Source: Aquisphaera giovannonii
GTDB lineage: Bacteria > Planctomycetota > Planctomycetia > Isosphaerales > Isosphaeraceae
Length of the DNA stretch: 64,000 bases
Assembly (NCBI RefSeq): GCF_008087625.1
Contig: NZ_CP042997.1
Span: 7,688,001 to 7,752,000, forward strand
Reading direction: 5' to 3'
The notes beneath the pieces were generated by a model. That model did no database searches. It was not told the DNA's origin and was given only the letters and a program-made list of their open reading frames with translations. Below, in pieces: positions 1-64,000 of this stretch. The position numbers and the translations under genes are program-made. The stretch's first letter is position 1; every line of letters starts with the position of its first letter.

Positions 1-1
1 G

Positions 2-391
2 CCGCCCTCGCTGAACGAGAAGCAGCGCGAGGTCTTCAGCCTGCTCGTCGAGGCGTGCAATGCGCTCCGACGCGAGAACCACGAAGTCCTCTACGCCTCG
101 ATGATCAAGGACACGATGAAGCGGAAGAAGCCGTCCTTCGACGAGAGCTACTACGGCTACCGCAGCTTCACGCACCTGATGGAGGACGCGGACAACCTCG
201 CCCTCGTGGACATCGAGCGCAACCCCAAGAGCGGCACGTACGTGGTCACCCGGATCTGCGGCGAAGGCGAGGACCGCTCACCCGGGACGATCGCCGCCCG
301 CCCGTCGGATTCGGCGGACTCGCGCCCCGCCTCCAGGTCCGGCCGGGGCCGGTCGGGGAACGAAGGCCAGGGCGGCGGCCATCGCCGCTGA
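2..391 (+). CDS. C-terminal end of an OST-HTH/LOTUS-like domain protein (5' truncated by window edge)
   Basis: The frame is open from base 2 to the TGA at 389-391, so the start lies outside the window and about 129 residues are visible. The first 85 or so residues look like a compact winged-helix module (ASMIKDTMKRKKPSFDE, then YGYRSFTHLMEDA and a closing strand GTYVVTRICG), which is the pattern of the OST-HTH/LOTUS domain that often ends bacterial NYN/LabA-type ribonucleases. The last 40 residues are a low-complexity Arg/Gly/Ser tail. In this family the domain is thought to bind RNA and the catalytic NYN domain precedes it, but that part is not in view, so nuclease activity is inference. No other gene is linked downstream. 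Confidence 0.6.
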   Translation, partial: PPSLNEKQREVFSLLVEACNALRRENHEVLYASMIKDTMKRKKPSFDESYYGYRSFTHLMEDADNLALVDIERNPKSGTYVVTRICGEGEDRSPGTIAARPSDSADSRPASRSGRGRSGNEGQGGGHRR

Positions 392-567
392 TCCGAACGC
401 GGCCGCCTCGTCCCCATCGGATGGTGCCCCTCCGGACGACCTGCCCGGGCGGCCCTTCCCTGCACGCAGGACCTGGAATACAGTTGAGCGAAGGGTCGAC
501 GTGCAGGGTCCTGCTCTTTCACGCGTCTCGGCGTCCGCATACCGGACTTCCGGCGGGAGTGTCGGCG

Positions 568-1929
568 ATGTTCGCTTCTCAACTCGTCCCCCGTCTCGCC
601 ATCGCCGCTTCGCTCCTGCTCGCCGCCCAGGCCGCGGCCCAGGGTCCGCCGGCGCCCGCCGCGAACGATCCCGCCCAGTCGAGCCCCGAGGAGGCCCTGA
701 AGGGCCAGTCGCTGAAGAAATCCGGGGCGGCCTGGATCCTCCCCGACGAGGCGTCCATCCTCAAGGACCTGCGCGATGCCCGCGAGCTGTACCGTCGCGT
801 CGAGCAGGGCATGGCAGGTCAGCAGCAATTCGAGATAGAAGCCCAGCGGCAGAAGATGGAGATGACGCAGCTCCGCACCCAGAGCTCCCTGCTCCAGCAG
901 CAGGTCGAGCACTACGATCAGCAGCTCGAACAGATGGGCTCCTCGGTCGCCGGGAATCCGCTCTTCAACTACCAGCGGGATGAGCTGAGTCAGGAGAGGA
1001 ATCGGATCGTCGGCGCGTTGAACCAGGTCAACAACCGGCTGAACCAGCTCGACAAGGAAGACCGGGACCGGGACAAGAACCGCGACAGCGACCCCTCGCT
1101 CCTGCTCAACGCCGAGGTCGCGGAGGCACGCGAGAAATACATGCAGTCGATCTACGACCTCCGCAAGGCCGTGGATGCATTACGCGACAAATATGCCGAA
1201 CTGGCGAAGAAGCCGGAAGTGACGCAGGCCCTCGACGCCCTGTCCGCCTCGTCGAGGTCGAAGCAGCGACTCGGCCCGTCGAAGCCCCTGCTGGAAGCCA
1301 TCAAGTTCCTGGAGAAGGCCGAGGGCTCGGTCAAGAGCGAGTCGATCGAGCTGCACAGGGAGGGCGGCGTCTTCCACGTCTACGCCACCTTGAACAAGGT
1401 GCCGACGAAGATGGTCTTCGACACCGGGGCGGGCCTCACGACCCTCTCGGCGAAGCTGGCCCAGAAGATCGGCGTGAAGTCCAGCCCGACCGACCAGGAC
1501 GTCGAATTGAAGACGGCCGACGGGACCCTCATCAAGACGAAGGTCCAGATGATCCCGTCGGTCCGGGTCGGCAAGTTTAACGTCCCCAACGTGGAGTGCG
1601 CCGTCATGCCCGAGGACAAGGGCGACATCGACCCGCTCCTCGGCCAGAGCTTCTTCAAGCACTTCAAGGTCGAGTTCCGCCCCGACGCCGGCCGCCTCAG
1701 CCTCAAACGGCTGGAGACCGAATCCGACAACGGGGCGAAGGGCGTGGCCGGCTCCGGCAACGAGTTCAACTCGGACCCGCCCGCGAGCACGAAGGCCACG
1801 GACAAGGCGAGCCCCAGGTCGCGTCGACCGACCCGGACGACCAGGCCGACTCCCCGGGGCAGGCGGCCCGCGACACCCAAAGGCGACATGCCGGCCGATC
1901 CCGCGACGGGCAATTCATCGCCCAACTGA
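568..1929 (+). CDS. secreted retropepsin-like aspartic protease with coiled-coil region
   Basis: The frame runs back to base 55, but the ATG at 568 is chosen because GGGAG lies 8 bases upstream and it opens a signal peptide (residues 1-25, ending AAQAAAQG). The product has 453 residues. Residues 60-215 are rich in Gln, Glu, Arg and Lys with heptad spacing and should form coiled coil. Residues 265-380 carry a single retroviral-type aspartic protease domain: FDTGAG at 284-289 supplies the catalytic Asp (285), and DPLLGQSFF at 355-363 matches the conserved hydrophobic-Gly motif of clan AA proteases. A single domain implies a homodimer, and the coiled coil may provide the dimer contact (inference). 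The tail after residue 395 is Pro/Arg/Thr rich. The gene overlaps the 3' end of the convergent sigma-factor gene by 15 bases. The natural substrate is not evident. Confidence 0.75.
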   Translation: MFASQLVPRLAIAASLLLAAQAAAQGPPAPAANDPAQSSPEEALKGQSLKKSGAAWILPDEASILKDLRDARELYRRVEQGMAGQQQFEIEAQRQKMEMTQLRTQSSLLQQQVEHYDQQLEQMGSSVAGNPLFNYQRDELSQERNRIVGALNQVNNRLNQLDKEDRDRDKNRDSDPSLLLNAEVAEAREKYMQSIYDLRKAVDALRDKYAELAKKPEVTQALDALSASSRSKQRLGPSKPLLEAIKFLEKAEGSVKSESIELHREGGVFHVYATLNKVPTKMVFDTGAGLTTLSAKLAQKIGVKSSPTDQDVELKTADGTLIKTKVQMIPSVRVGKFNVPNVECAVMPEDKGDIDPLLGQSFFKHFKVEFRPDAGRLSLKRLETESDNGAKGVAGSGNEFNSDPPASTKATDKASPRSRRPTRTTRPTPRGRRPATPKGDMPADPATGNSSPN

Positions 1930-3438
1930 ATCGGCTCGTCCGGGCCCGGCCGCCGGTCGCTCGCCGAGCGCCTTCAGTGCGTCGTCCAGCTTCTTCTCGA
2001 GCGCGTCGACTCGGGCCCTGAGCCGAGTCACTTCCCCCTGGACCTGCGAGGCGGAGACGTCGCCGTTGCCCAGCTGGATCTCGGCCTCGACGCGGGCCTG
2101 GACGATCTCGGCCACGTCGGAGACCGTGGCCCTCCCCGCGACGAGCTCCGCACGTTCGCGCGCCTCGATGTCCCTCAGCCGTTGGACGTGCCGCAGGAGC
2201 GGGCCGCGGTCGGCGGACTTGCCCTTCTCCTGGAGTATCCGCTCGGCCACCATGACTGCCCGGCTGGCGTCGACGTACCGGTCGAGGGTGATCCGCCCTT
2301 CCTCGTAGTAGGCCTTCTGGGCCTCCAGTCTTTGTCGTGCGGCCTCCAGCAGGTCGGCCGGATTGGGCTGCGAGAAGGTGCGATCGAGCTTCCTGGTCCC
2401 CTCGGACGCCCCCGAGGCGGCCTCCTCCGCCTTCCCGTCGTCGGATTTCCCGATGGCCTTGCCCACGTCCTGAGCGGCCACGACCCGAACTGCCGCCGGC
2501 CCCTGCCCCGTCCGGGCCACGATGACGGCGCCGCCGGCGATCATCGAGGCCGCGGGGATGAGGCACAGCCCCGCGCGGATCAGCTTCTGCCATGCCATCG
2601 TCTTCAGGACTCCTCTCGCAAGGGGGAACGAACCGGCCCGGAGGAGCGCGATCTCCGAGGCCTCGCAACGCGCGAACAGGGACGCGGTCCGAACAGTCGT
2701 CGCCAGCGTGGCGGCGGAGACCGACGGGGCGACTCCGGCCGCCTCCGCGGCCGTGCCCCCCGCGCCCGCCAACCAGGCCGCCAGGGGCCCGAGCACCGCT
2801 GTGGGCGTCACCCCCCGCCGGAGGAGGCGGCCGCGGAGGCGGTCGCGGCCCCTGGCGAGGCGGCTGCGAACGGTGCCGACCGGCCACCGCAGCCGCGCGG
2901 CGGCCTCGTCGTGCGTCAGCCCTTCGAGGTAACAGAGGACGATGGCAGCCCGCTGATGTTCCGGGAGTCTGGCCAGCTCCTGGTGGACCGCTTCCAGGTC
3001 CGCGGACCGGTCGGTCACCTTCGGATCGCACTCGCCCGGCCGCTCGTCGAAGGCGCATTCGCCCTCGGCCGGCGTCTCGCGACTCCGCCTCGCCAGCATC
3101 CGCACCCTGGCCGTGGTGGCGACCCGAAGGGCCACCCCATGAAGCCAGCTCCCCAGCGAATCCCGGTTCCGCACTTTCCGGGCGCTCCGGGCGAGGACGA
3201 GGAAGACGGCCTGGAACGCGTCGTCGGCGTGGTCCCGGTCCCCGAGCACCTGGCGACAGACCCGGAGGACCATGGGCCCATGCCGATTCACGACCTCCTC
3301 GAACGCACGCTCCGACTCGTCCTCCCGTCCGTCGAGGAACGCGTCGACCAGAGGGCCATCGCCGAGCTCCCCTCGGCCCGCCCCGGAGAAGGGGATCTGG
3401 AGATCCCGGTCCAGCGCCCCGCCGCGCGATTTCGCCAT
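1915..3438 (-). CDS. ECF-type RNA polymerase sigma factor with membrane anchor and helical C-terminal module
   Basis: The 507-residue product starts with a normal ECF sigma factor: region 2 at about 45-110 (HGPMVLRVCRQVLGD, DDAFQAVFLVLAR, SLGSWLHGVALRVA) and region 4 at about 150-205 (LPEHQRAAIVLCYLEGLTHD, VGTVRSRLARGRDRLRGRL). A hydrophobic segment at 286-308 follows and should cross the membrane, placing residues 310-507 outside the cytoplasm or in the periplasm. That part holds a helical hairpin module at 358-456 (AARQRLEAQKAYYEEGRITL, AEIVQARVEAEIQL) and a terminal coiled coil at 465-493. In planctomycetes such tails are common and are thought to act as built-in sensors or anti-sigma domains; that role is inference here. 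The ATG at 3438 is preferred over upstream Met codons because these fall beyond the promoter-like element at 3475-3505. It is a close paralogue of the next gene. Confidence 0.85.
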   Translation of the reverse strand: MAKSRGGALDRDLQIPFSGAGRGELGDGPLVDAFLDGREDESERAFEEVVNRHGPMVLRVCRQVLGDRDHADDAFQAVFLVLARSARKVRNRDSLGSWLHGVALRVATTARVRMLARRSRETPAEGECAFDERPGECDPKVTDRSADLEAVHQELARLPEHQRAAIVLCYLEGLTHDEAAARLRWPVGTVRSRLARGRDRLRGRLLRRGVTPTAVLGPLAAWLAGAGGTAAEAAGVAPSVSAATLATTVRTASLFARCEASEIALLRAGSFPLARGVLKTMAWQKLIRAGLCLIPAASMIAGGAVIVARTGQGPAAVRVVAAQDVGKAIGKSDDGKAEEAASGASEGTRKLDRTFSQPNPADLLEAARQRLEAQKAYYEEGRITLDRYVDASRAVMVAERILQEKGKSADRGPLLRHVQRLRDIEARERAELVAGRATVSDVAEIVQARVEAEIQLGNGDVSASQVQGEVTRLRARVDALEKKLDDALKALGERPAAGPGRADSVGR

Positions 3439-3474
3439 GGCATAGACCCCGCTTCCGTTGAGAAACGCCACCCA

Positions 3475-3505
3475 GTAGTGCGAGGGGGACGGACGATTCA
3501 ATCCC
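3475..3505 (-). promoter_or_regulatory. ECF-type promoter-like element upstream of the 1915-3438 sigma gene
   Basis: Read on the minus strand there is an A-run, then GGGATTG (3499-3505), exactly 18 bases, then CACTAC (3475-3480). The element ends 37 bases before the ATG at 3438. The same words with the same 18-base gap occur before the paralogous sigma gene at 5470-5500. Spacing and position fit the -35 and -10 boxes of a promoter read by an ECF sigma factor. The function is inferred from conservation between the two copies. Confidence 0.55.
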
Positions 3506-3642
3506 TTTTTCTTCGCGGATGATCGGAGATGTCGATTTCGGAAGCCGGGGAGTCGATGCTCTGTCCCGGCCGGTCCTTCGCGGGGCCCTCGCCCTACCGA
3601 GCCGCGGCGGGAATGACCGCATCCTCCCATCGCGAAGCGGCC

Positions 3643-5427
3643 TCATCGGGGCCTCTCGGCGAGCTGCTTCAGGACCTCGCTCAGCGTCTTCTCCACGGCC
3701 TGCAGGCGGGCTTCGAGGGCCTTGATGTCGGGCTCGTCCGCCGCGGGGGCCGCGATGGATCCCCTCAGGCGGAGTTCCGCGGCCACGCGATTCTGCACGA
3801 TCTCGGCGAAGTCGGCGACCGTGCCGCGGCCCGCCTCCATTCGCGCCCGTTCGACCCGCTCGATCTCCTTGAGGCGGTCCACGTGCCTGGCCTGGGCTGC
3901 GCGGCGTCCCTCCTCCGCCCGGGACGCCAGCCGTTCCGCCTCCATGAGCCCCTCGCTGGCTTGAACGTAGCGATCGATCGTGATGCGTCCTTCCTCGTAA
4001 TAGACCCGTTGCGCATCGAGCCGCTGCCGTGCCGCCTCGACGAGGTCCTCGGCCCGCGGCTCCGGGAAGGGCCGATCCAGCAGCACGGAACGGCGGGCGT
4101 ATCCGAGCTCGGTCGCCACGGCGGCCAGGTCTCTGACGAGCTGCTCCTTCTCAACCGTGCCGTCCCGGGCCCGTGCGAACCTCCCTTTCGCGATGGCTTC
4201 CACATCCTCCAGCCTGTGCAGGTGGCGAACCGCCTTGGCGGACCTCGGCTCCTTCCCCAGCATCCCCTCCTCTCCATTGAGCTGGCCCTCTCCCTTGAGC
4301 AAGGCCTCCATCGCGATGCGACCTTCCCGGTACGCCTCCACCTTCTCGTCATAATCGGCCCGGGCCTTCGCGAGCTGCTCCGGAATCGCCTCCGGGGTCG
4401 TCCAGGTCTTAGGGGCGACGTCCTGCCGCGCGAGCGCGACTGAACTCACCTCGGGACGGTCTGGAAGGGTCGTCGGCCTCGCGCCGCCTTTTCCGTGTTG
4501 CGTCTGGGCGACGAGCGCGGCCCCTCCGACGACCATCGAGGCGGCGGGGACGACCGCGAGGGCGGCCAGGGTCAGAGTCCGATACGTCATGGCAGCGAGT
4601 ACCTCCTTCGCCAGGTTCACCGAGCAAGTCGAGAGGAATGCGGTGGCCATCGACTCGCCCCGCGAGAATCGCGAGGCGGTCTGCACGGTCGCCGACAGCA
4701 GCCCCACGGGGATGGCGGCGGGGAAGGCCGCGGTCCCGGCGGCCTCCGCTTCACCCGCCAGCCAGGCGGCGAGCGGGCCCAGCACGGCCGGGACCGTCAC
4801 CCCGCGGCGGGCGAGACGCCCTCGGAGCTGGTCCCGCCCGCGTGCCAGGCGGCTCCGGACGGTGCCGACGGGGCATTGCAAGCGGGCCGCGGCCTGGTCG
4901 TGCGTGAGGCCTTCCAGGTAGCAGAGCACGATCGGCTCGCGATAGGCGTCCCGCAGGCGCACCAGCTCCTCGCGGACGACCTCCGCGTCGTCCTTCCGGC
5001 GGTCGTCGTCGGCCGCCTTGCCGGCGGGCTCCCGCGAGTCGAGGTCGAGCTCGTCGGCCGGCCGCTCCTTCCGCCGCCTCTCGAGGAGCCGCGAGCGGGC
5101 CGCGGCGGAGACGCGCAACGACACCCCATAGAGCCAGCTCGCGAGCGAATCGCGCCGCCGCACCTTCGCCACGCAGCGGGCGAGCACCAGGAACACGGCC
5201 TGGAAGGCGTCGTCCGCCTCGTGAGCGTCGCCCAGCACCTGCCGACAGATCCGTAGGACCATCGGCCCATGCCGCCCCACCAGCAGGCCGAACGCCCGGT
5301 CCCGAACCTCCTCCCGGCCCGTCAGGAAGAGCTCGATCAGCCGAGCGTCGCCGTGCTCCTCGCCGGATTCGCCGGAGAAAAGCAACTCGATGTCCTGATG
5401 GAGCGATTTCGTCCCCGCGTTCGACAT
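3643..5427 (-). CDS. ECF-type RNA polymerase sigma factor with membrane anchor and duplicated helical module
   Basis: This 594-residue paralogue of the downstream sigma factor keeps the same order: region 2 at about 45-115 (HGPMVLRICRQVLGD, DDAFQAVFLVLAR), region 4 at 150-205 (YREPIVLCYLEGLTHDQAAA, VGTVRSRLARGRDQLRGRL), a membrane segment at 284-306, then a helical outer region. The outer region is longer because it contains two related hairpin modules, 350-445 (KVEAYREGRIAMEALL) and 460-556 (AARQRLDAQRVYYEEGRITI), where the paralogue has one. A coiled coil closes the protein at 566-590. The ATG at 5427 has GAGGGGAGGAGCC just upstream; an earlier in-frame Met lies inside the promoter-like element and is rejected. 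The tail is likely to sense an envelope signal or hold the factor at the membrane (inference). Confidence 0.85.
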   Translation of the reverse strand: MSNAGTKSLHQDIELLFSGESGEEHGDARLIELFLTGREEVRDRAFGLLVGRHGPMVLRICRQVLGDAHEADDAFQAVFLVLARCVAKVRRRDSLASWLYGVSLRVSAAARSRLLERRRKERPADELDLDSREPAGKAADDDRRKDDAEVVREELVRLRDAYREPIVLCYLEGLTHDQAAARLQCPVGTVRSRLARGRDQLRGRLARRGVTVPAVLGPLAAWLAGEAEAAGTAAFPAAIPVGLLSATVQTASRFSRGESMATAFLSTCSVNLAKEVLAAMTYRTLTLAALAVVPAASMVVGGAALVAQTQHGKGGARPTTLPDRPEVSSVALARQDVAPKTWTTPEAIPEQLAKARADYDEKVEAYREGRIAMEALLKGEGQLNGEEGMLGKEPRSAKAVRHLHRLEDVEAIAKGRFARARDGTVEKEQLVRDLAAVATELGYARRSVLLDRPFPEPRAEDLVEAARQRLDAQRVYYEEGRITIDRYVQASEGLMEAERLASRAEEGRRAAQARHVDRLKEIERVERARMEAGRGTVADFAEIVQNRVAAELRLRGSIAAPAADEPDIKALEARLQAVEKTLSEVLKQLAERPR

Positions 5428-5469
5428 CGGACCGGCTCCTCCCCTCGCGATGCACCGGATCGTCATCCG

Positions 5470-5500
5470 GTAGTGCATCACACGGGCGAGGACCAATCCC
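5470..5500 (-). promoter_or_regulatory. ECF-type promoter-like element upstream of the 3643-5427 sigma gene
   Basis: On the minus strand a run of seven A, then GGGATTG (5494-5500), 18 bases, then CACTAC (5470-5475), ending 43 bases before the ATG at 5427. It matches the element at 3475-3505 in both words, in the intervening length, and in the A-run in front. After CACTAC the two also share a GG-TG-CG pattern. Autoregulation by one or both sigma factors is the simplest reading. Confidence 0.55.
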
Positions 5501-5530
5501 ACTTTTTTTGCGAAAGGTCGGCGGCGAAGC

Positions 5531-8500
5531 TCAATGCATGGCTTCGCCTGTCGGGCGGTCCTCCGCCTCCCAGACCCGGACGGCGCCGTCGGCCGACGCC
5601 GACGCGAGGACGCGTCCGTCGGGGCTGAAGGCAAGGCCGTGCACCCGGTCCCGGTGGCCCCGCAGCGTGAGGGCCTCGCGACCGGTCTCGGGATCCCAGA
5701 TGCGGATCGTGCGGTCCCCCCCGGCGGAGGCCAGCCGCGAGCCGTCCGGGTGGAAGGTGAGCGCCAGGATCCAGTTCGAATGGCCGGCGAGGGTCCGGAG
5801 GCGCCGCCCGGTTTCCAGGTCCCACAGCTCGATGACCTTCCCGGCGCCGGCGGAGGCCAGGATGCGGCCGTCGGGACTGACGGCCAGGGCATGGACCGGG
5901 CCGCCAGCCTCGGTCACATTGAGCGTGCGCACCAGGCGGCCGCTGCCGTGATCCCAGACGCGGATGAGCCCGTCGCTCCCGGCCGAGATCAGTCGGTCCC
6001 CCTTGCGGGTGTAGGCCAGTGCGTGGATCGATCCGACGTGGCCCGAGAGGGTCCGCAGCGGAGATCCGGTCGCCGGATCTCGAAGCGTGATCGACCGGGG
6101 CCGGCCGTCGGCCGATGGCATCTTGCCGGACGGCTCCTGGACGACCCGGAGCGGATCGCCGCCGCCCGTCGCCAGGACCTTGCCCGACGGGTGGAACGCA
6201 AGGCTCGCGATCCCTTCGTTGTAATCCTCCGCGGAAGCGATCTCGTCGAGCGTCGTCGCATCCAGGATGCGGAGGACGCGATCCGTCCCCGCGACGGCCA
6301 GGCGTTGCCCTTCCGGGCTGTAGCGGACGGACAGCGTCGCGGGCCATCCTGTGTGCGGGTCGCGACGGATCGCCCCCGACCTCGGGTTCCAGACGACCAG
6401 CGATCGCCTGACTCCCCCCACGGCGAGCTCGACGCCGGAGGGATGGAAGGCGAGGCCGCCGACCCAGCCCGGGCGGTCCGATTCGGCTCCGGCGTGCGGG
6501 ACCTCGGCCAGCAGCCTGGATCCGGGCTCGTTCCGCAGGTCCCACACCTTGACGCATGCGTCCTGGCTCGCCGAGGCCAGGCGGGATCCGTCCGGGCTGA
6601 AACGCACGCTGAAGACCGGGGCGGCGTGCCCGTGGAACGTCGCCTGAAGCTCGCCCGTGCGGGCGTCCCAGACCCGGACGGACCGATCCAGGCACGCCGT
6701 CGCGATCCGACGACCATCGGGGCTGTACGCGAGGCCGTCCACGCGGTTGCCGAAGTCGCCGAACCGGAGGCGCTCGGAGCCCGTCTCGATGTCCCAGACG
6801 CGGACCACGCGGTCCTCGCCCGCCGACGCGAGGACCGGCTCGGACGGATGGAAGGTCACGGCGCGCACGACGCCCGCATGCCCGCGAAGTACCCTCTCCG
6901 CCACATCCCCCGGATCCGCGATGCTCCAGATCCGCACCGCGCCGTCGTCTCCCGCGGAGGCGATCCGGCGGCCGTCCGCGCTCAGGGCGACCCCGAAGAC
7001 CGGTCCGGCATGGCCGCGGAAGGTTCGCCCGGACGCGGCCGTGCTCGGCCACGGCGACGCCGCCAGGTCCCAGAGCCGGACGATCCCGTCCTGGCCGGAG
7101 GAGGCGAGCTTCGTCCCGTCCTCGGAGAACGCGACCGCCGCGGCCCAGCCCCGGTGCGCCTGGAAGGACGCCAGGGTCGATCCGTCCTTCAGCTCGTAAA
7201 CTCCCAACCAACCGCCCGGACGGGCGACCGCCAGGCGAGTCCCCGACCGATCGAAGGCGAGCCCGTAGCTCAGGCCGTCATGGCCGGGGATGTGACGGAT
7301 GGCACGGCCCGCCTGAGCATCCCAGAGGAACAGGCCCGCCGGCTCGCCGACGCAGGCGACCTGCTCGCCGTTGGGCTTGAAGGATGCGGCGCAGAGGAAT
7401 CCGTTATGGCCCCGGAGCGTCAACAACTCGGAATGGAAGCGGCGGCGGAGATGATACCACTCCCAGCCGCGGTGCGGCTCGGGGCACCGATCGAGCCATT
7501 CGTCCGCGGAGGACGGGTCGTCGCCCTCCCACGCCCGCTCGGCGGCGGCGACGAGCTCGAAGGCGGAGGATTTGGCCGCCTCCCCCAGCCCGGCCTCCGC
7601 CTGGACGCGTCTCGTCGCCTCGGCGTCGCGTTCGGATTCGGCCCTGGCGGCCGTTGCGTGGCCGCGGATGGCGAGGGCCGTCGCGATCGTCGCCACCGCG
7701 GCCAGGGCCAGGGACGCGGCCACGGCCGGCCGCCGCCTGGCCCACCGGGCGGCCCGCTCCGCGATCGACGCCGGGCGGGCCCGGATGGGGCGGTCGTCGA
7801 GCCATCGCTCCAGGTCTTCGGCCAGCGCCTCCGCGGACGGGTAGCGATCCTCGGGCGACTTGCGGAGGCAGGTCGCCACGATCGTCTCGAGGTCCCTCGG
7901 GATGAGCGGATCGATGGACCTCAGGCGGGGCGCCTCGGCCTCGCGGATGAGCTGGAGCGTGGCCACGACGGTCTCGCCGCGGAACAAGGGCCGGCCCGCG
8001 AGCATCTCGAAGAGGATCGCCCCCAGAGCGTGGATGTCCACCGCCGTCGAGGCCGAGCGGCTCTTGCCCTCGGCCTGCTCCGGCGCCATGTAGCCGGGCG
8101 TGCCGACGACCGATCCGGATGTGGTCAGCCCGTGCGATTCCGCGGACCCGAGGTGCTTCGCCAGTCCGAAGTCCGCCACGACGGGGATCAGCCGGTCGGG
8201 AGGGTCGGCGGCCCGGCCCGCGAGCATGATGTTCGCCGGCTTCAGGTCGCGGTGGAGAATCCCTCGTCGATGGGCGTAATGCACGGCCCTGGCGACGGTC
8301 GCCATCAGCCGGGCTGAGGCCCGGAAATCGCCGCGGAATCGCCCCATCCAGGCGGCGAGGTCGCCACCTTCGACCAGCTTCATGCTGTAGTAATGATATC
8401 CCTCGTGCTCGCCGCTCTCGTAGATGGGCACGATGTTCGGGTGGTCGAGGAGCGCGACCGCCCCCGCCTCGAGCCGGAATCGCACCAGGTCCTCGGGCGA

Positions 8501-8932
8501 GGCGGACCGCCCCTCGCGCGTCATCTTGAGGGCGATCGTGCGGTCCAGGCTCACCTGGCGGGCCCGGTACACGATGCCCATCCCGCCCCTGGCGAGGACG
8601 TCCAGGATCTCATAGTCGCCGAAGTAGCGCACCGGCCCGGGGATCGACCGCGGGGGATCGACCGCGCCCGAGGGCGCCGGGGGATCGGCGGGCGGAAGTT
8701 GCTGCGTGCTGGCCGGGAACGGCAGGATCGCGGGCGAGAGCCGCTCCAGGTGGTCCAGGTTCGCGAAGAACGAGGCCAGCTCCGCTTCGAGATCCGGGGC
8801 GCGTCCGAGGATCGCCGCGCGGTCGGGCGCCTCGCCCCGCTCGACGGCCTCGAGGTAGGCCGCGATGGCCTCGTTGAGCCTGCGCTCGCGATCCGGGCCC
8901 TCCGTGGGCAGGCCGGCCGGGACGCTCGTCAT
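5531..8932 (-). CDS. serine/threonine protein kinase with transmembrane segment and 14 WD40 repeats
   Basis: The 1133-residue protein has a short N-terminal helical region (15-68), a Hanks-type kinase domain at about 107-375, a membrane helix at 403-423 and a long WD40 region to the C-terminus. The kinase looks active: glycine loop RGGMGIVY (115-122), Lys136 in IALKM, HRDLKPAN with catalytic Asp229, DFG at 254-256 and GTPGYMAPEQ. The WD40 part contains 14 recognisable repeats ending in words such as VRLWDL, VRIWSI, VRVWDI and IELWDL, enough for two seven-bladed propellers. The kinase should face the cytoplasm and the propellers the other side of the membrane (inference). The ATG at 8932 follows CGGAG. 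The gene starts 15 bases after the stop of an ECF sigma gene, so the two are probably one transcript and the kinase may control that sigma factor. Confidence 0.92.
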   Translation of the reverse strand: MTSVPAGLPTEGPDRERRLNEAIAAYLEAVERGEAPDRAAILGRAPDLEAELASFFANLDHLERLSPAILPFPASTQQLPPADPPAPSGAVDPPRSIPGPVRYFGDYEILDVLARGGMGIVYRARQVSLDRTIALKMTREGRSASPEDLVRFRLEAGAVALLDHPNIVPIYESGEHEGYHYYSMKLVEGGDLAAWMGRFRGDFRASARLMATVARAVHYAHRRGILHRDLKPANIMLAGRAADPPDRLIPVVADFGLAKHLGSAESHGLTTSGSVVGTPGYMAPEQAEGKSRSASTAVDIHALGAILFEMLAGRPLFRGETVVATLQLIREAEAPRLRSIDPLIPRDLETIVATCLRKSPEDRYPSAEALAEDLERWLDDRPIRARPASIAERAARWARRRPAVAASLALAAVATIATALAIRGHATAARAESERDAEATRRVQAEAGLGEAAKSSAFELVAAAERAWEGDDPSSADEWLDRCPEPHRGWEWYHLRRRFHSELLTLRGHNGFLCAASFKPNGEQVACVGEPAGLFLWDAQAGRAIRHIPGHDGLSYGLAFDRSGTRLAVARPGGWLGVYELKDGSTLASFQAHRGWAAAVAFSEDGTKLASSGQDGIVRLWDLAASPWPSTAASGRTFRGHAGPVFGVALSADGRRIASAGDDGAVRIWSIADPGDVAERVLRGHAGVVRAVTFHPSEPVLASAGEDRVVRVWDIETGSERLRFGDFGNRVDGLAYSPDGRRIATACLDRSVRVWDARTGELQATFHGHAAPVFSVRFSPDGSRLASASQDACVKVWDLRNEPGSRLLAEVPHAGAESDRPGWVGGLAFHPSGVELAVGGVRRSLVVWNPRSGAIRRDPHTGWPATLSVRYSPEGQRLAVAGTDRVLRILDATTLDEIASAEDYNEGIASLAFHPSGKVLATGGGDPLRVVQEPSGKMPSADGRPRSITLRDPATGSPLRTLSGHVGSIHALAYTRKGDRLISAGSDGLIRVWDHGSGRLVRTLNVTEAGGPVHALAVSPDGRILASAGAGKVIELWDLETGRRLRTLAGHSNWILALTFHPDGSRLASAGGDRTIRIWDPETGREALTLRGHRDRVHGLAFSPDGRVLASASADGAVRVWEAEDRPTGEAMH

Positions 8933-8947
8933 GGCGGACTCCGCGGT

Positions 8948-9517
8948 TCAGGACTCGTCCAGGTTCGCCCGCAACGCCTTGAGCCCCCGATGCAGCAGGC
9001 CGGCGACCGCCGGCCGCGTCGTCCCGAGCGCGGCGGCGATCTCGGCGAGGGGCATACCTTGGAGATGGTGCATCTCGACGGCCCGCCGCTGATTCTCCGG
9101 CAGCGCCTCGAGCGCCCGCGCCACCGCGAGCATCCGCTCGTGGTGGATCAGCTTGCGGCTCGGCGAGGGCTCGCCGTCGGCCAGGCAGTCCGCGAGCCTC
9201 GCCGACGACTGGTCCAGCGCGGCCGTCAGCGAGCGGACGCGGCGGACGTCCCGCTTCTGCGTGTTGAGCCTCCTGAGCCCGTCGGCCAAGTTGTGGCCGA
9301 GGATGGCCCGGAGCCAGGCGGCCGCCTCGTCCTCGGTCCGACCGCGCGGGTCGGCCGACATCCCCCGGACGGCCTCCAGCAGCGTCTGCTGGACCACCCC
9401 GGAAAGGTCCAGCCGATCGCGCAAGGCCGGGCTCACCTGCGCCCTCGCGAGGACGTTCAGGTAAGCCCGGAATCGCTCCAGGTCCTCGGCCGTCATGGGC
9501 TCGGGTGTCGAGGTCAT
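8948..9517 (-). CDS. short ECF RNA polymerase sigma factor linked to the kinase
   Basis: The 189-residue product has sigma region 2 at about 30-95 (VVQQTLLEAVRGM, AAAWLRAILGHNLADGLRR) and region 4 at about 130-185 (LEALPENQRRAVEMHHLQGM, LAEIAAALGTTRPAVAGLLH). Unlike the two long ECF factors in this window it has no membrane tail. It lies immediately upstream of the kinase/WD40 gene on the same strand with a 15-base gap, an arrangement well known in planctomycetes for ECF factors controlled by Ser/Thr kinases. Control by phosphorylation is therefore likely but not shown. The ATG at 9517 gives the usual start for the family; no clear ribosome-binding site precedes it. A GGGAAC word at 9588-9593 on the minus strand resembles an ECF -35 box, without a convincing partner. 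Confidence 0.85.
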   Translation of the reverse strand: MTSTPEPMTAEDLERFRAYLNVLARAQVSPALRDRLDLSGVVQQTLLEAVRGMSADPRGRTEDEAAAWLRAILGHNLADGLRRLNTQKRDVRRVRSLTAALDQSSARLADCLADGEPSPSRKLIHHERMLAVARALEALPENQRRAVEMHHLQGMPLAEIAAALGTTRPAVAGLLHRGLKALRANLDES

Positions 9518-9599
9518 GGCATACCGCCAGGGGCGTCGGGGACGGGCACGGCGATCCTCCGGCCCAGTGTAATGGGGCGCGACCGGCGTTCCCAGGCGA

Positions 9600-11504
9600 T
9601 CACCGCGGGGCGTCGGGTTGCATCGCGACCGAAGGCCGGTCCTGGACTGAGGCCCAGAGCGCGTCCACGCGGTCGGCCCGGCCCAGCTCCGCGTAGAGGT
9701 AGGCCAGCTCCATCCTCGCGGTGCGCTCGTCCGCCAGGCCGAGGGCCGGGGCCCCTGGCGCCAGCGACGCCTCGAGCGCGGCCGCCGTCGCCTCCGCGGA
9801 CCCGGCCCGCCGCAGGCTCTTCGCATAGCCGCGACCGACCCACCAGTCGCGGAACCATGCGGAGTTCGCCGGGTCAAGCTTGTCCCGGTAGGAGGCCGAT
9901 CGCTGGCGGATGCAGGCCTCGTACGCGGCGGCGGCCGATCGATCGACGCCGCTCCCCTCCAGCGCCGCGGCGCGGATCTCGTCGGGCGGGTTGGCGATCT
10001 CGCCGAGGCGGACCTCGAGCAGGGCCTTCGTCCGCCGCGCCTCGAGCTCGTTGAGGATCGCGACGCCGTGGGCCTTCGCCTCCTGGTCCTGGCCGATCTC
10101 GCGGAGCAACCGGGCGAGTTGGGCACGCGTCTCCAGGCCGCCCGCCGCCATGGGGGTGCCGTCCGCGGCGTTGTGCACGGCCGACCGGAGCTCGGTGACC
10201 AGCTCGGTCGTCAGCAGCCGGCGGCAGGCGAGGCGGACGTCCTCGCTCTCTGTGGTCCTCATCACCCTGCGGATGATCGGCTCCGCGTATCGGCCCTGGT
10301 CCCTCAGGAACCGGTAGGCGTCTTCGCGGGTGGTCGCGTCCGGGCTCGTGAGGCCCTCCACGGCGACCTCCGCCCTCCGCTCACGCTCCTTCGAGAGGAG
10401 CTCCAGGCGTCCCACCATCACCCTCACGAGCTTCTCCGGCCTCGGCGTGATGCCCATGGGGATGAAGGCGTCGGTCCAGGTCTGCGGCAGGACGAACAAC
10501 GCTCGGATGCCTTCGGTTTTGAAGTAGCTGGCCGTCCACGTGTTGACCATCGCACGTGCCTCCTTCTCATAGAGGCCGGCGGCGGCGAGCCGGGCGGCCA
10601 GGTGGTCGGCGATGGCCTTCGTGAACTCCTCGACCGGCCGGGCGTCGTCCATCGACGGGATGACCCCGGACGCGGACGCCCCGGGATCGAGGCGGGGGAT
10701 ATGACGATAGGTGGCCCGTCCGTCCTCGACCCGCAGGACGAACACGTCGCGGATGCCGTCCGCGACGGTCGGGTCGGCCTGCACGGCGAGCGTCCCGCCC
10801 GCGCCGGCGTCGATCGTGACGGGGAGCCGGGCCTCCCCGAGCCCCCGGTAGAAGAGGAAACGCTCGTACTCGGGGACGGCGGGTGTCCGGGCGACGTCCT
10901 GCGTCCTGACGTAGGCGGCGTCCACGTCCCGGGCGAAAGTCCAGAGCGCATCCGCGGAGGTCTCGGGGACTCGCGGCGCGTCCGCGGATTGCCGCCGCAG
11001 CGCCTCTTCGGCCATCGTGCGGGGGATGACGTCCACGTTCCAGCAGATCCGCCCGCCGCCGACCTTGCCGGCGGCCTGGGCCTGCTCGGCCAGCGTGGGC
11101 ACGACGCGTCGGGCCTGGGGATACCACTGGGTCCACACCCCCTTCGGGAAGCCCACGGCGACCTGCACGGCCTGGGGCTTGTCCGTGTAGAAGTAGATGA
11201 CCGGCGTCTCCCCCTTGGTGAAGATCGACGGGATCCTGAGCTGGTCGCGGCTCCTCGCGTGGACGAACGGGGGCAGGGCGTGCTCCTCGTGGTACATGCC
11301 GTCCAGGGAGGTCCCGTCGGAGCCGTTCATGCCGAGGAACGTGCCCCACTCGTGGACGACCAGGCCCGGGCCCGGATCCGCGGCGGCCGGCGGCTTCGCC
11401 TCCGCCGCGGTGCCGAGCGGACGCGTCGTCGGCGCGATGGCCAGGGCCGCTCCCAGGGCGCAAAGGAACGTCAGCCCGGCCGCCTGTCTCTTCAGCGGAA
11501 TCAT
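9600..11504 (-). CDS. secreted protein of unknown function with VHEWGTF motif
   Basis: The 634-residue protein begins with a signal peptide (about 1-35, ending LGTAAEA) and then the word VVHEWGTFLGMNGSDG, which I recognise from a widespread but uncharacterised family of secreted bacterial proteins. The middle (residues 60-380) looks like mixed beta structure (YFYTDKPQAVQVAVGFPKG, GRICWNVDVIPR). From about 390 to the end the sequence is helical with repeat-like blocks (TREDAYRFLRDQGRYAEP, ARMELAYLYAELGRADRV) and may be a HEAT/TPR-type solenoid. The start at 11504 has GAGGGG about 12 bases upstream. It is followed on the same strand by the ECF/kinase pair, but the 82-base gap and content give no functional link. 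No enzyme motif was identified. Confidence 0.7.
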   Translation of the reverse strand: MIPLKRQAAGLTFLCALGAALAIAPTTRPLGTAAEAKPPAAADPGPGLVVHEWGTFLGMNGSDGTSLDGMYHEEHALPPFVHARSRDQLRIPSIFTKGETPVIYFYTDKPQAVQVAVGFPKGVWTQWYPQARRVVPTLAEQAQAAGKVGGGRICWNVDVIPRTMAEEALRRQSADAPRVPETSADALWTFARDVDAAYVRTQDVARTPAVPEYERFLFYRGLGEARLPVTIDAGAGGTLAVQADPTVADGIRDVFVLRVEDGRATYRHIPRLDPGASASGVIPSMDDARPVEEFTKAIADHLAARLAAAGLYEKEARAMVNTWTASYFKTEGIRALFVLPQTWTDAFIPMGITPRPEKLVRVMVGRLELLSKERERRAEVAVEGLTSPDATTREDAYRFLRDQGRYAEPIIRRVMRTTESEDVRLACRRLLTTELVTELRSAVHNAADGTPMAAGGLETRAQLARLLREIGQDQEAKAHGVAILNELEARRTKALLEVRLGEIANPPDEIRAAALEGSGVDRSAAAAYEACIRQRSASYRDKLDPANSAWFRDWWVGRGYAKSLRRAGSAEATAAALEASLAPGAPALGLADERTARMELAYLYAELGRADRVDALWASVQDRPSVAMQPDAPR

Positions 11505-11641
11505 CGGAATTCATCCCCTCGTCGAGCGAGCCGCCCCGCCGGCCACACGCACGTCGCGGCGGCTCGCGTCCCGGTCTCCTACCCGTGAAGGCGTGGACTC
11601 GCGCGGGACGGAGCGCGCACGGGGGGATTTTTCTCGAGTAT

Positions 11642-14590
11642 TCAGCGGGCCTCGACCGACGCGTCGGCTCCGGCCAGGCCCGGGGAGGTCGCCCTTACCG
11701 TGATCCGGCCGGCGGAGCCGGGCCGCCCCTTGACGATGACCTGGCAGAGCCCGTTGTATGCGGATCTCCGCCTCGCCTGGAACGGCTCGTGGCTGGTGGC
11801 GTCGCCGTTGCCGACGGCGACGATCTCGCCGGGCCCGTCGACCGCGAATTCCACCAGGTTGTGGCTCCGCGGGACCGTACGGCCCTCGCCATCGGCCACC
11901 GCGACCGTGAAGAACGCCAGGTCCCGCCCGTCGGCGCGGACGCCTGGCCTCTCCGGGCTGATGCGGAGCTTCGCCGGCTCGCCCGTCGTGGAGACGCGGT
12001 CGCGCGCCCACTCCTTTCCTTCGCGATAGGCGACGACCTCGAGCCCGCCGGGCCGGTAGGTCACGTCATCCCATCGCAGCCGGTACTCGAATCGCCCGCG
12101 CTTCTTGCGCCCGAGCGACGTGCCGTCCTGGAAGAGCTCCGCCTCGTCGCCCGACGTGTAGACGTGCACCGGGGTGGCCTGCCCGACGCGTTCCGGCCAG
12201 TTCCAGTGCGGCAGGACGTGAGCCATGGGCAGCTCGGGCCGCCACCGGGCCTGGTAGATGTAGAAGCGATCCTTCCGGAAGCCGCAGAGGTCGAGGATCC
12301 CGAAGTAGCTGCTCGCGGAGGGGACCTTGAGGCGGCCCAGGGCCTCCAGCTGCGCCTTCATCTCCGCTTTCTTCGTCGGGTCGGAGAAGTTGAGAAGGTT
12401 CGTCGCGTCCGAGTTGTAGGGCGTCGGCTCACCGATGTAGTCGAATCCGGTCCAGACGAACTCGCCAAAGAAGGCCGGGTTGCGGTCGAGCGCCTCGAAG
12501 ACCTCGTCCGGCGGCTGCGCCCAGGGAGGGGCGTCCACGTCGTAGGAGGAGACCTGGAAGTTCGCCTGCGAGTCCTTGCCCCGCTCCACGGGGAAGAAAT
12601 ACTCCCCCCGCGAGCTGACGCACGACGAAGACTCGGACGTGTAGATCGGCTTGTCGGCGTTGGGCGGGAAGCCGACGATCCGCCCGTAGGCCCACAGGTT
12701 GTAATTGAGGCCGAACACGTCCACGGCCGTCCGGAACTCGTTCGTGCCGGCCTTCGCCTGGTTGCAGCCCGCCGTCACGGGGCGGGTCGGATCCTCGGCC
12801 CGCACGATCTCGCGGAGCGGCCTCGCCACCCCGGGCCCGTCCTGCTCGGCGATCTCGTTGCCGATGCTCCAGAAGGCCACGCTCGGGTGGTTCCGCTCGC
12901 GGCGGACCATCGCGCGGAGGTCGCGGTCGTGCCAGGCGTCGAAGATCCTGCTGTAGTCGTTGGCGGTCTTCCCCTCCTTCCAGCAGTCGAAGGCCTCGAC
13001 CATGACGAGGAAGCCCATCCGATCGGCCAGGTCCAGCAGCTCCGGCGCGGGCGGATTGTGCGAGGTCCGGAGCGCATTGTCCCCCATCTCCTTCAGGATG
13101 GTGAGCTGGCGTTCCAGGGCCGACACGTTCAGCGCGGCGCCAAGAGGGCCCAGGTCGTGGTGATTGCACGTCCCCTTCAGGAACACGCGGCGGCCGTTCA
13201 GTTGCACGCCGTCGCGGGGGGTGAACTCGATCGTCCGGAAGCCGAACGGCTGGTCGTAAACGTCGACGATCTTCCCGGCCTGCTCGACGACGACGCGGGC
13301 GAGATAGCGGTCCGGATGATCCAGGTCCCATCGCCGGGGGTTCCCCACCGAGGCGCTCAGCGTGACGTGACCCGATCGGCCTGCGGGGATGGATTGCTCG
13401 ACCGCCCCGGAGCGAGCCGCCACGCGCGACGGGGTGCCGTCGGACGCCAGCTCGTGGACCTCGGACCGGACGGAGATTGCGGCAGGCCCGTCGCCCTGGT
13501 TGTCCACGGCCACGGCGAGGTTCACGGTCCCCTTCTCGTCGGTCAGGCCGGGAGTCGTCGCGAAGACGCCCCAGTGGCCCACGTGGACCGGCGAGGTCTT
13601 CTCGAGCCAGACGTTGCGGTAGAGCCCGCCGCCGGGATACCACCGCGAGCCCCAGTGGACCGTGTCCAGCCGCACGGCCACGACATTCTCCCCCCCATAC
13701 TTCAGGTGCTTCGTGAGCTCGAGCCGGAAAGGCTGATAGCCGTACGGCCAGCCGCCGATTTCCCGGTCGTTCAGCCAGACCCGCGAATTGGCCATCGCGC
13801 CGTCGAAATCGAGGAAGACGCGTCGGCCCTCGTCGCTCGCCGGGATCCGGAAATGCTTGCGATACCAGCCGATGGCCTTCCAGGGCAGCTTGCCGGTGTC
13901 GCCGGGCAGGTCGTCCCGGAACGGGCCCTCGATGCCCCAGTCGTGCGGGACCGAGAGCGATCGCCAGTCGTCATCCGGGAAGGTCGTCACCCACGGGGCC
14001 TCGCCCGCGGGGACGGACTCATTGTCGATCGCCTTCCGGTCCGAGTCGTACAGCCGCACCTCCCGGATGCTGGCCCACTTGCCGGCCGGCGGGGCACTGA
14101 TCCGGATCCGAATCCGATGGGCCGGCCGCGAAAGCTCGATCCGCCTCGCATCGCGGCGACTGGTCCCGCGGGCCAAGGTGTCCGCGCGCCGGCCGCCTTC
14201 CCTCTCGTCGATCGCGTAGGCGTATTCGAGGTCCCGGAACTCCCAGTCGATCTCGATCGAGGATGCCGGCCCGGCCCGGCCGAGATCGATCTCCAGCCAC
14301 TCCTGCGTCCCCTCCCCCGCGGCGCACCAGCGGGTGCCGGGGTCGCCATCCAGGGCGAGATCCGCGGTGTTGCCCCTGCCCGCCTCCTCGCTCGATGCTT
14401 CGACCCGGATCGCCTTCCTCGGCGCGCCCGGCTCGGGCCGGGTGGCGCCGTCGGGCATGGGCCCGAAACGGGCGAATTTCCAGCCCTCGTTGAAGGACGT
14501 CCGCGAGCGGACGTCCTGGCCACGGGCCGGGAAGGTCGAGGCCGCCAGGCCGGCGATCGCGACGATCGTGATGGAACGCGAGAGGCTCAT
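11642..14590 (-). CDS. secreted glycoside hydrolase family 2 (beta-galactosidase-like) with nested discoidin-like domain
   Basis: The 982-residue enzyme has a signal peptide (1-25). Its N-terminal sugar-binding fold starts at 31 (TSFNEGWKFARF), is interrupted at about 58-185 by a discoidin/F5-8C-like module (IRVEASSEEAGRGN, TQEWLEIDLGRA, SIREVRLYDS), and resumes at 200 (VTTFPDDDWRSLSVPHDWGI). An immunoglobulin-like domain follows (345-455), then the catalytic barrel (about 457-760). The acid/base is Glu579 in SIGNE and the likely nucleophile is Glu653 in YTSES. C-terminal domains after 790 resemble the DUF4982 and GH2 C-terminal modules (VYTSGDEAELFQDGTSLGRK). The enzyme should hydrolyse beta-galactosides or related beta-linked sugars outside the cytoplasm; the exact substrate is not predictable. 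The ATG at 14590 has GAGGAGC 10 bases upstream. Confidence 0.9.
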   Translation of the reverse strand: MSLSRSITIVAIAGLAASTFPARGQDVRSRTSFNEGWKFARFGPMPDGATRPEPGAPRKAIRVEASSEEAGRGNTADLALDGDPGTRWCAAGEGTQEWLEIDLGRAGPASSIEIDWEFRDLEYAYAIDEREGGRRADTLARGTSRRDARRIELSRPAHRIRIRISAPPAGKWASIREVRLYDSDRKAIDNESVPAGEAPWVTTFPDDDWRSLSVPHDWGIEGPFRDDLPGDTGKLPWKAIGWYRKHFRIPASDEGRRVFLDFDGAMANSRVWLNDREIGGWPYGYQPFRLELTKHLKYGGENVVAVRLDTVHWGSRWYPGGGLYRNVWLEKTSPVHVGHWGVFATTPGLTDEKGTVNLAVAVDNQGDGPAAISVRSEVHELASDGTPSRVAARSGAVEQSIPAGRSGHVTLSASVGNPRRWDLDHPDRYLARVVVEQAGKIVDVYDQPFGFRTIEFTPRDGVQLNGRRVFLKGTCNHHDLGPLGAALNVSALERQLTILKEMGDNALRTSHNPPAPELLDLADRMGFLVMVEAFDCWKEGKTANDYSRIFDAWHDRDLRAMVRRERNHPSVAFWSIGNEIAEQDGPGVARPLREIVRAEDPTRPVTAGCNQAKAGTNEFRTAVDVFGLNYNLWAYGRIVGFPPNADKPIYTSESSSCVSSRGEYFFPVERGKDSQANFQVSSYDVDAPPWAQPPDEVFEALDRNPAFFGEFVWTGFDYIGEPTPYNSDATNLLNFSDPTKKAEMKAQLEALGRLKVPSASSYFGILDLCGFRKDRFYIYQARWRPELPMAHVLPHWNWPERVGQATPVHVYTSGDEAELFQDGTSLGRKKRGRFEYRLRWDDVTYRPGGLEVVAYREGKEWARDRVSTTGEPAKLRISPERPGVRADGRDLAFFTVAVADGEGRTVPRSHNLVEFAVDGPGEIVAVGNGDATSHEPFQARRRSAYNGLCQVIVKGRPGSAGRITVRATSPGLAGADASVEAR

Positions 14591-14744
14591 CGGTGGGTCG
14601 CTCCTCAGCGGGGGAAGGCCGGGCTCGATTCCCGATCCTACTCCCGCCCGGGGACTCCAACAATGAGCCGGTGACGGCCGGTCGGGCCACCTCGGCGGGC
14701 GGCCGGATCGGCCTCGATCGACGGGCGATGCGGTCCCCGTCGGT

Positions 14745-16799
14745 TCAGGGCGTGCGGCTGAAGTTCAAGCCGGCATCATCCGGCGGTCCGGCCATCAGCT
14801 TGAACTGGAAGTGGTCTTCATCCTTCCAGACAACATGCCCGACCAGCGGAGGCTGCGCGTCCTGTCCCTTCTGGGCCAGGGTCAATATGCCGCTGCCGTA
14901 CGTCCGGTCCCCCTGGAACTCCCGATGCTTGCCCTGCGAGGTCACGCCCCACGTGAAATGTCCGTCGGCGGCCAGGCTGAGCGTGATCGAGGTTTCTGCA
15001 TTCGGCTGCGCAGTCCAATTGCCTTCGAGCTTACCTTCCTTGCCCGCCGGCACCGCCTGCACGGCCTCGACGGGCCCGGCAGCCGGCGGGGGACCGGCCG
15101 CCCCAGCGCCCTGCCCAGGGGCCTGCTTCGTCAATTGCTGGAGCAACTGGCCGGAGATGGTGTCTCGAGGCTCGAGACGCACGACCTCGCGGAGTTGCTG
15201 GACGGCCGCATCGACATGTTCCTGGGAGAGGTAGTGGTAGGCCAGCAGGAACCGCTCCGCAGCCGAGGTCGGATTGGTCCGCACCGCCGCCTCGAGGGTG
15301 CGGAGTTGCTGCGTGTAGACGTCCACCGACGGATAGAGCCCGATGAGCGTCGGCCAGTCCCAGCCCGGGCCGGCGGAAAGGACCGCATAGATCGCGGTCG
15401 CCGCGTCGTCGAAGCGTCCCAGGGCGAAGAGCGTCAGCGCACGGAACTCGTGGAGCGACGGGTCATTGGGCAGGGCCTTCAATCCCTGATCGGCGAGCGA
15501 GAGCGCCCCGGTATAGTCGCCGGCCTTGAAGGCGTCGCGGGCCTGATCGAAGAGCGACGATTCTTGCTCCGTCACCGACTGCGACGGCTGAGTCGCGGGC
15601 GGGACGAGGGGCTGGGAATAGTCGTAAACCACGGGCTGCTCGACGACGACCGCCGGCTGGTTCACATAGTACGGATTCACGTAGCTGGAATAGCCCCAGT
15701 TGTAGAGGGAAGGCCCCCAGAGCCAGGACGAGAGCCCCCAACCGAGGCCGCTCCCCAGCCCCAAACCCAGGCCGAATCCGCCAAGGCCCCAGCCGGGATA
15801 CCCCCAGCCGCCCCATCCCCAACCACCGAAGCCGAGCCCGCCCCAGCCGAATCCGCCATAGCCGAGGCCGCCCCAGCCAAGCCCGCCATAGCCCCAGCCT
15901 CCGCCCCAACCGCCGTAGCCCCAGCCGCGATTCCAGCCGCCGTTCCATCCCCGGTTCCAAGCGCCTCCCCAGCCGGGACGCCCCCAGCCGCCGTTCCATC
16001 CCCGATTCCAGCCGCCATTCCAGCCGCGATTGATCGCCCCGCCATTCCAGCCGCGATTGATCGCCCCGCCATTCCAGCCGCGATTGATCGCCCCGCCGTT
16101 GACTCCGTTCCACCCTCGATAGCCGCGGTTGTAGACTCCGCCACCGACCCGGTTCCCGGCGAAGCCGCGGTTCAGCCCGGCATTCGTCAGGTAGGGATTC
16201 CGGCCCCCCATGCCGACGAACCCGCGATTTCCGGCGCCAACGCCTCCAACACCGGGTCGGCCGAATCCCGGACTTCGTCCGTTGATGCCCCGATATCCGC
16301 CGAGCGCCGGGTTGCGGTTCCCGTAGGACAATCCGCCGGCGCCGCGGCCGACCGACGAGCCCAGCCCTCGATTGGGCGCACCGATCCGCCCGCCGCCACC
16401 CGGTATCCCTCGATACCCTCCCCCGGGCACCCCCCGCACGCCCCCGACGCCGGCCATACCGCGGTTAATCCCCACGCCAGGGCTGCCTCGAAATCCTCCC
16501 GCTCCCGGCGCGCCCCGGAAGCCGCCCATGCTCGGCGCGCCCCGGAAGCCGCCCATGCTCGGCGCGCCTCGGAAGCCTCCCATACTCCCCCCGCGGAAGC
16601 CTCCCATGCTCCCCCCGCGGAAGCCTCCCATGCCGCCGCCGCGAAATCCCCCGCCGCCCCCGCGGAAGCCACCGCCGCCGCCGCGGAAGCCACCGCCGCC
16701 GCCTCGTCCGCCGCGTTGCGCCATCACCCGGGCATCCGGGCCGATCAGAACGACCAGAGAGAGCCCGATCGTGACAAGGGTGCGGAGTCGGGGGAGCAT
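14745..16799 (-). CDS. secreted Gly-rich repeat protein with TPR region and lipocalin-like C-terminus
   Basis: The 684-residue protein starts with a signal peptide (1-27, ending ARVMA), then about 350 residues of extreme low complexity: GGGGGFRGG and MGGFRGAPS repeats, NRGWNGGAI repeats, and GWGGLGYGG blocks. Residues 370-395 are Tyr/Pro rich. A helical region at about 410-550 reads as tetratricopeptide repeats (LFDQARDAFKAGDYTGALSL, SLHEFRALTLFALGRFDDAA). The last 90 residues (GKLEGNWTA to the end) look like a small beta-barrel domain. Such proteins are frequent in planctomycetes and probably sit in the envelope; no function is assigned. GGAG lies 8 bases before the ATG at 16799. The strand opposite carries an equally long open frame of Pro/Ala-rich sequence, which is an artefact of the repeats. 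Confidence 0.8.
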   Translation of the reverse strand: MLPRLRTLVTIGLSLVVLIGPDARVMAQRGGRGGGGGFRGGGGGFRGGGGGFRGGGMGGFRGGSMGGFRGGSMGGFRGAPSMGGFRGAPSMGGFRGAPGAGGFRGSPGVGINRGMAGVGGVRGVPGGGYRGIPGGGGRIGAPNRGLGSSVGRGAGGLSYGNRNPALGGYRGINGRSPGFGRPGVGGVGAGNRGFVGMGGRNPYLTNAGLNRGFAGNRVGGGVYNRGYRGWNGVNGGAINRGWNGGAINRGWNGGAINRGWNGGWNRGWNGGWGRPGWGGAWNRGWNGGWNRGWGYGGWGGGWGYGGLGWGGLGYGGFGWGGLGFGGWGWGGWGYPGWGLGGFGLGLGLGSGLGWGLSSWLWGPSLYNWGYSSYVNPYYVNQPAVVVEQPVVYDYSQPLVPPATQPSQSVTEQESSLFDQARDAFKAGDYTGALSLADQGLKALPNDPSLHEFRALTLFALGRFDDAATAIYAVLSAGPGWDWPTLIGLYPSVDVYTQQLRTLEAAVRTNPTSAAERFLLAYHYLSQEHVDAAVQQLREVVRLEPRDTISGQLLQQLTKQAPGQGAGAAGPPPAAGPVEAVQAVPAGKEGKLEGNWTAQPNAETSITLSLAADGHFTWGVTSQGKHREFQGDRTYGSGILTLAQKGQDAQPPLVGHVVWKDEDHFQFKLMAGPPDDAGLNFSRTP
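16014..16097. repeat. 27-bp tandem repeat inside the Gly-rich gene
   Basis: A 27-base unit beginning CCGCGATTGATCGCC occurs at 16024-16050 and 16051-16077, with partial copies on either side. On the minus strand each unit encodes NRGWNGGAI. The copies are identical at DNA level, which points to recent slippage expansion. Confidence 0.85.
16505..16705. repeat. short tandem repeats encoding MGGFRG/GGFRGG units
   Basis: A 27-base unit beginning GGCGCGCC is repeated three times from 16508, followed by diverging copies of the same theme up to about 16705. They encode the GFRGAPSMG, GFRGGSMG and GGGGGFRG repeats near the N-terminus of the protein. Length variation between strains is likely. Confidence 0.75.
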
Positions 16800-16939
16800 G
16801 CTCGCGTCTCCATGGAATGACGGCGATCTTCCTCAATCAGATTATGCGGCCGCCAAGCGAATTGTTCGCTCGATCCCGGCATAGAAGCAATGGTCCCACG
16901 AGGCATTTCGTGCGCCGCGAGCAGGATCCCGACAACCGC

Positions 16940-17160
16940 GGGCCCGGCCCGTGACGTCAGCTCCGGCTCGGCGGGGAGGTAGGGCATCAGGACGGTGAAT
17001 TCGGACCCGAGACGCGGGCTCCGGCGCGGGCCGAGAGCGAGCCGCCGCGCATCGCGGTCAACGCCATCGCCACCGTCAGCCCGATCGCCACATCGCCTCC
17101 GGATCGCGCGAGGATGCGGTCGGCTTCGGCGAAATGCTTGAACATGGCGGCGGTGCGGCC
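16940..17160 (-). pseudogene. frameshifted C-terminal remnant of a histidine kinase
   Basis: Read on the minus strand, one frame gives MFKHFAEADRILARSGGDVA followed by IGLTVAMALTAMRGGSLSA and then a stop; the neighbouring frame continues with GSEFTVLMPYLPAEPE. Together these match, in order, the end of a histidine-kinase ATPase domain: the F-x-x-F box, the degenerate GLGIGL box, the HGGS turn and the closing GSEFTVRLP strand. The frame changes near position 17005. Only about 70 codons are left, with no dimerisation, phosphoacceptor or N box, so the fragment cannot be functional. It lies between the Gly-rich gene and the HAD gene. Confidence 0.65.
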
Positions 17161-17228
17161 GGGGCATGCCGACGCCCGTAACGCGGCATCTGATGCCGCG
17201 GAGACGGGCGCGACGGCCAGTCCGAGGG

Positions 17229-17906
17229 TCAGCGTCCCTCGGCCCCGGTGGAGTCCTCCCAGCCGAGATGGCGGAGGATCATCGAGACCGGCTCGAGTCC
17301 CGTGAAATAGATGGTATCACCGACCCAGGGGCCGAACTCGCGACGATGGCCCACGGCCAGGCAGGTGAGCCCGGCCTCTCGCGCGGCCGCCACGCCGGCC
17401 GGGGAATCCTCCAGGGCGGCGGCGCGCTTAGGCTTGACCCCGAGGAGTCGCACCGCCGTCGCGTAGCCTTCCGGGTCCGGCTTGGGTGCCTTCACGTCCT
17501 CCTTGGCGACGATCACGTCGAAGGCGTCCGCGAGGCCGGCCGATTCCAGGACCGCCTCGACGTTCTCCCTCCAGGTCCCGCTGACCACACCCAGCTTCGC
17601 CCGCCCCCGGAGCCTCTCCACGAGCTGGTGGACCCCCGGATAGACCCTCGGCGAGTGGCGGAGCAACTCCCGGGTCAGCGCCTGCTTCCGGGCGATCCAG
17701 CCGTCCAGGTCCGCATCCTCGATGCCCGCCTCCGCGAACAGGCCGCGGAGGAAGTCCCGATCGTCGGCCTCCGCCGCCCGCGACGCGATCGCGTCCGGGA
17801 CCATCCAGCCCAACGCGGCGAGGGTCCGCTGCCAGGCCGCGACGTGGTGATTCTCCGTGTCCGCGACCACGCCGTCGAAATCGAGCAGCAATGCGAGCGG
17901 CGTCAT
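17229..17906 (-). CDS. HAD-superfamily hydrolase (beta-phosphoglucomutase/phosphatase-like)
   Basis: The 225-residue protein is a HAD subfamily I enzyme with a helical cap. Motif I is DFDGVVADTE with nucleophile Asp9 and acid Asp11; motif II is VVSGTW; the motif III lysine lies in KAPKPDP; motif IV is ALEDSPAGVAAAREAG. The cap spans about residues 17-85. The family dephosphorylates small sugar phosphates or isomerises them; the substrate cannot be read from sequence. The ATG at 17906 has GGAAGG 6 bases upstream, so an upstream Met is not used. A strong promoter-like sequence lies at 17960-17988. The divergent neighbour is a sugar-phosphate isomerase, which hints at joint work in sugar metabolism (inference). 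Confidence 0.88.
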   Translation of the reverse strand: MTPLALLLDFDGVVADTENHHVAAWQRTLAALGWMVPDAIASRAAEADDRDFLRGLFAEAGIEDADLDGWIARKQALTRELLRHSPRVYPGVHQLVERLRGRAKLGVVSGTWRENVEAVLESAGLADAFDVIVAKEDVKAPKPDPEGYATAVRLLGVKPKRAAALEDSPAGVAAAREAGLTCLAVGHRREFGPWVGDTIYFTGLEPVSMILRHLGWEDSTGAEGR

Positions 17907-17959
17907 GATGCCCTTCCACCCAGGTCCGGGCCTGCCCCGCGGGCCTGCCATCGGCGTCC

Positions 17960-17988
17960 ATTATCATCGGCCGCCCGGTTCCCGTCAA
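17960..17988 (-). promoter_or_regulatory. sigma70-like promoter for the HAD gene
   Basis: On the minus strand TTGACG (17983-17988) is followed after exactly 17 bases by GATAAT (17960-17965). Both hexamers match the housekeeping consensus at five of six positions. Transcription would begin near 17953, about 47 bases before the ATG. Confidence 0.55.
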
Positions 17989-17992
17989 ATCA

Positions 17993-18021
17993 TTGACAAG
18001 GCTCAAGTTACGCGCTATGTT
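17993..18021 (+). promoter_or_regulatory. sigma70-like promoter for the sugar isomerase gene
   Basis: A perfect TTGACA (17993-17998) is followed after 17 bases by TATGTT (18016-18021). Transcription would start near 18028, giving a leader of about 140 bases. The -35 box lies 4 bases from the -35 box of the divergent HAD promoter. Confidence 0.55.
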
Positions 18022-18167
18022 GCGAAGTCCGTGCCGCGGCGCCAAGGCGGCGTGCGGGCCGGCCTTCCGCGCGGCGGGCGTCGGGAATCGCACGACTGCG
18101 CCCATGCGAGCCGCGTGCCCGCTGGATGAGAGACTCCGAGACAATAGGAATTCCGGGAGATCGCACC

Positions 18168-19181
18168 ATGTCACGTCCCGTCACGCTCTTCACCGGCCAG
18201 TGGGCCGACCTGCCCCTCGAAGAGATCTGCCAGAAGGCCAGCAAGTGGGGCTACGACGGCATCGAGCTGCCCTGCTGGGGCGATCACTTCAACGTGCAGA
18301 AGGCCCTGAGCGACGAGTCGTACTGCAAGGGGCGGCACGACCTCCTGGGCAAGTACGGGCTGAAGGTCTGGGCGATCTCCAACCACCTGGTCGGGCAGGC
18401 GGTCTGCGACCTCATCGACGAGCGGCACAAGCTCATCCTCCCGGAGCACGTCTGGGGCGACGGGAAGCCCGAGGCCGTCCGCCAGCGTGCCGCCAAGGAG
18501 ATGATGGACACGGCCCGCGCCGCCCAGAAGCTGGGCGTCAAGGTCGTCAACGGCTTCACCGGCTCGTCGATCTGGCACCTGCTCTACTCATTCCCGCCGG
18601 TCTCCGACGCCATGATCGAGGCCGGCTACAAGGACCTGGCCGACCGCTGGAACCCCATCCTCGACGTCTTCAAGGAGTGCGGGATCCGGTTCGGCCTGGA
18701 GGTCCATCCGACCGAGATCGCGTTCGACCTCTACTCCGCGGAGCTGGCGCTGAAGGCCCTGAACCACCGCCCCGAGTTCGGCTTCAACTTCGACCCCAGC
18801 CACCTGCTCTGGCAGATGGTGGATTCGGTCGAGTTCCTCCGCGCCTTCCCCGACCGCATCTACCACTTCCACGTCAAGGACGCCGCGCGGACGCTGAATG
18901 GCAAGAGCGGCATCCTGGGCTCCCACCTGAACTTCGGCGACCCCCGCCGGGGCTGGGACTTCCGCTCGCCCGGGCGTGGACAGGTGGACTTCGACGCCAT
19001 CGCCCGGACGCTCAACGACATCGGCTACGCCGGCCCGCTCTCCGTCGAGTGGGAGGACCCCGGCATGGACCGCGAGTACGGCGCCGCCGAGGCCGCCCGC
19101 TTCGTCAAGGAGCGGATGGGCTTCAAGTCCGCCGGCCGCCTCTTCGACTCCGCCTTCGCCGAGGGCCAGGCGAAGAAGTGA
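18168..19181 (+). CDS. sugar phosphate isomerase/epimerase (xylose isomerase-like TIM barrel)
   Basis: The 337-residue cytoplasmic protein shows the AP endonuclease 2/xylose-isomerase-like barrel along its length: [12 protein letters not shown] near the N-terminus, [35 protein letters not shown] and [11 protein letters not shown]. The Glu, Asp, His and Glu in these blocks are the expected divalent-metal ligands. Members interconvert ketose and aldose forms of sugars, inositols or related compounds; the exact substrate is unknown. The ATG at 18168 has GGGAGA about 8 bases upstream; an earlier Met at 18126 has no such support. It is divergent from the HAD phosphatase and has its own promoter-like sequence. 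Confidence 0.9.
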
Positions 19182-19512
19182 TCGGATGTCACGAAGCCGA
19201 TGCGTCCGCCCTCCGCCTCCGACGCGCAGGGCGGCCGCTCTTCGAATGTCCTCGGAAGGGTAATCCATGAAAGGCACGGGCCGGGCACGTCCTTTCCGGC
19301 GGCCCCCGATACTCCGAATGCGGCCTTGATCGAGGCGTCAAAGAGGCTCGACCGTGCCGAAGCCCCTCGGAATTCCACCGACTGTGCCGGGTCGCCCTGC
19401 CGGCTCGCCTGCTTCCAGCCACGCGAGTCGCTCTCCTACCCCGAGCGCCGGCAACCCGACCGCCCGCTCGCAGCCGAGATGACCGACGTTCGACCGGAAC
19501 TGGAGCACAGAG
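19182..19512. other. intergenic stretch without identifiable gene
   Basis: These 331 bases separate the isomerase from a small conserved gene. Short open frames on both strands are Arg/Pro rich and match nothing I know. No clear terminator hairpin with a T-run and no promoter with good boxes was seen. Confidence 0.5.
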
Positions 19513-19707
19513 ATGAGCGGCCCGATCGTCCGCAAATACGGCTTCCCCAACTTCGAGAAGATCTTCGGCGAGCGTCCCCTGGCCCATGGAAAGGAGGATG
19601 ACGCGGGGGCGGCGGAAGGGCGCGAGCCTTCGACTTCGACTCCCCAGCGTGGGGAGACTGACGGAAAGCGGCCGGCGGATGAGCCCGGTAAGGCCGGCTC
19701 GAAATGA
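19513..19707 (+). CDS. small conserved planctomycete protein (MSGPIVRKYGFPNFEKIFGER type)
   Basis: The 64-residue product has a strongly patterned first third (GPIVRKYGFPNFEKIFGERP) and a charged low-complexity remainder. I recognise this N-terminal pattern from small unannotated proteins in planctomycete genomes; this is from memory and unverified. A TGGAG lies 8 bases before the ATG. There is no signal peptide or membrane segment. The function is unknown. Confidence 0.6.
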   Translation: MSGPIVRKYGFPNFEKIFGERPLAHGKEDDAGAAEGREPSTSTPQRGETDGKRPADEPGKAGSK

Positions 19708-19722
19708 CGGGCCTGGAGAAGC

Positions 19723-20676
19723 TCAGCCGTTCCCCCGGATCCCGGCCGGGGGCGGCGTGGGCACGGGTCGCGACTGCCCGGGCCTCGGGAAATGCGGGGC
19801 CGGCACGGCGTTCTTCCTGGGCGGCATGAGGGCCTCGTTGAGGATCTCCGAAAGGCGGACACCCGCCTGGGCCAGCCGCCTCGTCGCCACGGGCAGGTTC
19901 GCCTCCTCGTACTCGCGCCCGATCCTCATGCCGCTGCGGAGGGTCTCGCCCGATCCGGGGACCTTGTAGGCCTGCCTGGCCGCCTCCAGGCTCTCGTTGA
20001 CCCAGTCCTCGACGCCCCCCTTCGTCCAGTCGCGCGCCGCCGGCAGGCGGGCCAGGTCGAAGAGCGCGTCGGCGAGCGCCCGCTCGCCGCGGTAGCCTTC
20101 GCGCAGGAGGCCCGAGTCCCACACCTGGTGGAGATTCGTGAAGTCGTCGCGGAAGAAGGTGAGCTGCACGTTGTTCCCGCCGCGGTCTCGGCGGTCGCCG
20201 ACGTGGAGCGGCTGGTGGGCGTCCTCCACCAGATGCACGACGTACCGCAGCGCCATCTGCCGTCGAGCCCTCGGGGCGTTCCGGTCGGCGAGGATGCGCC
20301 GGAACTCCTCCAGCCGGGAGACCACGCAATTGCCGCGGCAGTCCGCGGGCGTGTATCGCGGCGACGCGATGGGTACGTTCACGAAGTGCCAGTTCGCGCT
20401 GCCGGGGATGTTCCGGCTGTTCTCGTCGGCCCAGGTGGACGCGTCGACCAGGGACTCGCCGGGCTCGAGCAGCTCGCGGACCGCCGCGCGAGCCTCGGGC
20501 GTCAGGCGGGACTCGGCGACGCGGGTCGCCGCCCGGTGTGCGTTGCGGCCCCATCCGAGTGCCGGGCCCGGCGCCGCCAGTCCGATGGTCACGGCGGCCA
20601 GCGCGGCCCCGAACGCCCAGGCCGACGTCGCCCGACGAGCGAATGTGACGTCCCGCCGCGGTGGCCTGCCCATCAT
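19723..20676 (-). CDS. secreted S1/P1-type zinc nuclease
   Basis: The 317-residue protein has a signal peptide whose predicted cleavage after Gly41 would leave Trp42 at the mature N-terminus (WGRNAHRAA). In S1/P1 nucleases that Trp is itself a zinc ligand, so the match is meaningful. Other ligand blocks follow in order: STWADE, NWHFVNVP, HLVEDAHQPLHVGD with GGNNVQ, and NLHQVWD. The C-terminal 50 residues are Pro rich. The family cleaves single-stranded DNA and RNA and removes 3'-phosphates; here it would act outside the cytoplasm, probably scavenging nucleic acid. GAGGGG lies 7 bases before the first of two Met codons at 20676. The SEC-C gene is divergent. Confidence 0.9.
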   Translation of the reverse strand: MMGRPPRRDVTFARRATSAWAFGAALAAVTIGLAAPGPALGWGRNAHRAATRVAESRLTPEARAAVRELLEPGESLVDASTWADENSRNIPGSANWHFVNVPIASPRYTPADCRGNCVVSRLEEFRRILADRNAPRARRQMALRYVVHLVEDAHQPLHVGDRRDRGGNNVQLTFFRDDFTNLHQVWDSGLLREGYRGERALADALFDLARLPAARDWTKGGVEDWVNESLEAARQAYKVPGSGETLRSGMRIGREYEEANLPVATRRLAQAGVRLSEILNEALMPPRKNAVPAPHFPRPGQSRPVPTPPPAGIRGNG

Positions 20677-20816
20677 CGAAAGCCCCTCAATTCAAGGCCC
20701 CGTCGCGGCGCCGCACGCGCGTCCACGCCTGCCCGCAACAGAATAGGCGCAGCCACGTTGAATTTGCTAGTGTGACCCCCTGGACACCGAGCGAGCACAG
20801 CGAAAGAAGGATGACG

Positions 20817-23063
20817 ATGGCCCTGGTCGATCCCTACGAACCCTGCCCCTGCGGGAGCGGCAAGAAGTACAAGTGGTGCTGCCAGAAGGCGGAGACGTAC
20901 CTCGAGCGTTCCATCCGGCTCGAGGACACGGCGCAAGCGGATGCCGTGCTGGCTCCGATCGAGGAGGGGCTCGCCAAGCTGCCCGGCAACAACATGCTGC
21001 TCCTCCGCAAGGCGACGTACCTCGCTTCGCTGGAGCGCGATGAGGAAGCCGTCAAGGCGCTCGACATCATCCTGTCTCGGGATCCGGCCAACCCGGCCGC
21101 GCTGGACACGCTCGCCCGCCTGGTCCTCACCGAAGAGGGTCCGACCCCGATCGTCGCCCGATTGCAGGACGCGCTGAAGTCGGCCGACGCGGGCGCGCGG
21201 GCGCGGCTCGGCGAGTTGGCCTTGATGCTCGGAGACGCCCTCGCCCGGCATGGAGATATCCCGGCGGCCCTCAAGCACATCGAGCTGGCCGCGGAGATCA
21301 CCGATCGGCAGGAGGACCTCGCCGCGGAGGCGAGGCAGATCCTGGCGGACTATCGCAGAGACCCTAGGTTCACCCCGTGGCTGAAGCAGCCCCTGGCCCT
21401 CTCCTTGCCTCCCGACGGGCTGGATCCCCACGCCGTCGAGACGTTCAACCAGGCGCTGGGCTGGGCCAAGGACGGCCTCTGGGATTCCGCGGCGGCCGCC
21501 TTCGAATTGCTCTCCGCGAACCCCGACGCGGCCCGCGTCGCGGACCGCAACCTCGGCATCTGCCGGCTCTGGCTTGCCGAGGATGCGGCGGCCACCGCGG
21601 CGTTGCGACGCTCGATCGCGGGCCTGCCGGCGACGACCGAGGCCGTGGACACCGCCGTCCTGATCGAGCTGATCGATCCCGCCACGGATCCGGAGCCCGT
21701 CGAGGAGGTTTCCCTCACCTGGCCGATCCGGGATCGGCACGACCTGCTCGCCCGCCTCAAGGGCAATGAAGCCGTCGCGCAGGAGGACACGCCGCCGTCG
21801 GAGGAGCCCGGCGATCCCGATCCCGACACGGTGGTGTTCCTCCTGCTGGATCTGCCGAAACCTCGGGATACGGAGGGTCTGTCCCCGGAGAAGATCCCGG
21901 TAGCCCGTGCCGAGATCGCCGTGGGGGCCGAGTCCGTGCGGCTCGTCACGTTCGACGACGGGCGTCTGAACTCGGTCATGGACCAGTTCACCTCGATCGC
22001 CGGGACGTCGGTCCCGCCCTCACATCCGAAGACCAAGGCCATCCGGCGCGCCGACCGGTCCGAGGTCGCCACGGAATGGCGCTGGTATCTCCCCCCGGAC
22101 CTCGACGAGGACGAGGTGCGGAGGTTGGAGACCGAGAGGCTCGTCCACTTCTACCGTGAACGCTGGGCCGACATCCCGCAGGCGGTCCTCGGCGGCAAGT
22201 CCCCCGCCCAGCTCGCCGGGGCCGGCAACGCCGAGGTGCCCCTCCGCGCCGCGGTGCTGATCCTCGAGGCGGCCAACGTCGGCATCCCCGTGGATTGGGC
22301 CGCACTCCGCGCCCGGCTGAACATCCCGGCCGAGCCGCCGATCGATCCCGCGTCCGTTGCGATCGGCGAGGTCCCGGTCGGGCGCCTCCACCTCGTCCCC
22401 GTCGAGGGCCTGGACGACGATCGCCTGGTCGCGTTGGACCGACTCGCGACGACTTACGGATTGACGGGGACGGCCCTGGCCTGCTGCAAGGAGATCGTCC
22501 GCCGGGGGACACCCATCGCCAACGGCAAGATTTCCCCGGTCGCAACCTATACGACCCTGATCGGCGACGCCGTGCGGAGGGGGGACCGCGAGGCCGCCTT
22601 CCAGGCCCTCGCGGACGGCCGAGCCGCCTCGATCGCTGCGGGGACCGCCGCGGCGGAGGCGGCCTGGGACCTGACCCAGTTCCAGCTCTCCGTCCGCTTC
22701 GAGCAGCCGGACACCTGGGTCCCCCTGCTCGTGTCGCTGACCGAGCGGTACAAGGGCGATCGAGGCTTTACTCAAGTCATGTCGTCGCTCCTCGTGCAGA
22801 TGGGTCTGCTGCGCCCCGTCCCGGTCCGGGACCGGCCGGGCGAATTCGCCATGGACACGCGGCTCCTGGAGAGGCTGATCGGCCTCTACGGCCCCAAGGT
22901 CCAGGCCGCCTCCGATTACCTCGGGATCTCCGCGACCAAGGGGGGGATCTGGACCCCGGGCGGCTCCGAGGGCAAGGGAGGCGGGGCGATCTGGACCCCG
23001 GGTTCGGACGCGACGGCTCCCGAGCAGGGCGGCGACAAGCCCCGGATCATCCTGGCGCGGTGA
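20817..23063 (+). CDS. SEC-C motif protein with TPR-like region and an unnamed shared C-terminal module
   Basis: The 748-residue protein opens with a SEC-C zinc-binding motif, CPCGSGKKYKWCC (Cys10, 12, 21, 22). Residues 30-285 are helical and read as tetratricopeptide-type repeats (LLLRKATYLASLERDEEAVK, AALDTLARLVL). From about 205 to 690 it can be aligned by eye with the next gene product. Two near-identical WTPG words (GGIWTPGG, GAIWTPGS) sit close to the C-terminus. The SEC-C motif is known from SecA and from many proteins of the translation and export apparatus, where it binds zinc and often ribosomes or SecB; the role here is unknown. The ATG at 20817 is chosen over 20811 because AAGAAGG lies 6 bases before it but directly abuts the other. 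Confidence 0.75.
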   Translation: MALVDPYEPCPCGSGKKYKWCCQKAETYLERSIRLEDTAQADAVLAPIEEGLAKLPGNNMLLLRKATYLASLERDEEAVKALDIILSRDPANPAALDTLARLVLTEEGPTPIVARLQDALKSADAGARARLGELALMLGDALARHGDIPAALKHIELAAEITDRQEDLAAEARQILADYRRDPRFTPWLKQPLALSLPPDGLDPHAVETFNQALGWAKDGLWDSAAAAFELLSANPDAARVADRNLGICRLWLAEDAAATAALRRSIAGLPATTEAVDTAVLIELIDPATDPEPVEEVSLTWPIRDRHDLLARLKGNEAVAQEDTPPSEEPGDPDPDTVVFLLLDLPKPRDTEGLSPEKIPVARAEIAVGAESVRLVTFDDGRLNSVMDQFTSIAGTSVPPSHPKTKAIRRADRSEVATEWRWYLPPDLDEDEVRRLETERLVHFYRERWADIPQAVLGGKSPAQLAGAGNAEVPLRAAVLILEAANVGIPVDWAALRARLNIPAEPPIDPASVAIGEVPVGRLHLVPVEGLDDDRLVALDRLATTYGLTGTALACCKEIVRRGTPIANGKISPVATYTTLIGDAVRRGDREAAFQALADGRAASIAAGTAAAEAAWDLTQFQLSVRFEQPDTWVPLLVSLTERYKGDRGFTQVMSSLLVQMGLLRPVPVRDRPGEFAMDTRLLERLIGLYGPKVQAASDYLGISATKGGIWTPGGSEGKGGGAIWTPGSDATAPEQGGDKPRIILAR

Positions 23064-23145
23064 CGGCCCGCCCGGACGCGGGCGGCAACCCGCGGATCCG
23101 GAGTCGGCCGGATCGCCGGATTCGACGGCGGAAGGACCAGACGAC

Positions 23146-24900
23146 ATGAGTCGAGACTCGGCGAGCGAACAGGCCCGGGCGCTGGTCCACAAGGGGTGGA
23201 ACCACCTCATGTCGCAGCGGCCCCTCGCCGCGTGGGGGACGTGGCAGCAGGCGCTACGCCTGGATGCGGATTCGGCGGCCGCCCGGCAGGCGCTGGAGAC
23301 GCTGGAGCACGCGCCGGACCTCCCCGCCGCGGCCCGCAGGCCCTACCGCTTCCGCAAGCCGGCCGACGAGGCGCGGCGGCGGCGATGGGACCGGGAGCTC
23401 CGGGACCGCGACGCGGCCGAGGTCGCGGACGCCACCCGCGCCTTCGCGGCCATCGCGGACCAGGCCCCCGACGACGCGGCGGCGTGGTACAACCGGGCCC
23501 TCTGCCTCGCCTGGGGCGGCGACGACCGCGGCGCGATCGCGTGCCTGGAGGAGGCCGTCCGCATCGAGGCCGCTACCGATCCCGCCGCCGCCGTCGAGGC
23601 CTGGACGCTCGCGGAGGTGCTCCGGCAGGGCGGCGGGGCCGAGAACCTGGCCGACGACCTCCGCTTCGCGTGCAATTTCGCCTGGCACCACGACGACACC
23701 GAGAGGCTCGTGTCGACGTTCCCGGAGATCCGGCGGATCCCGGCGCCCGCCGATCCAACCAGGCCCGAAGTCCAGGCACGCGAGCTGGAGGTCCTCGAGT
23801 GGCTGGACCGGCCCCTGCCCGCCGCCGGCGACGTCGCGAGCGAGGCGGACCTGCCCCGCGTCCTGGCCACGGTATACATCACGCCCGGGACCCTGCGGCT
23901 CTCCAGCCCGCGCGTGGAGAGCCTGGAGCAGGCCGAGGAGCGGCTGCGCCGCATGCTCGGGCCCGACGTGCGGCCGATCGAGCGAGTGGCCGCCCCCCTC
24001 CCCCTGCCGTTCCTCGACGCCGACGTCTGGACGGCCCGGGTCCCCGAGGGCCTGCCGCAGGACCTCGTCCACGAGCTCTCTCGCGAGATCGTCGAGTCCT
24101 ACTATGAAAACCAGTGGATCCATCACCCCAGGCAGGGCCTCGACGGGCTCTCCCCCCTGGCGGCGTCCCAGGCCGCCGGGCAGGGCGACGCCGTCGCCCG
24201 CGTGAAGCTCGAGGCCGTGATACGCCTCCGCGAGCAGCTCGGCGCGCGGTCGAGCTCGCTGGCCATGTACCAGGGCTATCCCTTCGATCGCCTCCGGCAT
24301 CGCCTGGGCCTCGCACCGGCGAATCCCGGCTCGGTGGAGGAGGACGACCTGAGCTGCGCCCCGCTGACGGCGCTCCAGGCGATCTCCCCGGGGGAGCTGG
24401 CCGAGGTCCGCCTCGCCGACGCCTTCCGGTCCGCCGCCGGCTTCCGCGACGATTCCCTGACGGCGCTCTTCGCCGCCGAGCTCGCCCGCCGCGGCGCGAC
24501 GGAGATCGAACGCCTCGACCTCCCCGCCGTATTCGCCCCGCTCGTCCGCCAGGCGATGCAGCGCAGCGACCCGGGCGAGGCGCTCTCGTGGCTCGACCAG
24601 GCCCGCCCGCTGGCGAACGCCGCCGGCCGCCGCGACTTCGACACGTGGCGGGCCGAGATCCTCTCGCGAACCGGCCGCGGCGACGAGGCCGCCCGGGTCT
24701 ATCAGGACCTCGTCGCCACGGGGGCCACGCCCGCCCTCGTCGCGCTCGACGCCGCGGAGACGTTCCTCGACAACGGCCAGCACGAGCAGGCCCGCGACTT
24801 CCTCGACCGGGCCATCGACCTCGCCCGGGCGGCCGGGATCCGGGGCGTCGAGGACCTCGCCAATCGGCACCTCTCGTCCCTCGCGCGGAACGGACGCTGA
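23146..24900 (+). CDS. TPR-like protein, paralogue of the upstream SEC-C protein
   Basis: The 584-residue protein lacks the SEC-C motif but shares the rest of its upstream neighbour: a helical repeat region (residues 15-200, with AAWYNRALCLAWGGDDRGAI as a clear TPR) and a C-terminal module. LSREIVESYYENQW at about 311-324 matches LETERLVHFYRERW in the neighbour, and SWLDQARPLANAAGRR matches QALADGRAASIAAG. The end (510-580) again reads as TPR (TGRGDEAARVYQDLV, LDNGQHEQARDFLDRAIDLA). GGAAGGA lies 9 bases before the ATG. The 82-base gap and common direction suggest cotranscription. No enzyme motif is visible, so a scaffold or adaptor role is the best guess. Confidence 0.7.
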   Translation: MSRDSASEQARALVHKGWNHLMSQRPLAAWGTWQQALRLDADSAAARQALETLEHAPDLPAAARRPYRFRKPADEARRRRWDRELRDRDAAEVADATRAFAAIADQAPDDAAAWYNRALCLAWGGDDRGAIACLEEAVRIEAATDPAAAVEAWTLAEVLRQGGGAENLADDLRFACNFAWHHDDTERLVSTFPEIRRIPAPADPTRPEVQARELEVLEWLDRPLPAAGDVASEADLPRVLATVYITPGTLRLSSPRVESLEQAEERLRRMLGPDVRPIERVAAPLPLPFLDADVWTARVPEGLPQDLVHELSREIVESYYENQWIHHPRQGLDGLSPLAASQAAGQGDAVARVKLEAVIRLREQLGARSSSLAMYQGYPFDRLRHRLGLAPANPGSVEEDDLSCAPLTALQAISPGELAEVRLADAFRSAAGFRDDSLTALFAAELARRGATEIERLDLPAVFAPLVRQAMQRSDPGEALSWLDQARPLANAAGRRDFDTWRAEILSRTGRGDEAARVYQDLVATGATPALVALDAAETFLDNGQHEQARDFLDRAIDLARAAGIRGVEDLANRHLSSLARNGR

Positions 24901-25078
24901 GCCGTAGGCCTCCCTCGTTCGGGCCTTCCCTGTTAGGATGGACGACTTCTCCGCGAGCGAGGGGCTCGGGCGAACCCGATTCGGCCCGGATGTGTCCGCG
25001 CAGGGACGATCGGGCCCGGTGTCGTGCGGTCCCCGATGCCTGGAATTCGAGTGCCGGGAAGTTGCAGGGAGATCGGTC

Positions 25079-26095
25079 GTGAAGAACGTCGCCGTCGTCG
25101 GGGCCACCGGGGCCGTGGGTGATCGGATGGTCCGCCTGCTCGAGGAGCGTGGATTCCCCGTCGGGGCGATCAAGTTCCTGGCCTCCGAGCGCAGCGCGGG
25201 CAAGTCGGTGACGTTCCGCGGCAAGGATCATCCGGTGGAGCCGATCCACAAGGACGCCTTCCGCGGGGTCGACATCGTCCTCTCGAGCACGCCCGGCGGG
25301 GTCTCCAAGGAATGGAGCCCGGTGGCCGCGGCCGCCGGCGCGGTGGTCGTGGACAATTCCTCGGCCTTCCGCATGGATCCGGAGGTCCCGCTGGTCGTGC
25401 CGGAGGTGAATCCGCAGGACGTCGCCCGCAATAAAGGGATCATCGCCAATCCCAATTGCTCGACGATCCAGATGGTGGTCGCCCTCAAGCCGCTCCACGA
25501 CGCGGCGAAGGTCCGACGCGTGATCGTGAGCACCTACCAGTCGGTGTCCGGCGCGGGGATGAAGGGCATCCGCGAGCTGGAATCGCAGGCGGAGGCCTCG
25601 GTGAACGGGGCGGACATCCCGGCCCCGTCGAAATTCGCCCACCCGATCATCGGGAACTGCCTACCGCACATCGACGACTTCCTCCCGGGCGGGTACACCA
25701 AGGAGGAGATGAAGATGGTCAATGAGACCCGCAAGATCATGGGAGATCCCACCATCGACGTCTGCCCGACCTGCGTGCGGGTGCCCGTCCCGTACTCCCA
25801 CAGCGAGTCCATCCTCGTGGAGACCGAGCGTCCGATCACCGTGGAGCAGGCGCACGAGCTCTGGCGCAACGCACCCGGCGTGATCCTCCTGGACGACCCG
25901 GCGAGGGCCGAGTACCCGCTGGCCGCGGACGCCAACGGCCGCGACGAGGTCTTCGTCGGCCGCGTCCGCCGGGACCTCAGCCGCCCGAATGCCCTGCTCT
26001 TCTGGTGCGTCAGCGACAACCTCCGCAAGGGCGCCGCGACCAACGCCGTCCAGATCGCGGAGGAGCTGCTCAAGCTGGAGCCGGCCCGGGCCTGA
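25079..26095 (+). CDS. asd: aspartate-semialdehyde dehydrogenase
   Basis: The 338-residue enzyme reduces aspartyl phosphate to aspartate semialdehyde with NADPH, the branch step to lysine/diaminopimelate, threonine and methionine. Visible marks are the nucleotide-binding loop VAVVGATGAVGDRM at the N-terminus, LSSTPGGVSKEW, VDNSSAFRMDPEVPLVVPEV, the active-site NPNCSTIQM with Cys127, and a late RVPVPYSHSES block. The frame is open further upstream, but a GTG at 25079 with AGGGAG 7 bases before it gives the standard family N-terminus. truA follows after 33 bases on the same strand, so they are probably cotranscribed. Confidence 0.95.
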   Translation: MKNVAVVGATGAVGDRMVRLLEERGFPVGAIKFLASERSAGKSVTFRGKDHPVEPIHKDAFRGVDIVLSSTPGGVSKEWSPVAAAAGAVVVDNSSAFRMDPEVPLVVPEVNPQDVARNKGIIANPNCSTIQMVVALKPLHDAAKVRRVIVSTYQSVSGAGMKGIRELESQAEASVNGADIPAPSKFAHPIIGNCLPHIDDFLPGGYTKEEMKMVNETRKIMGDPTIDVCPTCVRVPVPYSHSESILVETERPITVEQAHELWRNAPGVILLDDPARAEYPLAADANGRDEVFVGRVRRDLSRPNALLFWCVSDNLRKGAATNAVQIAEELLKLEPARA

Positions 26096-26128
26096 TCGCC
26101 GCGCGTCGAGGTCCCGCGCCGCCCGCCC

Positions 26129-26878
26129 ATGCGCAACATCAAGCTGACCCTCGCCTACGACGGCACGGACTTCCACGGCTGGCAGATCCAGCCGGGACTG
26201 AGGACGGTCCAGGGGGTCCTCGAGGACGCGATCTCCAGCCTGACGCAGGCCCGGCCGTCCGCCACGGCGAGCGGCCGGACGGACGCGGGGGTCCATGCGC
26301 TCGGCCAGGTCGTCCAGTTCTACACGGCCTCGCGGCACCCCCGGGAGGTGTTCGTCAAGGCCCTCAATGCCCTGCTGCCGCGGGACGTGCGAGTCCTGGA
26401 GGCCGAGGACATGCCGCAGGCCTTCCACGCCACGCTCGACGCCCGCTCCAAGCGATATCGGTACGTGATCGACAACTCCCCGATCGCCAGCCCCTTCCAC
26501 CTCCGGACGAGCTGGCATGTGCCCCGGCCGCTCGACGTCCCCGCGATGCAGCGGGCCGGCGGGGCGCTCCTCGGCCGGCACGACTTCCGGAGCTTCGAGA
26601 CCGAATGGCCCAACCGGACCAGCAGCGTGCGGACGATCCTGGACCTGGCCGTCGATCGATCCGATTCCACGGTCTCCATCGAGGTCGAGGCCGACGGTTT
26701 CCTGTATAATATGGTGCGCACGATCGCCGGTACGCTCGTCCTGGTCGGAACGGGCAGGCGGCCCGAAGGATGGGTCGGCGAGGTCCTCCGCGCGGAGAAC
26801 CGCGTCGAGGCGGGGCCGACGGCGCCCCCGCAAGGCCTCTTCCTGCTCAGGGTCCGCTATGGTTCGCACCCACGATGA
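26129..26878 (+). CDS. truA: tRNA pseudouridine synthase A
   Basis: The 249-residue enzyme converts uridines 38-40 of the tRNA anticodon stem to pseudouridine. The catalytic motif SGRTDAGVHALGQV carries Asp52; the opening LTLAYDGTDFHGWQ, the middle KRYRYVIDNSPIASPF and the closing DGFLYNMVRTIAGTLVLVG are all typical. Length matches the family. No clear ribosome-binding site precedes the ATG, which fits translation after the nearby asd gene. The following glycosyltransferase frame could start inside its last codons. Confidence 0.95.
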   Translation: MRNIKLTLAYDGTDFHGWQIQPGLRTVQGVLEDAISSLTQARPSATASGRTDAGVHALGQVVQFYTASRHPREVFVKALNALLPRDVRVLEAEDMPQAFHATLDARSKRYRYVIDNSPIASPFHLRTSWHVPRPLDVPAMQRAGGALLGRHDFRSFETEWPNRTSSVRTILDLAVDRSDSTVSIEVEADGFLYNMVRTIAGTLVLVGTGRRPEGWVGEVLRAENRVEAGPTAPPQGLFLLRVRYGSHPR

Positions 26879-26990
26879 CGCCGAGCCCGACGCGCGGGCC
26901 GCAGCGGGCTGCCGTCCCGGGCCGTGGCAGGGAGTTTCGGTCGGGCCCGCGTCGACCGAGCCCCCGCCGCCCTCGCGGGGCGAGTCGCGC

Positions 26991-28160
26991 ATGCGGATCG
27001 TCCACGTCATCACCCGGCTGATCCTCGGCGGCGCGCAGGAGAACACGCTGCTCACGGTGGAGGACCTCCACCACGCCTACGGCGACGACGTCACGCTGAT
27101 CACGGGCCCGGCCGAGGGCCCGGAGGGCGACCTGTTCGAGAGGGCCCGGGAGTCCGGCCTCAAGGTCGAGCTGATGCCGGAGCTGGTCCGGCCGATCCGG
27201 CCCCTGACGGACCTGCGGGCTTACCTCAAGCTCCGGGAGGCGTTCCGCCGCATCCGGCCGGACGTCGTGCACACGCACAGCTCGAAGGCCGGCATCCTCG
27301 GCCGCGCCGCCGCCTGGCACGGCCGGGTCCCGGTGGTCGTCCACACGATCCACGGGATGCCATTCGGGACGTTCGAGACGCCCTTCCGGAACTGGATGTA
27401 CATCCGCCTGGAGCGATGGGCCGCGACTCGATGCCACGCCATCGTCAGCGTCTGCGACGCCATGACCGAGCAGGCGATCCGCGCGCGCGTGGGGCAGGAA
27501 GCCCAGTTCCAGACCGTCTACAGCGGGATGGACGCCGACGCGTTCCTCAACCCGCCCCGCCCCCGCGACGAGGTCCGGAGGGAGCTCGGGCTGGGGGACG
27601 GGGACGTCGCGTTCGCGACCGTCGCGAGGCTGTTCGAGCTGAAGGGGCACGACGACATCATCGCGGTCGCGCCGGAGGTCCTCCGGGCTGACCCGAGGGT
27701 CCGATTCGTCTGGATCGGAGACGGGATCCTACGGGATCGGCTGATCGCGGACCTCGAACGTCTCGGAATCCGCGACAGGTTCATCCTCACGGGCCTGGTC
27801 CCGCCCGGACGGATCCCCGAGCTGCTTTCGGCCGTGGACGCGGTGATCCACCCCAGCCTGCGCGAGGGGCTGGCCCGCGTGATCCCGCAGGCGCTCCTGG
27901 TTGGCAGGCCGGTCATCAGCTACGACATCGACGGGGCACGCGAGGTGGTGCTGCCGGAGACCGGGATCCTGCTGCCGCCCCGCGACCTCGGCGGGCTGAA
28001 GGACGGCATCCTCAGGCTGGCCGCGGACCCGGCACTCCGCCATGCCATGGGCGCGGAGGGCAGGCAGCGATTCGCGGACCGGTTCCGGCACGAGACGATG
28101 ACTCGCGAGCTCCGCTCACTTTACGAGCGGCTGCTCGGCAGGATCGCGCCGGGCCGTTGA
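26991..28160 (+). CDS. GT4-family glycosyltransferase
   Basis: The 389-residue cytoplasmic protein has a GT-B fold: acceptor half opening with MRIVHVITRLILGGAQENTL, a PDVVHTHSSKAGILGR block, and a donor half with FATVARLFELKGHDDIIAVA, FVWIGDGILRDRLIADL and DAVIHPSLREGLARVIPQAL. The usual EX7E motif reads E-GLARVIP-Q, so the second Glu is Gln. The ATG at 26991 is where the Rossmann strand begins; an in-frame ATG at 26859 overlapping truA would add 44 Pro/Arg-rich residues and is less likely. It probably adds a hexose to a lipid-linked or surface glycan. Its 3' end overlaps the convergent membrane glycosyltransferase gene by 45 bases. Confidence 0.88.
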   Translation: MRIVHVITRLILGGAQENTLLTVEDLHHAYGDDVTLITGPAEGPEGDLFERARESGLKVELMPELVRPIRPLTDLRAYLKLREAFRRIRPDVVHTHSSKAGILGRAAAWHGRVPVVVHTIHGMPFGTFETPFRNWMYIRLERWAATRCHAIVSVCDAMTEQAIRARVGQEAQFQTVYSGMDADAFLNPPRPRDEVRRELGLGDGDVAFATVARLFELKGHDDIIAVAPEVLRADPRVRFVWIGDGILRDRLIADLERLGIRDRFILTGLVPPGRIPELLSAVDAVIHPSLREGLARVIPQALLVGRPVISYDIDGAREVVLPETGILLPPRDLGGLKDGILRLAADPALRHAMGAEGRQRFADRFRHETMTRELRSLYERLLGRIAPGR

Positions 28161-29921
28161 GTCCCCCCTGGTCGGCGGCTCGGACCGGCGACGCAGGACC
28201 ACCAGCTCGATCGCGTGCGTCCGGCCCTTGGTCAGGCTGAGTCCGTCCACCGTCTCGATGGTCGCCATGTCGAGCGCATATTTCTCGCTGTAGGCGACGC
28301 GCTCCTCCGGCGTGACGGCCGAGAGCAGCTCCGGCCGCGTGTCGAGAATCCTCTCGAGGTCGCGCTTCTCGCGGACCGTGGACAGGGGGTGTCCCGCCGC
28401 GTAGATCACCCCCGGCTCCTGGTAATTCAGTAGCACGATCGGCGTCCCGAGCTCGGCCGAGAGCGCCTCCAGCCGCCGGCCGACGCGAGCCGATGTCCGG
28501 AATTCCTCCGCGGCCGGGATGAGCCACCCCCCGGTGATCCCCATGATCAGCCACCAGGCGCAGGCGGCCGAAAGCATCCCGCGTCGCGTGGCCCCCTGCC
28601 GGAGCCGAATCGTCGCCAGCATCGTCCCCGCGGCGAGGATCGCGGAGCAGAGCATCAGCGGCGGCCGCGTCGGGCCCGGACGGAGCGCGCCGGCCGCGGC
28701 CAGCAAGGCCGCCCCTGCGAGCCCGAGCACGATCATCGTGCCCATCGCCAGCCGGCCGAGCGGCCACCGGCGGACCGGCACGCCCTCGGAGGCCACAGAT
28801 TCCACCATCCAGGCGACGAGCAGGGCGCACGCGGGATAGGCCGGCAGGTAGTAGTGAAGGAGGCGGGTCGGCAGGCATTCCAGGAAGAGCCACGGGCCGA
28901 CCATCCAGCCGAGCAGGAACGCCAGGTCGGGACGCGTTCGTCGCCTCTTCCAGGCGCCGAATGCCGCCGCCGGCACGAAGGCGGACCATGGATAGAATGC
29001 AACCGTGGACAGGGCGAGGTAGTAGCCCGGGACGCCCCCGTGCTGCTCCATGCCCGTCGTCACACGCTGCACGATCTGCGTGCCGATCGCGAAGCGGTAG
29101 AAGTCGCCGCGCGTGGCGACGAGCACGGCCAGATACCACGGCAACGCGATTGCCGCGAAGGCGAGCAATCCCAACCGGAGCTGAAGACGCCACGCGACCT
29201 CCCGCGCCGGCCAGCCCAACCACCACGCGCAGGCGGCGGCCGCCGCGATGAGGGCCAGGGCAACCGGACCTTTGGTCAGGAAGGCCAGCCCCAGGCACGC
29301 CCAGAACAGCATCGCGGCGCGTCGAGACGGTCCTTCCGAGAGGGTCAGGAGGCACGCCTGGGCCCCGACCAGGAAGAACGCCAGCAGCGAGTCCGTGGTG
29401 GCCAGTTTCGATTCGGCGACAACGATGGGGGCAACGGCCATCATCAGCCCAGCGATCCATCCACCGCGAGGACCGAGCAGCCGGCGGCCGATCCACCACG
29501 TCAGTATGCAGGTGCCCCCGCCTGCCAGCACGGAGGGGAGCCTGGCCCCATAGGGGTTGTCGCCCGCGACCGCTGTGGTGAGTGCCATCAACCAGTACGA
29601 GAGGATCGGCTTGTGATAGCGGGGAGAGTCGTTGAACCAGGGTACGATCCAGTCTCCCCGTGCGCGCATCTCGCGTACGGCCGTGGCGTAGCGGGGCTCG
29701 TCGCGATCCCAGAGGCCGGTCCTCGCATTCCCCGCGAGGTTCACGGTCAACGCGACGAAGAGGACCGACGCCGGTGCAAGCCAGCCTTTGCCGCATAGCG
29801 CCCGGCCGGCGTCGGCGGTCGCTCCCGCCTCGTCCCAACCGGCTGGAGCTTCGGTAGCGGAATCGACGTGCACCATCGAGAACTGCCCCATCGTCCCTGA
29901 AAGGGTCACAACGGCGGCCAT
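28116..29921 (-). CDS. ArnT/PMT-like (GT39/GT83) membrane glycosyltransferase
   Basis: The 601-residue integral membrane protein has about 11-12 hydrophobic segments and the GT-C fold layout. After the first helix comes LWDRDEPRYATAVREM, the loop with the DEP/DEPRY word typical of ArnT-like enzymes, then DWIVPWFNDSPRYHKPIL, matching the known second loop. A soluble C-terminal region (about 485-601) follows the last helix. Such enzymes move a sugar from a polyprenyl-phosphate carrier to lipid A, protein or another surface acceptor outside the membrane. The start is uncertain: ATG at 29921 extends the N-terminus, ATG at 29891 has AGGGA close in front; neither changes the domain. A divergent -10-like word lies at 29967-29972. 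Confidence 0.85.
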   Translation of the reverse strand: MAAVVTLSGTMGQFSMVHVDSATEAPAGWDEAGATADAGRALCGKGWLAPASVLFVALTVNLAGNARTGLWDRDEPRYATAVREMRARGDWIVPWFNDSPRYHKPILSYWLMALTTAVAGDNPYGARLPSVLAGGGTCILTWWIGRRLLGPRGGWIAGLMMAVAPIVVAESKLATTDSLLAFFLVGAQACLLTLSEGPSRRAAMLFWACLGLAFLTKGPVALALIAAAAACAWWLGWPAREVAWRLQLRLGLLAFAAIALPWYLAVLVATRGDFYRFAIGTQIVQRVTTGMEQHGGVPGYYLALSTVAFYPWSAFVPAAAFGAWKRRRTRPDLAFLLGWMVGPWLFLECLPTRLLHYYLPAYPACALLVAWMVESVASEGVPVRRWPLGRLAMGTMIVLGLAGAALLAAAGALRPGPTRPPLMLCSAILAAGTMLATIRLRQGATRRGMLSAACAWWLIMGITGGWLIPAAEEFRTSARVGRRLEALSAELGTPIVLLNYQEPGVIYAAGHPLSTVREKRDLERILDTRPELLSAVTPEERVAYSEKYALDMATIETVDGLSLTKGRTHAIELVVLRRRSEPPTRGDSTARRDPAEQPLVK

Positions 29922-29966
29922 GGCCGCGTAGATAAGCCGGTAAGGAGACGCCGGCACCTCGCTCGC

Positions 29967-29974
29967 AGTATAAT
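29967..29974. promoter_or_regulatory. overlapping divergent -10-like boxes
   Basis: TATAAT on the plus strand (29969-29974) overlaps TATACT on the minus strand (29967-29972) in the 153-base gap between the membrane glycosyltransferase and the radical-SAM-like gene. Neither has a convincing -35 box at 16-18 bases, so only the -10 boxes are proposed. An A/T-rich run follows on the plus side. Confidence 0.3.
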
Positions 29975-30074
29975 TCCGTGCCTGTTTTTTGCGAGAGCGA
30001 TCGTCTCGCCGCGGCCGACGCATGGCCGAAGAGCATGTCGAGTCGGCTCCGTCGCCCCCATTCGAGGACGACCC

Positions 30075-31397
30075 TTGACCCATCCAGACCCGCAGACCGA
30101 GGCGGCCTGCCTGCTCCATGGAGGAGCCCTCTACCGGAGTCGCGTCGGGCTGGCCGGCAGCCTCTCGGCCGGCCTGGTCTTCGCCGGCTTCAAGAAGGGA
30201 GCCTTCTCGCTCTATTTCGACGACGCCCCCATCTTCCACTTCGACCTGGAAGGTCGCTGGCAGCGGGCATTCGTGGATCACACCCACTATCTCAAGGGGC
30301 TGGATGCTTCGATTCAGGCCGTCGACCGCGTCCGCGAAGGGGCCAACATGGTGCTCCGACGTCGCCGCCTCGACGACGCGGATGGGCAAGTCCTGGATCG
30401 ACTCATCCTGGACGCCGCCCGGGGGCTTCTGGAGGACCTCCGCGAGGGACGCCTCCGGCCTGAAGCTCCGCCGGAAGGCAAGGCCATACCGCTCCAGCCC
30501 GACGAGCTGACGGCCTTCCTGGAGCGAATCGTCTCCTGGGACGAATCGGCCTGGCGGCATCACCGCGACCGCTACGAGGCGACATACGGGCCGCTCCCGT
30601 TAATCCCACCGGATTGCCAGCATGCCGTCGTGGTCCAGGCCACCATCGGCAAGGGCCCGGGTAGCATCTTCGGGAGGGATGGCTGGGCGACTCGGGTTCG
30701 AACCGCGGAGGAGTTCCGCGAGCACGTCGAGGCGGTGGCAGGCCTCCTCGGGGGTCGCCTGCAGCAATCTCGCATCGCGTTCCTCGGGGGCAGCGAGGCG
30801 ATCCGGCAGGAGCCGCGGCAGGTCGAGAGCTATCTCGACGCGGCCGGATCGGTCCTGGCGATCGGACGCCGCGAAGGCAACGCCGGCGATGGCGAGGAAG
30901 GGCGGGCCGGCCTGGAGGGGATTCATGCCTTCGTGGATCGATTCGAGCCCCCCCGACCCGCCCTCGATTCCCTCCGCAGCTACCGACGGAGGCACGTCAC
31001 CGCCATCGGCCTCGGCATCGCGTCCGGCGATCCGGTCGTGCGCGACCGCCTGGGAGTACGCTGGACCGACGAGGACCTCCGACCGTTCGTGGACGACCTG
31101 CGGGCCGCGGGCATCCGAATCAGCTTCCTGACCCTCTCTGATGCGGGCGGACCCGACCGCAGCCGGGAGCACGTCGCGGCCACGGCCGAGCTCCTCGGAT
31201 CCCTCCAGCCGTCCAGGTCGGAGAACGTATTCCTCGTGGACGCGGCCGACGTGCTGGAGCCCGAATTGGCCGCGCGGTGTGCCCCGGCAGGGGGCGGCGA
31301 CACGCAGGGCCGCCAGGCGCTCCGCGACGCGCTCGCTCCGCTTCGAGGGGGCGGGGCGAAAGTCCTGGCCTACACTCCCGAGAAACACTGGGCCTGA
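30075..31397 (+). CDS. radical-SAM-like protein without iron-sulfur cysteines (planctomycete family)
   Basis: The 440-residue protein starts at a TTG at 30075: GAGG lies 7 bases upstream, and no ATG occurs in frame until about residue 93. The N-terminal part has a strongly patterned region (RSRVGLAGSLSAGLVFAGFK, FSLYFDDAPIFHFDLEGRW) I associate from memory with unannotated planctomycete proteins. The second half resembles the radical-SAM barrel: GIHAFVDRFEPPRP, GIASGDPVVRDRLG and LRAAGIRISFLTL follow the order seen there. However the only cysteines (in ACLLHGG, DCQHAVV and ARCAPAG) do not form CxxxCxxC, so no 4Fe-4S cluster can be held in the usual way. The function is unknown; the fold assignment is inference. 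Confidence 0.55.
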   Translation: MTHPDPQTEAACLLHGGALYRSRVGLAGSLSAGLVFAGFKKGAFSLYFDDAPIFHFDLEGRWQRAFVDHTHYLKGLDASIQAVDRVREGANMVLRRRRLDDADGQVLDRLILDAARGLLEDLREGRLRPEAPPEGKAIPLQPDELTAFLERIVSWDESAWRHHRDRYEATYGPLPLIPPDCQHAVVVQATIGKGPGSIFGRDGWATRVRTAEEFREHVEAVAGLLGGRLQQSRIAFLGGSEAIRQEPRQVESYLDAAGSVLAIGRREGNAGDGEEGRAGLEGIHAFVDRFEPPRPALDSLRSYRRRHVTAIGLGIASGDPVVRDRLGVRWTDEDLRPFVDDLRAAGIRISFLTLSDAGGPDRSREHVAATAELLGSLQPSRSENVFLVDAADVLEPELAARCAPAGGGDTQGRQALRDALAPLRGGGAKVLAYTPEKHWA

Positions 31398-31412
31398 TTG
31401 AAAGGCCTGCCG

Positions 31413-32552
31413 CTACTTCGAGTGGCGCCTGGTGTGCCGGCCGCCGACGAAGCTCTCGAAGACGAATTGCCCGAGGTCCTCGGTCGAGCAGTAGGCCGCG
31501 ACGCCGCCGGAGACCCTGGCCATCTCCTGGACGAAGTTCACGAGGCCCAGGTAGAAGTAGTCCTCGATGAGCGCGAAGCTCGAGATGCGGATGCCGGCGT
31601 TCGCGCAATGCCGGGCCTCGTTGAGGGTGTGCGTCGCGGTCTTCTCCGCGGGCGGATAGATCAGCACGACCTCGCGACCCTCGACGTGCGCCGTGGGCTC
31701 GCCGTCGGTGATGACGATGATCTGCTTGTTGCCCGCGCCGTGTCTCATCAGCCGACTGCGGGCCAGCCGCAGTCCGGCGTGGATGTTCGTGAAGTGCTGG
31801 GGGACGCGGCCGGGCAGATTGTCCAGGTCGAATCGCAGGTGGACGCGGCTGTCCCAGAGGCTCACGGGCTTGGGAGCTGAGTTCAGGAGCTGACGCTCCG
31901 TCATGGGGCTCGCGAAGGTGTAGAACCCGATCATCTCGATCGAGTCCTGGGGGTACTGGGCCCGGACCATCGCCTGGAGGGCCACGGCCACCTTCTTGGT
32001 CGTGTGATACTTCCCGTACCGCCCCATCGAGCCGCTCATGTCGATGAGGACGACCGTCGCGCAGCGAGACTGGAACTCCGTCTCGTGGACGATGTAATCC
32101 TCGTGCTTCAGGCGGATGGGGACGCCGCCCCCCTGGCGGATGTACGCGTTCTTGAGCGTCTCGTGCATGTTGAGGTTGGCCAGGGAGTCGCCGTAGACGT
32201 AGGGCCGCGTGTCCTCCAGGCGGACCGCGCCCTCGCCCTTCTGCTGGCTGTCGTGGCGCCCCAGGCCGTCGCGGCGGAAGGTCAGGAAGAGGTCGGAGAG
32301 GGCCTTGTCCTGGATGCGCCGGATGCCCTTGGGCGAGACCCGGAACTTGCCCTCCTCGTCGCGTTCGATGAGGCCTTCCTTCTCGATGAGCTGGATCAGC
32401 TCCGGGACCTCGTCCTCGTCGATGTCGTCGAGCTGGCGGAGGAGGTCGTCGCCATGCTGGATCAGGTGTTCGGAGAGCTTTTCGAAGACCTCATCGGCCG
32501 ACTGCGGCTGGAACTCCTGGCCATCCCAGCGGGAATACTCGTAGACGGACAT
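31413..32552 (-). CDS. von Willebrand factor A domain protein paired with a MoxR-type ATPase
   Basis: The 379-residue cytoplasmic protein has a charged helical N-terminal region (1-110; LIEKEGLIERDEEGKFRVSP looks like a small winged helix) and a VWA domain from about 165 to 350. The metal site is intact: VVLIDMSGSMG gives Asp171, Ser173 and Ser175, with a later Thr in HFTNIHAG and the Asp in ITDGEP. Such proteins work with MoxR AAA+ ATPases, inserting metal or remodelling partner proteins. The partner gene ends 47 bases upstream on the same strand. The ATG at 32552 has GAGGAG close in front. The target of the pair is not evident. Confidence 0.88.
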   Translation of the reverse strand: MSVYEYSRWDGQEFQPQSADEVFEKLSEHLIQHGDDLLRQLDDIDEDEVPELIQLIEKEGLIERDEEGKFRVSPKGIRRIQDKALSDLFLTFRRDGLGRHDSQQKGEGAVRLEDTRPYVYGDSLANLNMHETLKNAYIRQGGGVPIRLKHEDYIVHETEFQSRCATVVLIDMSGSMGRYGKYHTTKKVAVALQAMVRAQYPQDSIEMIGFYTFASPMTERQLLNSAPKPVSLWDSRVHLRFDLDNLPGRVPQHFTNIHAGLRLARSRLMRHGAGNKQIIVITDGEPTAHVEGREVVLIYPPAEKTATHTLNEARHCANAGIRISSFALIEDYFYLGLVNFVQEMARVSGGVAAYCSTEDLGQFVFESFVGGRHTRRHSK

Positions 32553-32599
32553 GGCTGGCTCCTCGCTCGGGACGGTCACGGCGATCCCGGGGCGGCCGG

Positions 32600-34042
32600 T
32601 CAGCGGCGATAGGTGGTGCTGCCGCCCGTCTTGACGGCGCGGTTCAACTTGTTGTGGACGTGCAGGCCCTCGAGGACGAACTCCGCGGCGCTGGCGGCGG
32701 CCGCGTCGCGCGCCTCGCGGTCCTTCAGGTCCGGCAGCAGCTTCGAGGCGATCTCCTCGGCCCGCTTCTTCAGGCCGGGCACCTTCGCGATCCGATCCAG
32801 GACCGCCCTCGAGGGGACCATGTCGCCCAGCTCGACGCTCTGGCCGGACTCGAAATGCTCGACGATCGGGCGGAATTCCCGGGCGTCGAAGTGGGCGCCG
32901 AAGATGTTCTTCACCGCCTCGTCCAGGATCCGGTGGATCAGCTTGTCCTCGTGCCCCTCGTCCTCATTCATCGTCAGCTCGAGCTTGCCCCTCGAGCTGG
33001 CCGCCGCGTGGGCGAGGTCGCTGACCCTCGGGACGACGCAGGGCTCGTCGTGGACGAGCGCCCGCCGCTCCGCATTCGAGACCACGTTCTCCAGGTTCGC
33101 GATCGACATGCGGACCGAGACGCCCGACTGCTGATTCACGTGGGGCGACGTCCGCGCCAGCCGCGACGCCTCCTCCACGACCTCCTTGATATAGGTCGGG
33201 ATCGCCATCGACTTCGCCATGCCGTCCCCGCCGCGGTCCAGCCAGGCGTTCTGGTCGCTGACGGCGATCCCGATCTCGCGGGTGAGCGGGTAGTGCGTCC
33301 GGACGACGGAGCCGATCCGGTCCTTCAGCGGGGTGACGATCCGCCCGCGGTTGGTGTAGTCCTCGGGGTTCGCCGAGAAGACCATGCAGACGTCGAGCTC
33401 TAGGCGGATCGGATACCCCCGGATCTGGATGTCCCGCTCCTCGAGGACGTTGAACAGGCCGACCTGGATCTTCGGGGCCAGGTCCGGCAGCTCGTTGATG
33501 CAGAAGATGCCGCGGTTCGTCCGCGGGATGAGGCCGAAATGCATGGTCAGCTCGCTGGAGAGGTAGCGCCCCTCCGCGTGCTTGATCATGTCGACCTCGC
33601 CCACGAGGTCGGCGATCGTCACGTCCGGCGTCGCGAGCTTCTCGTGGTAGCGACGATCCGGGCCGATCCACTCGATGGGGGTCGCGTCCCCCTTCTCGGC
33701 GACCAGGTCGATCGCGAACCGCGAGATCGGATGGAAGGGGTCGTCGTTGACCTCGGACCCCGCGACGATCGGGATGGAGTCGTCCAGGAGGTGGACGAGC
33801 TGCCGCAGCATCCGCGTCTTCGCCTGGCCGCGCAGGCCCAGGAAGAGCATGTCATGCTTCGAGAGGATCGCGTTCTGGATCTGCGGGACGACCGTGTCCT
33901 CGTAGCCCAGGATGTCCGGAAACAGCGGCTCGCCCGCTTTCAGCTTGCGGACCAGATTCCGCCTCATCTCCTCCTTGACGGGCACGACCCTGTACCCGCT
34001 CGCCCGCAGCTCGCCCAGCGTCCCGGCCCGCTCCAGCCCCAT
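32600..34042 (-). CDS. MoxR/magnesium-chelatase-type AAA+ ATPase
   Basis: The 480-residue protein starts with TLGELRASGYRVVPVKEEMR, the usual opening of this group, and has an AAA+ core: P-loop GLRGQAKTR at 69-77 with Lys75 and Thr76, Walker B-like FCINELPDL at 180-188, sensor FSANPEDYTNRGRIVTPLKD and a lid with SGVSVRMSIANLENV. The C-terminal 130 residues are helical and family specific. It should form a hexameric ring that acts on a VWA partner, here the gene just downstream. GGGGGAGG lies 9-10 bases before the ATG at 34042, and a promoter-like sequence lies at 34105-34133. Confidence 0.9.
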   Translation of the reverse strand: MGLERAGTLGELRASGYRVVPVKEEMRRNLVRKLKAGEPLFPDILGYEDTVVPQIQNAILSKHDMLFLGLRGQAKTRMLRQLVHLLDDSIPIVAGSEVNDDPFHPISRFAIDLVAEKGDATPIEWIGPDRRYHEKLATPDVTIADLVGEVDMIKHAEGRYLSSELTMHFGLIPRTNRGIFCINELPDLAPKIQVGLFNVLEERDIQIRGYPIRLELDVCMVFSANPEDYTNRGRIVTPLKDRIGSVVRTHYPLTREIGIAVSDQNAWLDRGGDGMAKSMAIPTYIKEVVEEASRLARTSPHVNQQSGVSVRMSIANLENVVSNAERRALVHDEPCVVPRVSDLAHAAASSRGKLELTMNEDEGHEDKLIHRILDEAVKNIFGAHFDAREFRPIVEHFESGQSVELGDMVPSRAVLDRIAKVPGLKKRAEEIASKLLPDLKDREARDAAAASAAEFVLEGLHVHNKLNRAVKTGGSTTYRR

Positions 34043-34104
34043 ACGCGCCCGCCTCCCCCGATGAACCCCGCCGTCTCCCAACCGCTCCCGGCCGTCCAGA
34101 ACTT

Positions 34105-34133
34105 ATGCTAGGCAGGGAGCGGTATGAAGTCAA
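34105..34133 (-). promoter_or_regulatory. sigma70-like promoter for the MoxR/VWA operon
   Basis: On the minus strand TTGACT (34128-34133) is followed after 17 bases by TAGCAT (34105-34110). Transcription would start near 34098, about 56 bases before the ATG at 34042. The local sequence is visibly richer in A/T than its surroundings. Confidence 0.45.
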
Positions 34134-34200
34134 CGAGATCAAATCATGCAAACAATCGCAAGAAATGACGGGCCGGGGAGGGGGGGCATGCCCGCGGCCG

Positions 34201-35193
34201 TCAGTAGTTGAAGAGGCGGCTGACGCTCTCGCGGCGATGGATGGACATGATGGCGTCCGCGAAGAGGCTGGCGACGCTGACGACCTTGCAGCAAGGCGCC
34301 AGCTCTTCGAAGCGGTGCTCGATGGTGTCGGTGAACACCAGCTCCTTGATGGGGCTGCGGGCGATCTTGGCGGCGGAGCCCTTGGAGAAGACGCCGTGCG
34401 AGACGCACGCGTACACGTCCTTGCACCCGCGCTCCTTGCACGCGACGGCCATCTCGATGAGGGTGCCGCCCGAGATGGTGAAGTCGTCCACGATGAGGAC
34501 GTTCTTGCCGCGGACGTCGCCGACGATGTCCAGCATCTCGGCGTGCTCGTCGTGGCCCCGGCGGACCTTGTTGCCGAAGACCACCGGCGCCTGGATCATC
34601 TCCGCGAACTTGTACGCCTGCTTGCCGAAACCGACGTCCGGCGACGCGACGACCAGGTCCGGGATGTCCTTCTCGCGGAAGTAATCGACGAGGACCGGCA
34701 TGGCGTAGAGGTGATCGACGGGGATCTTGAAGAATCCCTGGATCTGGGGGCTGTGCAGGTCCATCGTCAGCACGCGGTCCGCGCCCGCCGCCTCCAGGCA
34801 GTCGGCGCAGACGCGGGCCCGGATCGAGACCCGCGGCTCGTCCTTCTTGTCCCCCTTCGCGTACGAGAAGAAGGGGATGACCGCCGTCACCTGGGTGGCG
34901 CTGGCGCGTTTGAAGGCGTCCACCCAGAACAGCAGCTCCATGAAGTTGTCGTTGACCGGATAGTCGGTGCCCTGGATGACGAAGACGTCGCGGCCCCGGA
35001 CGTTCTCCAGGACCCGGACGAACACATTGCCCTCGCTGAAGACCTTCGTCTCCGAGCGTGCCAGCTCGGCGCCGAGGTGGCGACAGATGGCCCTGCCCAG
35101 TTGACTGCTCGAGCTGCCGGCGAAGATCTTCAGCTCGCCGTACGGGTCGGTCCGCTTGGAGGCGTCGTCGAAGCAGATCAAGGACTTGTCCAT
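34201..35193 (-). CDS. prs: ribose-phosphate pyrophosphokinase (PRPP synthetase)
   Basis: The 330-residue enzyme makes PRPP from ribose 5-phosphate and ATP for nucleotide, histidine and tryptophan synthesis. It shows KIFAGSSSSQLGRAICRHLG at the N-terminus, VIQGTDYPVNDNFMELLFWV, TMDLHSPQIQGFF with the conserved His, and the PRPP loop VLIVDDFTISGGT. The flexible loop reads SYAKGDKKDEPRVSIRA instead of the classical ARQDRK form, so it belongs to a diverged branch of the family. The ATG at 35193 gives the normal length; the frame is open further upstream without support. The MoxR gene lies downstream on the same strand but has its own promoter-like sequence. Confidence 0.93.
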   Translation of the reverse strand: MDKSLICFDDASKRTDPYGELKIFAGSSSSQLGRAICRHLGAELARSETKVFSEGNVFVRVLENVRGRDVFVIQGTDYPVNDNFMELLFWVDAFKRASATQVTAVIPFFSYAKGDKKDEPRVSIRARVCADCLEAAGADRVLTMDLHSPQIQGFFKIPVDHLYAMPVLVDYFREKDIPDLVVASPDVGFGKQAYKFAEMIQAPVVFGNKVRRGHDEHAEMLDIVGDVRGKNVLIVDDFTISGGTLIEMAVACKERGCKDVYACVSHGVFSKGSAAKIARSPIKELVFTDTIEHRFEELAPCCKVVSVASLFADAIMSIHRRESVSRLFNY

Positions 35194-35496
35194 GGCCACG
35201 GTATTCGCCCTGATGATCGGGTGGAGAGTCGGAGAAGGAACGCGCCGGTGGGGACCTCTGCATCTCCGTGCGCCCGACCATGGACGCGAGCGGCCGATTC
35301 CTGCCGGCCTCGCCATATCTTAACAAGCGCCCGGCGCCCCCGCCACCCGGCCATGCGTCCGCGGGCGGGCGCCGGCCGCTCGCATCGGCACGATCCGCAG
35401 GTCCGATCCTGCCCTTTTCCGCGCGACTCATTACAATTCACCGGACCGCTGCGCCCTGCCCTCCCGACGACACCCGCGCATCCGAGGATCGATCGC
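35194..35496. other. divergent intergenic region between prs and the thioredoxin/NHL gene
   Basis: This 303-base region should hold promoters for both flanking genes. TACAAT at 35432-35437 is a fair -10 box for the plus-strand gene, about 53 bases before the inferred transcription-to-ATG interval, but no good -35 box precedes it. On the minus side only an isolated TAAGAT-like word near 35317 was seen. No gene is apparent. Confidence 0.35.
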
Positions 35497-37158
35497 ATGC
35501 CCCGTCACCAAACCCGCCGCCGACGGCCCGCCGCCATGGCTGCGCTCATCCTCGGCATCGCCCTCGTCGGGATCGCACTGCGCGGCCCCTCCGGCCCTCG
35601 CCGCCCCGCGGAAGGCCCGGGCAGGCCGCCGGGGGCGACCCGGCTCGTCTCGCTGCACCAGGACGAGGCGCCGAGCCTCGAGGGGGGCGTCGGCTGGATC
35701 AACTCCGGGCCGATCCGCCTCTCGGACCTGAAAGGCAAGGTCGTCCTGCTGGACTTCTGGACCTATTGCTGCATCAACTGCCACCACGTCCTCCCGACGC
35801 TGGCGAGGATCGAGGAGAAGTACAAGGACGAGGTCGTGGTCATCGGCGTGCACTCGGGCAAGTTCGACGCCGAGCGGGACGTCGAGAACATCCGCCGCAA
35901 GGTGGCCGAGTACCGGATCAAGCACCCCGTCGTGAACGACGCCGAGATGACGATCTGGGAGCGGTTCGGGGTGTCGAGCTGGCCGACTCTCGTGCTGATC
36001 ACGCCGGATGGCAAGATCGGCGGATCCAACAGCGGCGAGATTGCCTTCGACGACCTGGATCGCGCCGTCGGCCAGGTGATCGCGCGCCACAAGGACCGGA
36101 TCGACCGCAAGGCCATGTCCTTCGCGCCGGAGATGGACAGGGTGCCGGCGGGCCCGCTTCTCTTCCCCGGGAAGGTCCACGCGGATGCCGCGGGGGGGAG
36201 CCTGTTCATCTCGGACACCGGCCACAACCGGATCGTCCGGACCGACCTCGAGGGTAAAGATGCGACGGTGATCGGCTCGGGCGAGGAAGGGCTGAAGGAC
36301 GGCGGCTTCGACGAGGCCCGGTTCAATCGGCCGCAGGGGACGTTCCGGTCCGGCGACGTCCTCTACGTCGCGGACACGGAGAACCACGCCATCCGCGCGG
36401 TGGACCTGAAGCGGAAGAAGGTCGCGACGATCTCCGGCGACGGCAAGCAGGCCCCGCGGAGCCCGCTGGAGCGGTACGAGGGGATCGCGAGCAAGAGCCA
36501 GCTCTCCAGCCCCTGGGACATCGCGCAAGTCCCCGGCTCGCCCTTCCTGTACATCGCGATGGCGGGCCCGCACCAGATCTGGCGGCTCGATCCGGCCGCC
36601 GATCGCATCGGGGTCTGGGCCGGGTCGGGCTACGAGAACATCCAGGACGGGGACCTGGAGGACGCCCGCTTCGCGCAGCCGAGCGGCCTCGCGACGGACG
36701 GCGATCGCCTGTTCGTGGCCGATTCCGAGGTCTCCGGCATCCGGTTCATCTCGGGCGTCAAGTCCGGCTCGCCCCGCGTGGGGCGGATCGTCGGCGAGGG
36801 ACTCTTCCAGTTCGGCGACGTGGACGGGATCGGCCCGAAGGCACGGCTCCAGCATTGCCTGGGGATCGCCTTCGCGGGCGGGAAGCTCTACATCGCGGAC
36901 ACCTACAACAACAAGATCAAGGGCTGCGACCTGAAGACCCGTGTGGTGAAGACGTTCGCCGGCGACGGCAAGCCCGGCAGCACCGATTCGTCGCCTCGGT
37001 TCTATCAGCCGGGCGGCCTGGCCGTCGCCGGCAACCGCCTCTACGTCGCCGACACGAACAACCACAAGGTCCGGGTGATCGACATCCCGACGCGATCGGT
37101 GCGGACCCTGGAAGTCGACGTGCCCTCGCCGCGTGCGATGTCGAAGCCCGCCGGGTGA
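35497..37158 (+). CDS. membrane-anchored thioredoxin-like/NHL-repeat protein (NHLRC2-like)
   Basis: The 553-residue protein has one N-terminal hydrophobic helix (14-30) that exports or anchors it, a thioredoxin-like domain at about 65-195, and an NHL beta-propeller from about 210 to 540. The redox site is FWTYCCINCHHVLP with CxxC at Cys92 and Cys95, preceded by an extra Cys91, as in NHLRC2-type proteins. Propeller words include LFISDTGHNRIVRTDL, LYVADTENHAIRAVDL, LYIADTYNNKIKGCDL and LYVADTNNHKVRVIDI. A periplasmic thiol-disulfide role is likely but the partner is unknown. The ATG at 35497 has GAGG 9 bases upstream. Confidence 0.88.
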   Translation: MPRHQTRRRRPAAMAALILGIALVGIALRGPSGPRRPAEGPGRPPGATRLVSLHQDEAPSLEGGVGWINSGPIRLSDLKGKVVLLDFWTYCCINCHHVLPTLARIEEKYKDEVVVIGVHSGKFDAERDVENIRRKVAEYRIKHPVVNDAEMTIWERFGVSSWPTLVLITPDGKIGGSNSGEIAFDDLDRAVGQVIARHKDRIDRKAMSFAPEMDRVPAGPLLFPGKVHADAAGGSLFISDTGHNRIVRTDLEGKDATVIGSGEEGLKDGGFDEARFNRPQGTFRSGDVLYVADTENHAIRAVDLKRKKVATISGDGKQAPRSPLERYEGIASKSQLSSPWDIAQVPGSPFLYIAMAGPHQIWRLDPAADRIGVWAGSGYENIQDGDLEDARFAQPSGLATDGDRLFVADSEVSGIRFISGVKSGSPRVGRIVGEGLFQFGDVDGIGPKARLQHCLGIAFAGGKLYIADTYNNKIKGCDLKTRVVKTFAGDGKPGSTDSSPRFYQPGGLAVAGNRLYVADTNNHKVRVIDIPTRSVRTLEVDVPSPRAMSKPAG

Positions 37159-37164
37159 TCCCCG

Positions 37165-40044
37165 CTATTCCCCGGCCGGGTCGTCCGTGCGGATCCGCAG
37201 GCCGACGGGCAGCGCATCGCCCAACGCCTGGCCCTCCCGAGACGCACCCAGCTCGACGTACTCCCGCACCGACCGGATCGTCTCATCATCCGCGCCAAGC
37301 TCGCCGAGGCGGGCCACGACCCGCTCCCGCAGCGGATCCGAGACGTCGCGGGCGCGGTCCCCGGAGTACCTGGCGACCTGCGATAGGGCGAAGATGGCGT
37401 CCGCCGTCTCCCGCCCGCCGGCGAAGGGGCGGGAAAGCAGCGTCTCGAGCCAGCGTTCCGCGAGCTCGCGGCGGACCGCCGTGTTGGCCGGGCCATACAG
37501 CGGGACCCGGGCGCCGAGGCGCCCCAGGCACCACAGGGTGTATCCGGGCAAGGGGGACCGGGAGAGCTCCTTCAGCAGGGGCTCGCCGAGCGCCTCCTTG
37601 ACCCCGGCGTCGAGGCGTTCCATGCCGGCGGCCACGCGCCACATCTCGGCGAGCTCATGGGGTTCGGGCTTCGGGCGGCCGGCCTTCTTCGAGGGGCTCG
37701 TCCCCTTCTGGGGGAGCAGAAAGGGGGCGACACGTCGATAGATCTCGTCGTGGTGCTGCCGGGTGAGCCCGGCGGCCACCCTGCGCCAGAGGATCCACCA
37801 TTCGGCCCAGCACTGGACGTCCTTGGTGTGCCGCACCCCCTGGTGGAAGATCGGCCAGAGGGCCTTCAGGCGGATGTCGTCCAGGGGATAGCCGCGCCCG
37901 GGCCGCAGCGAGAAGCCGGCGAGGTTGAACCAGCGCGACTCGTGCTGGGGGCTCCGGATGCGGGTCTCGGCGAGGTCGCGGACCGTGTCCCACCAGGCGC
38001 GGAGCGCCGAGGGCGGCCACTTGTCGCGCGGCACGTCCAGGATCTCCTCCAGCCTCCGGAACAGGCGGGACGGGCCGGCCTCAGTGGCCACGGCGGAGGC
38101 GGGCGCTTCGAACGCGCCGCGGATGGCGGCGGTCGCGGCGTCGAGCTCGGACTGCTCGATGATCACCCGGTCGGTCTCCTCATCCGCGACGGTCGCCCGG
38201 GACGTCGGCTCGGCGGCCGGCCCGCGGAGCTGGATCTGGAGCCGCCAGCGGCGATCGTCCGTCCGCGACTGGCACCAGAGCTCGATCGTGCCGATCTCGG
38301 TCACTCTCGCCGCGAGGCTCACCGGCACCCGCTCCGCCCTCGCCTTCCGGCCCACGCGCATGAGGCTCTGGAGGGGCGGCAGGGACCGCACCGAGTCCGG
38401 GTCGGCGGCGACGAGATCCCCCGGCCGGTCGTCGGGCCGGACCGAGCTGCTGGCCAGGGGGAAGAGGACGGGCTGGCCCATGAGGAGGTCGAAATCATGC
38501 CCGGTGATCGTCAGCTCGTCCCCCTCCTGCGCGTCGCGGGGGACGACGCACATCCACGGGCGGTCGGCCCGCCCGGTCTCCAGCCCGACGTAGAACGACC
38601 GGGCCGTGCCGCCGCCAATCCGGATCCCGCCGCCGCGGCGGACCACCCCGAAGTAGGCAGCCCCCTGCGCCACCGCCAGGTCGAGCGAGGCGTTGGTGAG
38701 CACGCGGGGGGCATAGGCCGAGCCGGGATCGTCCGGGAACCACGAGGCGATCACCTCGACGATCCTCCCTCGGACGACGTCGGGGGTCAGGGCCCCTCCG
38801 TTGAAGAGGACTGCATCCGGCCGGGCGGGGCGATCGTCGGGCTGGTGCCCCCCCTGCCCGATCGCCTCCGCCCTGTGCCGCCTCAGGAAGGCCGCCAGGT
38901 GCCTGGGGACCGCCGGATCGGCCACGAACGGCAGGCCGAACTCCTGGAGGCCCGCCCGCGCCCCCCGGCCGGGCTCCTCGCCCCGCGTGACGACCGGGAA
39001 GAAGCCGTCCAGCGCGATCGCCCGGACCTCCTCGCGCGTCAGCTCCGACTGGATGCTGCCGCCGATGATCCGCGACCCGCGGCCGGCGATCGTGACCGGC
39101 CAGCGATCCGGACCGGGGCCATCGCCGGGGCCGTCCCCCAGAAGCTTCTCCTTGGCGGTGCGGCAGGCGAACCGCAGGGCGCTCCACTGCTCGGCGTCGA
39201 GCCGGATCCCCCCGAGCTTCTTCTCGACGTGATGCGCTAGAGCTAGGTCGATGTTGTCGCCGCCCAGCATGAGGTGATCGCCGACCGCGACGCGGCGGAA
39301 GCCCGGCCCGGTGGGCGTCTCCACCACGGTGATCAGGCTGAAGTCCGTCGTGCCGCCGCCGATGTCGCAGACCAGGATCAGCTCGCCGGCCCGCACCTCC
39401 CTCTGCCAGCGGTCCTGGTGGGAGACGATCCAGCAGTAGAACGCCGCCTGCGGCTCTTCCAGGAGCGTGATCGAGGCCAGACCGGCCCGTTTCGCCGCCT
39501 CCACGGTCAGCTCTCGCGCCGCCTCGTCGAACGACGCGGGGACGGTCAGGATGACCTCCTGCTGCTCCAGCCTGCTCGCCGGATCGTCCTTCGCGAAGGT
39601 GAAGTTCCAGGCGTCGCGGATGTGCTCCAGGTAGGCGGCCGATGCGGCCACGGGCGACACCTTGCGGACCTCCGGCGGCGAGCCCCACGGAAGGATGCCC
39701 GCCTCCCGGTCCACGCCCCCGTGGCAGAGCCAGCTCTTGGCGCTGCTGACCAGCCTCGCGGGGACGCGGGCGCCCTGGATGCGCGCGAACTCGCCGACGA
39801 TGCCCCCGCCGCCGTCTCCCCAGGGGACCTCCGCCGCCCCGGGGGGCAATTCAGGGCCGCCCGCGAGGTACAGGAAGGACGGCAGCATGGCCCGCGGCGC
39901 CGACTCCCCCGCCGCCACGACCTGGGGCACGTCGAACATCCGGATGTCGGCCGGCGGCTTCTCCCGCCCCTTCGTGTCCACGTACGCGACCGCGCAATTG
40001 GTCGTGCCGAGGTCGATGCCCACCAGGTACTTGGATCGTGTCAT
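37165..40044 (-). CDS. large Hsp70-like protein with extended C-terminal region
   Basis: The 959-residue protein begins with an Hsp70/actin-fold ATPase domain: YLVGIDLGTTNCAVAYVD (phosphate 1), ASITLLEEPQAAFYCWI, LVCDIGGGTTDFSLITV (phosphate 2), VAVGDHLMLGGDNIDLALA and FNGGALTPDVVRGR. The ATPase part is longer than in DnaK (about 560 residues) because of insertions such as the one near 425-445. The remaining 390 residues are not the DnaK peptide-binding domain; they are helical, Trp rich and resemble the C-terminal region of large bacterial Hsp70 relatives (DUF3731-like). ATP-dependent chaperone activity is likely but untested. The ATG at 40044 begins just before the first strand. The EcsC gene lies 97 bases upstream on the same strand. 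Confidence 0.88.
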   Translation of the reverse strand: MTRSKYLVGIDLGTTNCAVAYVDTKGREKPPADIRMFDVPQVVAAGESAPRAMLPSFLYLAGGPELPPGAAEVPWGDGGGGIVGEFARIQGARVPARLVSSAKSWLCHGGVDREAGILPWGSPPEVRKVSPVAASAAYLEHIRDAWNFTFAKDDPASRLEQQEVILTVPASFDEAARELTVEAAKRAGLASITLLEEPQAAFYCWIVSHQDRWQREVRAGELILVCDIGGGTTDFSLITVVETPTGPGFRRVAVGDHLMLGGDNIDLALAHHVEKKLGGIRLDAEQWSALRFACRTAKEKLLGDGPGDGPGPDRWPVTIAGRGSRIIGGSIQSELTREEVRAIALDGFFPVVTRGEEPGRGARAGLQEFGLPFVADPAVPRHLAAFLRRHRAEAIGQGGHQPDDRPARPDAVLFNGGALTPDVVRGRIVEVIASWFPDDPGSAYAPRVLTNASLDLAVAQGAAYFGVVRRGGGIRIGGGTARSFYVGLETGRADRPWMCVVPRDAQEGDELTITGHDFDLLMGQPVLFPLASSSVRPDDRPGDLVAADPDSVRSLPPLQSLMRVGRKARAERVPVSLAARVTEIGTIELWCQSRTDDRRWRLQIQLRGPAAEPTSRATVADEETDRVIIEQSELDAATAAIRGAFEAPASAVATEAGPSRLFRRLEEILDVPRDKWPPSALRAWWDTVRDLAETRIRSPQHESRWFNLAGFSLRPGRGYPLDDIRLKALWPIFHQGVRHTKDVQCWAEWWILWRRVAAGLTRQHHDEIYRRVAPFLLPQKGTSPSKKAGRPKPEPHELAEMWRVAAGMERLDAGVKEALGEPLLKELSRSPLPGYTLWCLGRLGARVPLYGPANTAVRRELAERWLETLLSRPFAGGRETADAIFALSQVARYSGDRARDVSDPLRERVVARLGELGADDETIRSVREYVELGASREGQALGDALPVGLRIRTDDPAGE

Positions 40045-40141
40045 TCCGCGCGTCCCACCGCCACCGTCTCGGCCATCCAACCGCTCTCATCCATCATACG
40101 GACGGCGCGGCTCGACAGGAACGCGGCGGTGCGGCGAACCC

Positions 40142-41212
40142 TCAGTGAACGCCGTTCGCCAGGGGGTCGACGCGGGCCGGCACCGCGACCGACGCCGATG
40201 AGAGCAGGTTCTCCGCGTCGCGACGCGCGGCCAGGCTGCCGTCGGCCAGGCCTTCCGCCGCCGGCGCCGGCAGGACCGCCGCGCAGGCCCTCGACACCAG
40301 GGAGGCCGGGAAGACCACGCCGAAGCCGACCGCGTAGCCGGCGGAATAGACGGCGTCGGCGAGGCGCCGGCGGAGCGGGATCGTCGCCTCCGCCGCCGCG
40401 GGGGGGATCTCATCCACCTTGCCGTGCTCCCGCAGCCATCGCTCCTGGAAGGTCCGCCGCGAGGACTCCTCCACGGCGGAGATGAACTCGTTGTCGAGCA
40501 GGACTCCCAGCGCGGCGCCAAGGAAGGGGATCCCCTCCCCGAGCTTGTCCTCCAGGAGCGAGGCGCCGACCTCCTCGGCGAGATCCTCCCTCAACTCGCT
40601 GCCAAGACGGCGCTCGGCAATCCCCGAGAGTTCCTGCTCGTCTCCCGCCGGGCAGCTCGCGTCCTCCAGCTCGCGGATGAGCCGGCGGGCCCGCAGCCTC
40701 TCGCGCGGGTCCGTCAACAAGGAGAGCCCGACGATGGCGAGGACGAGCGTCTCGGACTGGCTACCCCGGAGCTCGTACCCATAGCAGGCGGCGACGCGAT
40801 GCACGGTCCTGAGGGCCAGCAGGATCTCCGAGGGCAGCTCCAGCAATTCCGTGGCGATGCCGCCGGCGTTCGCCAGCAGGCTCTCCGAGGTGATCAGCTC
40901 GCGGCTCAGGTCCCGGACTCGCACGACCAAATCGTCGCAATGCTCGAGCGGCCCGTCGCGGAGCCGGCCGATGTCCTCCAGGTTGAGTGCCCGCCGGAAG
41001 GCGTCGCGGCCGAGGTCCCAGTCGGCGGCCTTGTGGGCGCGCGTGAAGAGCTTCCTGGCCTCCTCGGCCGGAAGGAACTTCGTGAGCAGGTGATCGAGGG
41101 GCCATTTCACGGACTCGGCAGCCCGGCGGATGAGTCCGGGCCGGCGCGCCTTCCACGCGGCGATCTCGGCGACCTGGCCGGCCTCGTAGGACGTCAGCGA
41201 ACTCGTCTGCAT
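40142..41212 (-). CDS. EcsC-family protein
   Basis: The 356-residue protein matches the EcsC family: helical throughout, with LFTRAHKAADWDLGRDAFRR, LPSEILLALRTVHRVAACYG, LAEEVGASLLEDKLGEGIPF and LGAALGVLLDNEFISAVEES, followed by a terminal region with a hydrophobic stretch at about 290-310. The founding member is encoded with an ABC transporter in Bacillus and affects protein secretion, but its biochemistry is unknown. The ATG at 41212 is preferred to a GTG two codons earlier because GAGAGG lies at good spacing for the ATG and abuts the GTG. It may be cotranscribed with the Hsp70-like gene downstream. Confidence 0.82.
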   Translation of the reverse strand: MQTSSLTSYEAGQVAEIAAWKARRPGLIRRAAESVKWPLDHLLTKFLPAEEARKLFTRAHKAADWDLGRDAFRRALNLEDIGRLRDGPLEHCDDLVVRVRDLSRELITSESLLANAGGIATELLELPSEILLALRTVHRVAACYGYELRGSQSETLVLAIVGLSLLTDPRERLRARRLIRELEDASCPAGDEQELSGIAERRLGSELREDLAEEVGASLLEDKLGEGIPFLGAALGVLLDNEFISAVEESSRRTFQERWLREHGKVDEIPPAAAEATIPLRRRLADAVYSAGYAVGFGVVFPASLVSRACAAVLPAPAAEGLADGSLAARRDAENLLSSASVAVPARVDPLANGVH

Positions 41213-41240
41213 GGGCACCTCTCTCGGGGGCTCTATCGGG

Positions 41241-43043
41241 TCAGCGGCTCGCGGTAGCCGTCTCGGGCGGGGGCGGTATGGTCACGGCCTCGGGCACGAC
41301 CCGGGCCGGCGGGGGCACGCCGATATTGGGGAGGCCCACGGACTCGGGGGCGGCCCCGGCCTTTATCCGCTCCAGCCCCTGGCCGAACGCATGCCGCTTG
41401 GCGACCCGTTCCGACGGGTCGTAGCGGGCGCCCTCGGTGAGGTCATAGAACATGATCCCGAAGTTGCAGACCTTCTCCCAGGCCCAAGGCGTCAGGTGGA
41501 ACTGCGCCGCGCACGCCTTGGGATCGATGACCGGGGCCGGGCGGCCGGCCGGCCAGCCGAGCGCGGAACGATCGCGGATCGCCTGGAGGACTTCCTGGGC
41601 CAGGGCGATCTGGCCCCTCAATGCCGGATGAACGCCGTCGTGGAACAGATGGTCGTCCAGCAGGCCATGCTCGCCTACCGCGTGGAAGACGGCCTGGGCG
41701 TCGATGAGGGTGCAGGCGTGTCGGGCCGCCACACGCCGGTAGGCGAGCTGGAACGAAGTCGGCAGGCGCTGGGGGTAGCCGTCGAGGTCGCGGGCCGCCA
41801 GGGCATGCCGGTAGGACCCTTCCCAGTCGCCCGAGGCTTCGGTCAACCGTGCCATCCGATGGTGGAGCTCCGCGAAGCCCGTCTGCCGCGCGTCCAGGCT
41901 CCGGTAACGCCTCAGGCTCTCCGCGGGGTCGGTGGCCTCCAGCTGCCTGGCCGCCAGGAACTCGCGGGCGAACGCGGCCCGCTCGCTCGAGGGCGTCGCT
42001 TCGGGAAGATAGGACCGGTTCGGCTCGTAATCCGAATCGTTGCCGGCGGGGGCGATCAGGATCGGCAGCGCCCCGATGCGACGGGTGTACGCGACGAGGG
42101 TGTCGAGCGTCCGTTCGAAGCCGTCGAGGATCGCCCGGTATTCATCGGGAGCGAAGGCCGGAACGTCCACGAGATTTCGGTAGCCGCCTCGGGGCGGCGG
42201 GATCGCGACGCGGCACTTGTCCGCCTCCTCGCGGATCAGGCGGCAGAGAGGGGACCAGCGGGGCGCCAGGGCTGCGATGCGTTCCCAGGGCGTCGAGTCA
42301 TTCGCGTCGAGATAGTGGTCCACCTCTCGCGACCAGGGGAGGCGGGCGGTGAACTCATTGTGCCCCGAGTAGATGATCACCACGTCCGGCCGGCGGGCCA
42401 GGTTCGCCGCCGCCAGCGCGCGGTGCTGTTGCGCGAGCGTATGCCCGGACGTGGCGAGCACCGTGCAGTGGAATGTGCGGCCGGGCATGAGCTCATGGAG
42501 CTGCCAGGCGACGAGCAGCCCCGGTGATAGCCACCAGTCATACGGAACCCCCGCGGCGCTCGATTCCCCCAGGACCAGGATCTCGGCGGGCGCATCGGGC
42601 TCACGCTCGGGGAAATCCACGGGGAGGACGACCTTCCCGGCGTCCTCGACCGACACGCCGCCGCGCTCGGCGGCCCGATTGGCGACGACCGGGATCCGGT
42701 TGGCCGATGAGGACCGCGTGTGCCAGATCGCGGCCGCGGCCTCCGCCGCGATCAGGGTGAACAGGAGCGAGACAGCCAGCAGGAGCGCCTTCGCGATACC
42801 CGGGCGGGATGCTCTCCTCCTCCTGGCTCGCGCCGCGGCGATCGCGAGGGACGGCGTCGCGATCAGCAGGGCCAACACGACCGCGTCGTAGGCGACCTCC
42901 AGGCCGATCAGGAATCCCAGCCTCAACTGCCAGAGGCGCCTGGGGGAGATACGGTCGCCGAGCCAGTAGCACGCGCCCACCAGCAGCAGGACGGAGAACG
43001 CCACCGCGGCGCCGGCGATCGCGAGACGGAGGAATCTGGCCAT
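41241..43043 (-). CDS. membrane-anchored SGNH/GDSL-type hydrolase
   Basis: The 600-residue protein has three N-terminal hydrophobic helices (about 5-28, 40-70, 84-106) and then an exposed SGNH domain from about 150 to 520. Block I is LVLGESSAAGVPY with the likely nucleophile Ser161, block III is IIYSGHNEF, and block V is LFHDGVHPALRG with the Asp/His pair. A Cys-containing helical region and a Pro-rich tail follow. Related planctomycete proteins act as esterases or acetyl transfer enzymes on surface glycans; the substrate here is unknown. The EcsC gene follows 28 bases downstream on the same strand, so the three minus-strand genes from 43043 to 37165 could form an operon. Confidence 0.82.
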   Translation of the reverse strand: MARFLRLAIAGAAVAFSVLLLVGACYWLGDRISPRRLWQLRLGFLIGLEVAYDAVVLALLIATPSLAIAAARARRRRASRPGIAKALLLAVSLLFTLIAAEAAAAIWHTRSSSANRIPVVANRAAERGGVSVEDAGKVVLPVDFPEREPDAPAEILVLGESSAAGVPYDWWLSPGLLVAWQLHELMPGRTFHCTVLATSGHTLAQQHRALAAANLARRPDVVIIYSGHNEFTARLPWSREVDHYLDANDSTPWERIAALAPRWSPLCRLIREEADKCRVAIPPPRGGYRNLVDVPAFAPDEYRAILDGFERTLDTLVAYTRRIGALPILIAPAGNDSDYEPNRSYLPEATPSSERAAFAREFLAARQLEATDPAESLRRYRSLDARQTGFAELHHRMARLTEASGDWEGSYRHALAARDLDGYPQRLPTSFQLAYRRVAARHACTLIDAQAVFHAVGEHGLLDDHLFHDGVHPALRGQIALAQEVLQAIRDRSALGWPAGRPAPVIDPKACAAQFHLTPWAWEKVCNFGIMFYDLTEGARYDPSERVAKRHAFGQGLERIKAGAAPESVGLPNIGVPPPARVVPEAVTIPPPPETATASR

Positions 43044-43168
43044 GGGACACGTCGGATGAGGACCCTGCCGCCAGCCCCGGTCGGCGACCGCCCCGACACG
43101 CCGCTTCATCGGCGGTGGCCACATTCTACCCGTTCGAAGTCACGCCCGCCAAACCTCCGGCCCGACCT

Positions 43169-45640
43169 TCACCGGATCGGGCAGGGCTCGACGCCCCAGA
43201 TCTCGCTCGCGTAGGCCTTGATCGTCCGGTCCGACGAGAAGTAGCCGCTGGCGGCCACGTTGTTGATGGACTTGCGTGTCCACCCTTCCGGGTCGTCCGT
43301 CCAGAGCTTGCCCAGGCGCTCCTGGGTTTCGAGATAGCTCCCTAGGTCCGCCAGGTGCATGTAGTAGTCGCCGTGCTCGAGCAGCACGTGGCGGATCGAC
43401 TCGTAGCGGGCCGGATCCCCGGGGGAGATCAGGTCGCTCGAGAGCAGGTCGATCGCCGCGCGCGTCTCGGGCTCGCGATCGTAGTGCCAAAGTGGGCTGT
43501 AGGAGGCCCTGCTGGACGCCACCTGCTCCGCGGTCAGGCCGAAGAAGAACATGTTCTCCTCGCCGACTCGCCGCCCCATCTCGATCGTGGCACCGTCGCG
43601 GGTGCCGATGGTCAGCGCCCCGTTCATCATGAACTTCATGTTGCTCGTCCCGCTGGCCTCGTAGCCGGCCGTCGAGATCTGCTCGGAGATGTCGGTAGCC
43701 GGGATCAGGCGCTCCGCCAGGGTGACTCCGTAGTTCGGCAGGAAGACGACGCGGATCCGGCCGCGGGTCAGGGGGTCGCGCTCCACCGCGGCCGCCACGT
43801 CGTTGATGAGGCGGATGATCGTCTTGGCCAGGTGATACGCCGGGGCCGCCTTGCCGGCGAAGACGTAGGTACGCGGCTCGGGGTCGAACGAGGAGTCCGT
43901 CCTCAGGCGGTGGTAGATCGCGAGCACGCGGAGGATGTTGAGGAGCTGGCGCTTGTACTCGTGGATCCGCTTCACCTGGCTGTCGATGAGCGCATCGGAG
44001 TCCAGCTCGATCCCGTGCTCCCGCCCGATCCAGTCGACGAACCGCCGCTTCGCCGCCAGCCTCGCCGCGCGGAACCTCTCCCGGAAGGCCGCATCGTCGG
44101 CCAGAGGCGCCAGGCCTTCCAGCCGGTCAAGGTCCATCGGCCAGGCGTCGCCCAGGGCCTCGGTCAGGAGCGCCGCCAGGTCGGGATTGGCGAGGAGCAG
44201 CCAGCGGCGGGGCGTCACGCCGTTCGTCTTGTTGTTGAACCGCGAGGGGAACAGGTCGGCGAGGTCGACGACCGTGGACTCCCGGAGCAGGCGGCTGTGG
44301 ATCTCCGAGACCCCGTTGGTGCTGTGCGTGCCGACGATCGCGAGGTTCGCCATCCGCACCTGCCGCGACGGCAACTCCTCGATCAGGCTGACGCGGGACA
44401 GGAGCCAGTTGTCGCCCGGGTATCTTGCGTGGACGTCTCCCAGGAAGCGATAGTTGATCTCGTAGATGATCTCCAGGAGCCTGGGGAGGAACGTCTGGAA
44501 CATCTCCACGGGCCACTTCTCGAGCGCCTCGGGGAGCAGGGTGTGGTTCGTGTAGGCCAGCGTCCGGACGGTCAGGTCCCAGGCCTCGTCCCAGCCCAGG
44601 CGTGCCTCGTCCAGCAGGATCCGCATCAGCTCGGCGACGGCCATCGCGGGGTGGGTGTCGTTGAGCTGGATCGCGACCTTCTCCGGCAGCGCCGACCAGG
44701 CATTCCCGCGGTCGCGGAACCTCCGCAGGATGTCCGCCAGCGAGCAGGCGACGAGGAAATATTCCTGCAGGAAGCGGAGCGTCCTCCCTCGGGTCGTGGA
44801 GTCGTCCGGGTAGAGCACCCTCGTGAGCGACTCCGCCATGACCTTGTACAGGACCGCGTCCACGAACTCGCCGCCGGAGAATTCGCCGAAGTCGAAGAAG
44901 TCCGGCGACGCGGCCCCCCAGAGCCGCAGGGTGTTGATCGTCCGGCCGCCGTAACCGGCCACCGGGCGGTCGTACGGGATCCCGAGCAGGTGGATCGGCT
45001 GGCCGGGGATGCGGTGCAGTGCGCCGCCGTGGAATTCGAAGGAGCAATTCAGCGAGACCTCGACGGATTCGGTCGTCCGCGAGACCTCCCACGGATCGGG
45101 GTGGAGTAGCCAGTTGTCCGGCTGTTCCACCTGGTTGCCGACGTGGATCTCCTGGCGGAAGACGCCGTACTCGTAGCGCAGGCCATAGCCGATCGCCGGG
45201 ATCTCGAGCGTCGCCATGGAGTCCAGGAAGCACGCCGCAAGACGCCCAAGCCCGCCGTTCCCGAGCCCGGCGTCCGGCTCGGCGTCGAGGATCTCAGCCC
45301 AGTTCTGGCGCGCATCGGACCTCAGGTCGTCCCGCACGTAATCCCGGACGCCGAGGTTCGTGACCGTGTTCAGCAGCGTCCGGCCGATCAAGTACTCCAT
45401 GGACAGGTAGTAGACCTGCTTGGCGTTGAGGCGATGATGGGTCTCCTTCGTCAGCAGCCAGCGCTGGGTGAGCAAATCGCGGAGCGAGCGCGCGACCGCC
45501 TCGAACCGCTGGCGCTGATTCGCCTCATCCATCGGGACGACGTGATCGAACACGAGGTGACGATCGTAATAGTCCCCATCCCGGAACCGGAATGTGCCCT
45601 CGTACTGCTCCAGCTCGTCCTTGGCCTTCGGGTCCGGCAT
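43169..45640 (-). CDS. glgP: glycogen/starch/alpha-glucan phosphorylase
   Basis: The 823-residue enzyme releases glucose 1-phosphate from glycogen, using pyridoxal phosphate. Length and order match GT35 phosphorylases: QVYYLSMEYLIGRTLLNTVT, GNGGLGRLAACFLDSMATL, GYGLRYEYGVFRQEI, IQLNDTHPAMAVAELMRILL, VHARYPGDNWLLSRVSLIEE and the cofactor site EASGTSNMKFMMNGALTIGT, whose Lys669 should bind PLP. GGGAG lies 8 bases before the ATG at 45640. It stands alone, with a 648-base gap before it and the SGNH gene after it. Confidence 0.96.
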   Translation of the reverse strand: MPDPKAKDELEQYEGTFRFRDGDYYDRHLVFDHVVPMDEANQRQRFEAVARSLRDLLTQRWLLTKETHHRLNAKQVYYLSMEYLIGRTLLNTVTNLGVRDYVRDDLRSDARQNWAEILDAEPDAGLGNGGLGRLAACFLDSMATLEIPAIGYGLRYEYGVFRQEIHVGNQVEQPDNWLLHPDPWEVSRTTESVEVSLNCSFEFHGGALHRIPGQPIHLLGIPYDRPVAGYGGRTINTLRLWGAASPDFFDFGEFSGGEFVDAVLYKVMAESLTRVLYPDDSTTRGRTLRFLQEYFLVACSLADILRRFRDRGNAWSALPEKVAIQLNDTHPAMAVAELMRILLDEARLGWDEAWDLTVRTLAYTNHTLLPEALEKWPVEMFQTFLPRLLEIIYEINYRFLGDVHARYPGDNWLLSRVSLIEELPSRQVRMANLAIVGTHSTNGVSEIHSRLLRESTVVDLADLFPSRFNNKTNGVTPRRWLLLANPDLAALLTEALGDAWPMDLDRLEGLAPLADDAAFRERFRAARLAAKRRFVDWIGREHGIELDSDALIDSQVKRIHEYKRQLLNILRVLAIYHRLRTDSSFDPEPRTYVFAGKAAPAYHLAKTIIRLINDVAAAVERDPLTRGRIRVVFLPNYGVTLAERLIPATDISEQISTAGYEASGTSNMKFMMNGALTIGTRDGATIEMGRRVGEENMFFFGLTAEQVASSRASYSPLWHYDREPETRAAIDLLSSDLISPGDPARYESIRHVLLEHGDYYMHLADLGSYLETQERLGKLWTDDPEGWTRKSINNVAASGYFSSDRTIKAYASEIWGVEPCPIR

Positions 45641-46288
45641 GATGAGACTCCCAGCGGGCAATTTTCGGTCCTCCCCTCGAGGGAGAATGTCATGATCGAC
45701 GCCCCGCTTGCGACCTGCAATGCGATTTCCCCTCCTTGCACCCTCCCGGTGGCCTTGAGCATCATTCCACCATCAAGGAATACCATGCACTTCCACCTTC
45801 ACGCACAGCCTACACAGCATCATGACGACATCAACGGGTGAACCGAGGGTGCCGGACAGCTTCGCTGCGTAGACGCTTCTAACTCCCACTCCAGGCGTAC
45901 AATGTTCGGATGAGCGATGCAGGCATCGCTCGTGGATATGCACAGCCGGAGAGCTTCCGCCGGCTCCTCCAATCCGGAATGAACCGGAGGCAGCGGCTAT
46001 GCCGCACGATTGCCGCGACCGGCCGCCTTGTCCTCCAGTTGGACCGGGCTTCGCCCCGCGTCCGGGCTCGAAGGGAGACACATCACCGACCGAACGCGCC
46101 CGATCATTGCACCGAGCTATCCGATGCTGATCACCCCCCGGGGCACCCATCCGCGCGACGAGGGGCGACCCTGAAAGGGGGCCGCTCCAGGAGCGGCATC
46201 CGGCGTTCCCGAGGGGTCGGCCGACTTTCGAGGGGTGAGGTCGTCACCGTCGTCGCTGCGAATGGCCCGCCACCCGGTCTCCCCTCCC
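45641..46288. other. long intergenic region without identifiable gene
   Basis: These 648 bases lie between glgP (whose promoter should be at the left end) and the 3' end of leuS. Open frames on both strands, the longest about 130 codons from 45910, show no recognisable pattern. The part from 45690 to 45910 is less G/C rich than the surroundings. A 20-base dyad lies at 45912-45931. No tRNA-like fold or transposase trace was seen. Confidence 0.5.
45912..45931. repeat. 20-bp inverted repeat
   Basis: GAGCGATGC, two bases, GCATCGCTC: nine perfectly paired bases on each side. The two-base centre makes it more like a protein-binding dyad than a transcription terminator, and no T-run follows. It lies about 270 bases upstream of glgP. 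Confidence 0.4.
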
Positions 46289-49183
46289 TCAGCCCGCCAC
46301 GAAGTTGACGAGCTTGCCGGGAACGACGACGACCTTGCGGATTGTCTTCCCCTCGAGCAGGGCGACGATCCGCTCGTCGCCCCGGGCGGCCGATTCAAGC
46401 CGGGCGGCGTCCGCGTCGGCCGGCACGGTGATCCTTGCGCGGAGCTTCCCGTTCACCTGGACCGGGACCTCCACCTCATCGTCCTTCAGGAGGGCGGGGT
46501 CGTAGGTCGGCCAGGGCTCGTAGGCGAGGGTCGTCGCGTGGCCGAGCAACTGCCAGAGTTCCTCGGCCAGGTGCGGGGCCAGCGGGCTGAGCAGGAGCGT
46601 GAAGGTCTCCATGGCCGATTTCGGCCGGACCTCGGCCGAGGTAAAGGCGTTGACGAATTCCATGAGCCGGCTGATCGACGTGTTGAACCGGAGCGCCTCC
46701 AGGTCGTCGGTCACGGCGGCGGTCGTCCGGGCGACCAGCTTGGCCTGCTCAGGATTCAGCGGCGCTTCCTTCACCCTGGGATCGAGCCGGATCTCGTCGG
46801 ACTCGTGGTCCGCGATCATCCGCCAGGCGCGGCCCAGGAACCGGTAGACGCCCTCGACGCCCTTCATGCTCCACGGTTTCACCGCCTCCAGCGGCCCCAT
46901 GAACATCTCGTAAAGCCGCAGGCTATCCGCGCCGTACTCGCCGACGACGGCGTCCGGGTTGATCACGTTACCGCGGCTCTTGGACATCTTGTGGGCGCGC
47001 GCCTCGACTCGCACGTCCGGCTCTGCGGACAGGACGAACCCCTCGCCCTTCTTCGTGACCTGTTCTTCGGCCAGTCGGACGGGCTCGACATATCGCCCCC
47101 CTTCGCCGCGGACGAACCGCCCATGCGCGTCCTCATCGAGCAACGCCGCGGAGATCCATTTGCCGGCCTTGTCTCGGAAGCCGGTGTATTCCACTTCGCC
47201 CAGGATCATCCCCTGATTCACCAGCCTCTGGAAGGGCTCCGGGGTGCTCACCAGGCCGCGGTCGAAGAGGACCTTGTGCCAGAACCGGCTGTAGAGCAGG
47301 TGCAGGACCGCGTGTTCCGCGCCGCCGACGTAGAGGTCGACGGGCATCCAGTACTTCTCCTTCTCCGGGTCCCACGGCTGGTCCACGTTCTTCGGATCCA
47401 GGTAGCGGAGGTAGTACCAGCACGAGCCCGCCCACTGGGGCATCGTGTTGATCTCGCGGCGGAGCCTTTCCGAGTACCGCACCCAGGCCGTCGCCTTGGA
47501 CAGCGGCCCCTCGGGCGTGCCGGTCGGCTTGAAGTCGTCCAGGTCCGGGAGCCGGACCGGTAGCTCCGCCTCGGGGACGGGCTGAACCTTGTCGTGCTCG
47601 TCGAGGACGACCGGGAACGGCTCGCCCCAGTATCGCTGGCGGGAGAAGAGCCAGTCGCGGAGCTTGTAGTTCACGGCCTTCCGGCCCAGCCCCGCCTCGC
47701 TCAGCCAGGCGGTGATGGTCGCTTTGGCCTCGGCGGTGGGCAGGCCTTCGAGCGAGAACTCGGGGTGCTCGGACTGGATGACGGTGCCCTCGTCGCACCA
47801 GGCCTCGGCGAAGGCGCCTGCGTCTGCCAGGTAGGCGGCGCGGAGGGCGTCGCCTTCCAGCCTCGGCGACGAGGGCCCGCGGTGGGCGGCCAGCCAGGAA
47901 TCGGTCGGGGAGACGACCGCGACGATGGGCAACCCGAAGGCCCGCGCGAACTCGAAGTCGCGCTCGTCGTGGGCGGGGACGGCCATGATGGCGCCGGTGC
48001 CGTAACCCATCAGGACGTAGTCCGCGATCCAGATCGGGATCGGCTTGCTCGTGACCGGGTTGATGGCGTACCCGCCCGAGAACACGCCCGTCTTCGTCTT
48101 GGCCAGGTCGGTGCGGTCGAGGTCGCTCTTGCGGCTCGCCTGGTCGCGGTAGGCGGCGACGGCCCCGCGTTGCTCGGGCGTCGTGACGCGGTCGACCAGC
48201 GGATGCTCGGGCGCCAGCACCATGTAGGTCGCGCCGAAGAGGGTGTCGGGCCGCGTCGTGTAGATGCGGATCACGTCCGCCGGCGGAGGATCGACGAACC
48301 CCTCGGACTGGCGACGGACCTCCCAGCTCATCAGGTCGTCGTCCAGCAGGATCGGGAAATCGACCTCCGCGCCCTCGGAGCGGCCGACCCAGTTGCGCTG
48401 CATGTCCTTGATGGCACGCGGCCAGTCGACGACCTCCAGGTCCTCCACCAGTCGGTCCGCGTAGGCCGTGATCCGGAGCATCCACTGGGTCAGCGGCATC
48501 CGAACGACGGGGTGCCCGCCCCGCTCGCTCTTGCCGTCGATGACCTCCTCGTTCGCCAGCACCGTGCCCAGCGCCGGGCACCAGTTGACGGGGACCTCCG
48601 CGCGGTAGGCCAGGCGTCGAGCGTCGCGGTAGGCGTCCGCATTCGTCGTCCCCGGCGGGATGGGCAGCTCGGCGATGGGCCGGCCCTTTCCGGTCCGCTC
48701 TCGGCCCTGGGGGTCGGTCCACACGTGGTCGGGATCGTACCAGGTGTCGAAGAGCTTCAGGAAGATCCACTGGGTCCACTTGTAGTAGCCCGGGTCGGTC
48801 GTGTCGACCTCGCGGCTCCAGTCATAGGAGAAGCCCAGCGACTTTATCTGGCGGCGGAAGTTGGCGACGTTGGTCTCGGTGGTGATCCGGGGATGGGTAT
48901 TCGTCTGGACGGCGTACTGCTCCGCGGGCAGGCCGAAGGCGTCCCATCCCATCGGATGCAGCACGTTGAACCCGCGCATCCGCTTGAATCGGCACAAGAT
49001 GTCCGTCGCGGTATACCCCTCCGGATGCCCGACGTGCAGCCCGGCGCCGCTGGGATAGGGGAACATGTCCAGGATGTAGAGCTTGGGCCGGCCGCGGTCG
49101 CAGTCCGTCGCGCGGAATGTCTCGTTCGTCTCCCAGTATTCCTGCCACTTCGGCTCGATTCGCTGCGGATGATACGCGGGCAT
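46289..49183 (-). CDS. leuS: leucyl-tRNA synthetase
   Basis: The 964-residue class I synthetase charges tRNA-Leu. The HIGH-type motif is [13 protein letters not shown] at about 49-61 and the KMSKS motif is KMSKSRGNV with Lys732. The editing domain sits between them ([34 protein letters not shown]), and the C-terminal anticodon-binding region ends with [20 protein letters not shown] and [13 protein letters not shown], as in bacterial LeuRS. The ATG at 49183 gives the standard start; GAGAGAG lies about 10 bases upstream. The frame is open further upstream but unsupported. Confidence 0.97.
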
Positions 49184-49552
49184 CGGTCCAGCTCTCTCTC
49201 GTCCGCCACAAGTTCGGACTTCGTTGATGTTTGCCTCGCCACCTTCGCGGAGGCTCGCGGCAGGCGGCGGCCGCCCGGCGGCGGCATGGGGGCACGGGAA
49301 ACCTTGAGCGCGGCCCGGGATTTCGGCCCGGACGCCATCGCGACCATGGACGGACGGGGAGTCCGCCACGGTCGCAGCCCATCCTACCAGACGGCCGAGT
49401 CACCGTCTCCACGGGGCGACCGGCGGAGCCTCATGCCGATCCAATGGAGCGGCCAAGACCTCGCCGGGTTCGGGACGCCCGCGACTGGGGCCGGTTGTGA
49501 TGCGGGCCCCGCCCGGCAATCCGCGCTCGGAGTGGAATGACGTGATCTCGCA
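49184..49552. other. intergenic region between leuS and the PEP-CTERM gene
   Basis: This 369-base region should carry the leuS promoter and the end of the PEP-CTERM transcript. No convincing -35/-10 pair was found. No T-box leader (no specifier stem or conserved T-box word) is apparent in front of leuS. Open frames here are Arg/Gly-rich shadows. Confidence 0.4.
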
Positions 49553-50275
49553 TCAACGCCGTCGGGATGACCGACGGACGAGCCCGCACGCCAGAAGGCA
49601 CGTCGCGATGAGGCCGAGGCTGGCGGAGGCCGGTTCGGGCACGGCGGCCGTGATGGTCACGGTCCCCGAAGTGCTCGTGTAGGAGACGGCGGACTGTTCC
49701 GAGAATCCGTCGTCGACCACATCAAAGTAAGTGCCCGACCCCGACCCGGACGAGCCGTCGCCGGCATTCGGGACCAGGCTCACGGTGAAGGACTCGCCCT
49801 CGCTCGTGATCGAGGCGTCCAGCGACAAGGATGCCAGCAGGACCGGCCCGCTGCTCGACGAGAGCGCGACCGGCGAGAAGTCGTTGGTGGTGTCGAAGCC
49901 CACGAACGAGTCGTTCGGGTAGTCGGTCGTGGAAGGGGTGCCACCGACGGGCGGCGGCGACATCAGGCCGGCGACGTAGTCGGCGCTGTTGCCGAAGAAC
50001 ACGTAGCTCCCGTCGTTGAGGTAGCCGAACCCCTGGCTCGAGGAGAAGGCGAGATTCCCCGCGGTATTGGCCGTAATCTGGATCAAGAATGCATAGTTGT
50101 TAATGACATCGGGTGCGGATGCATCGGCCGTGCTCGAGAGGTACACGTTTAGCGTGCCCGTGCCCCCCTGGGCGACCGTGGCATCGCCGATCGATATGAC
50201 CAGATCCGCCCGGGCCGGGACGGCCCACCCGAGGGCGAGGGACGCAACGCACACGATTCCCATACGACATCGCAT
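49553..50275 (-). CDS. PEP-CTERM sorting domain protein
   Basis: The 240-residue exported protein has a signal peptide (about 1-23, ending VPARA), a beta-rich body full of Ser, Thr and Gly, and a C-terminal PEP-CTERM tail: VPEPASASLGLIATCLLACG followed by basic residues RRSSRRR. The tail is the recognition signal for an exosortase, which cleaves it and probably attaches the protein to the envelope; no exosortase gene lies in this window. The body (ISIGDATVAQGGTGTLNVYL) resembles cohesin-like or beta-sandwich modules in similar proteins. The start at 50275 has AGGAG 9 bases upstream. The giant surface protein gene lies upstream on the same strand. Confidence 0.9.
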   Translation of the reverse strand: MRCRMGIVCVASLALGWAVPARADLVISIGDATVAQGGTGTLNVYLSSTADASAPDVINNYAFLIQITANTAGNLAFSSSQGFGYLNDGSYVFFGNSADYVAGLMSPPPVGGTPSTTDYPNDSFVGFDTTNDFSPVALSSSSGPVLLASLSLDASITSEGESFTVSLVPNAGDGSSGSGSGTYFDVVDDGFSEQSAVSYTSTSGTVTITAAVPEPASASLGLIATCLLACGLVRRSSRRR

Positions 50276-50469
50276 TCGGCGGACTCCTGACCCGAACCGG
50301 GCCGGGAAGGTCCCGTCGGCTCGGTGATGCGGGCTGATGAGGCCCGATCGACGACGCGTCGCCGATCGGGCGGACTTCGAAGCAACAATTCAAGAGGGAG
50401 GGAGACTCCGTTCGGCTCGTCGAGCGGGGCGAGGCCGCCCGGGGTGGACGGGCACGCGGCCCCGGTCGA

Positions 50470-53400
50470 TCATCCCAGGGGCAAGCCGGACTTCAGTTTA
50501 TGCCCCTTCGCCCGGGTCGCCAGCGCGAGGTCGAGCGCCGAGATCTTGCCGTCCCCATTGACGTCGACGTTCAGGGGTGCGTAGCCCGCGGTCCTGGATT
50601 GATTGACCGCGGCCGCGACGGCGCCCAGATCGGCGTTGTCCACGACGCCGTCCCCGGTCACGTCGCCGAGCAGCCGAAAGAAGTGATGCGTCGAACCGAC
50701 GCCCTGCCCCGAAGGCGGCTTGAACGCCAGGGCGTAGTAGCCGTCGGCGGCCGTCGTGGTGGGACTGCCCCCCAGGCCGCCCGCCCCGAACTCGATCTCG
50801 ATCGCGTCGTCGACGACCGAGAGCAGGCCCTTGAGGGAGATCGGCACGGGGGTCCCGCCCCCGTCCAGGTTGTACTTCATCAGGGTCAGCTCGGGGGCCT
50901 GGCCGGAGGCGGGGCTGTTCACCGACCGGACAATCGCCTGGAGCACGGCGAGCCTGGGGTCGTTGAAGGCCACATCGATGTAGCGGATGTAGGACCGCTC
51001 GGCCGCGCCTCGCTCCACCGTCACGCCGCTGATCGCGAGCCCCGATGCGGCCGGCGGAGTGTAGGACACGGAGAATGCCCCCTGCCCCGCCGTCGCGTGC
51101 GCGGCCTCGGCGTTGCCGGACGAGTCGATGCCCGCCGTGGAGAACACGAAGGAGTGCGCGACGCCGTTGTCATACGCGGGCGGGATGACATAACGAATGG
51201 CCGCCGCGACGTTCCCGTGGCCGTCCGGCACGCCGGCGGGGATCGCGGGGCCGGCGGGCGTCGGCGCGTGCCCGTCGATCGACACCCAGGCCCTGAAGTA
51301 ATTCAGGAGCCCGCCGCCCACGTCGTGGCCGGACAGTTTGACGGAGATCGTCCCGTCGCCGTTGTACGACCCGCCTGCAATCGACGTGACCGGCGGGCTC
51401 AGGTCGGGCACGTAGGTGGATGCCTCGATCCGAGGCCGATACGCCTGGGTGTTGCCGGCGGCGTCCGTGGCGGTCGAGTAGAAGGCGTAGATGGTGTTGC
51501 TCTGGCCGGTGAACAGCGCCACCGCCGCCGCGGTGCTCCCCTGGGTGACGTTCGGGGTCAGCGTCTGCCACGGCGTCCACGCCCCGCCGTTGGCCGACAC
51601 ATAGACGGTGAACGACGTGATCCCCGACGGCGTCGTCCCGCTCGGGTCGGTGCCGGAGACGGTGACCGCGAAGATGGATTGCGACTGCCGCGTGAGCAGC
51701 GGACTGATTTGGCTCGTGGGCGGGGTCGCGTCCATCAGCCAGGAGGTCGACGCGGTGCCCACGCCGGCCGCCGTGTCGGCCGCGTTGAGGACCTGCGTCG
51801 CGTCGACCGTGAGCTCATAGTTCCCGTCGTCGCGGGTCAGTCCGCTCAGACCGGATACCAGGTAGGTGGCGGTCGTGCCCGGGACGAGCGTCGCCGTAAC
51901 GCTGCCCGCGGGGATGTCAACGACGTAGCCGTCCCGCGTCAGGCTCAGGCCGCCGGGTATTGTGGCCGAGTCGACGGGCACGCTGAAGGTCACCGTGGCG
52001 GCGTCGACGGCCTGGTTCCGGACCGCGGGGCCGTCGATCGCCAATCCCAGGACGTCCGGGAACTGCTCGGTCGCGACGTCCGCGAAGGCCGCCTCGGCGA
52101 GCATCGCGTTGTTGTTCGAGCTGACCGCGAGGCCGGCCAGCACCGAAAAGGGCATGTCGACTTCCACCGCTCCGACCTCGATCCAGCTCTCGCCATCGGT
52201 GCTATAAAAGCCCTCGAAGACGTTGCCGGTACGCTCCAGCTTGACGCGGACGGGCGCCGAGATCCCGGCGACCTGGTCGCTGCCGACGTTGCCGTAGTCG
52301 TCGCGCCACTGGAGGGCGACGCCGTTATCCTGGATGGCGACCATCTGGACGAAGGCGGTGTAGGCATAGTTGTACTCGCGGATGCCCACCCCCGCGAAGC
52401 CGCCCGGATCGGAGTTCGTCAGCGAGTTGACGTCCGCGGCGATGGACCCGCTGCCGTTGAACGGCTGCGAGGCATAGTTGAGCTGGTCGTAATAGTCGTT
52501 GTTGTCGTTGCCGCTGCCGAAGACCCTCCAGCTCTGGCCGTCATAGAGCGCGCCGCCCGGGAGGCCGGGGTAACCGATGTCGGCGTCGCTCCAGCCGGCC
52601 GGCAGGACCGAGACGTTCGTGAACGTGGCCACGGCGAGCGTGCCGTCGTTGTGGGATGTCAGGGCCAGCCCGGCCAGCGCCACGTCCGGCATGTCGATGG
52701 TCACCGGAGCGCCGATCGGGTACCAGTACGTGCCGTCGTAGCTGTAATTGCCCATGAACGCGTCGCCCTGCCGCACGAGCTGGACCCAGACAGGCGCCCC
52801 AAGGTAGACCTGCTCGTTGCCGAGGTTGCCATACTGGTCGCGCCACTGGAAGGCGACGCCGTTGCCGGGCGTGGCGACCACGTCGACGAAGGTCGACGCC
52901 GGGTCGAGGGACGATCGGTACATCACACCGGCCTTGGCCCACTGGTCGGTGTAGGTGAGGCTGGCCACCCGCGCGGAGATCGAGCCGTCGCCCTGGAACG
53001 GCTCGGCGGTGTAATGGAACTGGTCCGCACCATTCCAGATGTCCGAGCCGCCGCCGGCGAGGGTCCAGGTGCCGGTCGTGGCGTCGAACGAGCCGGATCC
53101 CGGGAGGCCCGGGCCGCCGACGTCCGAGTCGCCGAATCCGGGCGGGAGCTGCGAGGGGGACGTGACCGAGACGTGGTCGAACGTCGCGGTGCCCAGCACG
53201 CCGTCGTTCGCCGAGTCGTAGGCCAGGCCGACCTGGACCGGGTCGTTCATCGCGATCGAGACGGTCCCATCGAGTGTCCAGTTCACCCCGTCGGCGGAGG
53301 TGAAACCTTCGTAGGTGTTGCCCGAGCGGATCATCATGACCCATTGAGGCGCCGCGACTGGCAGATATCCGTTCCACTGGGCGTCGGTGCCGGCGCCGTC

Positions 53401-56400
53401 GCGATACTGGAAGTCCACGCCGTTGCCTGGCGTCACGAAGATGAAGGCGAAGCTGGCGGACGGGTCGAGCCCGTCGCGGACCATGATGCCGGCCTTGGCC
53501 CAGGCGGAGGTGTCGCTCATGCTGCCGACCCTGGCGATGGCCACCAGGTCGCCGTTGCGAGGCTGAGAGACGTAGTGGAACTCGTCGTAGTTGTTCCAGA
53601 TGTCATAGCCCGACGCGTTGACCGTGAACGTGCCGTTCGAGTACGTGGCCGAGCCGGCGATCGCCGGCGGGCCGACGTCCTCGCTGGTCCACGGCGCGAG
53701 CAGCGCCGGCGGCTGCGCGAGGAATTCGCCGGTCCACGAGTCGATTTGGATGATCGAGGTCGCCCCGCCCGTGGCGCCCGTGAAGCCGACGTAGGCCGAC
53801 GTGCTGTTGAGGTAGCCCGCGAGGTTGATGGCGTACTGGGTCGAGAACGTGGCGCCGGTCGTCTCGTCGGTGATCGTCTCGGTCAGCGTCGTGCCGTCGT
53901 AGCTCAGCGACGCCTGGAACGTATGCGGCGTCGCGTCGGTGGCGGCCGCGTTGAAGTCGATCCCCGTGCCGTCGAGCGGGACGTACACGTCCCCGGGGCC
54001 GGGCGGGGAGACGTCGGGGTAGTCGCCGTTGACGTACAGTCCCGTCGAGCTGTGGTCGCCGAACGGCTTGTAGGCGTCGAACTTGATCGCCACGCTGTTG
54101 CCGATCCCCGCGTAGCCCAGCCCGCCCCCGGCCTGTCCCAGGGCCGACGTGCCCGCGCCGCTATTCTGGATCGTGAACGTGAAGCCGTCGGCGATCGGCG
54201 GGGCCGTCGTCCCGGGGGCCATCTGGAAGGTGAACGTCGTGGTGAAGTTCAGGACCGAGACCGGCGTCGTGTAGAACGAGCTGGACGAGTTGAACTCGTA
54301 ACCGTTGGTCAACTGCATCGCCCCGTCGTTCCAGTCGACGTTGCCGTTGGCCGAAAGGTCCGAGTGGCTCGAGAACCCGCCGGAGTGGTCGATCAGGGTC
54401 CCCGTGGCGATGGCCTGCGTCGGGGAGTACGGCGAGTACCCCGCGTCGTTGTACGCCCGCACCCGGTAGTAGTAGGTGCCCACCGGCAGGCCCAGGTCGC
54501 GGTACGTCGTCCCGTCCGTCGTGCCGACCTGGGTGAAATTCTCGCCGTCGGTCGATCGCTCGATCGCGAAGCCGGTCTCGTTGTACGAGTTCGAAGTCCA
54601 GCTCAGGTCGATCTCCGACGACGAGGGGTTGGTGCCCCGCACGGCGGTCGGGGCGCCCGGCAGCGGCTCCGTCGAGGTGAAGGTCCAGTCGAGGATGTCC
54701 TGGAGTTCCCAGAAGCCGTCGTCGCCCGTCGAGCCGGTGAAGCCCACGTACGCCGTGTCGCTGCCAATCAGCGAAGCGATGTCCACCTGGTAGGTCGCGG
54801 TGAACGTCTCGCTCGCGTCGAGGGTGTTGACGATGCTCTCGGTCAGCGTGGTCCCGTCGTAGGTGATCGTCACCTTCTTCGGCGCCTGGCTGTTCAGGAG
54901 CAGCCCGTTGCCGGTCGTGTCGACGCCGCCGAACGGCCCCTCGCCGTTGATGAACAGGCCGGTCGTGCTCCCCGACGGGTCGCCGGGGTTCTGGAACGGG
55001 TCGAGCTTGATGGCGATGCTGTGTCCGATGCCCTGGTATCCCATCCCGCCGAGGCCCTGGCCCAGGGCCGTCGGCGAGCCCGCCTGGATGACGAAGGTGA
55101 TGCCGTCGGCGTAGTCGGGCTGCGTCCCCTCGTGGAGCCGGACCTCGAACGACGTCGTGAAGCTCCCGATCGTGAGCCGATTGTTCGTGAAGACGCTCCC
55201 GACCTGGCCGGTCGCCTTCGTCAGGCGGGCCGTCGCCTCGGCGAACTGGGCGGCGCCGTTGGCGGTCAGCCCGGCGGTGTTGTGGAAGCCGCCGCCCTCG
55301 TCGACCGTCGCGCCGACCGTCGCCCCGCGGACGGCGGACACCGAGCTGGCCGCGGGGTTCACGTTGAACGCCTCCACCCGATACCCGTACATGCCCGGCG
55401 CGAGGCCGGCGTCGACGTAGCTGAACTGGCCGGCGGGGACCGAGGCGATCGTCGCGAAATTGACCCCGTCGTTCGATCTCTGGATCTCGTAGTGGTCGTT
55501 GGCGATCCCGGTCCAGGAGAGGGCGATGGTGCTCGCCGTCACGTTGGTCAGGGTCAGCGCGGGGGGCTGGATCGTGATCTGGACCTGCGCCGGGGCGGAC
55601 GCGGCCGAGGCCCCCGCCTGGTTGATGGCGACGACCTCGTACGTGTACGGCTGCCCGATCGAGAACGGGCCGGGGTCGGTGTACGAGGAGGCGGTCCCGG
55701 GGACGGTCGTCAGCACGCTGTAGTTCACGCCGTCCGTCGAGCGGAGGATCTGGATGCCCGTCGGTGCGGCGCCGGGGGCCGGGGCGGGGTTGGTCCAGCT
55801 CAACTGGATCTTCGACCCCTGGCCCAGGACCGTCGAGGCGGCCAGGCCGGTCGGCGTCGCCGGGGCGGCCGTCGCCTCGGGGAATAGCCCGAAGACGGAG
55901 AACGCGTATTGCGAGCCGACGTAGACGTGGCCGTTGGCCACCGTGGGCACGGTGAATTTCACCGCGCCGCCGAGCTGGTCACGCTGGCCCACGGTGGCGC
56001 TGTCGTACAGCTCGACCGACGGATTCAGGGCGTCGTAAGCGAGAAGGACTCCAGGGCCGTTCGAGCCGTACTGGTCTACCTGGAGCTCCCAGACGATCGC
56101 GTCGGTCGGGGCCAGGGGCTCCGCCGTCCCGTTCGCCGAGACCACCGGCTGGGCGCCGGGGAATCCCGCGTAGTAGGTGCCGTAGAGGATCGGGCGGTCG
56201 CCCGGCTGACTGCCGTCCTCGATGTGGCCGTTGCTGACGTAGTAGCCTTTCAGGACGTCGCCCGAGCCGTGGTAATAGATGATCCCGCTCGTGCCGCTGA
56301 CCTGGAGGAAGCTCGGCGAGCCCCACACGCCGGCCTGCCCGGCCGTCACCGTCTGCACGTTGGCGTCCGGGCCGGTCCCCGGGTTGGGGACCTGGCCCAT

Positions 56401-57645
56401 GTCGTCGCGGTCGATCAGGTAAATCTTGCCGGACTTGCCCGTCTCCACCATGAGGTGCGGATGCTGCTGGCTGCCCACCGAATCCGGCAGCAGCATCGTC
56501 CCGCCCGAGCCGAGGTCCGCGTCGTTGTTGTTGAGGACGTCGAACTCGTACGGCGTGAAGAAGTCGTGCACCACGAACTGGTCGCCGACTGGCGTCCCGC
56601 CGAGCTGCACCACGCTCTCGCCGTAGTCCTGCTGCGGATTCGCCCCGTACTGGTCGAAGGTGCCGTTGCCCGTCGCGAAGAAGATGTTGCCGGTCGCCGG
56701 GTCGTAGGCCGGCGGGTCGCCGGACTGCCAGATGCCCGCCTCGGTGCCGTTCGGATTGACGTTGAACCAGGCGACCGGCTGGAGCGTCGTCGCGTCGAAG
56801 GCGGCCAGCCAGCCGTGATAGGGCTGCGTGTCCCCGTGCGAGGCCCACGTCGCCAGGATCCAGTCATGACCATTGGCCTGGTAAAGCTGCAGGGCCGCGC
56901 GCTGGTTCTCGCGGGTCGCGTTGAACGTCACCACGCCGTTGACGCTGTCGTCCCCCGTGCCGGCCACGTGGATCGCCGTGTCGTTGACGTGCGAGCCGTC
57001 CGGATTCTCCGTGGTGTCGCCGATGACGTAGCCGCCGGGCACCTTGTCCTGGCCCGTCGAGACGTCCAGGGCGTGCAGGGTCTGGACATAGTGCGGGTGC
57101 GCCGTGTCCCCGTTCAGGACCTCCTGCGTCTTGGTGATGACGTACAGCGTGCGGGTCGCCGGATCGATGACCGGAGTGCCGGTGATGCCGATCGTGGGCA
57201 CGATGTCGTGCGAGACGATCGCCGCCTGCGGGACCGACGTGATGCCGGCGGCGGGGTCGGTGAAGCTGTGTACCCACAGCGGCTGGGCACTCGCGCCGGC
57301 ATTGCTGTCGGCGTCGAAGGCATACATCGTGTCATTCTCGGTCGCCACGAAGGCGACGTTGTGCTCCGCTCCGTCGATCGTGACGCCCGAGAGGTACAGC
57401 GGCTCCGCGTAGACGTAGCCGTCGACCGGCTGCGAGAAGAGCAGGCCGAAGCTCGTCGGGTTGACGTTCCCCGGCGTCAGCGTCGTCTCGGACAGGTTCG
57501 CCCCCGAGAGATAAGGATCATTGTGGTACTGCGTGACGTCCACGCCGCTGAGCAGGAGGCGTCCTTCGAGGGAGGCGAGGAGCGGGCGATGGTGCCTCGC
57601 CCGGCGCGCACGGCGGGCGCGGACACGGCCGTCAATCCTTTTCAT
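50470..57645 (-). CDS. giant surface protein: beta-propeller, fibronectin III, lectin-like, three LamG/DUF1349-like repeats, dockerin-like end
   Basis: The 2391-residue protein opens with a basic leader and LASLEGRLLLSG (26-34), the planctomycete surface-protein motif. Approximate domains: quinoprotein-like beta-propeller 35-590; fibronectin III at 595-690, 692-775 and 988-1085; two L-type-lectin-like domains at 780-988 and 1088-1310 (GGMGYQGIGHSIAIKLDPFQ and GGLGYAGIGNSVAIKFDAYK are the same motif); three tandem repeats of about 185 residues at 1317-1498, 1500-1685 and 1686-1858 (HYVSQPRNGDLVAIARVGSM and its copies); Ig-like segments 1860-2200; and a C-terminal EF-hand pair of dockerin type (GDVTGDGVVDNADLG, DVNGDGKISALDLALA). 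It probably binds glycans at or outside the cell surface. AAGGGA lies 6 bases before the ATG. Confidence 0.88.
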   Translation of the reverse strand: MKRIDGRVRARRARRARHHRPLLASLEGRLLLSGVDVTQYHNDPYLSGANLSETTLTPGNVNPTSFGLLFSQPVDGYVYAEPLYLSGVTIDGAEHNVAFVATENDTMYAFDADSNAGASAQPLWVHSFTDPAAGITSVPQAAIVSHDIVPTIGITGTPVIDPATRTLYVITKTQEVLNGDTAHPHYVQTLHALDVSTGQDKVPGGYVIGDTTENPDGSHVNDTAIHVAGTGDDSVNGVVTFNATRENQRAALQLYQANGHDWILATWASHGDTQPYHGWLAAFDATTLQPVAWFNVNPNGTEAGIWQSGDPPAYDPATGNIFFATGNGTFDQYGANPQQDYGESVVQLGGTPVGDQFVVHDFFTPYEFDVLNNNDADLGSGGTMLLPDSVGSQQHPHLMVETGKSGKIYLIDRDDMGQVPNPGTGPDANVQTVTAGQAGVWGSPSFLQVSGTSGIIYYHGSGDVLKGYYVSNGHIEDGSQPGDRPILYGTYYAGFPGAQPVVSANGTAEPLAPTDAIVWELQVDQYGSNGPGVLLAYDALNPSVELYDSATVGQRDQLGGAVKFTVPTVANGHVYVGSQYAFSVFGLFPEATAAPATPTGLAASTVLGQGSKIQLSWTNPAPAPGAAPTGIQILRSTDGVNYSVLTTVPGTASSYTDPGPFSIGQPYTYEVVAINQAGASAASAPAQVQITIQPPALTLTNVTASTIALSWTGIANDHYEIQRSNDGVNFATIASVPAGQFSYVDAGLAPGMYGYRVEAFNVNPAASSVSAVRGATVGATVDEGGGFHNTAGLTANGAAQFAEATARLTKATGQVGSVFTNNRLTIGSFTTSFEVRLHEGTQPDYADGITFVIQAGSPTALGQGLGGMGYQGIGHSIAIKLDPFQNPGDPSGSTTGLFINGEGPFGGVDTTGNGLLLNSQAPKKVTITYDGTTLTESIVNTLDASETFTATYQVDIASLIGSDTAYVGFTGSTGDDGFWELQDILDWTFTSTEPLPGAPTAVRGTNPSSSEIDLSWTSNSYNETGFAIERSTDGENFTQVGTTDGTTYRDLGLPVGTYYYRVRAYNDAGYSPYSPTQAIATGTLIDHSGGFSSHSDLSANGNVDWNDGAMQLTNGYEFNSSSSFYTTPVSVLNFTTTFTFQMAPGTTAPPIADGFTFTIQNSGAGTSALGQAGGGLGYAGIGNSVAIKFDAYKPFGDHSSTGLYVNGDYPDVSPPGPGDVYVPLDGTGIDFNAAATDATPHTFQASLSYDGTTLTETITDETTGATFSTQYAINLAGYLNSTSAYVGFTGATGGATSIIQIDSWTGEFLAQPPALLAPWTSEDVGPPAIAGSATYSNGTFTVNASGYDIWNNYDEFHYVSQPRNGDLVAIARVGSMSDTSAWAKAGIMVRDGLDPSASFAFIFVTPGNGVDFQYRDGAGTDAQWNGYLPVAAPQWVMMIRSGNTYEGFTSADGVNWTLDGTVSIAMNDPVQVGLAYDSANDGVLGTATFDHVSVTSPSQLPPGFGDSDVGGPGLPGSGSFDATTGTWTLAGGGSDIWNGADQFHYTAEPFQGDGSISARVASLTYTDQWAKAGVMYRSSLDPASTFVDVVATPGNGVAFQWRDQYGNLGNEQVYLGAPVWVQLVRQGDAFMGNYSYDGTYWYPIGAPVTIDMPDVALAGLALTSHNDGTLAVATFTNVSVLPAGWSDADIGYPGLPGGALYDGQSWRVFGSGNDNNDYYDQLNYASQPFNGSGSIAADVNSLTNSDPGGFAGVGIREYNYAYTAFVQMVAIQDNGVALQWRDDYGNVGSDQVAGISAPVRVKLERTGNVFEGFYSTDGESWIEVGAVEVDMPFSVLAGLAVSSNNNAMLAEAAFADVATEQFPDVLGLAIDGPAVRNQAVDAATVTFSVPVDSATIPGGLSLTRDGYVVDIPAGSVTATLVPGTTATYLVSGLSGLTRDDGNYELTVDATQVLNAADTAAGVGTASTSWLMDATPPTSQISPLLTRQSQSIFAVTVSGTDPSGTTPSGITSFTVYVSANGGAWTPWQTLTPNVTQGSTAAAVALFTGQSNTIYAFYSTATDAAGNTQAYRPRIEASTYVPDLSPPVTSIAGGSYNGDGTISVKLSGHDVGGGLLNYFRAWVSIDGHAPTPAGPAIPAGVPDGHGNVAAAIRYVIPPAYDNGVAHSFVFSTAGIDSSGNAEAAHATAGQGAFSVSYTPPAASGLAISGVTVERGAAERSYIRYIDVAFNDPRLAVLQAIVRSVNSPASGQAPELTLMKYNLDGGGTPVPISLKGLLSVVDDAIEIEFGAGGLGGSPTTTAADGYYALAFKPPSGQGVGSTHHFFRLLGDVTGDGVVDNADLGAVAAAVNQSRTAGYAPLNVDVNGDGKISALDLALATRAKGHKLKSGLPLG

Positions 57646-57761
57646 GGCAGTCCCTTGAATCTCGGGTGTATGATCCGGGTCTTCGGACTCAGGAGAGCGG
57701 ATTCATCCCGGGGCCCTCTCGGGCCGCGGACGTCCCTTCCCGGGGCACGTCATGGTTCGCT

Positions 57762-59285
57762 TCAGCTCATAAGGAAGGCGTATCGGGCCAGGGTCTCGAG
57801 GCAGCGGTCCAGCTCTTCTCCATGGTCTCGGCCCCGACCCGGCCCGGGTCGATCGCGCGAGGAGGGCGGAATTGGTCTATTCGGTACGGGCCCGTTCTCG
57901 GAACGTGACGCCAGTATCGAACGGAGGATTTCGGCACGATCGCGGCGGCCATCCAGGAGGCGGACGACCCTCCGGCTGAGGTCGTCCAGCCGAACCGCCT
58001 CGTGACGAAGGTTGGTGACGACCTCCCCGAGTCCGGCCTGATGGCGGGCCGCGGCACTAGCGAGCGGGCGCGGGCTCACGTCCGGGACGAAGGGCCATCG
58101 GTGAGCCCGGAACTCGAGGATCTTCAGCCGATAGCAGCGGAGCAGGTCCGACGTGAGGTCCGGATCGCCGCGGACCGCATCGGCCCGGCGGGGCCGGGGC
58201 GGTGGGCGACCTTGGTCCGCCCCCGTGAGCTCCCCCCAGGGGATCGCGGACGGCCAGGCTGCGGCCACACGATGGAGGACTTGCCGGAGCCGCCCCTCGA
58301 CGCGGAAGCCCACCCGGGGCAGCGAGACCGGCGGGCGAGCGGCCACGTGCAGCCGGGCCAGCTCCTCTTCCCGGGGCAGTCCCGGCTCGCGTGCGGCGAG
58401 GCAGAAGACGCTCTGGCGGAACTTGCGATTGATCAGGAAGTCGAGATATTGCTCGAACTCCACGTCGTCCGCCGCGAGCCCTTTCAGGCCGGCCGCCGCC
58501 GCGGGGGGGAAGCTCTCGACGTCCAGCACGCCCGCCTGAACCTCCGAGACGAAGCGCAGCCCCGCCCCCGTTGCCCGCTCGGCGAGCTCGTGGAAATAGA
58601 CGGGCTCGTTCTCCGCCTCGAGGTGGTCGTGCAGCAGGTACGAGTCGGCCCTTTCGCGGACGTACCGGCACTCCTCCCCCATCCACCCCGCATAGGCCCG
58701 ATCGAACGCCGAGGCGGATGACGCCACGAACTCCAGGGCCCGCCGGGCCTCGCGTGCGCAGTCCGCGGGACGGTCGAACCGGCGGGCGCGATAGGCCATC
58801 AGGTCGCGGACGATCCCGCGAAGCCGCCAGCCCGGGTGCGTGTTGTAGCTGAGATAGGCCAGGCCGCCCGGCCTCAGGCGGGACGCCATGACCTCGAGGA
58901 TCCGACCCCTTGCCACTGCGTCGACCCACGAATAGACGCCATGGGCGATGATGTAGTCGAACGATCCGAGCTCGTCGCCGACGTCCACGAGGTTGCGGCA
59001 CTCCACCGCGACGTTGCGCAATCCGCAGGCCTCGATGAACTCGCGAGCCGCCGCGACCTGCCGGCCCGACTTATCGATCCCCACGAAAGAGGCTTCCGGA
59101 AGGCCGGCGGCCATCGGGATCAGGTTGCCGCCCCGGGCGCAACCGATCTCCAGGACGCGGCAATGCTCGACCGCTACCGGATCCAGTCCGGCCAGGATCG
59201 ACACCACGGCGAGATGACCCGGATGGCTCGACGGATACGGATCGTCGGCATACGGGACCTCATCATAGCTGATCACTGGAGCCAT
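57762..59285 (-). CDS. class I SAM-dependent methyltransferase with C-terminal regulatory region
   Basis: The protein of about 507 residues starts with YDEVPYADDPYPSSHPGHLA, a pattern typical of this group, then a Rossmann methyltransferase domain at about 40-200: SAM loop VLEIGCARGGNLIPMAAG, acidic FVGIDKSGRQ, motif FDYIIAHGVYSWVD and LRPGGLAYLSYNTHPGW. The part from 210 to 310 (ADSYLLHDHLEAENEPVYFH, FEQYLDFLINRKFRQSVFCL) matches the methyltransferase regulatory domain described in PKMT-type protein lysine methyltransferases, known from rickettsial outer-membrane-protein modification. A protein substrate is therefore possible but unproven. An in-frame ATG at 59318 would add 11 residues. An IS remnant lies upstream. 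Confidence 0.8.
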   Translation of the reverse strand: MAPVISYDEVPYADDPYPSSHPGHLAVVSILAGLDPVAVEHCRVLEIGCARGGNLIPMAAGLPEASFVGIDKSGRQVAAAREFIEACGLRNVAVECRNLVDVGDELGSFDYIIAHGVYSWVDAVARGRILEVMASRLRPGGLAYLSYNTHPGWRLRGIVRDLMAYRARRFDRPADCAREARRALEFVASSASAFDRAYAGWMGEECRYVRERADSYLLHDHLEAENEPVYFHELAERATGAGLRFVSEVQAGVLDVESFPPAAAAGLKGLAADDVEFEQYLDFLINRKFRQSVFCLAAREPGLPREEELARLHVAARPPVSLPRVGFRVEGRLRQVLHRVAAAWPSAIPWGELTGADQGRPPPRPRRADAVRGDPDLTSDLLRCYRLKILEFRAHRWPFVPDVSPRPLASAAARHQAGLGEVVTNLRHEAVRLDDLSRRVVRLLDGRRDRAEILRSILASRSENGPVPNRPIPPSSRDRPGPGRGRDHGEELDRCLETLARYAFLMS

Positions 59286-59539
59286 GTAGGGCCTGGGCTC
59301 CCACCGATTCCGCGACATTCGCTAACCCGGATGCGGAGGGTGGAGAGCCACTCCTGTCTGCAAGATGTGGAGATACCGCACTTTCGTGCAAACGATGCTG
59401 TTAGGACTGTTGCATTAGAGTTCCGTCATAAGCCGCCCATTGTCAAGTCCCTGGCGGGATGGGACTGCGTTTCTCCTACCCGCTCTCGTGTCCGACTGCT
59501 GCGTCGGCGATCTTGATTCATGTAGGAATGGGGCGCCAC

Positions 59540-60143
59540 TGGTGCACCCGGTCGCGGCTTGAGCGACGGCTCCTTGGTCCCACGTACACGGACGAAATGC
59601 CACACCATGGGGAGATCGATCCCCACCTCCGGTGGATCGACGGCACCATCGTCCCCGTCGCCCGCTGAGACGGCGGCACCCTCTTGAGGAGCCACCGCCG
59701 ACCCCGGCTGGGCGGCGGATCCGCGACGCGACTCGAGGAGCCGGAAGACCATGCGTCGGGCAACTCGCGGGTGGGTACGCCACGAAACTCGACCTGCGGC
59801 GAGACGGCCGGAGGACCGCATTGGGCTTTGACGCCACGCCGAGGCGGCGACACGAGAGCCGGGCGTTGGCGTCGAGCATACGGCGCGCCGCTCTCCCCGG
59901 CCTCGGGCGCGGCCCCGCCGGCCTCGGCGGCCGACCAGCGACGAGGGGTACAGCTATCCGGGAATCTGGCGCTGGCCGTCTCGCCGAGAGATCGGGCGCG
60001 TCATCTCGACTCGGAAGGACCAGCTCCAAGCCGCCGACTTCGAGCAGAAGGGGCTCCTCCCGGCAGACGAGGCCAGAGCGGCCGAGGCTTTCCGGGAGGC
60101 AAGGCATCTCGCGCGTTGGATCGTCTCGGCTGCCGCTCCGTGA
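59540..60143 (+). pseudogene. degenerate IS5-family transposase
   Basis: Three plus-strand frames in succession carry consecutive parts of an IS5-type DDE transposase. First frame: GEIDPHLRWIDGTIV (59604-59655), matching the block around the first catalytic Asp. Second frame: VGQLAGGYATKLDLRRDG and LGFDATPRRRHESRAL (59757-59870), matching the RSRGGYGTKLHL block. Third frame: DEGYSYPGIWRW and IGRVISTRKDQ (59940-60023), matching the DKGYSYP block around the second Asp. At least two frameshifts and a missing N-terminus make it inactive. A possible left end begins near 59406 (GGACTGTTGCATTAGAG), but no matching right inverted repeat was found. Confidence 0.7.
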
Positions 60144-60251
60144 GGCCTTGCCTGCGGTCCGACAGCCGCACGGCATTGCGGCGCCCCCGTCCCGGCCCCT
60201 CGAGGACGTCCCTCGCCCATTCGCGATCGCGAAGGACGGACAGCATGCTGG

Positions 60252-61298
60252 TCAATACGAGTCGGCGCTGATGACTTCTCCGCCCGACACCGTGCCCAGG
60301 GCACGCCAGACGGGGCCGGCGATCGTGGACTTGACGAATCGCACGCTGCCGTCGCCGAGCAGGACGTTCACGCCGCCGGGGTGGTAGCTCCGGGACGTGA
60401 TGGCGGCGAACGTCGCGTTCACACCGCCGCGGAAGAGCGGCGTGCCCTGGAGGTCCAGGTCGCCCTCGCCCTTCGTCCCCATGATGGCCTTGTTCGGCGG
60501 CCAAGCGTGGGTCATGCCGGTCTCCTGCGCGTTGCCGTCCACCCACGCCGAGTGTCCCTGGCCGACCGTGCCGCAGGTCCCGCCGTACTCCGGCGCGACC
60601 ACGAACGGATCCGCCGTCGGATCCGGCACGACCGTCGGGTTGTTGATGTTCGACAAACCCGGGACGCAGTTGTACTCGGGATTGCGGACCTTCACCTCGG
60701 CCATGAGCACGGTGTTCGTCAGGCCGTCGGTGAAGCTCGCGAGGCGCCGGCTGAGGTTCGGGGAGAAGACGCCCCTCGTCTGAGGGCCGCCCGGATTGAA
60801 CACGAACCAGTCTCCCATGTTCACGCCGTAGTTCGTGATCCCCTTGGGGGAGTTGAAGAATGCGCTCGCGGGCGTCGGCGAGGAGTCCCGCTCGCTCGGG
60901 CAGATGAGCGTCGCGACGTTGCTGGAGGAGACGGTGTAATTCGGCGCGGCGCTGTAGGGGATCGTGAAGTTGATCGAGCTGAACATGGGCCCCTGCTCCA
61001 TCAGGGGCAGGAGGCGGGCGTGGACGCTCCAGCCGACCCAGGCCGCGAACGCGGAGGGCCGCGTGTCGATCACGCCCGCGATGGGCAGCGTCCCGGCCAC
61101 GCTCTCATAGTTATGAATCCCCAGGCCCAGCTGTTTCAGGTTGTTCGTACACTGAATCCGCCGGGCGGCCTCGCGCGCTGATTGCACGGCCGGCAGCAGC
61201 AGAGCGACCAGGACCGCGATGATGGCGATCACCACCAGCAGCTCGATCAGCGTGAACGCACGGCGACCGCCCTCGAGGCGACCCAGTCTCGCATTCAT
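60252..61298 (-). CDS. DUF1559 protein with prepilin-type N-terminal methylation motif
   Basis: The 348-residue protein has the type IV pilin-like leader [20 protein letters not shown] with Glu19 at the conserved position five after the cleavage site, followed by [20 protein letters not shown], the start of the DUF1559 (SBP_bac_10) domain. The C-terminal block [17 protein letters not shown] is the family signature. Planctomycetes hold many such paralogues; they are pseudopilin-like exported proteins whose exact function is unknown. A weak -10-like TATACT lies at 61400-61405 on the minus strand. The frame ends 109 bases beyond the IS remnant. Confidence 0.93.
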
Positions 61299-61459
61299 CT
61301 ACCTGCCCCATTCTTGTTAAGGCCGTCCCGTCGCGGCCATGATCCCATCATTCATCCACACTACTGGTGAACTTACCACGAATGATTTGGGTCAGGTGGA
61401 GTATACCCGATATTCCGGGCGCGCCGGCCGAAATCGAGGGCGATGTGGATGGGGCCGCG

Positions 61460-62026
61460 TCAGCCTTTCCGCTTCATGATCAGTTCCATCACGAGGCGCT
61501 CCTCCCCGGGGCCGCCGAGCAGGTACTGGCGATGGATCAGGGTGCGGCCCTCGTCCTCCAGGTGGCTCTCGGTCCTCGTGCGCCGCGTCTCCTTCTGGTC
61601 GGGATCGAGGTTGAGGCTGTAGAGAACGATCCTCGACCCGTCGAACGGCTCGCGGCTCCGGCGGGCGGACATTCGGGTCTGCCGGGATTCGAACCAGAAG
61701 CTCGTGAATTTCCCGTTCTCCGGTTCGAAGCCGATGATCCCGGTCCCGGTCTCGCGTTTCTCCCCGTCGCCGAAGGCGAAGTCGCTCTGGAGGAACCTAC
61801 CTCCCTGGATCATATATTGACGGCATTCTCCGGGCGTCTTGATGGGATTATCCCCCCGGTGGATGACCTTCGTGACGGTCCACCGGCCGGCCATGGTCTC
61901 CAGGAATTTCTGGCCGACGCCCGGGGCGGAGCGGGGCTCGAAGGGCTTGGGCTCCTGGGCGCCGGCGAGGCCGGCCATGGCCGAGAGGAGGAGGCAGGCG
62001 ACGATACCGCGAGTCGATGACCGCAT
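61460..62026 (-). CDS. secreted DUF1579-family protein
   Basis: The 188-residue protein has a signal peptide (1-23, ending AGLAGA) and a single beta-rich domain of the DUF1579 family: FLETMAGRWTVTKVIHRG, GRFLQSDFAFGDGEKRETGT, GIIGFEPENGKFTSFWFESR and RQYLLGGPGEERLVMELIMK. The family is a small lipocalin-like fold with no known activity. The ATG at 62026 has GAGG 9 bases upstream and gives the natural signal peptide; the open frame continues upstream only as shadow sequence. It diverges from the amidase gene. Confidence 0.82.
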   Translation of the reverse strand: MRSSTRGIVACLLLSAMAGLAGAQEPKPFEPRSAPGVGQKFLETMAGRWTVTKVIHRGDNPIKTPGECRQYMIQGGRFLQSDFAFGDGEKRETGTGIIGFEPENGKFTSFWFESRQTRMSARRSREPFDGSRIVLYSLNLDPDQKETRRTRTESHLEDEGRTLIHRQYLLGGPGEERLVMELIMKRKG

Positions 62027-62424
62027 CTTTCGGATCCTCAAGAATCGGGCTCGGCCCGGGCGAGGCGCGACGGGCGGGCCGGCCCTCGCCGGGCTCCGCG
62101 ACGCCGCGATGGGCCCCCGCGTCGGGGTTGACGGCGACGGGCTCGACGGCCCTCCGCCGGGGCCGGCCTCGTCGTCGCATTTGTAGAAATTACCACGCGA
62201 GCGGAGACGTCCGACACGGGCGACTTGAGAAAAAAACTTACAATTCCGTGCCCGCTCAAGGCACTCGGCCAAACGGCGTGTAGACTTGAGGCGAAGGCCG
62301 GGAAATTGAGTTTTGCTCCCCAAGAACCTGACACCACATTCGGCATCGGGGTTGCCTTAGAACAAGGCCGAGGGCCCGGCCCCGGATGCCGGGAGCGTGT
62401 ACCAACCTGGCGAGGAGAAGTGTC
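62027..62424. other. divergent intergenic region between the DUF1579 and amidase genes
   Basis: This 398-base region holds an A/T-rich core at about 62180-62260, including a run of seven A and TACAAT at 62239-62244, unusual for this genome. TACAAT could be a -10 box for the amidase with a leader of about 175 bases, but no -35 box fits. No gene was recognised. Confidence 0.35.
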
Positions 62425-63606
62425 ATGGCCCCCGTTGAATTGGTTCCGATCGCGGTGCGCCCGCGGCACGCCGCGCGGCTGATCATCGCCGCGATGGTCG
62501 TCGCCGCGGCGGCCGGATGCAGTCATCGACGTGAATCGATGCGTCCGATCTTCACGTCCCCCGCCTCGGTCGCACCCGCGGCGCCGTGCACCAACTGCGG
62601 CTCGGGCGGCTCCGCGCGTTCGGGCGTCGTCATCACGCCGGGGGCTTCCGCCTCCGGCGCGGGCCGGGTCCTGTCCTCGGACTCCGACCTCCCCGGCCCG
62701 TCCGGGGCCGTCGAGTCCACGGTCCCGCCCCTCTCCGAGCCGACCTCGACGTCCAAGAAGAGCACCTTGCCGGAGCCCGCCCCGAAGGCCGAGATCGGGG
62801 ACGTGCCGGACCTGAGGGCCTATCCGACGCCGTCCAAGACGACGAGGCTCAAGCCCCCCGCGGGCGGGACGTCCTCGACCTCGCCCTCGGGCAAGACCCC
62901 GATGCTGGAAGGGCCGGCCGGCGCCTCGACGGACCGCAAGGCGTCGGGCGACGGCCTCCGCGCGGCCTCGGCTACGGTGCCCGTCGCCGGGCGCATCCGC
63001 CGCGTGAGCACGAGCGAGCGACTCCACCCGTTCCTGGACGAGACCGGAGAGAACGAGCTCTACTACCCGAGCAAGGCCGACCGTCCCTGGCAGTACGTCG
63101 TCCTCCATCACAGCGCGAATCACGACGGGAGCCTGGACAGCATTGACGCGGAGCACCGCAAGGTCCTGGGCTACGACGGCTGCGGCTATCACTTCGTCAT
63201 CGGCAACGGGACGGGCTCGCCCGACGGCCGGATCGAGATCGCCCAGCGGTGGGCCAGGCAGAAGCACGGGGTCCATTGCCGCAACGCCCGCCAGTCCGAC
63301 ATCGACGAGTACGGGATCGGCATCTGCCTCGTCGGCAATCTGGACAAGGAGCCGCCGACCCCCCGCCAGGTCGAGGCCGCCCGCGCCCTCGTCGGCTACC
63401 TGGGCGATCGTTACCGGATTGATGCCAGCCGCATCGAGACCCACGCGGAGGTCGCCGCCACCCAGACCGTCTGCCCCGGCCGCTACTTCGACATGGACGC
63501 GATCCTCGGGAACGGCCCTTCCGCCCGCGCCGCGGAAGCCCCGACCCCCGGCCCCGCCGCCGCGGGATGGCGCAGCTCGCAGTCGAAGTCCATCCGCCTG
63601 AACTGA
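62425..63606 (+). CDS. lipoprotein N-acetylmuramoyl-L-alanine amidase (Amidase_2/PGRP-like)
   Basis: The 393-residue protein has a lipoprotein signal (hydrophobic 16-31, then AAGC with Cys32 as the probable lipid anchor), a low-complexity Ser/Pro/Thr linker (about 35-200) and a C-terminal amidase_2 domain at about 210-370. Zinc ligands are visible as the His pair in YVVLHHSANHDG, a His in ETHAEVAATQ and the Cys in TVCPGRYFD; GCGYHFVIGNG and YGIGICLVGN are the other family blocks. The enzyme cleaves the amide bond between muramic acid and the peptide stem of peptidoglycan. GAGGAG lies 7 bases before the ATG at 62425. Confidence 0.9.
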   Translation: MAPVELVPIAVRPRHAARLIIAAMVVAAAAGCSHRRESMRPIFTSPASVAPAAPCTNCGSGGSARSGVVITPGASASGAGRVLSSDSDLPGPSGAVESTVPPLSEPTSTSKKSTLPEPAPKAEIGDVPDLRAYPTPSKTTRLKPPAGGTSSTSPSGKTPMLEGPAGASTDRKASGDGLRAASATVPVAGRIRRVSTSERLHPFLDETGENELYYPSKADRPWQYVVLHHSANHDGSLDSIDAEHRKVLGYDGCGYHFVIGNGTGSPDGRIEIAQRWARQKHGVHCRNARQSDIDEYGIGICLVGNLDKEPPTPRQVEAARALVGYLGDRYRIDASRIETHAEVAATQTVCPGRYFDMDAILGNGPSARAAEAPTPGPAAAGWRSSQSKSIRLN

Positions 63607-63700
63607 TCCGCCGACGCGACCGCCCCACCGCCGAGAAGGTAGGCTCGGCCCATCGCGCACCCGCAGGGAAGCGGGGCGTGCACTCCGCCTCATCCCCTCC

Positions 63701-64000
63701 TCAGCTCCTCGCACTCCCCTCCAACTTTCGCACCGCCTCATTCGTGATGGCGATGACGGACATCGAGTCCGTGATCTCGCCCCGGCGGACCATCTCCCAC
63801 GCCCGTCCCCACGGCACGCGAGCCACCTGCAGCTTCTCGACGCCCTCGGGCATGCTCTGCCCGTGCGACAGGCCCGTCGCCCGGAAGATGTAGGCGACCT
63901 CGTCGCAGACCGAATTCGAAAGATGCGACGTGCCGATCAGCTCGAGCGAGGCGGCGGTGATGCCCGTCTCCTCTAACAGCTCACGCCTCGCGGTCTCCTC
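63701..64000 (-). CDS. C-terminal part of a NUDIX hydrolase (start beyond window edge)
   Basis: The minus-strand frame is open from base 64000 to the stop at 63701-63703, giving 99 residues. It starts inside the NUDIX box: ETARRELLEETGI supplies the RE-x2-EE-x-G part. The rest (SLELIGTSHLSNSVCDEVAY, MPEGVEKLQVARVPWGRAWE, GEITDSMSVIAI) is typical of ADP-ribose pyrophosphatase-like NUDIX enzymes, which cleave nucleoside diphosphates linked to other groups. The substrate cannot be fixed without the N-terminus. The gene is convergent with the amidase gene. Confidence 0.82.
   Translation of the reverse strand, partial: EETARRELLEETGITAASLELIGTSHLSNSVCDEVAYIFRATGLSHGQSMPEGVEKLQVARVPWGRAWEMVRRGEITDSMSVIAITNEAVRKLEGSARS

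Follow-up and report, generated by a model that had tools for sequence, protein, structure and literature searches.

Planctomycetes are known for large repertoires of ECF sigma factors. The group ECF57, as it appears in Table 2 of PMC8999054 with WP_015250107.1 of Singulisphaera acidiphila as its model protein, is characterized by a C-terminal extension and two conserved cysteines; WD40-like repeats are described there for some members without being required of all, and for the tailed kind the review merely suggests mechanisms. A literature search for papers linking ECF57 or ECF01-Gob with Planctomycetes found none.

For E. coli sigma-E, the contacts reported in PMC6713349 place R176 on G-35, S172 on the -34 base and R171 on the -31 base of the template strand, and in the structure of PMC6411747 the flipped -9 base is held by the specificity loop. 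A code connecting ECF residues with promoter bases is that of Todor et al. 2020 (PNAS), as cited in PMC8103513, which also puts the autoregulated share of ECFs at ~55%. Going by that account, the principle of self-recognition and of such a code is already published.

Here, two tandem sigma genes of Aquisphaera giovannonii are described, which lie in a stretch of 64,000 nucleotides (the window; contig NZ_CP042997.1, positions 7,688,001 to 7,752,000). The locus is like the systems of Todor et al. 2020, as far as PMC8103513 presents them, in having a predicted target promoter before the sigma factor's own gene and promoter bases tied to the contact residues of sigma2 and sigma4; it is unlike them in that the code was derived inside one expanded planctomycete family, and the -10 element is CAnTA, compared with the CGT hallmark quoted in PMC8103513. 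With the E. coli sigma-E promoters it would share the contacts at -35, -34 and -31, where R176, S172 and R171 (PMC6713349) match the covarying family residues 196, 192 and 191. In contrast to those promoters, whose -35 element is GGAACTT, the window promoters read GGATTG in place of GGAACT, with CACTAC at -10, and unlike sigma-E the encoded sigma factors carry a long C-terminal tail. The likeness to ECF57 as described in PMC8999054 lies in that extension and in two conserved cysteines, one each in regions 2 and 4, whereas, unlike in some ECF57 members, a search of the tails of genes 1 and 2 gave no match to WD40 repeats.

Results

Two tandem sigma genes with long tails

The features of the locus are collected in Table 1. 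Pfam models Sigma70_r2 and r4_2 as well as TIGR02937 score above cut-off in both proteins, and the Pfam search listed no region 3 model for either, so that both have the domain content of ECF sigma factors, i.e., sigma-70 regions 2 and 4 with no region 3. Gene 1 and gene 2 are 55% identical across gene 2 residues 8-321 and have the tail in common; each is the best match of the other within the genome, and the pair therefore probably arose by an old tandem duplication. Residues 458-498 of the gene 2 tail have a counterpart of 59% identity in a separate 895-codon frame (G000:C1:7842834-7842950), and the tail repeat therefore also exists outside the two genes. The gene 2 tail has a weak, below-cut-off similarity to outer-membrane efflux protein (PF02321, E 0.0034), and an AlphaFold model of gene 2, built from two sequences and poor (mean pLDDT 55.1), only suggests that this tail might be all-helical.

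Table 1. Positions of the sigma genes and of their putative promoter elements in the window
Feature	Positions	Strand	Remarks
Gene 1, ECF sigma of 507 aa, long tail at the C-terminus	1915..3438	-	ATG at 3438; sigma-70 regions 2 and 4; hydrophobic segment from ~residue 289
Gene 2, ECF sigma of 594 aa, long tail at the C-terminus	3643..5427	-	ATG at 5427; sigma-70 regions 2 and 4; closest paralog of gene 1
-10 element CACTAC, gene 1	3475..3480	-	third base C at 3478 = predicted -9; family motif CAnTA; covariation with residues 89-97
-35 element GGGATTG, gene 1	3499..3505	-	G3504 = predicted -35, G3503 = -34, T3500 = -31
A-rich tract AAGAAAAA, gene 1, upstream of -35	3506..3513	-	belongs to family motif
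-10 element CACTAC, gene 2	5470..5475	-	C at 5473 = predicted -9; family motif
-35 element GGGATTG, gene 2	5494..5500	-	G5499 = predicted -35, G5498 = -34, T5495 = -31
A-tract AAAAAAA, gene 2, upstream of -35	5503..5509	-	family motif
Predicted transcription start, gene 1	3469	-	by register, counting -9 at 3478
Predicted transcription start, gene 2	5464	-	by register, counting -9 at 5473
Inverted repeat over -10 and first transcribed bases, gene 2	5449..5479	-	6+6 bp, 3-base bulge

Upstream, the gene for a protein that joins a Ser/Thr kinase to a large WD40 propeller (5531-8932, minus strand) ends 103 bases before the gene 2 ATG, and the gene 2 promoter therefore sits within that gap; beyond the kinase, on its upstream side, there is a further reading frame for a sigma factor (8948-10126). 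At the other side, a convergent gene (568-1929, plus strand) with a retropepsin-like aspartyl protease domain (PF13975) overlaps the 3' end of gene 1, and its product might, speculatively, be a candidate processor of membrane-tethered sigma factors.

The family to which both proteins belong was collected from 76 matches in the own genome, of which 51 clear members of the tailed sigma family were kept, 24 weaker matches and the tail piece of gene 1 itself being set aside. From the relatives, 110 of 231 matches in five genomes were taken, best first and with complete genomes favoured, which together with one match from a sixth genome gave 111 sequences; each of the five relatives has 30-75 tailed-sigma matches. 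In the alignment, which holds 161 of the 162 proteins (one was too short), Cys61 in region 2 is conserved in 157/161 and Cys169 in region 4 in 158/161, and both are present in the window proteins. Of the 51 own members, 30 were available with more than 330 aa, and 25 of these have a hydrophobic segment after sigma4. By the described features, namely the cysteines and the extension, and with the published profile of the group left aside, the family appears to be ECF57-like.

An in-frame TAG lies inside the match of one paralog, L023 (G000:C1:4850285-4851238), which is possibly a decayed copy. A search for orthologs of the window genes in 44 other genomes of the host family, which scored up to 29 candidates per genome and left out four distant loci from a contig search, returned just three weaker matches at E<=1e-58, in two genomes.

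An identical bipartite element before both genes

An earlier note on this DNA had pointed to the minus-strand element GGGATTG-N18-CACTAC at 3475-3505 and 5470-5500, and both copies are present without mismatch. They are the only exact copies in the whole genome of 10,526,296 bases (three contigs), in which one further copy with a single mismatch was found (L003, whose 3 kb locus is without an ECF match), as was one copy of the reversed control pattern. From CACTAC to the ATG there are 36 bases at gene 1 and 42 at gene 2, in agreement with the 37 and 43 of the earlier note, which are coordinate differences, and the A-runs that it described do lie upstream of both elements. It should be noted that a loose search with three mismatches allowed gave 11 matches in the window, which is the chance level (mean 10.2); the evidence comes from the exactness of the match, from where it lies and from the pattern across the family, rather than from two loose boxes.

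The same note had held that the match is more than the trace of a recent duplication, and this is borne out: the 18-base spacers of the two sites are identical at just 3/18 positions, the duplication is likely to be old, and conserved contact bases explain the match. That the sites are functionless leftovers of the tandem duplication would suit two genes that are mutual best matches with a tail in common; yet all 13 box bases were kept while the spacers diverged, and similar boxes precede other paralogs, 42-49% identical, with the same contact residues, which makes leftovers exceedingly improbable.

The inverted repeat at the gene 2 -10 element folds, as DNA, with -10.9 kcal/mol (z -4.1) and may act as an operator or, in the mRNA, as a hairpin; the corresponding stretch of gene 1, folded likewise, gave no such fold (z -0.85). 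The overlap of this repeat with the -10 element is what would speak for an operator of another DNA-binding protein as the explanation of the motif, the repeat being absent, however, at gene 1. Neither such an operator nor a housekeeping sigma-70 promoter would explain the GGA core, the ECF spacing and the covariation with sigma residues described below, and a consensus scan of 3300-5700 showed no sigma-70-like promoter, which is weak evidence because none is expected by chance either. Thus, we give these two explanations next to no credence.

A family-wide promoter motif

Motif discovery was performed with a two-block mixture model that had a free gap and did not use position, and was compared with 8 dinucleotide shuffles. 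The log-likelihood was 217.9 for the 51 upstream regions of the own genome, compared with 120.0-141.9 in the shuffles, and 515.6, compared with 148.7-174.9, for the 111 relatives from six other genomes, which were run separately. The motif obtained from the relatives only, AaAAAnntGGAa-N19-CAnTAc, has the same A-tract/tGGAw/CAnTA layout as that of the own genome. When the upstream regions were pooled, 147/162 had a site with a posterior >0.5, with a gap of 19 between the boxes in 106 of them and of 20 in 22. The family promoter consists of an A-tract, GGAW at -35, ~20 bp and CAnTA at -10, ~40 bases before the start; the distance to the start clusters at ~40 although the model ignored position. 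Among the 147 sites, the commonest -35 heptamer is GGGATTG (7/147) and the commonest -10 is CACTA (31/147). Thus, the window motif exemplifies a family-wide promoter that changes its bases with the sigma factor, most members being one base shorter between the boxes, and what precedes the sigma genes is an ECF-type -35/-10 pair at ECF spacing.

With the relatives-only matrix, 29/51 own upstream regions have a site at a score >=10, where 0.18 would be expected (from 30 of 926,278 background positions at this score). The other 22/51 have no site at a score >=10, and autoregulation is therefore not established for every family member.

Promoter bases covary with contact residues of the adjacent sigma factor

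For 134 of the 161 sigma/promoter pairs (posterior >0.8, distance 15-120; 33 from the own genome), the sigma columns and 26 DNA positions were compared by mutual information, expressed as z over 200 permutations, with 5157 pairs tested. A z>12 was reached by nine residue-base pairs, all of which connect residues 89-109 with -10 bases or residues 191-192 with -35 bases. The highest values belong to 192/-34 (34.6) and 191/-31 (22.9), followed at z 12.4-18.6 by the third base of CAnTA with residues 89, 90, 91, 94 and 97; residue 101 with the second CAnTA base and residue 109 with the base before CAnTA (d0) both have z 12.4. The best residues for d0 and the first three CAnTA bases are 109, 105, 101 and 97, spaced one helical turn apart. 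The mapping is close to a code: residue 192 specifies base -34 (S to G in 80/84, G to T in 26/28, V/T to A in 16/16), residue 191 base -31 (K to C in 39/39, S to G in 13/17, R to T in 24/43), and residue 97 the third -10 base (S to C in 33/38, N to G in 14/15, P to T in 33/48). The promoter bases thus match the contact residues of the sigma factor encoded downstream.

In a BLAST alignment, family residue 193 corresponds to residue 173 of E. coli sigma-E (191 aa), and 191, 192 and 196 are therefore R171, S172 and R176. The covarying residues for the -35 element, found without structural input, are those that the sigma-E contacts of PMC6713349 place on the same bases. Counted from G-35 at 5499, the third CAnTA base of gene 2 (5473) falls on -9, the position of the flipped base in PMC6411747; for the other -10 bases, the correspondence with that structure would be approximate.

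Covariation can also be produced by kinship, and three sets of controls back the covariation beyond it. In 67 disjoint nearest (sister) pairs, chosen with the contact regions masked and with a median identity of 58%, the -34 base differs in 3/40 pairs when residue 192 is the same and in 22/27 when it is different; the Fisher values are 4.8e-10 for 192/-34, 1.4e-7 for 191/-31 and 5.2e-5 for 196/-35, and in each case no other column did better. Column 94 came first for the third -10 base (3e-6), 187 rather than 109 for d0, and 104 for -30. A tree was then built with the contact columns left out, and path-disjoint pairs on it were scored as same or opposite: 192S/-34G gave 26 same and 0 opposite of 28, 191K/-31C 16 and 0 of 20, 97S/third base C 11 and 0 of 20, and 109R or K/G 11 and 0 of 19, with weaker results for 191S/-31G (7 and 1 of 10, p 0.039), 101G/second base A (6 and 0 of 15, p 0.062) and 97N/third base G (4 and 0 of 8, p 0.12); branch support in this tree is low, and the supported branches alone leave too few pairs for a test (1-4 among those listed). 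Six cross-site controls on the tree gave p from 0.18 to 1.

In a hold-out, the 33 own promoters were predicted with code frequencies from 101 relatives; just the frequencies came from the relatives, as the residue positions for this test and for the matching test had been picked on the pooled set including the own genome. The code was clearly better than the nearest relative at -34 only (31/33 correct, vs 22 for the nearest relative and 21 for the majority base). Elsewhere the gain was small or nil (code; nearest relative, majority base): -31, 22 (21, 15); -32, 21 (21, 12); -30, 16 (16, 10); third -10 base, 23 (20, 12); d0, 25 (24, 25); -35, 31 (31, 31). When sigma factors were matched with promoters, the cognate promoter ranked first of 33 for 17 sigma factors and among the top three for 25, with a mean log2 ratio of 3.45, compared with -3.92 (sd 0.69) for permuted pairs, and 0/20000 permutations reached 3.45.

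These results bear on the idea that one master ECF sigma factor, or a few, drive the whole family via a shared promoter type without self-recognition. The A-tract, GGA and CAnTA core is common to most members, as a master would require, and five sigma factors with R191/S192/S97 could activate one another, but promoters that each track the contact residues of the adjacent sigma factor are not what one common reader would produce. A master sigma factor is therefore, in our view, very unlikely.

Specificity of the pair and predicted cross-talk

Both window sigma factors have R191, S192 and S97, and GGATTG/CACTA is therefore predicted for both of their promoters. Of 14 members with these three residues, 13 have GAT[TA]G and 11 CACTA; L183 deviates in both boxes, and L150 and L161, both with D91, in the -10 only. 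Residues 186-199 are identical in the two proteins and S94, S97, G101 and R105 are common to them, while 91 and 109 differ; given the shared residues, the two sigma factors should read one sequence and activate each other. The exact identity of the two elements fits equal contact residues kept after the old duplication.

Three further paralogs with R191/S192/S97 (L007, L010 and L012) would probably join in the cross-activation, and a group of five sigma factors that recognize each other's promoters is predicted, after which the code scores drop sharply. By code score, the gene 1 sigma factor does not prefer its own promoter to those of L012, L007, gene 2 and L010, and self- and cross-activation are therefore indistinguishable for the pair. 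An avoidance of shared specificities within the genome was absent: the 50 own members have 39 contact-residue signatures, vs 39.5 classes expected.

Searches for a regulon

The earlier note had also offered the bare motif as a means of finding a regulon, a use for which it proved unsuitable. GGGATTG-N17..18-CACTA had 20 matches in 45 genomes of the host family, vs 10 for the reversed control, with an ECF gene downstream in 4; the remaining 16 are six copies of one repeated element and ten matches without an ECF match. The six near-identical copies of GGGATTG-N17-CACTA (L219, L224, L231, L234, L235 and L233, in three relatives) lie 10 bases before a common MIDPLPIP-like frame, which is long in L219 only (483 aa), hits contig ends in four and stops after 30 codons in L233. 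The L219 frame is presumably an IS66-type transposase, and the six copies, which have no A-tract, are probably chance occurrences at the end of a mobile element.

In the own genome, the composite AAAN4-GGATTG-N18/N17-CACTA (<=1 mismatch) had 2/1 matches, all before long-tailed ECF genes, with 0 in the control. L007 (GGATAG) and L010 (weaker A-tract) fall outside this composite and are matched by the bare GGATWG and GGATTG searches, respectively: GGATWG-N17..18-CACTA gave 5 matches, 4 before family genes (control 3), and GGATTG-N16..19-CACTA likewise 5 and 4 (control 1). The two matches left over, L110 and L215, lack both an ECF match and a convincing nearby gene start. The strict but general pattern AAAA-GGA-CABTA had 9 matches in four genomes, vs 11 for the control, with an ECF match downstream at 3/9 loci. 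In a matrix scan of a 464 kb sample of the own genome, the window sites came out on top (22.0 and 20.9, next 16.3) with a pooled matrix that includes both, and none of the other listed matches, judged without gene calls, was clearly a promoter. In the own genome, the motif marks sigma genes alone, as far as seen, and is no broad regulon motif; targets with poorer matches may exist, the scan having covered 4.4% of the genome.

Discussion

It is highly probable, judged from sequence comparison, that both sites serve as promoters for the tandem ECF57-like sigma genes, and that each is read by the sigma factor of its own gene, with self-amplification once that sigma factor is active. The motif recurs across the family, at a set position, and covaries with the adjacent sigma factor; actual transcription, positive feedback and cross-activation are inferred. 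The earlier reading of the element as an autoregulated ECF promoter has thereby gained strong inferential support, as its bases belong to a set of 134 pairs in which promoter bases covary with DNA-contacting residues of the adjacent sigma factor.

In the proposed mechanism, region 4.2 would read the -35 element, with R196 on G-35, S192 on G-34 and R191 on -31 and its neighbours, while the specificity loop of region 2 and the next helix would read the -10 element, residues 89-97 acting on the third CAnTA base and 101-109 on the preceding bases. The putative membrane-anchored tail would hold the sigma factor inactive until a signal acts, and each gene would amplify its own expression once its sigma factor is active.

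The genomes of the host family carry dozens of tailed sigma factors. One possible, though rather doubtful, extension of the preferred reading is that each of them would mainly read its own promoter. There would then be many self-activating loops, for the most part separate from one another and with hardly any or no targets beyond themselves, and the sigma domain would chiefly serve to switch on the fused membrane-anchored tail, which would be the output instead of a regulon.

The residue-to-base table for one ECF57-like family means that target promoters would be predictable from sequence and start codons could be checked. Groups with cross-talk, for example the five sigma factors predicted here, can be named, and the family offers a large natural set of sigma/promoter pairs with differing specificities.
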